34,715 nt of DNA from Rhodospirillales bacterium (GTDB lineage Bacteria; Pseudomonadota; Alphaproteobacteria; Rhodospirillales; Magnetospirillaceae), in contig JACMKT010000136.1 of assembly GCA_014380005.1 (NCBI GenBank), forward strand, positions 1-34,715. Direction: 5' to 3'. The position numbers were made by a program, and so were the translations under genes. Numbering within the stretch: position 1 is the first letter of the stretch; each line of letters begins with the position of its first letter. Positions 1 through 34,715 of the stretch are shown here, piece after piece. The notes beneath the pieces were generated by a model, which saw only the letters and a program-made list of their open reading frames with translations, ran no database searches and had not been told where the DNA came from.

Positions 1-258
1 ACCCGTGGCTGCCTGCGGACCATCGACCGGCGCTTCGGCCTGTCGATGATGCCCCGGACCTTCCCATCGCGCCTGCCCTTGCTGCCGTTGGACCGGATTT
101 GGGCTTGGCCTGCCGATGGGTTGAAGCGGCTTTCGGTCTACGCCACACCGTTATCGCGCATGACCTCAGACCACCTGCCGCTACGCGCCGAGGTCGCATG
201 GGACGCTCATGAGCTGCCGGGTGGCTGGCGTCGCAGGATGTCTATCACCAATGTGTAA
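1..258 (+). CDS. Endonuclease/exonuclease/phosphatase-family protein, C-terminal fragment
   Basis: Reading frame 1 is open from the window edge to a TAA at 256-258, giving the last 85 residues of a protein whose start lies upstream. The fragment carries LPLDRIW followed about 25 residues later by SDHLPLRAEV. This matches the end of the endonuclease/exonuclease/phosphatase (EEP, DNase I-like) fold, where the SDHxP motif supplies the catalytic Asp-His pair and the LDRI strand precedes it. Members act as metal-dependent phosphodiesterases or phosphatases on nucleic acid, lipid or unknown substrates, and the fragment does not show which. No methionine start is needed because the frame is open at base 1. 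The family call is fairly safe; the substrate is unknown. Confidence 0.75.
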   Translation, partial: TRGCLRTIDRRFGLSMMPRTFPSRLPLLPLDRIWAWPADGLKRLSVYATPLSRMTSDHLPLRAEVAWDAHELPGGWRRRMSITNV

Positions 259-521
259 CTGCCACGCGCATAGGGAATCCCAGCCTTGCCGGTGGGTACG
301 GGGGTGATTGAAATGTGCGAGGCGAAAATTAAATACCCGAGTGTGGAGCGATGCCGAGGTAGTTATCGCTACCTTGTTTGAGTTCGATAGGGACACTTCC
401 AAAATATACTACCCATAAAGCGGTACGACGTGCGGGCTATTCTCCGAAAGATGGGTTATGGGGCGTCGAGTTCCACGCTATACCAACATTCGCGGCCAAC
501 GCCGTTTAAGAGGCATTGAAC
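259..521. promoter_or_regulatory. Gene-free region upstream of the NarL-type regulator
   Basis: This 263-bp stretch is richer in A+T than its neighbours, especially around 325-430, and holds no convincing ORF. It should contain the end of the upstream transcript and the promoter of the response regulator. A small hairpin (AGGTAG, loop TTATCG, CTACCT) lies at 357-374 and is followed by TGTTTGAG. It could be a weak terminator, but it lacks a real T tract. I cannot point to a convincing -35/-10 pair. Confidence 0.4.
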
Positions 522-1196
522 ATGGTAGTACTAATCGCCGACGACCATGCCCTGTTCCGGTACGGCATCTCCCTGGCCTTGGAGAGCTTGTACGGGAAGG
601 ACGTGACCATCTTGCAGGCGAGCAATGCGGAAGAGACCCGGCGGATCGCCCACGAGAATCCCAATCTCGACCTGATCCTGTTGGATTTGATGATGCCGGG
701 CCTGAACGGCATCTCGGATTTGAAGAAGTTCATCGACTCGCTGCCCCCCATTCCCGTGGTCATCGTTTCGGGTTCGCGGCAACGCGCCACCATCCGTTCG
801 GCCATCGAATGCGGCGCGCGGGGCTATGTGCTGAAATCCTCCAACGGCGAAATCCTCAAACACGTGCTGCCGCTGGTGCTGTCGGGCGAACTTTACGTGC
901 CGGCGCAAGCGGTCGCCAACGAGGACGTGGGCGAGCAATATGAAGGCTCCCCTCTGGACGAAGCCGGCGATTTCAACCCCGATTTCAAATCGTTGACGCC
1001 GCGCGAGACCCAGGTGCTCAAGCTGTTGACCCTGGGCTATTCCAACAAGGAAATCGCCCGGTCCCTCGGCATGCTGGAAGGCACGGTCAAGGTCCACGTC
1101 AAATCCATCATGAAGAAGCTGGGCGTGAACAACCGCACCCAGGCCGCCATCGCCGCCAACCGCAGCTTCTCCCGCCAGCCCACACCCACCATGTGA
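522..1196 (+). CDS. NarL/FixJ-family response regulator (receiver + LuxR HTH)
   Basis: A 224-aa two-domain regulator. The receiver domain (residues 1-120) has the acidic pair D7/D8, phospho-acceptor D55 in LILLDLMMPG, S83 and K105, so it looks fully functional. The C-terminal LuxR-type helix-turn-helix reads LTPRETQVLKLLTLGYSNKEIA and GTVKVHVKSIMKKLGV, typical of NarL/FixJ DNA-binding domains. The start is set at ATG 522 because AGAGG (509-513) is 8 nt upstream; a TTG at 516 would be too close to that site. A hybrid kinase lies two genes downstream, and its receiver could feed this regulator through an Hpt protein; that link is inference. The C-terminal NRTQAA resembles NRTEAA in the regulator at 10300, suggesting distant paralogy. 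Confidence 0.93.
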   Translation: MVVLIADDHALFRYGISLALESLYGKDVTILQASNAEETRRIAHENPNLDLILLDLMMPGLNGISDLKKFIDSLPPIPVVIVSGSRQRATIRSAIECGARGYVLKSSNGEILKHVLPLVLSGELYVPAQAVANEDVGEQYEGSPLDEAGDFNPDFKSLTPRETQVLKLLTLGYSNKEIARSLGMLEGTVKVHVKSIMKKLGVNNRTQAAIAANRSFSRQPTPTM

Positions 1197-1312
1197 CCGT
1201 GGCCTCCCTCGATTCCGCCGGGGGAGGGCTGCGTTCCAACTGCTCGCATCCCCACACTCGCCACCGCGCTGCCGTCATGGTTGAATGCTCGGGTTGAGTA
1301 GAGGGAAAGCCC

Positions 1313-2098
1313 ATGAGCGAGAACAGCCTGCGGATCACTGTGTCCGGCCCGGTGGCGACCGTCACCCTGAGCCGGCCCCAGGTGCACAACGCCCTGGATG
1401 AACTGTTGCTGGGCAATCTGACCCAGGCCTTCCAAAAATTGGCGGTGGCCGAGGCCGTCCGCGTCATCGTGCTGGAGGCCGAGGGTAAAAGCTTTTGTGC
1501 CGGTGCCGACGTGAATTGGATGCGCCGTGCTGCCGATCTGGGGCGCGAGGACAATCAGCGTGACGCCATGCTGCTGGCGGTGGCGATTGACGCAATCGAC
1601 CGCTGCCCCAAGCCGGTAGTCGCCGTGGTGCAAGGCGCTGCCCTGGGCGGCGGTGTCGGCCTGGTCGCCGCCTGCGACATGGTCATCGCCGCCGAGGACG
1701 CGTCGTTTGCCCTGACCGAAGTGCGCCTGGGGCTGGAACCCAGCGTCATCGGCCCGGTCTGCATCGCCGCCATGGGCGCGCGCGCCTGTCGCCGCTATTT
1801 CCTGACCGCCGAACGCTTCGACGCCCGCGAGGCCTGCCGTCTGGGTCTGGTTCACGCCGTGGTGCCCGCCGACAAGCTGGCGGAGGCCCGCGACCATATC
1901 GTCGAGTCCTGCCTGAAAGGCGCCCCCGGCGCCCAGGCCGCCGCCAAGGAACTGATCCGCATCGTCCGCGATACCGAGGCCGGTCCCGACCTCATGCGCC
2001 TGACTGCCCACCGCATCGCCGAACAGCGCGCCGGCGACGAGGGACGGGAAGGGCTGGCCGCGTTTATGGACAAGCGCAAGCCGGCCTGGGTCCCGTAA
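1313..2098 (+). CDS. Enoyl-CoA hydratase/isomerase family, methylglutaconyl-CoA hydratase-like
   Basis: This 261-aa crotonase-fold enzyme has the oxyanion-hole segments KSFCAGADVNWM and GAALGGGVGL. The first catalytic glutamate of classical enoyl-CoA hydratase (GGGxE) is replaced by glycine (GGGVG), while the second is kept in the LTEVRLGL segment. The FCAGADxNWM plus GGGVGL pattern is what I associate with bacterial methylglutaconyl-CoA hydratases (LiuC/GnyH) of leucine degradation, which hydrate 3-methylglutaconyl-CoA to HMG-CoA. The next enzyme, HMG-CoA lyase, is encoded about 20 kb away at 22507. Other Liu genes (isovaleryl-CoA dehydrogenase, methylcrotonyl-CoA carboxylase) are not in the window. 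The start ATG at 1313 follows a purine-rich GAGGGAAAG. Family certain; exact substrate moderately sure. Confidence 0.85.
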   Translation: MSENSLRITVSGPVATVTLSRPQVHNALDELLLGNLTQAFQKLAVAEAVRVIVLEAEGKSFCAGADVNWMRRAADLGREDNQRDAMLLAVAIDAIDRCPKPVVAVVQGAALGGGVGLVAACDMVIAAEDASFALTEVRLGLEPSVIGPVCIAAMGARACRRYFLTAERFDAREACRLGLVHAVVPADKLAEARDHIVESCLKGAPGAQAAAKELIRIVRDTEAGPDLMRLTAHRIAEQRAGDEGREGLAAFMDKRKPAWVP

Positions 2099-2206
2099 GC
2101 CACGCACAGTGAGTGCGCGCCCGCGAAGGAGGGCGGCATTCCCCCTGAAGCCGTGCGCGCGACGCTCTTATCAAATATTCAACGGGTGAACATGTCGTTC
2201 AACGAG

Positions 2207-2220
2207 ACCCCCGCGGGGGT
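2207..2220. repeat. Perfect 14-bp palindrome before the hybrid kinase
   Basis: ACCCCCGCGGGGGT is self-complementary and lies 3 nt upstream of the AAGGGAG ribosome-binding site of the kinase gene. It could be an operator, or at RNA level a compact structure affecting translation initiation. No T tract follows, so it is not a classical terminator. Confidence 0.5.
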
Positions 2221-2235
2221 TCAAAGGGAGCGCAC

Positions 2236-4788
2236 TTGCACTCATTCGCACGGTTCCGGGGCGGCTTGCGGCGCCACCTTGTGCTTCTCGTCCTGGTCAC
2301 CCTGGTTCCCATGTTGCTGTGGGCGGCCGGCCTGACCCTGTGGAGCTCTCTGCAAGAGCGCCGGACCATGGAGCGGGGCCTGAGCGAGACCGCGCGCGCC
2401 CTGACCATCGCCGTGGAACAGGAAATCCGCCTGACCATGGCGGCTTTGGACAGTGCCGCCCTGTCGCCCGCTTTGGTGAACGACGATGTGCCAGCCTTCG
2501 CCGATGCGGCGCGCCGTTTGGCGGCCATTCACCCTGAATGGAACAATACGGTTCTGTACGACGCGAACGGCCAGCAGGTGCAGAACAGCCTGCGGCCACA
2601 CGGCACCATGCTGCCCGCCTTGTCCGAACCGGGTTACGAGGAGGCCGCCAAGGCGGTGCGCACGGTCATCGAGACGGGGCGCCCGGCAGTGTCCAACCTG
2701 TTTTATGGCCAGATATCGGGCACCAACGTCCTGCTGGTGGCGGTGCCCGTGCGCAACCGCGCCGGCCTGCTGGCCCATGTGCTGGCCGCCGCCATCCGCC
2801 CCGAACGTCTAGGCGACCTGCTGGCGGCCCAGCAAATGCCCGAAGGGTGGTTCGCCAGCGTTATCGACAGTGCTGGAATCGCCATCACCCGTGTACCCGG
2901 GCACGATCAGGTCTCCGGCCTTCTGGTGCCGGATTGGGTCCGCGCCAATCTGGCCGCCGCACCCCACGGCATCGCCAACGGGACCTCCCTGGTGGGCGAC
3001 AAGGTGACGGTGGCGTATGAACGCTCGAATCTGACCGGCTGGAGCGTGATCTTCGGCGCCAATCGCAGTCTGTTCCATGCCAATCTGCGCGGCTCGTTGG
3101 TGGTGACAGTGGGGTTCGGCGCGTTGGTGCTGGCGGGGTCGTTGTTGCTGGCCTTCGCCATGGCCCGGCGCATTCTTGGGCCGGTGCAGGCGCTGACGGC
3201 GGCGGCGAGGCCGTTCATTGAGGACCGCAAGGTAGCGGGCAGCATCTTCGGCATCGCCGAGTTGGATGCCATGCATCAGGCGCTGGACGTGCTGACCGGC
3301 GAACTGGCCAAGACCCAGCAGCACTTCCTGACCTTCTTCTCGGCGGCGCCGGTCATGCTGTTCGTCCAGGACGAGGCTGGCCGGCTGATCGCGGTGAACG
3401 ATGCCTGGCTGCGCACCCTGGGCTATGATCATGACGAGGTGCTGGGCCGCTGCCCATGGGAATTCCATACCGAACAGTCGCGCGCCTATGGCGAGGCGGT
3501 GGTGTGGCCGGACTTCCTGAAGCGCGGTCAGATGGATGCCGTGTGGGGCGAGGTCCTGACCAAAACCGGCGAGGTGCGCGACGTACTGGTTTCGCTGCGC
3601 GCCGACCGTGACGGGGATGGCCACATCATACGCACCATCGGCGCGGTGCAAGACGTCACCGAGCAGCGCCGGGCCGAGAATGCCCTGGCCCGCGCGGTGG
3701 AAGAGGCCGAGCGCGCCAATGATTCAAAGACCCGCTTCCTGGCTGCCGCGAGTCACGATCTGCGCCAGCCCTTGCAGGCATTGGCGCTGTATCTCGGGGT
3801 GCTGAAGGCCCGGCTTAATGGCCGCGAGGAACAGGTGATGGACGCCGTCGGCCAGTGCATCGAAGCCCTGACCGGCCTGTTGAACGACATGCTGGACGTG
3901 GCCCGCCTGGATGCGGGCGTCATCACTCCCAAATTGGCCGAAGTGCCGGTCAACCGCCTGCTGGAGCGGGTGGCGGCGGCGTGGCGCATCCAGGCCGAAG
4001 CCAAGGGCCTGCGGTTGGAGGTGGTCGCCTCGGACAAGGTGGTGCACACTGACCCGGCGCTCATGGACCGGGTGCTGTCCAATCTGGTCGCCAACGCGGT
4101 GCGCTATACCGAGCACGGGCGCATCCTGGTGGGCTGCCGGACCGCCGGTCCCGGTCAGGTGCGCCTTGAGGTGTGGGACACCGGCATCGGCATCCCCAAT
4201 GACAAGCTGGGCGAAATCTTCGAGGAATTCCGCCAGTTGGGCAACCCCGAGCGGCGCCGTGACCGGGGCACCGGGTTGGGCCTTGCCATCGTCCAGCGCA
4301 TCGCTGATTTGCTGGGCCATCGCCTCTGCGTGCGCTCGGTGGCGGGCAAGGGCTCGGTGTTCACTGTGACCGTGCCCGCTGCGCCCGCCTGCAGCCTGGA
4401 GGTAACCGTCGCCCCCGAAAGCCACGACGAGGCCCGCCGCATTCTGGTGGTGGACGACGAAATCCACGTGCGCAACGCGCTGGAACTGGTCCTGGGCGAA
4501 ATGGGCCATCGGGTCGAGGGCGTCGAGACGGTGGAGGACGCAGTGCAAAGCACCAAGCGCCACCGTCCCGAACTGGTCATCGCCGATTTCCGCTTGGCCG
4601 ACGGTAAAACCGGCATCGACGTCATCCGCGCCGTACGCGGCCAATGCGGTAATCAGGTCCCGGCGGTGGTGCTGACCGGCGATACCGACCCGGCCACCAT
4701 CCGCCGTATCGTGGGCGAGGGGCTGCATCTGCTGCACAAGCCCGTCCAATTGGAGGCGTTGCGGGCGTTCTTGAAGCACGTGGCTTGA
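2236..4788 (+). CDS. Membrane hybrid histidine kinase (extracytoplasmic sensor-PAS-HisKA-HATPase-REC)
   Basis: An 850-aa hybrid sensor kinase. Transmembrane segments at about residues 14-36 and 287-309 enclose a roughly 250-residue periplasmic region resembling a double-Cache sensor. A PAS domain follows (about 360-480, ending IGAVQDVTEQRR). The dimerisation helix carries H507 in SHDLRQPLQALALYL, a variant H-box of a distinct hybrid-kinase subgroup. The ATPase domain shows NLVANAVRYTE, DTGIGIP and GTGLGLAIVQRI. The terminal receiver has D740/D741, phospho-acceptor D784 and K835. No Hpt domain is fused, so onward transfer needs a separate Hpt; one is encoded at 22084. The start is a TTG at 2236 with AAGGGAG at 2224-2230. 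The protein is paralogous to the kinase at 7675-9603 from HisKA through REC, but the sensors differ. Confidence 0.92.
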   Translation: MHSFARFRGGLRRHLVLLVLVTLVPMLLWAAGLTLWSSLQERRTMERGLSETARALTIAVEQEIRLTMAALDSAALSPALVNDDVPAFADAARRLAAIHPEWNNTVLYDANGQQVQNSLRPHGTMLPALSEPGYEEAAKAVRTVIETGRPAVSNLFYGQISGTNVLLVAVPVRNRAGLLAHVLAAAIRPERLGDLLAAQQMPEGWFASVIDSAGIAITRVPGHDQVSGLLVPDWVRANLAAAPHGIANGTSLVGDKVTVAYERSNLTGWSVIFGANRSLFHANLRGSLVVTVGFGALVLAGSLLLAFAMARRILGPVQALTAAARPFIEDRKVAGSIFGIAELDAMHQALDVLTGELAKTQQHFLTFFSAAPVMLFVQDEAGRLIAVNDAWLRTLGYDHDEVLGRCPWEFHTEQSRAYGEAVVWPDFLKRGQMDAVWGEVLTKTGEVRDVLVSLRADRDGDGHIIRTIGAVQDVTEQRRAENALARAVEEAERANDSKTRFLAAASHDLRQPLQALALYLGVLKARLNGREEQVMDAVGQCIEALTGLLNDMLDVARLDAGVITPKLAEVPVNRLLERVAAAWRIQAEAKGLRLEVVASDKVVHTDPALMDRVLSNLVANAVRYTEHGRILVGCRTAGPGQVRLEVWDTGIGIPNDKLGEIFEEFRQLGNPERRRDRGTGLGLAIVQRIADLLGHRLCVRSVAGKGSVFTVTVPAAPACSLEVTVAPESHDEARRILVVDDEIHVRNALELVLGEMGHRVEGVETVEDAVQSTKRHRPELVIADFRLADGKTGIDVIRAVRGQCGNQVPAVVLTGDTDPATIRRIVGEGLHLLHKPVQLEALRAFLKHVA

Positions 4789-4796
4789 GGTTTTGT

Positions 4797-4857
4797 TTTA
4801 GCCCCTCGCCGGGCGCGCCTATCCAGGCGCTTGGCCGCCGCCTCAATGGCGGCCAAG
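4797..4857 (+). repeat. Interspersed structured repeat, copy 1
   Basis: The element begins TTTAGCCCCTCGCCGGGC and contains hairpin 1 (GCGCCT-ATCC-AGGCGC, 4815-4830) and hairpin 2 (TTGGCCGCC, loop GCCTCAAT, GGCGGCCAA, 4831-4856). A second copy lies at 27832-27890 with the same consensus and loop ATCC but a different, still fully paired, first stem. It starts 8 nt after the kinase stop codon. It could be a REP-like palindromic element or a structured RNA 3' end. The CCTTAAGG palindrome at 4863-4870 follows. Confidence 0.7.
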
Positions 4858-4918
4858 GTTGACCTTAAGGCCGTTGCCTGCTTCCCTAAGGGCTTCACGC
4901 CACACGCGGGAGACACGC

Positions 4919-6031
4919 ATGCTTGCCGAATGCCTTGCCGGCACCAGGGTGCTTGACCTGACCCAATACATCCCCGGTCCCTTCGCTACCCAATGGCTGT
5001 CGGATCTGGGCGCCGAGGTGGTCAAGATCGAGCCGCCGGCGGGTGATCCCATGCGCACCATGGGGCCGCTGGATGCGGACGGCACCACGGTTTTCTACAA
5101 GCTCGCCAACCGCAACAAATCCGTGGTGATGCTGGATTTGAAAAGCGAGCACGGCAAGGCCGCTTTCGCCAAGCTGGTGGAAAAGGCCGATGTGCTGCTG
5201 GAGGCCTATCGCCCCGGCGTGCTGACCCGGCTGGGCTTTGGGCCGGAGGTGCTGGACGGCCTTAACCCCAAGCTGATCCATTGCTCGCTGTCCGGGTACG
5301 GCCAGACCGGCCCCATGGCCCCCGCCGCCGGTCACGACCTCACCTATATGGCGCTGACCGGCGGGCTGTTCGCCAGCGGCACCAGCGAGCGCCCGGTGAT
5401 GACCTTCCCGCCCTTGGCCGATCATGCCGGGGCCATGCTGACCATGACCGCCATCCTGGCCGCTCTGGTGCGCCGGGGCACCACCGGCAAGGGCGCGCGG
5501 CTGGATGTCAGCCTGTCGGAAGCGGCGCTGGCGTGGATGCCCGGCGCCCTGACCGGCGCCCATCGCTGGGGCGCGGAAAAGCGCGAAGAAGGGCTGATCA
5601 ATGGCGGCGCCGCGTTCTACCGCATCTACCAGACCCGGGATGGCCGCTTCGTCGCCTTGGCGGCGCTGGAGGAAAAGTTCTGGCAGAAATTCTGCGACAC
5701 CGTGGGCCGCACCGAATGGGTCCATCGTCACGGTGAAACCTTGCCGCAGACCGAGTTGATTGCCGAACTGGACGCCCTGTTCCTGACCCGCACCCGTGAT
5801 GAATGGGTGGCGCTGCTCAAGCCCGCCGATTGCTGTTTCGAGCCGGTGCTGGAGCCGGGCGAGGTGGCCGCGCACCCGCAATGGAAGGACCGCGAGCTGG
5901 TTCAGTCCAATGTGGATAGTGACAGGCTGGTGGAGGTGTTGCTGCCGGTGCTGCTGGACGGCGCCCGCGCGCTGCACCGCCGCCCGTTCAAGCTGGATAG
6001 TGCCGAAGGAGTGCTGGCGGGATGGCGCTAG
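4919..6031 (+). CDS. CaiB/BaiF family III CoA-transferase, alpha-methylacyl-CoA racemase-like
   Basis: A 370-aa family III CoA-transferase-fold protein, starting LAGTRVLDLTQYIPGPF. Three residues fall where mycobacterial alpha-methylacyl-CoA racemase (MCR) has its catalytic set: H139 in AGHDLTYMALTG, D168 in LADHAGAML and E251 in LAALEEKFW. The spacing (29 and 83 residues) is close to that of MCR (30 and 85). I therefore favour racemisation of a 2-methyl-branched acyl-CoA over CoA transfer, although a transferase cannot be excluded. The start is ATG 4919, preceded by GGGAG at 4908-4912; an upstream in-frame TTG at 4859 has no ribosome-binding site and would overlap the repeat. The last 10 nt overlap cobC, pointing to an operon with cobC and the HAD gene. 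Confidence 0.87.
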   Translation: MLAECLAGTRVLDLTQYIPGPFATQWLSDLGAEVVKIEPPAGDPMRTMGPLDADGTTVFYKLANRNKSVVMLDLKSEHGKAAFAKLVEKADVLLEAYRPGVLTRLGFGPEVLDGLNPKLIHCSLSGYGQTGPMAPAAGHDLTYMALTGGLFASGTSERPVMTFPPLADHAGAMLTMTAILAALVRRGTTGKGARLDVSLSEAALAWMPGALTGAHRWGAEKREEGLINGGAAFYRIYQTRDGRFVALAALEEKFWQKFCDTVGRTEWVHRHGETLPQTELIAELDALFLTRTRDEWVALLKPADCCFEPVLEPGEVAAHPQWKDRELVQSNVDSDRLVEVLLPVLLDGARALHRRPFKLDSAEGVLAGWR

Positions 6032-6993
6032 GTCTGCCCATCCACGGCGGCGACCTTGCCGGGGCGGAAGCCCGTTGGGGCCGTCCGGCGGCGGGTTGGC
6101 TGGATTTGTCCACCGGCATCAATCCATGGCCCTATACGCTGCCGTCCCTGCCGGCTGAGGCCTGGACCCGCCTGCCCGGTGGGGCGGAGGACGCGGCTTT
6201 GCGCGCCGCCGCCGCCCGGCGCTTCGGCACCGATCCCGCCCAAATTCTGGCCGCCCCCGGCACCAGCGCCTTGATCCAGGCCCTGCCGCGCACCCGTCCG
6301 CCCGGCCCGGTGGCGGTGGTCGGCCCCACCTATGGCGAGCACGCCCGCGCCTGGGCCGCCGCCGGCCATACCGTGACCGAAATTGCCACCTTGGATGAAG
6401 CGGATGCCCCGGTGGTGGTGGTGGTCAATCCCAACAATCCCGATGGCCGCGTGGCCGCTCCTGCCGCCCTGTTGGCCCGCGTCAAGCCCGGCGCCCTGCT
6501 GGTGGTGGACGAGGCGTTCGGCGATATGGCCCCCGCCTTGTCGGTGGCGCCGCTTCTTCGTCCCGGCATGGTGGTGCTGCGCTCCTTCGGCAAGTTCTAC
6601 GGCCTTGCCGGTCTGCGCTTGGGCTTCGTCCTCGGCCTGCCCGAGATATTGGCCCCGGTGGCGGCGCAATTGGGACCGTGGCCGGTCTCCGGCCCGGCCC
6701 TGGCCGTGGGCGCGGCGGCATTGTCCGACGATGCCTGGGGCGACGCCATGATTGCCCGGCTGGCCCAATGGTCCGAACGGCTGGACGGCGTGCTGGCGGC
6801 GGGCGGTTTGACGGTGACCGGCGGCACCAGCCTGTTCCGCTTGGCCTCCCATCCCCAGGCCGCATCCCTGTACGACCTGCTGGGCCGCGCCGGAATTCTG
6901 GTGCGTGCGTTCGAAAACCGCCCCCATCTGCTGCGCTTCGGCTTGCCTGCCCATGAGGCGGACTTGGTCCGTCTGGCCCAAGCCTTAACATGA
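6022..6993 (+). CDS. cobC: L-threonine-O-3-phosphate decarboxylase-like aminotransferase CobC
   Basis: A 323-aa fold-type I PLP enzyme of the histidinol-phosphate aminotransferase/CobC branch. HGGDLAGAEARWG and WLDLSTGINPWPY at the N-terminus are the hallmark of alphaproteobacterial CobC. NPNNPDGR (136-143), VVDEAFGDM and the PLP lysine K191 in RSFGKFYGLAGLRLG complete the active site. CobC (CobD in Salmonella naming) makes the aminopropanol-phosphate arm of cobalamin from threonine phosphate, or acts at that point of the pathway in the cytoplasm. No other cobalamin gene is in the window: the upstream partner is a CoA racemase (10-nt overlap) and the downstream one a HAD phosphatase (ATGA, 4-nt overlap). 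Length is near the family norm of about 330. Confidence 0.85.
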   Translation: MALGLPIHGGDLAGAEARWGRPAAGWLDLSTGINPWPYTLPSLPAEAWTRLPGGAEDAALRAAAARRFGTDPAQILAAPGTSALIQALPRTRPPGPVAVVGPTYGEHARAWAAAGHTVTEIATLDEADAPVVVVVNPNNPDGRVAAPAALLARVKPGALLVVDEAFGDMAPALSVAPLLRPGMVVLRSFGKFYGLAGLRLGFVLGLPEILAPVAAQLGPWPVSGPALAVGAAALSDDAWGDAMIARLAQWSERLDGVLAAGGLTVTGGTSLFRLASHPQAASLYDLLGRAGILVRAFENRPHLLRFGLPAHEADLVRLAQALT

Positions 6994-7685
6994 TCACCGC
7001 CATCGCCTTCGACGGCGACGACACCCTGTGGCACAACGAGCCGCTGTTTTGGGCCTCGACCCAGCGGTTCCAGGAATTGCTGGCGCCCTATTCCGACCCC
7101 GCCGCCCTGGCCGAGCGCCTGACCGCCACCGAGATCGCCAATCTGGGGCTGTTCGGCTACGGCATTAAAGGCTTCGTGCTGTCCATGATCGAAACCGCCA
7201 TCCAGGTCTCGGGCGGGCAGGTGCCCAATGGTGTGATTCAGGAATTCCTTGATCGCGGCAAGCATATGCTGGCCCATCCGGTGCACCTGCTGGACGGCGT
7301 CGCCGAGGCGGTGGCCGCCGTGCGTGCCCGTGGCGTCACCGTGATGCTGATCACCAAGGGCGATCTGTTCGACCAGGAAAGCAAGCTGGCGCGCTCTGGT
7401 CTGGCAGAGCTGTTCGACGTGGTGGAGATCGTCAGCGAAAAGGATGCCGGAACCTACAAACGCGTGCTCGCCCGCCAGGGCATCGCGCCCGAGCAGACGG
7501 TGATGGTGGGCAATTCCGTGCGCTCGGATGTCCTGCCCATGCTGGAATCCGGCGGCTGGGCGGTGCATCTGCCCTATGCCAGCACCTGGGTTCACGAACA
7601 CGCCGACGCCCCCACGGGCCATGCGCGCTACCGCAGGATCGGCGGGATGGCGGAGTTAGCCGGGGTGCTGGACGCTATCGCCTAA
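6990..7685 (+). CDS. HAD-superfamily hydrolase (probable phosphatase)
   Basis: A 231-aa haloacid-dehalogenase-type hydrolase. Motif I is FDGDDTLWHNE, a DxDDT variant of the usual DxDGT. Motif II is in VTVMLITKGD, a motif III lysine lies in DAGTYKRVL, and motif IV is VGNSVRSDV. The helical insertion between motifs I and II (about residues 15-100) fits a subfamily I cap. Such enzymes remove phosphate from small metabolites; the substrate cannot be read from sequence. The start ATG overlaps the cobC stop as ATGA, so translation is probably coupled. One could speculate that it acts on a phosphorylated intermediate next to CobC, but nothing in the sequence shows this. Its 3' end overlaps the convergent kinase gene by 11 bp, leaving no room for a terminator. 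Confidence 0.88.
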   Translation: MITAIAFDGDDTLWHNEPLFWASTQRFQELLAPYSDPAALAERLTATEIANLGLFGYGIKGFVLSMIETAIQVSGGQVPNGVIQEFLDRGKHMLAHPVHLLDGVAEAVAAVRARGVTVMLITKGDLFDQESKLARSGLAELFDVVEIVSEKDAGTYKRVLARQGIAPEQTVMVGNSVRSDVLPMLESGGWAVHLPYASTWVHEHADAPTGHARYRRIGGMAELAGVLDAIA

Positions 7686-9603
7686 GCGCCCCCAGCAGCA
7701 CCCGTAGCCGCATGGGGTCCAGGGGTTTGCGCAGGACCTGAAGGTTCTCATTTCCGCCGATTTCAGCCGGGGCGCCGGTATCGCCGGTGAATAGATAGGC
7801 GGTAGCCGCCACGCCCGTGCGTTGGCGGATGGAGTTGATGGCCGCCACGCCGGAATTTTTGTCGTGCAGATGCAGATCGGCCAGGATGGCGTCGGGCTGG
7901 ACGCCCAGTTCAGTCAGCATGGCGATGGCTTCGTCGGCTGACGCTGCCACCACCGGGGTGCAGCCCCATTCCTCCAGCAGCATCTCCAGCCCCTCCTGAA
8001 TGTCGGGGTCGTCATCCACCACCACCACGGTGGTGCCGCTGACGTCGTGAACTTCCTCATGTTTCGACGCAGTGGCGGTGACCGGCAGGAATTCTTCGGC
8101 CAGGGGCACATCCACGGCGAAGACTGAACCGCGCCCCTCGGTGGAGCGCACGTCCAGGGCATGGCCCAGCAGGCGGGCAAGGCGCTGGACGATGGATAGG
8201 CCCAGTCCGGTGCCGGCCCCATGCCCGGCGGCGTTGGGGGTGGCGCATTGGCGGAATTCGCGGAAGATTTCCAGGCGCTGGCTTTCGGGGATGCCGGGGC
8301 CGGTGTCGTAGACCGCCACCCGCACCCGGCTGCCATGGTGGCGCACTCCCAGCAGCACCGTGCCGGAACGGGTGTAGCGGATGGCGTTGGACAGGAAATT
8401 GCCGATGATGCGGGTCAGCAGGCGCGGATCGCTTTTCAGCGCGGCGCTGGACGGCACCACGCGCAATTCCAGCCCGGCGGCTTCCGCTTGGGGGCCGTAG
8501 GTGGTCTCCAATTGCTCGAAGATGTCGTTGATCAGGAAGATTTGGGGTTCCGCCTTCATCACCCCGGCATCCAGCTTGGACATGTCCAGTAAGGCGTCGA
8601 ACATTTCCTCCATGCCGCGCAACGACGTCTTCAGCGATTGCACGATGGTGCGTCCCTGGGGTGTGGCAACGTGGTGGTCCAGGGCCGAGGCGAACAGCGC
8701 CATGGCTTGCAGCGGCTGGCGCAGATCATGGCTGGCGGCGGCCAGGAAGCGCATGCGGGCGCGGATGTTGCGCTCGGCTTCCTCATTGGCCTCGGTCAGG
8801 CGTTGTTCCTTCTGCTTAAGTTGGGTTACGTCCTGGAACACCAAGACGTAGCGGTCCTCGCTTTGCGCTTTGAAGCGCTGGGCAGAGGCCAAAAGCCATA
8901 GCAGCTGTCCATCGGGCCGACGCGCCCGCGTTTCCACCCGATACACTGAATCGTGATATTGGATCTGGTGGAACAAGCTGCTTTCGGCGATTTCGTCTTC
9001 CTCGGCGAAGTCTTGGACGTGGCGGCCGGGCAGCGAGCCGGCGGGCACGCCCAAAGCTTCTTCCGCCGCCTGATTGGCGCGCCGGATGGTGCCGTCGATG
9101 CACACCGTCAGCATGGGCAGGGGGATGGCCCCGGTGAAGGCGCGCAGGCGGGTCTCGCTCTGCTTCACCCGTTCCTCGGCGTCGCGGGCCTGGGTCAGGT
9201 CGGTCAGGCCGCCGATGAAGGCGACCAGGCGGCCCGAGGCATCGCGGATGGGGCGGATATCCACCTCCATCCAGAATGACTCGCCGTTCTTGCGGTAGTT
9301 CAGCAATTCGGTCCGGACCGCTTCGCCCCGGGTGATGGCTTCGCGCACTCGGCCCAAATTGGCGCGGTCGGTGCCAGGACCCTGCAGCAGGCGCATGTTG
9401 CGGCCCAATAATTCTTCAGGGCCATAGCCGGTGATGGCGGTCAGTTCGCGGTTGGCGAAGACGATGGGGTTGTCGGGCTGGTTCGGGTCGGTGATGGCGA
9501 TGCCCAAGGGGGCCGCGTCCAGCGCCAATTCCATGGGCACCAAGGCGGCTGCCGACTGAGCGTCAAGGGCAGGGATACCCTGCCTGCGGTTTGAATCGAC
9601 CAT
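7675..9603 (-). CDS. Soluble hybrid histidine kinase with Cys-less LOV-like PAS, second PAS and receiver
   Basis: A 642-aa kinase without membrane segments. Residues about 25-140 form a PAS domain that follows the LOV template closely (TGYGPEELLGRN, LLQGPGTD, LLNYRKNGESFW). The photoactive cysteine of the GxNCRFLQ motif is M70, the second flavin-contacting Asn (FWN) is M112, and the final Gln (GIQSD) is L133. N69, R71, Q74 and N102 remain. A second PAS spans about 150-262. H292 lies in SHDLRQPLQAMALF; ATPase motifs are NFLSNAIRYT, DTGPGIP and GTGLGLSIVQRL. The receiver has D530/D531, phospho-acceptor D576 and K626. A free Hpt would be required for onward transfer. The ATG at 9603 has only a weak CCAGG upstream. 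It is divergent from the regulatory operon at 9965 and shares a 361-bp intergenic region with it. Confidence 0.92.
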   Translation of the reverse strand: MVDSNRRQGIPALDAQSAAALVPMELALDAAPLGIAITDPNQPDNPIVFANRELTAITGYGPEELLGRNMRLLQGPGTDRANLGRVREAITRGEAVRTELLNYRKNGESFWMEVDIRPIRDASGRLVAFIGGLTDLTQARDAEERVKQSETRLRAFTGAIPLPMLTVCIDGTIRRANQAAEEALGVPAGSLPGRHVQDFAEEDEIAESSLFHQIQYHDSVYRVETRARRPDGQLLWLLASAQRFKAQSEDRYVLVFQDVTQLKQKEQRLTEANEEAERNIRARMRFLAAASHDLRQPLQAMALFASALDHHVATPQGRTIVQSLKTSLRGMEEMFDALLDMSKLDAGVMKAEPQIFLINDIFEQLETTYGPQAEAAGLELRVVPSSAALKSDPRLLTRIIGNFLSNAIRYTRSGTVLLGVRHHGSRVRVAVYDTGPGIPESQRLEIFREFRQCATPNAAGHGAGTGLGLSIVQRLARLLGHALDVRSTEGRGSVFAVDVPLAEEFLPVTATASKHEEVHDVSGTTVVVVDDDPDIQEGLEMLLEEWGCTPVVAASADEAIAMLTELGVQPDAILADLHLHDKNSGVAAINSIRQRTGVAATAYLFTGDTGAPAEIGGNENLQVLRKPLDPMRLRVLLGALRR

Positions 9604-9964
9604 GCCTGGGTTTCACTCGGTGTAATGGACGGTTTTTGGGCGATGGCGGCAACGCACATCTTAGCCGACGGTGGTGGCGCAAGTGTTGGGCGAATTAGGG
9701 GGGGGGCACAATTGGTCCGAACGGCGTGGGTGGCGCCATAAGACCTTTGCGTGGGCTGCTTCGCATAATAACAAAAGATGAACGCTTAGTCTAAACGGGT
9801 TAATACCGTCGCGTTTATGGTGGTGGCATCCGTAATACCACTCAAAGAATGCCTTACATTTGCCCTAGGTCGGTTATAGATTTCGACCGTATTGTGGCTA
9901 TGCTATTTATGCCAAATGTCTTTGGGCGTGCATACGGTCTTGGGAAACGGCCAGGAGAGGCAAA
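9604..9964. promoter_or_regulatory. Divergent regulatory region between LOV-like kinase and LuxR operon
   Basis: This 361-bp gap holds no ORF with coding character. It separates two divergently transcribed signalling units and must contain both promoters. A run of nine G lies at 9698-9706, about 95 bp from the kinase start. The half nearer the + operon (9765-9915) is AT-rich for this genome and is where I would expect the promoter. AGGAGAGG at 9952-9959 is the ribosome-binding site of the 79-aa ORF. I cannot assign -35/-10 boxes with confidence. Confidence 0.5.
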
Positions 9965-10204
9965 ATGCTGCGGAACAAACAGCACTCCAGGATAGACCCG
10001 CCGCTGGGCCGCTTGATGGCCGCCGGGGTGGGTTGCGACGTGCGTGTCGAGGTGTTGGCCGATCTGGTGGACAGTCTCGACCTCCATTCCTTCCTCATCG
10101 ATCCCGTCTATCGACGCCGGCTCAACGACGTTCTGTCCTGCTTCAGCGATGCGGAGTTCGACAGCTTCGAACGGCTCTACACCCGCCGATTCACCGTCAA
10201 CTGA
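9965..10204 (+). CDS. Small hypothetical protein (79 aa), first gene of regulatory operon
   Basis: I do not recognise this family. The ORF starts at ATG 9965 behind a strong AGGAGAGG (9952-9959) and ends 12 nt before the next ORF, so it is very probably translated. The product has a basic N-terminus, a hydrophobic/acidic centre (VEVLADLVDSLDLHSFLIDP) and a charged helical C-terminus rich in Arg, Asp and Phe. There is no signal peptide or membrane segment. It is expected to be a cytoplasmic helical protein, perhaps an anti-regulator or connector for the regulator at 10300 or the divergent kinase. That role is inferred from position only. A longer overlapping frame starting at 9892 has no good start and is a shadow. 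Confidence 0.65.
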   Translation: MLRNKQHSRIDPPLGRLMAAGVGCDVRVEVLADLVDSLDLHSFLIDPVYRRRLNDVLSCFSDAEFDSFERLYTRRFTVN

Positions 10205-10216
10205 AGGGAGCGCGCC

Positions 10217-10303
10217 ATGATGCTGGTCATCCCGCAATGGCCGCTTCTCTTCCGGTGGATCTCAGGCGCCGTAGGCTTCCACATGCGAAGGGGTGCTTCA
10301 TGA
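10217..10303 (+). CDS. 28-aa ORF translationally coupled to the LuxR-type regulator
   Basis: This tiny ORF runs from ATG 10217 to a TGA at 10301-10303 that overlaps the next start codon as ATGA. It has its own strong ribosome-binding site, AAGGGAG at 10204-10210, 6 nt from the start. The product starts MMLVIPQWPLLFRWISG and is hydrophobic and Trp-rich, followed by a basic tail (HMRRGAS), so it could associate with the membrane. It could be a functional micropeptide or a translated leader that sets expression of the regulator. Evidence is the site, spacing and exact stop-start overlap; no homology is claimed. Confidence 0.5.
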   Translation: MMLVIPQWPLLFRWISGAVGFHMRRGAS

Positions 10304-11025
10304 TCGACGCGACATTGAATCAACCATCGGTTCCTCAGGTGCCGGTGGCGCTCGCCGTCGAAGACACGCACATGGTCAGCGAAATCGTCGGCCGGTTCGA
10401 ACCGTCCGAGCGGCAAGATGTGCACATCCTCGACGATCCCCGGCAATTGGTCGAACATCCCGAGACCTCGCCGGGCGAGGTGACCATCATTTCCTATCCG
10501 GTGATGAAACAGCTCGCCAAGTACCATCTGGATGAGTTGGCCGAGTTCTGCCGCAACAACAAGGCGGTCCTGCTGATCCGCTCGCCGGAATTTCTCGATT
10601 CCATCGGCTTTCTGGAATTCGTCGATGGCGTGATTTTCGCCGACGCCAATATGGAACGGGTGCGCGATATCCTGCAGCTGTCCAAATCGGGCTATTCCAT
10701 CCTGCCCTCGGCGGCGGTGATGGATATCGTCACCGACCGGCTGCGCTGCGACACCTTGCAGAAACTATCCTTCATCGAATTGTCCATCCTTGATCAGGTG
10801 CGGCTGGCGAAAACCAACCGCGCCATTGCCCGTTCGTTGGGGCTGACCGAGGCCAATGTGAAGACCAAGGTGCGGGCCATCTTGAAAGCCCTGAAATTCC
10901 AGAACCGCACCGAGGCGGCGGTGTTCGCGGCGCGCCAGAACGAACTGATCCGCCAGTCCCTGGCGCGGCGCGGCAAGGAAAAGGGGGTGGGCGAACCGCC
11001 CCAGGACAAGGCTGCGCCTCACTGA
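10300..11025 (+). CDS. LuxR-type DNA-binding regulator with degenerate receiver domain
   Basis: A 241-aa protein. The C-terminal third (about residues 155-212) is a NarL/LuxR helix-turn-helix: LSFIELSILDQ, TNRAIARSLGLTEANVKTKVR and FQNRTEAAV. The N-terminal 135 residues look like a receiver fold, but the acidic pocket is ED at 21-22 and the strand that should end in the phospho-Asp reads VTIISYP, with S65 at about that position. The conserved Lys is also not evident. It is therefore probably phosphorylation-independent, or regulated by a ligand or partner. The start is ATG 10300, with GAAGGGG upstream and an ATGA overlap with the 28-aa ORF. It is divergent from the LOV-like kinase gene, a natural but unproven partner. 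The C-terminal tail is basic and disordered. Confidence 0.82.
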   Translation: MIDATLNQPSVPQVPVALAVEDTHMVSEIVGRFEPSERQDVHILDDPRQLVEHPETSPGEVTIISYPVMKQLAKYHLDELAEFCRNNKAVLLIRSPEFLDSIGFLEFVDGVIFADANMERVRDILQLSKSGYSILPSAAVMDIVTDRLRCDTLQKLSFIELSILDQVRLAKTNRAIARSLGLTEANVKTKVRAILKALKFQNRTEAAVFAARQNELIRQSLARRGKEKGVGEPPQDKAAPH

Positions 11026-11033
11026 GGATAATG

Positions 11034-11066
11034 CCCGGCTTGGCGGTGTCATGCCGCCGTGCCGGG
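11034..11066. terminator. Hairpin between convergent LuxR and ATP12 genes
   Basis: CCCGGC...GCCGGG encloses GGCGG-(7 nt)-CCGCC with a 2x2 internal loop, giving an 11-bp stem. It lies between two convergent stop codons and could terminate in both directions. There is no T tract on either side, so classical intrinsic termination is uncertain. Confidence 0.5.
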
Positions 11067-11072
11067 GGGGAT

Positions 11073-11777
11073 TTAAATCAGCGTCAGCAGGCGTTCTGCG
11101 GCCAGGATATCGCGCTTGAGCACGTCGCGGCGGTCGGCGGCTTCGTAGTCTTCGCCCCATTGCTCGATCTGGTAGGTCTCGTCCAACTGGGACAATTCGA
11201 AGGTCTCGGTGCCGGTCAGACGGCCATCGGCCAACGCTAAAGCCAGCACCAGCGAGCCCGAGGCGGCGCAGGCGGCCTGGGCCACGGTCAGGCGCCAGAC
11301 GTCATAGCCGTCCAGATGGGCGTTCAGAGCAATCAGGGCGGCCTTGGGCTGTTCCACGGCCATGATGCCGGCGGTGACCACCAAGGCGGCACCCAGGGTT
11401 TGTGCGGCCCAATCCAGCAAGGGCTGCCACTGGCTGGTCTGGCGGCCCACCAGATCGGGCGGGAATTCCGCGCGGTAGCACAGCAGATCGGTGGTGGCGA
11501 ATTTGGCCATTTGTTCCTGGATGACCGCGCGCTCCGGCCCGATGCGGTCCACGGCAGTGCTGGCAAGCTGGGTCATGGGCATCAGCGCGGGAAAGACCTC
11601 CTCGCCCTGTTCGTTCCACTCGGCGGCCATGGCTTCGGCCAAAGCGCGGGACGGCACGATCAATTGCCTGATCGCCGGGGTCTTGATGGGGCGCCCGTCC
11701 AGGTGAATGGCGAAACCGCCTTCGGCCTCGGCCACATCGGCCTGCTTGTAGAAGCGCTTGATGGTCTTGTTCAGCAT
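11073..11777 (-). CDS. ATP12 family F1-ATPase assembly chaperone
   Basis: A 234-aa protein whose N-terminus (KTIKRFYKQADV, FAIHLDGRPIKTPA) and central EWNEQGEEVFPALMPMTQLASTA are typical of the ATP12 family. The family is known from mitochondria and alphaproteobacteria, where it protects the F1 alpha subunit during ATP synthase assembly. Length is usual for bacterial members. It is the third gene of a minus-strand unit behind AsmA (46-nt gap) and a HAD phosphatase. In many alphaproteobacteria ATP12 directly follows the HAD gene, so AsmA looks inserted here. The start is taken at the ATG at 11777. The ribosome-binding site is weak, but the N-terminal homology fits. Confidence 0.92.
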   Translation of the reverse strand: MLNKTIKRFYKQADVAEAEGGFAIHLDGRPIKTPAIRQLIVPSRALAEAMAAEWNEQGEEVFPALMPMTQLASTAVDRIGPERAVIQEQMAKFATTDLLCYRAEFPPDLVGRQTSQWQPLLDWAAQTLGAALVVTAGIMAVEQPKAALIALNAHLDGYDVWRLTVAQAACAASGSLVLALALADGRLTGTETFELSQLDETYQIEQWGEDYEAADRRDVLKRDILAAERLLTLI

Positions 11778-11823
11778 GGGGGCGGTTCCAGCAGATAAAT
11801 TTGGGCGCTTAACCTAATGGCTT

Positions 11824-14079
11824 TCACCGTCCGAACAAGCTTTCCAATGGACCGGCGCTGGTCTTCTTGCTTTTCTTCGCCGGGCTGCGCGGCGCCGGCT
11901 GGCCCAAGGCGGTGCGGCATGGGGTGGAATCGGCGGTGAACTTGTCCACCAGCAATTCGCCCAGCAGCGACAGCCCGCCGGTCGCCACGGCGGCCCCGGC
12001 AGAGGCGGCGGTGCGCAGGGTGCCCAATTCGTCCACGCCCAAACTGGGTTCAGCCAGGGTGCCGCGGATGCGGGTCATGCCGGCCAGGGGCGACGACAGC
12101 GACAGGCCGATACCGTCGCGGGCGCGGGGCGTCACGCCCAAATCCAGCGCTTCATTGCGCAAATTCACCGTGCCGGCGCCGACCACGTTGACCTTGGCGG
12201 TTTCCACGGCGATGCCGTTGGTGCTGGTGGCCATGCCGTCCTTGACCACGAAGCGGGCCACGGCGCAGGTCAACGGGGTGGTGTCTTCATGCCGGCCCAG
12301 CGGGTTCAAGGCGCCCAGCACCTGGAACATGACGTCGCCGCCGGCCCAATCCACCGCCTTGTTGTGCAGGCGGCCCTCGCCGACGCTGACCACCGCCTCG
12401 CCCGTGGCCGAGGCCATCAGGGCGCGGATGGAGGCACCGTGACCCGAAAGCTCCAGCCGGGCGTCGCTGCGTCCGCCGGTCAGGGCGTCGCTGCCGGCAT
12501 CCTTGATCATGCGGCCCAGATCCACCTGCCGGGCGGTCAGGCGCAGCATGGCGGCGGGCGCCTTGCCGTTGGCATCCAGTGTGGCTTCGCCCTCCATCTG
12601 ACCGCCGGCCATCAAAGCGCGCACCGGCTTCAACGCCAGCCGGCCCCCGGCCAGATGGATGCTGGCGGTAACGTCGGTCAGGGACAATGTGCCGGTGTCC
12701 AGCTTGCCCACCACCAGGGCTACATCCGCGTCAGCCTGGGACAGCAGGTGCAGGGGCAGTGCCTCGGCCGAGAACAGCCTGCCGTCATCGGTGGGCTTCA
12801 GATGCTTGGGCGCCAGCTTCTCGCCCGCCTTCGCCGCCGGCGTGGCGAAATCGGCCAGGGACAGGGTGGCGGCCACCAGTTTGCCGGTCAGGCGCGGGCG
12901 GTGGGTGGCGTTCAGGGCCAATTCACCGGCGACGCTGCTGCCGGCCAGGGCGGCCTTGATGTCGGCCAGCTTCCACTCGGTGCCGCCGCCGTTGAGCAAT
13001 CCGCTCACTTTAAGCGGCCCCATGGAGGGGAATTCCGTGCCGGTCAGCCGCGATAGACCGGCCAGATTGTCGCTGTCCAATGTCACGGCCAGTTCCACGC
13101 CGGCCAGCGCGAGGGCGTCCTTGATGGTGCCGCGCGCGCTCAGCAGCAGGGCGTCGCGCTTGCCCACCGCCATGTCCAATTCGCCCACGGCCAGTTTGCC
13201 ACTTGCATCGGACAGGTGCCCCGACAGTTTGAACGGGCCTGGGGCCAAGGTGGAAGCGGGGTTTGCCAGCTTGAGGGCCTTGCCCAATTCGTCGCCTTGG
13301 GCGGCCAGTTTCAAATCCATGCCGCGCAGGTTTAGCGGGTCGGCAATGCTGCCTTCCGCCACCAGCACCATGCCGTCCACATTGGCTTTCACCTGCAGCG
13401 GCCACGGCTTGGACGGGCTCAGGGCGGCGGGGTTGCCCAGGCGGCCGCTCAGTTCGAACAGCTTGGATTGGGTCTCGCCCACCACCTGCACCGACAGTGG
13501 TCCGGTGGGCGTCTGGTCGGGCTGCACCGCGAATTTGTGCAGGTTGACCACCCGGCTGGCGCCGGTGCGCCCGTCGCGCCATGTCAGGGTGGCGTTCTTG
13601 ATCTTGACCTCGCGCAGGGTGAAGCGCGAATTGGGCACGCCCGCCCCGGACGCTGTGGGCTTTGCGTCCTTTGCGTCGGCGGGGGCGGGGGTGAATTCCC
13701 AATTGCCCCGGCCCTTGGCATCGGTCTCCACCAGGATGTCGGGGCTGGACACGATCAGCCGGTTGACCCGGATTTCCCGCTTCAGCAGGGGCAGCAGCGA
13801 GATTTCCGCTTCGGCCCGCTCGATCTTGACCATCTCGGCGCGCGAGCCGCCGGGCGCGTTGCTCAGGGTGATACCAGTGGCGATGATGCGCGGCACCAGC
13901 CCCAGGCGCAGTTCCAGCGGCCCGGCGATGACCAGATTGCGCCCTGTGGTGGCGCGCACCTGTTCACTGACCACGCCCTTGATGCGGTTGAAATCCATGG
14001 ATTTCACCGCAGCCACCACGCCCACCATCAATGCGACGGCGGCGATGGCGGCCAGCTTGACCGCTGTGCTTAAACGCAT
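11824..14079 (-). CDS. AsmA family protein
   Basis: A 751-aa protein with one N-terminal membrane anchor (about residues 8-27) followed by a long periplasmic beta-rich region. The AsmA start signature is visible: a hydrophobic anchor, then LVIAGPLELRLGLVPRIIA and VSSPDILVETDAKGRGNWEF, with repeated DLxLAAQG / LSGxLSD strand patterns. The C-terminal AsmA module spans about residues 470-690 (LDLGVTPRARDGIGLSLSSPLAGMTRIRGTLAEPSLGVD). AsmA-like proteins are inner-membrane-anchored and have been linked to phospholipid transport and outer-membrane assembly. The gene overlaps the upstream HAD gene by 10 nt, suggesting coupled translation, and lies 46 nt before ATP12. The C-terminal tail is Lys/Ser-rich. 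Confidence 0.9.
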   Translation of the reverse strand: MRLSTAVKLAAIAAVALMVGVVAAVKSMDFNRIKGVVSEQVRATTGRNLVIAGPLELRLGLVPRIIATGITLSNAPGGSRAEMVKIERAEAEISLLPLLKREIRVNRLIVSSPDILVETDAKGRGNWEFTPAPADAKDAKPTASGAGVPNSRFTLREVKIKNATLTWRDGRTGASRVVNLHKFAVQPDQTPTGPLSVQVVGETQSKLFELSGRLGNPAALSPSKPWPLQVKANVDGMVLVAEGSIADPLNLRGMDLKLAAQGDELGKALKLANPASTLAPGPFKLSGHLSDASGKLAVGELDMAVGKRDALLLSARGTIKDALALAGVELAVTLDSDNLAGLSRLTGTEFPSMGPLKVSGLLNGGGTEWKLADIKAALAGSSVAGELALNATHRPRLTGKLVAATLSLADFATPAAKAGEKLAPKHLKPTDDGRLFSAEALPLHLLSQADADVALVVGKLDTGTLSLTDVTASIHLAGGRLALKPVRALMAGGQMEGEATLDANGKAPAAMLRLTARQVDLGRMIKDAGSDALTGGRSDARLELSGHGASIRALMASATGEAVVSVGEGRLHNKAVDWAGGDVMFQVLGALNPLGRHEDTTPLTCAVARFVVKDGMATSTNGIAVETAKVNVVGAGTVNLRNEALDLGVTPRARDGIGLSLSSPLAGMTRIRGTLAEPSLGVDELGTLRTAASAGAAVATGGLSLLGELLVDKFTADSTPCRTALGQPAPRSPAKKSKKTSAGPLESLFGR

Positions 14080-14753
14080 TCCCGGTCTCCGGTCAGGCTT
14101 GCCAGGGTGTCGGCCAGATTGTCGAAACTGTCGATGACCAATTGGGCGCCCGCCACGCGCAATTCATTCACGGAATGATAGCCCCACGACACGCCCACGC
14201 CGCAGGCTTTGGCGGATGCCGCCATGGCCATGTCATAGCCGGTATCGCCGATCATGACCATGTCTGCGCACTCCACCCCGGTTTCCGAGGCGGCGCGCAG
14301 CAGCATGCCGGGATTGGGCTTGCCGGGATTGTCGTCGGCGGTCTGGATGGTGATGAAGCGGCCTTTCAGCCCGTGATTGTCCAGCATGTTGTCCACGCCG
14401 CGCCGCGATTTTCCGGTGGCAAGGCCCAGCAGCCAGCCGGCCTGTTCCAATTCGTTCAGGGCTTCCAGCACGCCGGGGAACAGGGGTTCCACCGTGTCGG
14501 GCAGCAGGCGCAGGGCGCGGAAGGAATCCTTATAGGCCTCGGCCACCGAGCGGTGCATTTCGTGGGTGGCCCAGGGCAGCAGGCTGGCGCAGGCCTCCAC
14601 CAGCGACAGGCCGATGATGCGGCGCACTTCGGCGGGCTCGGGCACGCCCAGCTCCATATGCGACCACGCCTGGGTCATGGCGGTGACGATATTGTGCTCG
14701 GAGTCGATCAGGGTGCCGTCCACGTCGAAAACGGCCAGTCGCAAGGGGCTCAT
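14070..14753 (-). CDS. HAD-IA hydrolase, phosphoglycolate phosphatase-like
   Basis: A 227-aa HAD enzyme with motif I FDVDGTLIDS, motif II LATGKSRRG, motif III Lys in NPGKPNPGM and motif IV MIGDTGYDMAMA. This is the Gph/phosphoglycolate-phosphatase-like subgroup that accompanies rluC and ATP12 in many alphaproteobacteria. It may dephosphorylate 2-phosphoglycolate or related metabolites; the substrate is not proven by sequence. I place the start at ATG 14753 (MSPLRLAVFDVDG). The frame is open 27 codons further upstream, but that part does not resemble HAD proteins. No strong ribosome-binding site is visible for either start. The 3' end overlaps the AsmA start by 10 nt. Confidence 0.88.
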   Translation of the reverse strand: MSPLRLAVFDVDGTLIDSEHNIVTAMTQAWSHMELGVPEPAEVRRIIGLSLVEACASLLPWATHEMHRSVAEAYKDSFRALRLLPDTVEPLFPGVLEALNELEQAGWLLGLATGKSRRGVDNMLDNHGLKGRFITIQTADDNPGKPNPGMLLRAASETGVECADMVMIGDTGYDMAMAASAKACGVGVSWGYHSVNELRVAGAQLVIDSFDNLADTLASLTGDRECV

Positions 14754-14921
14754 GGGATCGATACTGCTTGTTCCAATGCGTAAGCTTACCCCATGCAACC
14801 GCGTCAACCAACCGCCGAACAATGGCGAAACCATGGCACGTGGCCGTCATGCGCGGCAAAGGCTGGGCAGCCGGTGGGCCATAGGCTAAGGTGCCGCCGA
14901 CACCACCTGGAGTTCGTCGTG

Positions 14922-15599
14922 ATGCGTTTTGGACGTCTTGCCTTCGCCCTTGTCCTTGCCTCCACCCAGCCCGTGCTGGCGCAAACCGTTCCCGGCCAGC
15001 CGGCGCAGGCGCCCGTTCAGGACCCGGCGCAGCGTTTCCAGGCCTATGTGACCAGCGAAGCCTACAAGAGCACGCTGGGCCAGCTTGCCATCATGGGCGA
15101 GACCACGTCCGCGCCGGAATGCAAGGAACACAAGCCGCAAGAGCGTGCCAGCCTGACCATCTATGGCGCGCCGCTGTTCCAGACCGGGATGCATCCGGTG
15201 GCCGGCTTGTGGGTGGACCGCATCAAGATGGACCGTTGCGGCGCCGTCAGCTTCCAGAACATCATCCTGCAGGCGCAAAAGGACGGCACTCCGCCGCGCG
15301 CCGCCTTGCTGATGCCCGGCACCACCATGACCAACCCGCCCATGCAGAACCTGATCATGAAGGACGTGCTGGCTGGGCTGGAGAAGAAGAAGAAGTGCGC
15401 CGACCAGTCCCAGATCGTCCCGGTTTCCACCAAGATGGAAAAAGAAAGCAAGCCCATGAAGCTTGACGGCAAGGGCATGATCGCCGAGGGCGTCTGGAAG
15501 GAAAGCTGGACCTTCAAGGCCTGTGGCAAGACCGTCACCGCGACCATTGATCTGGCCGCCGACGGCAAAGGCGGGCTGACCCATAAGGTCAAGATGTAA
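14922..15599 (+). CDS. Secreted protein of unknown function (225 aa)
   Basis: I do not recognise the family. The product has a clear Sec signal peptide (MRFGRLAFALVLASTQPVLA, cleavage before QTV), so the mature protein should be periplasmic or exported. The mature part contains five cysteines, which could form disulphides, a Lys-rich central patch (EKKKKCADQ), and an alternating-hydrophobic C-terminal half ending TATIDLAADGKGGLTHKVKM, suggestive of beta structure. It is a lone plus-strand gene between minus-strand rluC and the HAD gene, neighbours that are often adjacent in alphaproteobacteria, so it may be a lineage-specific insertion. The start ATG 14922 follows CTGGAG at about 9 nt. A strong terminator lies 20 nt after the stop. 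Confidence 0.8.
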   Translation: MRFGRLAFALVLASTQPVLAQTVPGQPAQAPVQDPAQRFQAYVTSEAYKSTLGQLAIMGETTSAPECKEHKPQERASLTIYGAPLFQTGMHPVAGLWVDRIKMDRCGAVSFQNIILQAQKDGTPPRAALLMPGTTMTNPPMQNLIMKDVLAGLEKKKKCADQSQIVPVSTKMEKESKPMKLDGKGMIAEGVWKESWTFKACGKTVTATIDLAADGKGGLTHKVKM

Positions 15600-15620
15600 G
15601 GTTTTTATTGGGGTATAACG

Positions 15621-15655
15621 AAACGGCCACGGTGCGCTGCGCCGTGGCCGTTTTT
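15621..15655 (+). terminator. Rho-independent terminator (probably bidirectional)
   Basis: A 12-bp perfect stem (AAACGGCCACGG / CCGTGGCCGTTT, 15621-15632 and 15642-15653) is followed by TTTTTGTGT on the + strand. On the minus strand it is followed by TTTCGTTAT, so it can also end the rluC transcript, whose stop codon is at 15660. It sits exactly between the two convergent genes. Confidence 0.9.
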
Positions 15656-15659
15656 GTGT

Positions 15660-16658
15660 CTAATCCAGTTCGCTGAACGTATCGAACGGCTTGCCGGCAT
15701 CGCTTTCGGTGAAGCCGAAGAACTCGAAGCTCCGGGCGATGTGTTCCGACAGGGGCGCGATCACCTCCAGCGTGCCCTTGCCGCGCGGGTGGGGCAGGCG
15801 GATGGCGCGGGCGTGCAGGTGCATTTTGCGCGACACGCCGGTGCCGGCGATGAACGCTTCGGCGCCGCCATATTTGCCGTCGCCCATGATGGGGGTGCCC
15901 AGCAGGGCGCAATGGGCGCGTAGCTGGTGGGTGCGGCCGGTGCGCGGCTCCATCTCCAGCCATGCGGTGCGGTTCAGCGCGTTGTCCACCACCCGATACC
16001 AAGTGACGGCGCGCTTGCCCTCTTCCTCGTCCACTTTCATCTTTTCGCCGGCGCGGCCCGGCAGCTTGGCAAGGGCGGCGTCGATGCGGCCCTGGCGGTG
16101 CTTGGGCACGCCCACGACCAGCGCCCAATAGCATTTGCGGGCGGCGCGGCTTTTGAACGCGGCGGCCAGCTTGGCGGCGGCACCGGCGGTGCGGCCCAGC
16201 AGCAGCACGCCCGAGGTATCCTTGTCCAGGCGATGGACCAGACGGGGGCGTTCGGGCATGTCGAATTGCAGGGCGCCCAGCCAAGCTTCCAGATGGTCGT
16301 CGCTCATGCCGGTGCCACCCTGGACGGCGATGCCCGCCGGCTTGTTCAGGGCAATGACGTCGTCATCCATGAACAGGATGGCGTCTTTCAGCATGCGGGC
16401 GATCTTCTCGTCCACCGGCTTGCGCTCGCCCTGAACCTTGGCCCGCACCGGCGCCTCGCCCACGGGCGGCACGCGGATGTCCTGGCCGGTTTCCAGCCGC
16501 TGGTTGGATTTGGCCTTCTTGCCGGCAACGCGCACCTGACCGGTGCGCAGCCATTTCTCCAGCAAGGCGTGGCCCACATCGGGGAAGTGGCGCTTGAACC
16601 AGCGGTCAAGGCGGATGTCGGAATCGTCAGGGGTGACGGTGAGGGTCTGGACAGTCAT
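15660..16658 (-). CDS. rluC: RluC-type 23S rRNA pseudouridine synthase
   Basis: A 332-aa RluA-family synthase with an N-terminal S4 RNA-binding domain (IRLDRWFKRHFPDVGHALLEKWLRTGQVRVAG) and the catalytic Asp D145 in RLVHRLDKDTSG. RTGRTHQLRAH and the terminal ESDAGKPFD region also fit RluC. The enzyme isomerises specific uridines in 23S rRNA (positions 955, 2504 and 2580 in E. coli numbering). It follows crcB on the minus strand with a 45-nt gap. The start ATG at 16658 fits family alignments. A second RluA-family enzyme without S4 is encoded at 29586, so the two probably have different RNA targets. Confidence 0.93.
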   Translation of the reverse strand: MTVQTLTVTPDDSDIRLDRWFKRHFPDVGHALLEKWLRTGQVRVAGKKAKSNQRLETGQDIRVPPVGEAPVRAKVQGERKPVDEKIARMLKDAILFMDDDVIALNKPAGIAVQGGTGMSDDHLEAWLGALQFDMPERPRLVHRLDKDTSGVLLLGRTAGAAAKLAAAFKSRAARKCYWALVVGVPKHRQGRIDAALAKLPGRAGEKMKVDEEEGKRAVTWYRVVDNALNRTAWLEMEPRTGRTHQLRAHCALLGTPIMGDGKYGGAEAFIAGTGVSRKMHLHARAIRLPHPRGKGTLEVIAPLSEHIARSFEFFGFTESDAGKPFDTFSELD

Positions 16659-16703
16659 GGGCGGAACCTACCTCGGGCGGGCGCCGATTGCCAAGAACCA
16701 TCG

Positions 16704-17096
16704 CTACCCCACCATCTGCCGCACCAAAGCCATGGCCGCGAACAGCGCCCCCACCGACAGGGTCACCGACAGGCCCACATACAGGCTGGCGACCATCCAA
16801 TTGTGGCGCTCCACCAGCAAAGCCACGTCCATGGAGAAGGTGGAGAAGGTGGTGAAACCGCCCAGGATGCCCACGGTCAGGAATATCTTGAGATCCTGGC
16901 CGGGTTGCCATACCAGCGCGCCCAATTCCGCCAGCACGCCCATGACCGCCGAGCCGGCGATGTTGACGAACAGTGTCCCCCAGGGAAAGCCGGTGCCCAC
17001 GCTGGCGCCGATGGCGATCATGGCAAGGTAGCGGGCGGTGGAGCCCAAGGCGCCGCCCAAAGCGACCCACAGGAGTGAGGTAAAGGTGGTGGTCAT
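16704..17096 (-). CDS. crcB: CrcB/Fluc fluoride ion channel
   Basis: A 130-aa four-helix membrane protein with the signatures GGALGSTARY, GTLFVNIAGSAVMG and GILGGFTTFSTFSMD. These are diagnostic of CrcB/Fluc, a dual-topology dimeric channel that exports fluoride and protects from its toxicity. The length is standard. I looked for a fluoride riboswitch upstream; only about 40 nt separate it from the RlpA-like gene and I see no match, so regulation is not apparent. It lies just before rluC, as in many alphaproteobacteria. Confidence 0.95.
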   Translation of the reverse strand: MTTTFTSLLWVALGGALGSTARYLAMIAIGASVGTGFPWGTLFVNIAGSAVMGVLAELGALVWQPGQDLKIFLTVGILGGFTTFSTFSMDVALLVERHNWMVASLYVGLSVTLSVGALFAAMALVRQMVG

Positions 17097-17136
17097 TCCC
17101 TCCTTTTGCCCGACGTAGCGCCCGCCGTCCAGCGCG

Positions 17137-17526
17137 TCAGTGCGGCGTCACCACCACCAGCGCGCTGCCATCGGCGATCATGCCGAGCGCCCGCGCCGCT
17201 GCTTCGGACAAATCGATGCCGCGGCCGCGTGCCGGGCCGCGATCGTTGATGCGCACCGTCACCGTGCGGTTATCGCTCCAGCGCCGCACCTCGGCCACGC
17301 TGCCCAGGGGCAGGGTGGGATGGGCCGCCGTCAGCGCCTTGGGGTCGAACCGCTCGCCGCTGGCGGTGCGGTGCCCGGCATAGCGCTGGCCGTACCACGA
17401 GGCGTGCACTACTTGCTCGTCGGCCAAGCACTCGGTGGGGAATGCCATGGAGAAAGCAAGAATTGCCATCAATTTTGCGGAACTATTGTTGCACATAGTT
17501 TGGCAGTCCAAAGACCGCCCATCCAT
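17137..17526 (-). CDS. RlpA-like double-psi beta-barrel protein (secreted)
   Basis: A short protein (129 aa from this start) consisting of a signal segment and a single double-psi beta-barrel. The barrel reads HASWYGQRYAGHRTASGERFD, TAAHPTLPLGSVAEV and VRINDRGPARGRGIDLSEAAA, the RlpA family pattern. RlpA proteins act on peptidoglycan as lytic transglycosylases that cleave denuded glycan, usually at the septum. This one lacks the SPOR domain and the lipobox of classical RlpA. The start is uncertain: ATGs at 17526, 17496 and 17469 all lack a clear ribosome-binding site. The 17496 start gives the best signal peptide (one Lys, hydrophobic run, cleavage after CLA). The upstream region (17527-17603) is AT-rich and likely holds its promoter. 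Confidence 0.82.
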   Translation of the reverse strand: MDGRSLDCQTMCNNSSAKLMAILAFSMAFPTECLADEQVVHASWYGQRYAGHRTASGERFDPKALTAAHPTLPLGSVAEVRRWSDNRTVTVRINDRGPARGRGIDLSEAAARALGMIADGSALVVVTPH

Positions 17527-17603
17527 TTACAGGCTATGTACTAATTAGCTGTTCCGCAACATAATCTATTGCTGATGTATTGGCCTGGAAATATGGATTA
17601 ATT

Positions 17604-19130
17604 TTATTGAATAGCTTTGCTCGCCATTACCCGGCGCAATCTCTCGCGGATGTCGGCGATGCGTTGGTCGCCGGGGGCCAGTTCAGCGGCCTCGTCGAAG
17701 GCGGTCATGGCGGCGGGCAGGTCGCCCACGGCCCACAGGCTGACGCCCAGGCCCAGCAGACCGGCGCGGCGGCCTTCGGGGATGGCGGCGACTTGCTGGA
17801 AGATAGCGGCGCTTTCGCGCGGGCGGCCGCGCTGGGTCAGGAAGTTTCCGTAATCCACCATGAAGGCCAGATGGGCGCGGGGATTGGGCACGGCCTTCAC
17901 CGCCGCCGCCAGCACCTCTTCCTGGCCCGCCACATTGCCCATGCGCCGGTAATGCATGAGCATGCCGGCGTAACCGGATTCTGACGCCGGGTCGGAGCGC
18001 CGCACCATGGCATAGAACTGGCCGTCATCGCGCCAATCGGCGGCCACCAGGGGCGATACTACCGCGCCTGCCAGCACGGCCAAGGCGATGATTGCAGGCC
18101 GACACAAGGCAATTAGCAAAGCAGCGCCCATGAGTGGCACGTAGAGGAAGCGGAAGTTCCAGGCATGGACCGAGTGGAAAGCCAGCACCATGGGCGGCGC
18201 CAGGAACAGAACGAACCAGACCAGGGGCACCATGGCGCGGCGGGCGAACCATGCCACCAATGCCCATACGGCCAGCGCGGGCACCACCAGCCATGAGGTC
18301 AGCGGCGCCGGTTCCACGGTCAAATGGTAGAATTGCGGCCACGGGAAGACGCTGGCCTGAAGGCTGAACGCCACCGCATCGGCCAACCGGGTCCAGCCGC
18401 GCAGGTCGAAGGCCATGTTGGATTCCAGCCCGGTGGCGGGCAGGGCGTTGGCGCGCAGCACCGCCCACAATACGGGGACGACGGCCAGCACCGCCAAATT
18501 CAGGCTGGCCTTGAACGCCACGCCACGCTGGCGGTCCAGGGTGAACAGCAAAGCGGGCAGCACCAGCGCCACCTCCTTGGACAGCACGGCGGCCAGATAA
18601 GCCACGGCAATGGCCGCCAGCCAGCCCTTACGCCCGCTGTCCCGCCAGCGCAAATGGGCCAGTACGGCCAGCAGCACGAACAGCCCCATCAACAAATCCG
18701 TGGCGCCCGACACCCACGCCACCGATTGGACCAAGGCGGGATGCACGGCGAACAGGGCGGCGCCCAGGGCTGCGGCAATGGGCGAGGCGAAACGCCCGGC
18801 CAGCCGCCACAGCAGCAGCACGTTGGCACCATGCAGCAAAACGGCGCCGGCGTGATAGGCGGCGGGGCTGGGGCCGAACAGGCGGGCGATGGCTTCCAGC
18901 CACAGGCTGAACAGCGGGCGGTAATTGTCCGACATCAGCCGGTCCACGGAACTGCCCCATACGCCTTTCAGGAAGATATCGGCCAGCGGGATGTGCCCTC
19001 GCAACCGGCTGTCGCCGATCTGCGGCCAATCGTCCATGACGAAGCCGAAGGTTACGGCCTGCCCATGGACCACCGCCACCAGGGCCAGCAGCGCCAGGGC
19101 GATCAGGGCGGACTGGCGCGGGATGGTCAT
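17604..19130 (-). CDS. Multi-pass membrane protein with C-terminal TPRs (TMTC/GT-C-like)
   Basis: A 508-aa protein with about ten hydrophobic segments and a soluble C-terminal region from about residue 410. FVMDDWPQI, DNYRPLFSLWLEAIARLFG and AYHAGAVLLHGANVLLLWRL, then LFAVHPALVQSVAWVSGATDLLMGLF, match the bacterial relatives of eukaryotic TMTC proteins, which are polyprenol-sugar-dependent GT-C glycosyltransferases carrying TPRs. The DD pair in the first loop would be the catalytic acidic site. The C-terminus contains at least two TPR-like repeats (GRPRESAAIFQQVAAIP; GDLPAAMTAFDEAAELAPG). The start is fixed by TAATG: its ATG shares one base with the rarA stop. A role in protein or surface glycosylation is inferred. 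Confidence 0.82.
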   Translation of the reverse strand: MTIPRQSALIALALLALVAVVHGQAVTFGFVMDDWPQIGDSRLRGHIPLADIFLKGVWGSSVDRLMSDNYRPLFSLWLEAIARLFGPSPAAYHAGAVLLHGANVLLLWRLAGRFASPIAAALGAALFAVHPALVQSVAWVSGATDLLMGLFVLLAVLAHLRWRDSGRKGWLAAIAVAYLAAVLSKEVALVLPALLFTLDRQRGVAFKASLNLAVLAVVPVLWAVLRANALPATGLESNMAFDLRGWTRLADAVAFSLQASVFPWPQFYHLTVEPAPLTSWLVVPALAVWALVAWFARRAMVPLVWFVLFLAPPMVLAFHSVHAWNFRFLYVPLMGAALLIALCRPAIIALAVLAGAVVSPLVAADWRDDGQFYAMVRRSDPASESGYAGMLMHYRRMGNVAGQEEVLAAAVKAVPNPRAHLAFMVDYGNFLTQRGRPRESAAIFQQVAAIPEGRRAGLLGLGVSLWAVGDLPAAMTAFDEAAELAPGDQRIADIRERLRRVMASKAIQ

Positions 19131-20421
19131 TATTCGTCCGTCTTCTTTTGCCGCAGCTTTTCCCAATAAGCCAGCCGCTTGCGCACGTCCCGCTCGAACC
19201 CCCGCTCGGGCGGGTCGTAGAACACGCGGCGCGGCATCTCGTCGGGGAAGTAGTTCTGGCCCGAGAAGCCTTCCGCCGTGTCGTGGTCGTATTGGTAGCC
19301 TTTGCTGTAGCCCAGTTCCTTCATCATCTTGGTGGGCGCGTTCAAGATGTGCATGGGCGGCATCAGGCTGCCGGTTTCCTTGGCGGCGCGCTGGGCGGCT
19401 TTCAGCGCCTTATAGGCGGCATTGGATTTGGGGGCGGTGCCCAGATAGATGACCAATTGGGCCAGACCCAATTCACCCTCGGGACTGCCCAGGCGCTCGT
19501 ACAAATCCCACGCCGCCAGGGCCTGGGTCAGGGCGGCGGGGTCGGCTAGGCCAATATCTTCTACAGCAAAACGCGCCAATCGGCGCAGCAGGTACAGCGG
19601 GTCCTCGCCGCCATCCAGCATGCGCGCCATCCAGTACAACGCCGCGTCGGTGTCCGAACCGCGCAAGGATTTGTGCAAGGCGCTGATGAGGTTGTAATGA
19701 CCCTCGCGGTCCTTGTCATAGGCCGGGGCGCGCTTGTGCACCACCTGGGCCAGTTCCGCCGAATCCAGCAGGGGCTCGGGCGGCAGGATGGACAGGGCTT
19801 CGATCAGATTGAGGAAATAGCGGCCATCGCCATCGGCCATGGCCTTCAGGGCGGCGCGGGAATCCTCGGCCAGGGGCAGGGCATGGCCGATCAGGGTTTC
19901 GGCGCGACCGATCAGGGTCTCCAGCGCCGCATCGTCCAAGCGGTGCAGCACCAGCACTTGGCAGCGCGACAGCAAGGCGCCGTTCAGCTCGAAGCTGGGG
20001 TTCTCGGTGGTGGCGCCCACCAGCACCACGGTGCCGTCTTCCACGAAGGGCAGGAAGCCGTCCTGCTGGGCGCGGTTGAAGCGGTGGATTTCGTCCACGA
20101 ACAGCAAGGTGCCCTGGCCCATTTCCTTGCGCTTCTTGGCCGCCTCGAACACCTTGCGCAAATCGGCCACGCCCGAGAACACGGCGCTCAGCGGCTCGAA
20201 ATGCAGGCTGGTGCGTTCGGCCAGCAGCCGGGCAATGGTGGTCTTGCCGCAGCCCGGCGGTCCCCACAGGATGAACGAGGTCAGCCGCCCCACCGCCAGC
20301 ATACGGCCCAGGGACCCGGTCGGTCCCAGCAGATGGCCTTGGCCGACCACTTCCTCCAGGCCTTGCGGCCTCAGGCGGTCGGCCAGGGGCCGGTCCTCGT
20401 TCTTGCCGCCGAACAGCGTGT

Positions 20422-20425
<4 letters not shown>
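19130..20425 (-). CDS. rarA: Replication-associated recombination protein A (RarA/MgsA)
   Basis: A 431-aa AAA+ ATPase of the RarA (MgsA/WRNIP1) family. Visible are RPLADRLRPQGLEEVVGQGHLLG, Walker A GPPGCGKTT (55-63), Walker B LLFVDEIHRFN, sensor 1 GATTENPSFELN and the C-terminal tetramerisation region ending YFPDEMPRRVFYDPPERGFE. RarA acts at stalled replication forks and in recombination. The start is GTG 20425, which overlaps the degP stop as GTGA. The open frame continues to 21025 only because it runs through degP out of frame, so longer starts are artefacts. The 1-nt stop/start overlap with the TMTC-like gene downstream and the 4-nt overlap upstream show a tightly coupled operon. Confidence 0.95.
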
Positions 20426-21828
<1,403 letters not shown>

Positions 21829-21918
21829 GGGAAACCTCTGCGGCTCGAATGGGGAGCGTTGCCTATACTATCGGTTCGCGGCGGAACGGTGGCAACTGCG
21901 AACCATGCGATGGCCGTC

Positions 21919-21996
21919 TAGCGCAATTGGAATGCTCCCCTATGCCGTCATGGCCGGGCTTGACCCGGCCATCCACGTGTTTCCGCAATTGCGCTA
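21919..21996 (+). repeat. Nested palindromic element, copy A
   Basis: The core at 21946-21977 begins CGTCATGGCCGGG and ends CCGGCCATCCACG, a stem of GGCCGGG.../...CCCGGCC around CTTGA. The core is enclosed by an 11-bp perfect inverted repeat, TAGCGCAATTG (21919-21929) and CAATTGCGCTA (21986-21996). This core type is a very common dispersed palindrome in alphaproteobacterial genomes (known pattern). It lies upstream of degP and far from any terminator T tract. Confidence 0.8.
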
Positions 21997-22023
21997 TTTT
22001 AAACAATGACTTAGGCGTCTACG

Positions 22024-22055
22024 CGTGGATGCCCGGATCAAGTCCGGGCATGACG
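22024..22055 (-). repeat. Palindromic element, copy B (inverted)
   Basis: This is the same 32-bp core in inverse orientation, 46 bp from copy A. Its reverse complement begins CGTCATGCCCGGACTTGATC. It differs from copy A at four positions, which form two compensating base pairs in the stem (G:C to C:G and G:C to A:T). It ends 28 bp before the Hpt gene stop, so it could act as a 3' structure for the signalling operon. Confidence 0.8.
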
Positions 22056-22083
22056 ATGTGGGGGGAGGTGTGGTGCGTAATTC

Positions 22084-22497
22084 TTAATCCACCAGCCCTG
22101 TGAGCACGTCCCGCCCCGCCGCCCCGCCATCGCCTTCCAGCCGGTTGGTCAGCACCTGGGCAATGGCATCGACCATGGCGGTCAGCTTGGCCAAATCGGC
22201 GGCATCGGGGGTGGGGTGGGTGTCGATGAAGCGGCACAGGCGCTCGCCGATGGTGGTGACCAGCGGATAGCCGAAGGTGGCCGCTTGGCCTTTCATGTCA
22301 TGGGCGATGGTGAACAGCCGGGCCAGCCAGGATGGGTCGGTGGACAGTTCGGCCAGGGCAGCGCGCAACGACGCCAGATCGGCCTCGGCCCAGCTGAGAT
22401 AGCGGGAGGATAGGGAGTTCAGCGCCGCTTCGGCGCGGGCCAGTGCCTCGGGGTCGAGACCCAGCAGATCGTCGTCAATGTCAGCGGGCATGGACAC
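22084..22497 (-). CDS. Stand-alone Hpt (histidine phosphotransfer) domain protein
   Basis: A 137-aa protein consisting essentially of one helical Hpt domain. The phospho-histidine H66 lies in LFTIAHDMKGQAATFGYP, the standard AHxLKG-type motif, followed by the expected second helix with CRFID. Such proteins shuttle phosphoryl groups between the receiver of a hybrid kinase and a response regulator. The two hybrid kinases in this window (2236 and 7675) end in receivers and lack Hpt domains, so this is a candidate intermediary; the pairing is inference. The start may be GTG 22497 or ATG 22491, neither with a clear ribosome-binding site. It begins 9 nt after the HMG-CoA lyase stop and is probably translated from the same mRNA. 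Confidence 0.88.
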   Translation of the reverse strand: MSMPADIDDDLLGLDPEALARAEAALNSLSSRYLSWAEADLASLRAALAELSTDPSWLARLFTIAHDMKGQAATFGYPLVTTIGERLCRFIDTHPTPDAADLAKLTAMVDAIAQVLTNRLEGDGGAAGRDVLTGLVD

Positions 22498-22506
22498 GTT
22501 ATACGC

Positions 22507-23388
22507 TCAACCCAGGGCGCGCGATACCTTGGACACGGGCGGGTGCCCCAGGTGATCGGTGATGAAGCGCCCGGCGGCCACCACTTTGTCCAGCCGCACG
22601 CCGGTGGTGATGCCCATGCCGTCCAGCATGAACAGCACATCCTCGGTCGCCACATTGCCGCCGGCGCCGGGAGCGAAGGGGCAGCCACCCAGCCCGGCGA
22701 CGGAGGCATCCACCACCGCCACCCCCAATTCCAGACAGGCCAGGATGTTCGCCAGGGCTTGGCCGTAGCTGTCGTGGAAGTGCAGGGCCAACTGGCCGAT
22801 AGGGACTCGCTCCGCTACCGCCGCCACCATGGCGCGGGCGGCCACGGGCGTGCCGGTGCCCATGGTGTCGCCCAGGCTGATCTCATGGCAGCCCAGAGCG
22901 GTCAGGGTGGCGGCTAGCTCGGCCACGCGGGCAGGGGGTGTTGGACCGTCGAATGGGCAGGCCAGGGCGCAGGAAATATAGCCGCGCACCCGGCAGCCCT
23001 GGGCCAATGGGATCATCTCGGCGAACCGGCTGAGGCTTTGCTCCAGGGAACAGCCCATGTTGCGCTTGCAGAAACTGTCCGAGGCGGCGGTGAACACTGC
23101 GATGTCCCGCGCCCCGGCTGCCAGGGCATCGGCCAGCCCCCGCCGGTTGGCGACCAGCACCGGCAGCCGTATTTGGGGCAGCGCCAGCGTCGCCAGCACC
23201 TGGGCGGTCGCGGCCATGGCGGGCACCAGATCGGGCCGCACGAAGGCACCGGCTTCGATCATGGTCAGGCCCGCTTCGGCCAGCAGGGTGATCAGGCGGG
23301 CGCGGATGGCAGGGGGGACGATGACGGGCTCGTTCTGCAACCCGTCGCGCGGGCCGACCTCCACCAGGGTGATGTGGGATGGCAACAT
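22507..23388 (-). CDS. mvaB: Hydroxymethylglutaryl-CoA lyase
   Basis: A 293-aa TIM-barrel lyase of the HMG-CoA lyase type. VEVGPRDGLQNE at the N-terminus supplies the catalytic Arg-Asp. HFHDSYGQALAN gives the metal-binding HxH region, and GLGGCPFAPGAGGNVATED is the family's signature loop with its active-site cysteine. It splits HMG-CoA to acetoacetate and acetyl-CoA, the last step of leucine breakdown. Some homologues act on related acyl-CoAs, but the intact signature favours HMG-CoA. It is flanked by a sensor kinase (25 nt upstream) and an Hpt gene (9 nt downstream), an unusual setting. Its start codon and ribosome-binding site are embedded in a perfect hairpin at 23387-23409. Confidence 0.92.
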   Translation of the reverse strand: MLPSHITLVEVGPRDGLQNEPVIVPPAIRARLITLLAEAGLTMIEAGAFVRPDLVPAMAATAQVLATLALPQIRLPVLVANRRGLADALAAGARDIAVFTAASDSFCKRNMGCSLEQSLSRFAEMIPLAQGCRVRGYISCALACPFDGPTPPARVAELAATLTALGCHEISLGDTMGTGTPVAARAMVAAVAERVPIGQLALHFHDSYGQALANILACLELGVAVVDASVAGLGGCPFAPGAGGNVATEDVLFMLDGMGITTGVRLDKVVAAGRFITDHLGHPPVSKVSRALG

Positions 23389-23409
23389 TGGGGGCCTCCT
23401 GCCCCCAAT
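23387..23409 (-). promoter_or_regulatory. Hairpin presenting the HMG-CoA lyase ribosome-binding site
   Basis: On the minus strand, ATTGGGGGC and GCCCCCAAT form a perfect 9-bp stem around a 5-nt loop AGGAG. The loop is the Shine-Dalgarno core, and the last two stem bases are the A and T of the start codon at 23388. Folding would hide the start codon and constrain the ribosome-binding site. There is no T tract after the stem, so it is not a typical terminator for the upstream kinase gene. Confidence 0.7.
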
Positions 23410-23413
23410 ATGG

Positions 23414-24904
23414 TTACGCCGAGGGCAGTGTCACAGTGACCCGCATGCCGCCTTCCGTGCGGTTGCGGGCCTCCACTGTGCCACCCACGGCGGCGACGTT
23501 GCGGCGGACGATCCACAGGCCGATGCCGAAATGCGGCGCGCCCGAGGGGTCGGATTCCGGGCGGTGCGAGACGTAGCGTTCGAACATGCGTTCCAGCACT
23601 TCCGCCGTGGCACCGGGGCCTTGGTCGTCGATGACCATGACCACACGGCCATCGCCGCGCGCCACGGTGACTTGGACGCTGCCATGTTCGGGCGAGAAGC
23701 TTAGTGCGTTTTCCAGCACGTTCTCGATGACGGTTTCCATCATCTCGATGCTGGCGCGTACCACGCAGCCCGACGTGACGCGGCGTTCGATGGTGATGTC
23801 CCGGTCGGCGGTGGTCTCGTCATAGGAATCCAGCAAGGCCGCCACCAGCCGCGACAAATCCACCGCTTGACGGGGTGGGCTGACCAGATCGGCGTTGACC
23901 TGATCCAGCCGGCGCGACGCGGCCACCAGGGAATCCAGCCGGTCCAGGGACGCTTCGATCACCTGCAAGGAGCGCCCGGCGCTATCCTCGCCTTTGCCCA
24001 CGGCCCGCCTCAGCGGCTCCACCGCCTGGGCGATGGTGGCGATGGGGGTCTTGAAGGCGTGGGCGTTTTCCTCGGCGGCGAAACGGAAGGCTTCGGCGGT
24101 GCTGCGCAGATTGCCCACCATCTGGTCCAACTCGCGGGCGACGCCGTCCAGTTCGGGGATGCGGTTGGCCTTGACGAAGGGGCGCGACGCCGGCCCGCCA
24201 TCGGCCACGTTGCGGGCCTCGTAACCGAAGCGGCGCAGATTGAACCACAGCCCGCCGAATAGGGTCAGCACCAGCACCATGAGCAGGGCATAGACCCCGG
24301 CGGCCATGCGCACTTCGGGGCTTTCCCAATAGGGCCGGTCCAGGAACGAACCGGTGATGCCGGACGTGGTTTGCGAGGTCACCACCGCCCAGCAGCCGGC
24401 GCCGGTGGTGAAGGGCACGATGGAGGTCAGCACCTCGTCGATGCCGTTGGCGCTGGAATAATGCAAATCCAGGGCGTGGCCGCCTTCGCAGGAATCGGGC
24501 ACGGCGCGGATGATGCCGGCCCCGGCCAGACGTTCCCGTTCGATTTCGATGGAATCGGCGGCCAGAGCGGGGATGGCGCCCACCAGGAAGACCGGGCCGG
24601 GCTTGCCGGCGGATAGCACGGGGCGGAACAGCAGGCGGACATTGACCCCGGCGGGGTTCAGTTCGTCCAGCACCTTGCGGGTTTCGACCACCGATGGCGC
24701 CTTGATGCGGGCCAATCCCAGGGCCAAGCCGCGCGCGATCAGTTGGCCTTCCACCTGAAGCCGGGCCAGCAGCACTTGGCGCTTTGCCCCTTCAGCGGCC
24801 GAGAATTCGCCGTACAGGAAGACCGGCACGGCGGCAAAAGCCACGGCCACCAGGACAAGCCGCGCCGCCAAGCTGCGGGCGGCGCGGCTCATCCGGCTAG
24901 ACAT
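23414..24904 (-). CDS. Membrane sensor histidine kinase
   Basis: A 496-aa sensor kinase with two membrane spans (about 14-31 and 203-222) and a roughly 170-residue periplasmic sensor of no family I recognise. It contains a Cys pair (C139, C171). A HAMP-like linker follows (about 223-272). The phospho-acceptor is H282 in EENAHAFKTPIATI, an HxxKTP-type box. The ATPase domain shows ENVLENALSFSPE, DQGPGA and GIGLWIVRRNVAAVGG. The overall architecture resembles alphaproteobacterial ChvG-like kinases. Its start overlaps the response-regulator stop by 8 nt, so the two proteins form a cognate pair. HMG-CoA lyase follows after 25 nt. Confidence 0.92.
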   Translation of the reverse strand: MSSRMSRAARSLAARLVLVAVAFAAVPVFLYGEFSAAEGAKRQVLLARLQVEGQLIARGLALGLARIKAPSVVETRKVLDELNPAGVNVRLLFRPVLSAGKPGPVFLVGAIPALAADSIEIERERLAGAGIIRAVPDSCEGGHALDLHYSSANGIDEVLTSIVPFTTGAGCWAVVTSQTTSGITGSFLDRPYWESPEVRMAAGVYALLMVLVLTLFGGLWFNLRRFGYEARNVADGGPASRPFVKANRIPELDGVARELDQMVGNLRSTAEAFRFAAEENAHAFKTPIATIAQAVEPLRRAVGKGEDSAGRSLQVIEASLDRLDSLVAASRRLDQVNADLVSPPRQAVDLSRLVAALLDSYDETTADRDITIERRVTSGCVVRASIEMMETVIENVLENALSFSPEHGSVQVTVARGDGRVVMVIDDQGPGATAEVLERMFERYVSHRPESDPSGAPHFGIGLWIVRRNVAAVGGTVEARNRTEGGMRVTVTLPSA

Positions 24905-25628
24905 CGGATTCGGTCTTCCAGCGATAGCCGAATCCGGCGTAATTGCCGATCATGTCGAATTGGGCATCGGCGTCGCGGAACTTCTGGCGGATGCGTTTGA
25001 CGAAGGTGCGCACATTGGCGCGGAAGCCTTCCGGCCCCGCTCCCGCCAGGAAGCCGGCACCGTGCACCAGATCGTAGATGGCGCGGTAGGGCACGTCCTC
25101 GCCCGCCTTTTCCACCATCATGCGGACGATCTTGAACTCGGTCAGGGTTAGTTCCACCGGCTTGTCGTACCACGTGGCCCGGCTGGTCTTCAGCCGCAGC
25201 ACCAGCCCGCCCAGGGTGACCGTGTCGGCCTCGTTGCTGTTGGCGGCTCCGCGCGCCTTGGCGCCGTCCAGGATCAGGCCGATGCGCTTTTCCAAGATGG
25301 AGAAGCTGCGGCTTTTTTCCACGAAGTCCACCGCACCGGTGGCCAAAGCGGCTTCCTCATAGATCTGGTCGGTCAGCGCCGTCAGGAAGATGGCGGGCAC
25401 GTCCAGGCTGGCAGCGCGGATGCGCTTCAGCACCTCAATGCCGTTCATCTCGGGCATGCGCCAGTCCAGGATCACCAGACCGGGCTGCTCGGTTCCGGCC
25501 AGCAAATGATCCAACGCCAAGGCGCCCCGGGCGAAGTCGCGCACCGCATAACCCGCATCGGCCAGATTGCGGCCCAGGGATTCGCGAAACAAATCGTCGT
25601 CGTCCACCAGGACCACCGCCGTCGACAT
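24897..25628 (-). CDS. OmpR-type response regulator (receiver + winged helix)
   Basis: A 243-aa regulator. The receiver has acidic residues D9-D12, phospho-acceptor D55 in LVILDWRMPEM, T83 and K105 (FVEKSRSFSILEKRI). The C-terminal half is an OmpR/PhoB winged helix: ELTLTEFKIVRMMVEKAGEDVPYRAIYD, FRANVRTFVKRIRQKF and GFGYRWK. The start is ATG 25628, with GGAG 8-9 nt upstream; an upstream in-frame ATG at 25667 has no such site. It overlaps the sensor kinase by 8 nt. Targets are unknown; being first in the operon, it may autoregulate it and the HMG-CoA lyase and Hpt genes. Confidence 0.93.
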   Translation of the reverse strand: MSTAVVLVDDDDLFRESLGRNLADAGYAVRDFARGALALDHLLAGTEQPGLVILDWRMPEMNGIEVLKRIRAASLDVPAIFLTALTDQIYEEAALATGAVDFVEKSRSFSILEKRIGLILDGAKARGAANSNEADTVTLGGLVLRLKTSRATWYDKPVELTLTEFKIVRMMVEKAGEDVPYRAIYDLVHGAGFLAGAGPEGFRANVRTFVKRIRQKFRDADAQFDMIGNYAGFGYRWKTESDV

Positions 25629-25691
25629 GGAAGGTTCTCCGCACTCGAAATTCGTTACCGCTGTCATATCCCACCCCTGATTAAAACCCGG

Positions 25692-26246
25692 TTAGTCCAC
25701 GATTTCCCATTGGCCGTCCGGCAGACGGCATGCCGTGCCGAAAGTCTGTTGTTTTCTGTCACTTAGGATGGTGCTGGCGGTGTAGTCGCGGCACAAAAGC
25801 CCCGCCGCCGGGTAAGATCGTTCCGGCATAACCCGAAAGATCTCGCCGTCCTCGCCGGCCCAGGCGATCTGGCGGTTGTCGGGCAGATGGTCCAGGGCGC
25901 CGAGGACGCAATCGCGGTCGGCCCCTGCCATGCCGTCCAGGCTGCCATCCACGGACGCCGGGGCCACAAGGCTGTGGTCGCAGGTGCCGCGGTTGAAGCC
26001 GTAGGGCAGGCCGCGTGCGGTGGGCACCACTATTTGACCCGTCACTATTTGAGCAGAGGCCACGCGCGGTTGGGTGACGTAAACCACTCGGTAATCTACG
26101 TCCTCCACATCATTGGGTCGGTGATAGCGCTCCCGCACCTGCCACATGCCCGACCAGGATGGTGGATCGGCGAAAGCGGGGGCGGCCAAACCGAAGGCGA
26201 GACAGAAAGCCAAAGTGTGGCGGCCGACAGAGGTGGGGAGCATCAC
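25692..26246 (-). CDS. Secreted protein with 17-kDa surface-antigen-like C-terminus
   Basis: A 184-aa protein with a signal peptide (LAFCLAFGLAAPAFA, cleavage before DPP). The C-terminal 35 residues, LLCRDYTASTILSDRKQQT then FGTACRLPDGQWEIVD, match the conserved end of rickettsial-type 17-kDa antigen / RT0821-like surface proteins (CRxYxxxVxIxGxxQxAYGTACRQPDGxW). The centre (30-145) is not recognised. In typical family members a glycine zipper and this domain share one polypeptide; here the zipper is in the gene immediately upstream (6-nt gap). Two neighbouring ATGs (26246, 26243) are possible starts, with AAGGTG upstream. It is probably periplasmic or outer-membrane-associated. The precise function is unknown. 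Confidence 0.8.
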   Translation of the reverse strand: MMLPTSVGRHTLAFCLAFGLAAPAFADPPSWSGMWQVRERYHRPNDVEDVDYRVVYVTQPRVASAQIVTGQIVVPTARGLPYGFNRGTCDHSLVAPASVDGSLDGMAGADRDCVLGALDHLPDNRQIAWAGEDGEIFRVMPERSYPAAGLLCRDYTASTILSDRKQQTFGTACRLPDGQWEIVD

Positions 26247-26252
26247 GGCACC

Positions 26253-26492
26253 TTAATGATGGGTCTTAGGCGAAGATGGGGATGAGGTGAGCGCACCGAC
26301 AGCGGCACCGCCGGCACCGCCGATCAAGGCGCCGGTGACCAGCGAGCCGCCAGTCAAAGCACCGATGGCAGCACCGCCAGCCGCGCCGATGGCACCGCCA
26401 GACAAAGCACGCTGCTGTTGATTGTTCATGTTTTCGCAACCAGCGACCAGAAGGCAGAGGAGTGAGAGAGTGGCAATGGCGGACTTGGTCAT
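26253..26492 (-). CDS. Glycine-zipper lipoprotein (79 aa)
   Basis: A short lipoprotein: signal peptide with lipobox LVAGC (Cys at residue 19), a short QN-rich linker, then a glycine-zipper hairpin (SGGAIGAAGGAAIGALTGG ... LIGGAGGAAVGAL) of two helix-like segments, and a polar tail ending SPKTHH. The family is known for 17-kDa antigen/SlyB-like outer-membrane lipoproteins. It is first of a two-gene minus-strand unit, with the antigen-domain protein 6 nt downstream. It is divergently transcribed from the lipoprotein gene at 26694 over a roughly 200-bp AT-rich promoter region. Confidence 0.88.
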   Translation of the reverse strand: MTKSAIATLSLLCLLVAGCENMNNQQQRALSGGAIGAAGGAAIGALTGGSLVTGALIGGAGGAAVGALTSSPSSPKTHH

Positions 26493-26693
26493 GGTTACTT
26501 TAGGCCTTATTAAGAAATTCCGATTGGCTTATTGAAAAGCACTTGAGTTCCGAAGGCAATTATCACATGGTCATGTACCGACTTTTGCTACGCGTTGACA
26601 TTATTTTGCCACCATTTGACACGACAATGTCACCGCTGGCCCTCCGGCCCGGCATTTCGACCTGATGCGGCAATTTGGATGTAGCCCCTCGCC
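26493..26693. promoter_or_regulatory. Divergent promoter region with inverted repeat
   Basis: An AT-rich, gene-free 201-bp interval lies between two divergently transcribed lipoprotein genes. It contains TTGACATTATTTT near 26595, a good -35 match, and a 7-bp inverted repeat TGACATT (26596-26602) / AATGTCA (26626-26632) with a 23-nt spacer. I cannot define -10 boxes with confidence. Confidence 0.45.
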
Positions 26694-27224
26694 ATGAATT
26701 TTCCCCGCTTCACCTTTATGGTTTCGCCCATCGTGCTGGCGGCGGCCCTGTCCGCCTGCGCCCAATTTGATATGCCCAAATGGCCGGGGAATGAGGGGAC
26801 GGCCAATGCGGCGCCGCGCTCCACCACTGCCGATGCGCCGGCGAAAGCCGCCCCGGTGGCCCGTCCGGCCAAATCGCTGCCCGAGCTGAAGGCGCTGCGC
26901 CCGGCGGCCCGTCCGGCAGTGGACAAGGACATCGCGTTCCTGCCCACAGTGCCGCCCAAGCTGGTGGGTCTGTCCGAGGACGAAACCGCCGATCTGCTGG
27001 GCCGCCCCGTCGAGGAAACCACCGAGCCGCCGGGCAAGGTGTGGGTCTACAAGGCCTCGGGCTGCCAATTGTCGGTGCACCTGTTCCCCGACATGGAACG
27101 GGGCGGCTTCTACGCCTTGGACTACACCGCCGACAGCGCGCGGGAGAGTTGCCTGGGCAAGGTGGCCGGCGAAGCCCGCAAGAAGGGCGGTGCGGCGGCA
27201 GAAGAAAGCGCCAAGCCCAGTTAA
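26694..27224 (+). CDS. Outer-membrane lipoprotein of unknown function (176 aa)
   Basis: The product has a signal peptide with lipobox LSAC (Cys at about residue 22). An Ala/Pro-rich low-complexity linker (about 30-75) follows. The globular part (KLVGLSEDETADLLGRP, WVYKASGCQLSVHLFPD, YALDYTADS) has the small BamE/SmpA-like alpha-beta look common in alphaproteobacterial lipoproteins: a helix with LLGxP, then strands with WxYxxxxC. A second Cys pair (GCQL, ESCLG) may form a disulphide. It probably sits at the inner face of the outer membrane. The start ATG 26694 fits the signal peptide, although the ribosome-binding site is weak. The next + gene follows after 61 nt. Confidence 0.82.
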   Translation: MNFPRFTFMVSPIVLAAALSACAQFDMPKWPGNEGTANAAPRSTTADAPAKAAPVARPAKSLPELKALRPAARPAVDKDIAFLPTVPPKLVGLSEDETADLLGRPVEETTEPPGKVWVYKASGCQLSVHLFPDMERGGFYALDYTADSARESCLGKVAGEARKKGGAAAEESAKPS

Positions 27225-27285
27225 GGGGCTTGTGAGCGGGGGCGGGCTGTCGGATCATCCTCCCGGATCAGGGAGAGGACCGATC

Positions 27286-27813
27286 ATGCTCAAACGCCTG
27301 TTTTCGCTGGGGGCGGCCGGAATGGCGGCTTTGGTTTCGGGCTGTGGCGACGGGCCGGCGACGGTTGCGGGGACGTGGCGCAGCCCGGCGGCGTGGAGTT
27401 CCATGATCTACGCCACCAGCAAAGGCCCCATGCTGATCGAGGTGCATGGCGATCCCTTCGGCCTGGACGCAGCCGGCTTCCGCAGCCAATTGGCCCAGGT
27501 CATGACCAACCAGATCATGGGCCGGGCCACCGCCTTCACCGCCGATCCCGAAGCGGCGCCTCAGCCGCGCTACCGGGTGGTGTTGGCCTTCAACGCCCCC
27601 GACACTGCCGACGCCCGCCATCTGTGCGAGGGCCGCATCGCCACCGCAATCGCTCCGTCGGAAAAGGTCACCGTGCTGGGCGCCTTCTGCGACGGCGGCA
27701 CGTTGCTGGCTTCGGTCCGGGGCTGGGTGGTCAAGGTGGACGGCCCTGACGACAAGCGGTTCCGCCAGTTGATCAGCCAAGTGGTGCGCGACCTGTTCGG
27801 CAGCGCGTCGTGA
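27286..27813 (+). CDS. Lipoprotein of unknown function (175 aa)
   Basis: The product has a short signal peptide with lipobox LVSGC (Cys at about residue 20). The mature domain (AAWSSMIYATSKGPMLIEVHG, FRSQLAQVMTNQIMG, YRVVLAFNAP) is rich in strands, and Cys residues at LCEGR and AFCDG could form a disulphide. The alternation suggests an alpha-beta lipoprotein of a family common in magnetospirilla and relatives, function unknown. The start is ATG 27286, with GGGAGAGGA at 27271-27279; longer upstream starts would overlap the preceding lipoprotein gene out of frame. It is probably co-transcribed with the gene at 26694. The structured repeat (copy 2) begins 18 nt after its stop. Confidence 0.82.
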   Translation: MLKRLFSLGAAGMAALVSGCGDGPATVAGTWRSPAAWSSMIYATSKGPMLIEVHGDPFGLDAAGFRSQLAQVMTNQIMGRATAFTADPEAAPQPRYRVVLAFNAPDTADARHLCEGRIATAIAPSEKVTVLGAFCDGGTLLASVRGWVVKVDGPDDKRFRQLISQVVRDLFGSAS

Positions 27814-27831
27814 CGGTGCTCTAGTTTCATG

Positions 27832-27890
27832 TTTAGCCCTCGCCGGGCGCGGGCATCCGCCCGCTTGGCCGCTCGCTCAATGCTCGCAAG
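27832..27890 (+). repeat. Interspersed structured repeat, copy 2
   Basis: Shares with copy 1 (4797-4857) the core TTTAGCCC-TCGCCGGGCGCG, loop ATCC, CGCTTGGCCGC and CTCAATG. Hairpin 1 is GCGGGC-ATCC-GCCCGC (27849-27864): three stem positions differ from copy 1 and all three are compensated. Hairpin 2 of copy 1 is not preserved as such. A further 6-bp hairpin (GCCTCA-GATT-TGAGGC, 27899-27914) follows. The element fills the gap between convergent genes. Confidence 0.7.
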
Positions 27891-27923
27891 AGCGCCGTGC
27901 CTCAGATTTGAGGCTCGACGCTG

Positions 27924-29243
27924 CTACAGGGCGGGGGCGGCCTCGGCGGTTGTGGTGGCCTGGACTGACGGGTGCCAGCGGCGGACGGTGACGCTGCCCG
28001 AGCGGCCCTTCACCGTGTTGTCCTCGGCGGCGCTGAAGCGGTCCAGTGAAAGGCCCGAGCGTCTTAGGGCCAATTCATCCACCACCAATTCGTCCCCGTG
28101 GGCCAAGGAACACAGCCGGGCGGCCAGATTGACGCTGTCGCCGATGACGGTGAAGTCCTGGCGCTCTTTCGGGCCGATGGCGCCCAGAATGGCTTCGCCG
28201 TCATAGATGCCGATGCCGATCTGGCGCAACATGGGCCGCTGGGCCAGATCGTCCAGGATTTCCTGGGCGGCCTGAATGCCGCGGGCTTCACGGTCGCTTC
28301 CTTCGAAGCGGACCAGCAAAGCGTCGCCGATCATCTTGTCCACATCGCCGCCATGGCGCTGGACGATCTCCACCTGCCGGGTCATCAAATCGTTGAGATA
28401 GTCCACCGTCGCCTGGGGCGGGTGAAACTCCGCCAGACTGGTGAAGTCGCGGACGTCCGAATAGAACAGGGTCATTCCGGCGCGGGTGGTCGGCGCCTTG
28501 CCATTGGGGGACAATCGCGCCGCTCCGGCGGCGCTTTGCGACATGAAGCGCTCCAATTGGCGCAGCAGCGATTGCTGGGCGGCGGCTCTGCCGTCGATGT
28601 CGGCTTGGGCGCGGGTGGAAATCCGGTACAGCCACAAACCGAATAACAGCAGGATGCTTAACGGAAGAAGGACGAATTGCGAGAAGCTATCGACAATTAT
28701 TTCGTCGAGAACGCTTGCTGATTCATAGACCTCGAACGCCAAAATCCGCCCGTCTCCCACATTTATGGGGATGTAGATTTCGTAATAGCTTTGCTTGTCC
28801 CGGATGGTGGTTTCAATCTCGGGTAATCCGGTGGAGAGCACTGCCTTCAGTGTCTCGTTTTCCTCGCGCACGCCGATGTCTTGGGCTTCGTTCGAATAGA
28901 GTGTGATGCGGCGTTCGCTGAAGATTTTCAGCAAGGCGGATTGGTGGGCGAGGGCCTGAAGTGCGGCGGCTGCGCGCTGTCCCTCTTCATCGGCGAAGGC
29001 CGCGCGGGGGTTTTCCCCCGTGAGCAGCCGCTTCCAAGCATTCGGGGCGATCTGTTCGGTCAGCCGGACCACGGTCTCGACCCGGCGCTGGGTGGTTTCC
29101 TGATAGACGTGTTTCTCAAGCGAATTGACTGAAATCCAGCCGCCACCCAGCAGGCAGACGGATGACAGCACCAAAGCGGGCAGGACCCGCCTGAGGAACT
29201 GCCGGCGAATCGGATAAGGTAGTTCGCTGAGATTGGTCACCAT
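27924..29243 (-). CDS. Membrane class III adenylate/guanylate cyclase
   Basis: A 439-aa protein with two transmembrane helices (about 19-37 and 189-207) flanking a roughly 150-residue periplasmic sensor of unrecognised family, then a short linker and a C-terminal class III nucleotidyl cyclase domain (about 252-425). Metal-binding aspartates are D263 (FYSDVRDFT) and D307 (DKMIGDALLV). The K303/D363 pair at the purine-selecting positions favours ATP, and N372/R376 in VNLAARL provide transition-state contacts, so the enzyme should be active and make cAMP. The ATG at 29243 begins a plausible N-terminus. It is divergent from the YjfB-like gene. The adjacency suggests a motility link, but this is only inference. 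Confidence 0.93.
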   Translation of the reverse strand: MVTNLSELPYPIRRQFLRRVLPALVLSSVCLLGGGWISVNSLEKHVYQETTQRRVETVVRLTEQIAPNAWKRLLTGENPRAAFADEEGQRAAAALQALAHQSALLKIFSERRITLYSNEAQDIGVREENETLKAVLSTGLPEIETTIRDKQSYYEIYIPINVGDGRILAFEVYESASVLDEIIVDSFSQFVLLPLSILLLFGLWLYRISTRAQADIDGRAAAQQSLLRQLERFMSQSAAGAARLSPNGKAPTTRAGMTLFYSDVRDFTSLAEFHPPQATVDYLNDLMTRQVEIVQRHGGDVDKMIGDALLVRFEGSDREARGIQAAQEILDDLAQRPMLRQIGIGIYDGEAILGAIGPKERQDFTVIGDSVNLAARLCSLAHGDELVVDELALRRSGLSLDRFSAAEDNTVKGRSGSVTVRRWHPSVQATTTAEAAPAL

Positions 29244-29382
29244 AGCCCCAAAACATAGCCGTTCTCATGGCCGATCATAGTTCGGATGTTCTCTTTATGG
29301 TAGCGCATAGACGCGGAGTGCTGGTCTGGCAGCGCGGATGTGGTACAATGCCCCGTCACACTGAGGTGAAAGGGACGCGATT

Positions 29383-29583
29383 ATGGAAATCGCCTCTGCG
29401 GCCCAAATGGCCATGACCATGAACCGGGCTCAGTTCAGTCAGGAACTCAGCATGAAGGCGCTGAAGTCGTCGTTGCAGCAGGACGCGTCCGTACTGCAAA
29501 TCGTCGCCGCCGCCACCCAGGCGCCCGCCGCCGCTGCCGCCGCGCCTACTGGCGTCGGGTCGGTGCTGGATATTTCCGTCTAA
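29383..29583 (+). CDS. YjfB-family putative motility protein (66 aa)
   Basis: A small protein starting MEIASAAQMAMTMNRAQFSQELSMKALK, a helical, Gln/Met-rich N-terminus, followed by an Ala/Pro-rich segment and the C-terminal GSVLDISV. This matches the YjfB-like 'putative motility protein' family of short proteins with an N-terminal coiled region and a terminal V(L)DI(S/R) tail. The function is unproven. AAAGGGA lies upstream at usual distance. A FliA-like -10 (GCCGATCA) at 29270-29277 is consistent with flagellar regulation. The stop is only 2 bp from the convergent rluA stop. Confidence 0.75.
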   Translation: MEIASAAQMAMTMNRAQFSQELSMKALKSSLQQDASVLQIVAAATQAPAAAAAAPTGVGSVLDISV

Positions 29584-29585
29584 CC

Positions 29586-30269
29586 TTAGTCGTCCTGCCA
29601 GCCGCACAGTCTCAGCGCCGCCCGCATATGCTCGGGCGGTGGCGCTTCCACGCGGATGGGGGGCTTGCTGGGGGCCAAGGGCGGCAGGGTGATCAGGCGG
29701 GAATGTAAATGCAGGGGATGGCCGGGGTGCGGATCGGGGCCGTAATAGGCATCGCCACGCACCGGGCAGCCCAGCGCCTTCATGTGGACGCGGATTTGGT
29801 GGGTGCGCCCGGTCTTGGGAATGCACTCGATCCAGCTTAGCCCGCCGCCGCTGCCCAGCACGCGCCACTCGGTGATGGCGGGCTGGCCGGCGGGGTCGCA
29901 GACGATGCGCCAGCCGCCTTTACCGGTGATCTTGTGGATGGGCAGCTCGACCCGGCCCGACTTGCCCGGCGGCTCGCCCAGCACCACGGTCCAATAGGCC
30001 TTGCCCACTTGGCCCTGCATGAACATCTTGCCCAGCCGGCGGATGGCCTTGTCATGGCGCCCCAGCACCAGACAGCCCGAGGTATCGCGGTCCAGCCGAT
30101 GGGCCAGACGCGGCATTTGCGACCAGCCGAATTTCAGCGCGTCCAAATAAAGTTCCAGATGATCGGGCGAATTCGGTCCGGCATGGACCGGCAAGCCCGA
30201 CGGCTTGTTCAGCACGATGACGTCCTGGTCCTTGTAGAGGATGCGGGCTTGGATTTCGTCGGGGGTCAT
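29586..30269 (-). CDS. rluA: RluA-family pseudouridine synthase (no S4 domain)
   Basis: A 227-aa pseudouridine synthase with catalytic D60 in RLAHRLDRDTSG, KTGRTHQIRVHM, and the start VIVLNKPSGLPVHAG. It lacks the N-terminal S4 domain, as RluA does; RluA modifies 23S rRNA U746 and tRNA U32 in E. coli. The exact target here is not shown by the sequence. It is the last gene of a minus-strand unit: mgtE ends 6 nt upstream. The C-terminus (RAALRLCGWQDD) is compact. It is a paralogue of the rluC gene at 15660. Confidence 0.88.
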   Translation of the reverse strand: MTPDEIQARILYKDQDVIVLNKPSGLPVHAGPNSPDHLELYLDALKFGWSQMPRLAHRLDRDTSGCLVLGRHDKAIRRLGKMFMQGQVGKAYWTVVLGEPPGKSGRVELPIHKITGKGGWRIVCDPAGQPAITEWRVLGSGGGLSWIECIPKTGRTHQIRVHMKALGCPVRGDAYYGPDPHPGHPLHLHSRLITLPPLAPSKPPIRVEAPPPEHMRAALRLCGWQDD

Positions 30270-30275
30270 GCCGGC

Positions 30276-31670
30276 TTAAATCAAAAACAACGTCGCCAGC
30301 CCCAGGAACGCGAAGAACCCCAAGCTGTCCGTACATGCGGTCAGGAAGATGGAACTGGCGATGGCCGGGTCGATATGGAATTTTTCCAGGGTCAGCGGGA
30401 TCAGCGAGCCCATCAATCCGGCGATCAGCAGGTTGAATACCAGCGCCATGCCGATGACCAAGCCAATGGCGGGTTGGCCGAACCACATCCACGCCACCGG
30501 GCCGATGATGCAGGCGATGACCAGACCGTTGATCAGGCCCACCAGGACTTCCTTGCCGATGACGCGCAGGGCGTTTTCGGAGCTCAGTTCCTTGGTGGCA
30601 AGGCTGCGCACCGCCACCGCCAGGGTCTGGGTGCCGGCATTGCCGCCCAGGCCGGCGACGATGGGCATGAGCACGGCCAAGGCGACGATTTTTTCAATGG
30701 TGTTTTCGAACAGGCCGATGACCGAGGACGCCACCACGGCGGTGCACATGTTGATCAGCAGCCACGGCACGCGTGCCCGCACGGTATCTTTCACCGCGCG
30801 GTAAAGGTCGGTATCGGGCACACCGGCCAGACGCAGCATGTCGTCGGCGGCTTCTTCGTCGATGACGTCCACCACGTCGTCAATGGTGATGACGCCCACA
30901 AGACGCCCGGCGCCGTCCACCACCGGGGCCGAGATCAGATCCTGCTGGCGGAACAGGAAAGCCACTTCCTCGCGGTCGGCGGTGACCGGCACGGTCATGC
31001 TTTCGTTGTTCATGATGGTCTTCAGCCGCACCGGGCGCTTGGCCCGCACCAGCTGAGACAGGCCGATCTTGCCGATGGGGCGGTGGCGCGGATCGACCAC
31101 GTACAGGTCGTAGAATTCGTCGGGCACGGTGGTGCTGGCGCGCAGATAGTCGATGGTCTCGCCCACCGTCCAATAGGCCGGCACCGCCACCAACTCGCGC
31201 TGCATCATGCGGCCGGCGGAGTATTCCGGGTAGGATAGGCCTTGGGTGATGATGGCGCGGATGTCGGCGGGCAGGGCGTCCAGCACCCGGTTGCGCTCGT
31301 CCTCGTCCAATTGGGAGACCAGATAGACGGCGTCGTCGGAATCCAGTTCGGACACGGCGGTGGCAAGGTCGGCGAAGCCCAGGGCCTCAATGACCTCGTC
31401 GCGGACGCCTTCGTCCAGCTCGGTCAGGATTTCCGGATCGAATTTGTCGCGCAGCACCTCGACCAGCTTGGCTCGCTCGGTGGGTTCCAGGCGTTCCAGC
31501 AGATCGGCGGCGTCGGAATAATGCAGAGGTTCGGCCAGGGCGCGGGCGTCATCGCCCCGGCCTTCCTCGAGGGCAAGCTCGACAGTGCGCACGAAATCGG
31601 GATCGAGGCCGTAAAGGTCGTCCTCGGTTGCCTGATGAGTCGGCGCGTCGCTGCTGTCGATACCTGCCAA
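30276..31670 (-). CDS. mgtE: Magnesium transporter MgtE
   Basis: A 464-aa MgtE. The N-terminal helical Mg2+-sensing domain spans about 30-135 (LHYSDAADLLERLEPTERAKLVEVL). A CBS pair follows (about 138-260: MQRELVAVPAYWTVGETIDYL; VGVITIDDVVDVIDEEAADD). The five-helix pore region holds GGNAGTQTLAVAVRSLA and the closing TDSLGFFAFLGLATLF with the pore Asp. It conducts Mg2+ inward under control of cytoplasmic Mg2+. The start is a TTG at 31670, preceded by GAGGG and only 3 nt after the maeB stop, so coupling to maeB is likely. Malic enzyme needs Mg2+ or Mn2+, which makes the pairing biologically reasonable. Confidence 0.95.
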   Translation of the reverse strand: MAGIDSSDAPTHQATEDDLYGLDPDFVRTVELALEEGRGDDARALAEPLHYSDAADLLERLEPTERAKLVEVLRDKFDPEILTELDEGVRDEVIEALGFADLATAVSELDSDDAVYLVSQLDEDERNRVLDALPADIRAIITQGLSYPEYSAGRMMQRELVAVPAYWTVGETIDYLRASTTVPDEFYDLYVVDPRHRPIGKIGLSQLVRAKRPVRLKTIMNNESMTVPVTADREEVAFLFRQQDLISAPVVDGAGRLVGVITIDDVVDVIDEEAADDMLRLAGVPDTDLYRAVKDTVRARVPWLLINMCTAVVASSVIGLFENTIEKIVALAVLMPIVAGLGGNAGTQTLAVAVRSLATKELSSENALRVIGKEVLVGLINGLVIACIIGPVAWMWFGQPAIGLVIGMALVFNLLIAGLMGSLIPLTLEKFHIDPAIASSIFLTACTDSLGFFAFLGLATLFLI

Positions 31671-31673
31671 ACC

Positions 31674-33962
31674 TTACCCTCGCTGGTGCGCGACCATTTG
31701 AGCGTCCACGGCGGCCAGGGCGGTGACATTGACAATGTTCCGCACTGTCGCCGAGGGCGTCAGGATATGCGCCGGCAAGGATGCACCCATGAGGATCGGA
31801 CCCACCGACAAGCCCTCGCCCAGCACCTTCAGCAGGTTGAACGAGATATTGGCGGCATCAAGGTTGGGCATGATCAACAAATTGGCTTGGCCCTTGAGGC
31901 GCGAATTGGGGAAGATGCGCTCGCGGATGTCTTCAGACAAGGCCGCATCGCCATGCATCTCACCTTCGACCTCAAGATAGGGGGCCCGCTCATGCAGTAT
32001 GGCCAGGGCTTCGCGCATTTTCTGCGCCGATTCGGTTTGGCGTGAGCCGAAGTTGGAGTGCGACATCAGCGCCACTTTCGGCTCGATACCGAAGCGGCGG
32101 ACCTCTTCGGCGGCCAGCAGGGTGGTCTCGACGATCTGCTGGGCGGTGGGGTCGGGGGTGACGTAGGTGTCGCAGATGAAGAAGGTGCCCTGGGGCATGA
32201 TCAGCAGGCTCATGGCTGCCGGCACGCGGACGCCTTCGCGCAGGCCGATCACGTCCACGATGTGGTGCAGGTGCTTGTCATAGCGCCCGATGGTGCCGCA
32301 GATCATGGCGTCCACTTCGCGGCGCTTGACCATCAGGGTGCCGATCACCGTGTTGCGGGTGCGCACCACGGTGCGGGCGTAATCGGGCGACACGCCCTTG
32401 CGGGCCTGCAGTTCGTGATAGGTGCGCCAGTAATCATTGTAGCGGGAATCGTTCTCGGGATCGCACAGCTCGAAATCCTCGTCGATCTTCAGACGCAGAT
32501 CCAGGTCTTCGATGCGCTTCAGGATCACGTCGCGACGGCCCACCAGCACGGGGAAGGCGACGCCTTCGTCCACCACGGCCTGGATGGCCATGAGCACCCG
32601 GCGGCCTTCGCCCTCGGTATAGACGATGCGGCGCAAATCCTGCTTGGCGCGGTCGAACACCGGCTTCATCACTAGGCCCGAGCGGAAGACGAATTGCGAC
32701 AGCTTTTCCAGATAGGCGTCGAAATCGATGATGGGGCGGCGGGCCACGCCGGAATTCATGGCCGCCTTGGCGACCGCCGGGGCGATCTTCAGGATCAGGC
32801 GCGAATCGAACGGCTTGGGGATCAGATATTCCGGGCCGAAGGACAATTGCTGCTCGCTATAGGCGGCGCGCACGCGTTCGTCGGACTCGGCCATGGCCAG
32901 CTCGGCCAGGGCATAGGTGGCCGCCAGCTTCATCTCTTCATTGATCTGCGTCGCGCCCACGTCCAGTGCGCCGCGGAAGATGTAGGGGAAGACCAGGACG
33001 TTGTTGACCTGATTGGGATAATCCGACCGGCCGGTGGCGATGATGGCGTCGGGGCGGACCGATTTGACTTCCTCGGGCAGGATTTCCGGGGTTGGGTTGG
33101 CCAGGGCGAAGACGATGGGTTTGTCGGCCATGGTCTCCACCATTTCCGGCGTCAGCACGCGCGGGGCGGACAGGCCCATGAAGATGTCGGCGCCGGGAAT
33201 CACGTCGGCCAGGGTCCGCGCGTCGGTCTCCTGGGCGAAGATTTCCTTATAGGGGTCCATCAATTCGTTGCGGCCCTTATAGACCACGCCCTTGATGTCG
33301 GTGACCCAGATGTTCTCGCGCTTGATGCCGACGCTGACCAGCAGGTTGAGGCAGGCCAGAGCGGCGGCGCCGGCGCCCGAGGCGACCAGACGGACTTCGC
33401 CGATATCCTTGCCGACGATGCGCAGGGCGTTGATCATGGCGGCGGCGACCACGATGGCGGTGCCATGCTGATCGTCATGCATCACCGGGATCTTCATGCG
33501 CGCCTTCAACTGGCGCTCGACCTCGAAGCATTCGGGGGCCTTGATGTCTTCCAGGTTGATGGCGCCGAAAGTGGGCTCCATGGACGCGATGATGTTGACC
33601 AGCTTATCGGGGTCAAGCTCTTCAAGTTCCATGTCGAAGACGTCGATGCCGGCGAACTTCTTGAACAGGACGCCCTTGCCCTCCATCACCGGCTTTGCCG
33701 CCAGCGGACCGATGGCGCCCAGGCCCAAAACGGCGGTGCCGTTGGTGACCACCGCAACAAGATTACCCTTGGCGGTGACCTCGACGGCCATCTCCGGGTC
33801 GGCCACGATGGCTTCGCAGGCCGCTGCCACGCCCGGGGAATAGGCCAGCGCAAGGTCGCGCTGGTTGGCTAAGGGCTTGGTAGCATTGACACTTATCTTC
33901 CCGGGGACAGGAAGGCGATGGTACTCCATCGCTGCGTCGCGCAGCTCATCGGACATGCTCAT
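31674..33962 (-). CDS. maeB: NADP-dependent malic enzyme, PTA-fused (MaeB type)
   Basis: A 762-aa two-part enzyme. The N-terminal malic enzyme (about 1-430) has [35 protein letters not shown] and the nucleotide-binding region [14 protein letters not shown]. The C-terminal phosphotransacetylase-like domain (about 440-762, MSHSNFGS) is regulatory in E. coli MaeB rather than catalytic. It decarboxylates malate to pyruvate with NADP+. The start is ATG 33962 or 33956; neither has a strong ribosome-binding site. The open frame extends to 34226, but the preceding residues are not part of the family. It heads the maeB-mgtE-rluA operon. A perfect 12-bp inverted repeat lies about 150 bp upstream. Confidence 0.95.
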
Positions 33963-34107
33963 GGGAGGGCGACCTCGAGTAATTTTATTATCTTGGGCGT
34001 TTGCCCGAAACGGGCGTTCCCGGCATACCCCTATCCGCAGGAAACGACAAGACCCGAAGGCGCAGAAGGGGCGCAGTTTTCGGAAATCCGATAATGGAAC
34101 GGCGGTT

Positions 34108-34139
34108 TTTGCATGGCTGGGCGGGGGCAGCCATGCAAA
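34108..34139. repeat. Perfect 12-bp inverted repeat upstream of maeB
   Basis: TTTGCATGGCTG (34108-34119) and CAGCCATGCAAA (34128-34139) flank an 8-nt G-rich loop. No T tract follows on either strand, so terminator function is unlikely. It lies between divergent genes, 146 bp from the maeB start and 77 bp from the small + ORF. It may be an operator or an RNA structure in a leader. Confidence 0.7.
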
Positions 34140-34215
34140 CAAGAGCCATATACAAGCTGGTGTAGGTGGAAGACCATATTCCCCATGATCGGCCACCCAG
34201 GGGGAGCCTGCCGGA

Positions 34216-34416
34216 ATGAGTGTCATTGATTTCGAGCGTTGGCGGGACCGTCGGCGCCAACGCCGTGCTGACGGCCAAATCGCCGCCTTGGCCTATATCC
34301 GCGAGGAGATTGAGGAGGCCGGCTTCCACATGGCCGCGGATTTGATCAGCTTGGCCGCCGCCAGCATCGCCGACCAATTGCGCAAGCCGCTGCACGCCAG
34401 CAACGATTACGACTGA
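34216..34416 (+). CDS. Small conserved-looking hypothetical protein (66 aa)
   Basis: I do not recognise a named family. The ORF starts at ATG 34216 after GGGGGAG. The product begins MSVIDFERWRDRRRQRRADG, a strongly basic helix, then an amphipathic/acidic helix (AALAYIREEIEEAGFHMAADLI) and an Ala-rich stretch with a short C-terminal tail. It has no signal peptide and no membrane segment, and is probably a small helical cytoplasmic protein. The composition resembles that of real genes, and a proper terminator follows 10 nt after the stop, which supports expression. It is divergent from maeB. Confidence 0.65.
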   Translation: MSVIDFERWRDRRRQRRADGQIAALAYIREEIEEAGFHMAADLISLAAASIADQLRKPLHASNDYD

Positions 34417-34426
34417 CCCCAAAAGC

Positions 34427-34467
34427 GAAACCCCCGCAGGCCAGGGCCCACGGGGGTTTCAAATTTT
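34427..34467 (+). terminator. Terminator between small ORF and tRNA-Leu
   Basis: A 10-bp perfect stem, GAAACCCCCG (34427-34436) and CGGGGGTTTC (34451-34460), with a 14-nt loop is followed by AAATTTT on the + strand. On the minus strand it is followed by GCTTTTGGGG, so it can also end the tRNA transcript. Confidence 0.85.
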
Positions 34468-34551
34468 GGTGCGACCGGGGAGACTCGAACTCCCACGACA
34501 TAAGCCACACGCACCTCAAGCGTGCGCGTCTACCAGTTCCGCCACGGTCGC
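34467..34551 (-). tRNA. tRNA-Leu (anticodon GAG)
   Basis: Read on the minus strand, an acceptor stem GCGACCG/CGGTCGC closes an 85-nt molecule with encoded CCA. The anticodon stem CACGC/GCGTG holds loop TTGAGGT, giving anticodon GAG (leucine, CUC/CUU). A long variable arm (GGC-TTAT-GTC) identifies a class II tRNA, and the T stem is GGGAG/CTCCC around TTCGAGT. All arms pair well. Confidence 0.95.
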
Positions 34552-34562
34552 ATAGCCGGTAG

Positions 34563-34606
34563 TCTCCCGAAGGTCAGGCCCAAGGAGGGGCTTGCCATTC
34601 GGGAGA
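34563..34606. other. Long imperfect hairpin between tRNA-Leu and lipB
   Basis: TCTCCCGAA (34563-34571) pairs with TTCGGGAGA (34598-34606). The inner GG(t)CAGGCCC pairs with GGGCTTGCC except for one bulged base and one unpaired A, leaving loop AAGGAG. The total is about 18 pairs including one G-T. It lies in the leader of lipB or in the promoter region of the tRNA. No T tract follows on either strand. Confidence 0.6.
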
Positions 34607-34659
34607 GAGGGGAATACCAAACTCCCCCCGGCGAATCAAGCGGACTTTCCAGGATGGTC

Positions 34660-34715
34660 ATGACTTCTTCCATCGAGTGGCGCATCAGCGACGAATTAAT
34701 CCCCTATGACGAGGC
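34660..34715 (+). CDS. lipB: Lipoyl(octanoyl) transferase LipB, N-terminal fragment
   Basis: The window ends 18 codons into this gene. The start MTSSIEWRISDELIPYDEA matches the beginning of LipB proteins (IEWxxSxxLxxYxEA), which move octanoyl groups from acyl carrier protein to lipoyl domains, the first step of lipoate synthesis in the cytoplasm. ATG 34660 is favoured over ATG 34654 because CAGGA lies at proper distance only from the former. Confidence is limited by the short fragment. Confidence 0.7.
   Translation, partial: MTSSIEWRISDELIPYDE

Follow-up and report, generated by a model that had tools for sequence, protein, structure and literature searches.

The first PAS domain (PAS1) of a hybrid sensor histidine kinase encoded in the window, here the whole 34,715-nucleotide stretch of Rhodospirillales DNA that was analysed, falls on the side of the LOV domains in its sequence, its predicted fold and phylogenetic trees, and carries Met70, Met112 and Leu133 at the positions of the adduct-forming cysteine, the second flavin-contacting asparagine and the terminal glutamine. 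The triple change is not confined to this protein: all three canonical residues are also replaced in related kinases. The reading that we favour, at an even chance of being correct, is that PAS1 is a non-photoactive relative of LOV domains, probably with a flavin still bound through its tail and a single asparagine, and that it responds to redox state. PAS1 is probably no ordinary light switch, and may detect redox state or some other ligand.

The kinase (642 amino acids, positions 7675–9603, reverse strand) contains two PAS stretches, HisKA, HATPase_c and Response_reg in Pfam searches, arranged as PAS1(LOV-like)-PAS2-HisKA-HATPase-REC, all on the reverse strand. The window feature at 9184–9531 corresponds to residues 25–140 of the protein and PAS1 itself to residues 26–138 (9190–9528), with PAS2 covering residues ~150–272 (8788–9156) according to Pfam and the alignment of relatives described below. 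Within HisKA (8563–8757) lies SHDLRQ (8716–8733), which we take to be the phospho-acceptor motif; HATPase_c (8098–8430) has motifs that we assign as N-box and G-box from general knowledge, and the C-terminal receiver (7705–8028) has DDD, D (in LADLHLHD), T and K motifs that we likewise presume to be those of a receiver. The best NCBIfam match of the kinase core is NF041832 (NahK/ErcS) at 365.2 bits, below the curated cut-off of 400, so the core appears to resemble the NahK/ErcS family though it falls under the family cut-off. Membership of NifL was rejected, with TIGR02938 scoring 115 bits where its cut-off is 242. A second hybrid kinase (2236–4788, forward strand; dCache-PAS-HisKA-HATPase-REC) lies ~3 kb from the PAS1 kinase and also has a NahK/ErcS-like core (354 bits to NF041832, again short of the cut-off).

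A pseudogene or assembly error was ruled out: the reading frame is open, and the assembly carries the locus a second time on a different contig (G000:C238; loci L002 and L112), with the same neighbours and a kinase 83% identical that also has Met70, Met112 and Leu133. With assembly contamination listed at 6.25%, the two copies may represent two strains binned together. In another genome (G010; L009/L113), the kinase frame breaks near residue 567 and the remainder continues in another frame, a frameshift or an assembly error.

The pocket residues can be read directly from the sequence. The loop GRNMRLLQG (9379–9405) supplies Asn69, Met70 at the cysteine position, Arg71 and Gln74; LNYRKNGESFWM (9268–9303) supplies the retained Asn102 and Met112 at the second-asparagine site; and FIGGLTD (9199–9219) supplies Leu133 on the last strand, where LOV domains have the terminal glutamine. 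Residues 70 and 112 are encoded by ATG and residue 133 by CTG. These seven assignments had been made in a preliminary description and are all correct; Arg87 (9343–9345), absent from that list, aligns with the second phosphate-contacting arginine of LOV domains and is also retained.

To place these changes, we compared eight copies of the domain, from seven genomes within a single bacterial family (hereafter the group), to which the window's assembly contributes two. Whole-kinase matches at E 1e-150 or better were found in 10 of the 55 family genomes searched, the seven among them. Met112 and Leu133 occur in all eight sequences, and residue 70 is Met in two and Leu in six. Gln74 and Asn102 are likewise invariant, Arg71 is kept in seven (Ser in one), residue 69 is Asn in four and Ser in four, and residue 87 is Arg in six and His in two. 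A ninth sequence (L104) has Leu70, Met112 and Met133. Decay has gone further in the more distant homologues: L015 has Asp69, Leu70, Ser71, Leu74, Gln102, Ala112 and Phe133, L016 has lost Asn69, Arg71, Gln74 and Asn102 in addition to the cysteine, second asparagine and glutamine, and L017, L018 and L019 have no PAS1-type domain in open frame. Neither an order-wide search (whole kinase at E 1e-120 in 2 of 199 genomes, both already known) nor a class-wide search with a PAS1-PAS2 profile (6 of 385 genomes at E 1e-45: the window's own, four with Cys in the matched domain, and one with NPR and both asparagines) extended the group.

Conservation of the cysteine, second-asparagine and glutamine losses in orthologues bears out the earlier suggestion that the three together argue against simple adduct chemistry, and cysteinyl adduct formation as in canonical LOV domains is very unlikely for PAS1, judging from its residues. 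It also bears on whether the changes are neutral decay of an unneeded domain, a reading that fits the absence of the domain from some homologues and to which we give scarcely any weight, since Met112 and Leu133 are invariant despite a mean PAS1 divergence of ~45% and PAS1 dN/dS is <0.6 in each of the four pairs tested (0.23, 0.52, 0.25 and 0.29). These ratios point to purifying selection, with synonymous sites partly saturated. Conservation of PAS1 matches or exceeds that of PAS2, with mean pairwise identities of 55% and 50%, respectively (28 pairs of the eight sequences).

The preliminary description had seen a LOV template in PAS1, and the resemblance is indeed far beyond chance. The nearest solved sequences are Chloroflexus LOV domains (E 3.6e-34; PDB phmmer, best 60 of 154 matches at E 1e-5). 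For a profile built from nine members of the group, the best 60 of 166 matches are LOV proteins, judging by names and entry codes, several of these carrying only the name ‘histidine kinase’. An AlphaFold2 model of PAS1 built from a 61-row alignment has a mean pLDDT of 96.7, and the best 50 of its 1340 Foldseek matches are all LOV domains or LOV-containing constructs; the predicted fold is that of a LOV-type PAS domain.

The LOV assignment also held in phylogenetic trees, which were built after deleting pocket columns 70, 112 and 133. A placement clearly outside the LOV branch, named in the preliminary description as an outcome that would refute its reading, was not obtained. In a 49-row tree, the group and the other LOV domains (37 rows in all) separate from 12 NifL/Trp-type PAS rows with support of 100/98. 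This tree is a 58-row set minus four long-branched and five ‘other PAS’ rows; with Aer and the other long-branched PAS outgroups included, support for the LOV-side split is 90/90, which is not significant and counts against the placement. The group itself forms one clade (99/94 in the 49-row tree and 99/95 in the 58-row tree), a support that covers nine rows with NML or NMM, as the strongly decayed L015 and L016 were left out of both trees. Two PAS2 rows that fell on long branches inside the group in a first tree were dropped from both.

The trees allow a different history, in which the group is a sister line of LOV domains that keeps an older, non-photochemical sensor of flavin or a flavin-like ligand, with the tail anchors and first asparagine in place, and never gained the cysteine, the second asparagine or the glutamine. 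Holding all other LOV rows together, with the group beside them, cost 0.37 log units in the 58-row tree (AU p 0.49) and 4.26 log units in the 49-row tree (AU p 0.33), so the group may sit either within the LOV branch or next to it. A clade of the 26 Cys rows alone was rejected (p-AU 0.0012, 58-row tree), but such a clade also shuts out the other Cys-less LOV domains, so its rejection is no proof that the group lies inside LOV. We consider the sister-line history unlikely; if true, it would make the group a living test of the proposed origin of LOV photoreceptors from redox flavoproteins.

A comparison with 84 Cys-bearing LOV rows locates the losses. Of the 40 columns conserved at ≥85% in these rows, the group keeps 24 (in at least seven of eight sequences), is mixed in 11 and has lost five: column 41, Cys70, Asn112, Leu114 (Val in seven of eight) and Gln133. 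The last four face the flavin ring, positions that we presume from AsLOV2 numbering and partly from general knowledge. The comparison set was mostly retrieved with peptide patterns of the window protein, two of which span columns 38–45 and 108–115; column 41 was discounted because it lies inside such a stretch, where conservation is biased. Losses are enriched in the pocket with p = 0.012 without column 41 and 0.043 with it, a result of only moderate strength that rests on 14 pocket columns chosen by us, partly from general knowledge. Overall, the pattern suggests that the surroundings of the ring have changed while the LOV scaffold has stayed largely intact, and it does not look like general decay. 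Taking side-chain volumes from general knowledge, the three changes bring ~126 cubic angstroms of extra bulk to the ring.

Substitutions at the second-asparagine site occur elsewhere, with His in 7 of the 84 Cys-bearing rows, Ile or Val in the Cys-less L098 and L058, Val in Aer, and Ala in all four NifL rows. Cyanobacterial LOV domains with His at this site and both the cysteine and the terminal glutamine kept are L060, L072, L075, L079, L081, L083 and L094. In four further Cys-bearing LOV domains (L107, L108, L109 and L106), the glutamine site is occupied by Met in three cases and by Ile in one.

Loss of the cysteine is common locally, as Cys-less domains are frequent in the family. LOV-profile matches at E 1e-34 are present in 22 of the 55 family genomes, and among the 12 matches examined of 21 in the window's assembly (E ≤ 1e-10), none has Cys at position 70. 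The family matches include Cys-less LOV-like domains of a different kind, with Ala or Pro at position 70, His at 74, and both asparagines and the terminal glutamine retained (L168, L170, L175–L182, L184 and L185), and Cys-bearing LOV domains were found in two family genomes, one each (L187 and L188). Those of L175–L182, L184 and L185, which read NARFLH or NPRFLH, come from other family genomes, six of them from the genus of the window itself. As other departures, L189 has Ala and His at the second-asparagine and glutamine sites, and L186 has Val at the second asparagine. It is the replacement of the second asparagine by Met and of the glutamine by Leu that marks the PAS1 group.

Does such a pocket still hold flavin? 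Continued binding is plausible by analogy with characterised LOV domains. Ribityl and phosphate contacts in YtvA are reported to be made by N61, R63, Q66 and R79 (PMC3836802), which we match to PAS1 residues 69, 71, 74 and 87. Retention of these contacts is not special, because the group also keeps many of the LOV-conserved columns that lie outside the pocket, as the 24 of 40 overall indicates, and the serines at residue 69 in half of the group and at residue 71 in one sequence count against flavin retention. In AsLOV2, where N482 corresponds to the kept Asn102 and N492 to Met112, the C450V, N492A and Q513L variants are described as characterised with an FMN spectrum, N482A was not obtained in quantity, probably through poor FMN binding, and N492Q was also not obtained in quantity (PMC3903614). 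A long side chain at residue 112 may therefore be harmful, and, with alanine tolerated and the longer glutamine not, methionine here could go either way. A single asparagine is reported to contact FAD N3/O4 in Aer (PMC9668731), and Cys-less LOV proteins are reported to signal through flavin reduction (PMC4682037). Methionine placed near the flavin is described as shifting the midpoint potential upward in almost every AsLOV2 variant tested (PMC11151830). No family or structure match shown pointed to heme or another known cofactor in PAS1.

The strongest competing reading, which we hold at somewhat under an even chance, is that PAS1 has lost its flavin, with Met or Leu70, Met112 and Leu133 filling or greasing the ring site. 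In its favour are the placement of three larger hydrophobic residues at the ring, two of them invariant, and the series from L104 through L015 and L016 to the domain-less L017–L019, in which some homologues have decayed or lost PAS1 while keeping the kinase and its LuxR partner. A precedent is provided by the KCNH channels (PMC10468136, PMC3598652): in hERG, F98, H70 and F129 are described around a cavity of ~110 cubic angstroms, whereas the FMN site in a phototropin LOV1 measures 730 (PMC3598652). From an offset of four relative to the motif, these residues presumably occupy positions Asn102, Gln74 and Gln133, and hERG would then have replaced the first asparagine and the glutamine at the mouth of the pocket, whereas the group retains both in all eight sequences, as well as most copies of Arg71 (7/8) and Arg87 (6/8). 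Taking the AsLOV2 variants, Aer and the kept tail contacts against the added bulk, Leu133 and the KCNH channels, we judge flavin retention to be about evenly poised, somewhat ahead of flavin loss.

Were flavin retained, PAS1 could in principle still be a blue-light receptor that works by flavin photoreduction and forms no adduct. Cys-less LOV variants are reported to respond to light in this way (PMC4682037), and AsLOV2 C450A:Q513D, which has neither the cysteine nor the glutamine, is described as light-responsive by photoreduction (PMC9098866). Against this reading, adding Q513L to Cys-less AsLOV2 is reported not to enhance the semiquinone significantly (PMC9098866), and methionine near the flavin is reported to make AsLOV2 photoactivation less efficient (PMC11151830). 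We see little chance that PAS1 acts in this way.

The kinase has a conserved genetic partner, a LuxR-type regulator encoded upstream and divergently (10303–11025, forward strand). Its N-terminus is degenerate and receiver-like: only the DNA-binding half scores above the Pfam cut-off, and Ser or Ala stands at the expected phospho-acceptor Asp (17 aligned rows, by eye). Of 12 homologue regions compared, a set to which those of G022, G024 and G036 do not belong, 11 have the regulator next to the kinase; in the twelfth (L117), the kinase match lies ~1 kb from the start of its contig, and two other contigs carry LuxR homologues. A search at E 1e-50 found the regulator in 16 of the 55 family genomes: 15 in which the kinase was also seen (14 at E 1e-100 and one more at 1e-150), and G002, a 79% complete assembly. 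Within the group, identity to the window is 77–93% for LuxR against 55–83% for the kinase, and beside kinases with a decayed or lost PAS1 it is still 64–69% for LuxR (four regions). As LuxR is better conserved than the kinase and stays when PAS1 decays, PAS1 looks like an input that was altered or dropped while the kinase and its regulator stayed together as a stable pair. Also nearby is cobD (6022–6993, forward strand; threonine-phosphate decarboxylase, TIGR01140 above cut-off), flanked by genes for a CaiB-type CoA-transferase and a HAD hydrolase. A vitamin B12-related ligand, which this neighbour brought to mind, was set aside because cobD is near only some of the kinase homologues.

The flavin occupancy, redox signal and direction of signalling that we infer under the favoured reading of a redox-sensing PAS1 would operate as follows. 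PAS1 would be a LOV relative in which the surroundings of the flavin ring turned hydrophobic and were then maintained by selection. A flavin nucleotide would be gripped through tail contacts with Arg71, Arg87, Gln74 and Asn69 or Ser69, and through Asn102, the first asparagine, as in single-asparagine redox PAS domains such as Aer. Reduction or oxidation of the flavin, chemical and possibly light-assisted, would shift the β-sheet and the helix following PAS1, and then PAS2, and would set autophosphorylation of the NahK/ErcS-like core, with phosphotransfer to the kinase's own receiver.

Among the matches listed, the closest known structures are the Chloroflexus LOV domains (CisFbFP, 7oo9; CagFbFP, 6rhf/6rhg and variants), which share the fold of PAS1 and are 54% (7oo9) or ~50% (the others) identical to it over ~105 columns. 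These entries carry engineered changes, including the Cys-to-Ala base and a Q148V variant (8pky) titled as flavin-based fluorescent proteins, and none among the matches listed combines, by title, replacements of the cysteine, second asparagine and glutamine.

Both Cys-less and Gln-less LOV domains are already known (PMC4682037, PMC9098866), and the cysteine is reported in 57% of the LOV cluster, so that its loss is common (PMC10468136). The LOV* proteins, such as halobacterial BAT, are like PAS1 in being LOV-like without the adduct cysteine, and redox or photoreduction sensing has been proposed for them (PMC4682037). The LOV-deltaQ receptors are like it in having a hydrophobic residue, mostly Leu or Ile, at the glutamine site, and some 350 are reported (PMC9098866). 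The suggestion in the preliminary description that additional loss of the glutamine is less usual therefore needs refining, as glutamine loss alone is not rare; what is unusual here is the joining of cysteine and glutamine loss with loss of the second asparagine, and the conservation of all three. The published LOV* filter is described as at least nine other conserved residues, nine being named (Yee et al. 2015, PMC4682037), and the LOV-deltaQ filter as at least eight of nine residues, the cysteine and both asparagines among the nine (Dietler et al. 2022, PMC9098866). PAS1 has six of nine in each case (for LOV*, G, N, R, L, Q and the first N), so both surveys, as their filters are described, would pass it over. 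In a literature search of titles and abstract starts, mostly outside subscription papers, the group was not described.

The FAD redox PAS domains of Aer, NifL and MmoS share with PAS1 a kept first asparagine, which is invariant in the group and predicted from the alignment to contact flavin, a non-polar second-asparagine site and the lack of a cysteine. They differ at two sites. A Trp in helix F-alpha is reported as the main FAD determinant (PMC10468136); the Aer and NifL rows have Trp at the Arg87 site (4/4 NifL rows), where the group has Arg or His. The glutamine site is polar in redox PAS domains, reported as Arg115 in Aer (PMC9668731) and His in 4/4 NifL rows; PAS1 lacks such a polar Arg or His near flavin N5, and the invariant Leu133 of the group counts against the redox-sensing reading.

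The KCNH (EAG/hERG) PAS domains are like PAS1 in belonging to the LOV cluster with hydrophobic residues in the flavin pocket, and may derive from an alphaproteobacterial FMN-PAS (PMC10468136); they differ in the first asparagine and the mouth glutamine, replaced there, by the offset given above, and retained here. Set beside these systems, PAS1 offers a pocket shaped by natural selection, where Met or Leu has jointly replaced the cysteine and the polar residues that partner the N3/O4/N5 edge of the flavin, and where most tail contacts are kept. If flavin is bound, the domain would show how few polar contacts hold it in a LOV scaffold, with methionine tuning its redox behaviour; or else it would be an intermediate toward flavin-free domains of the LOV cluster such as the KCNH PAS.
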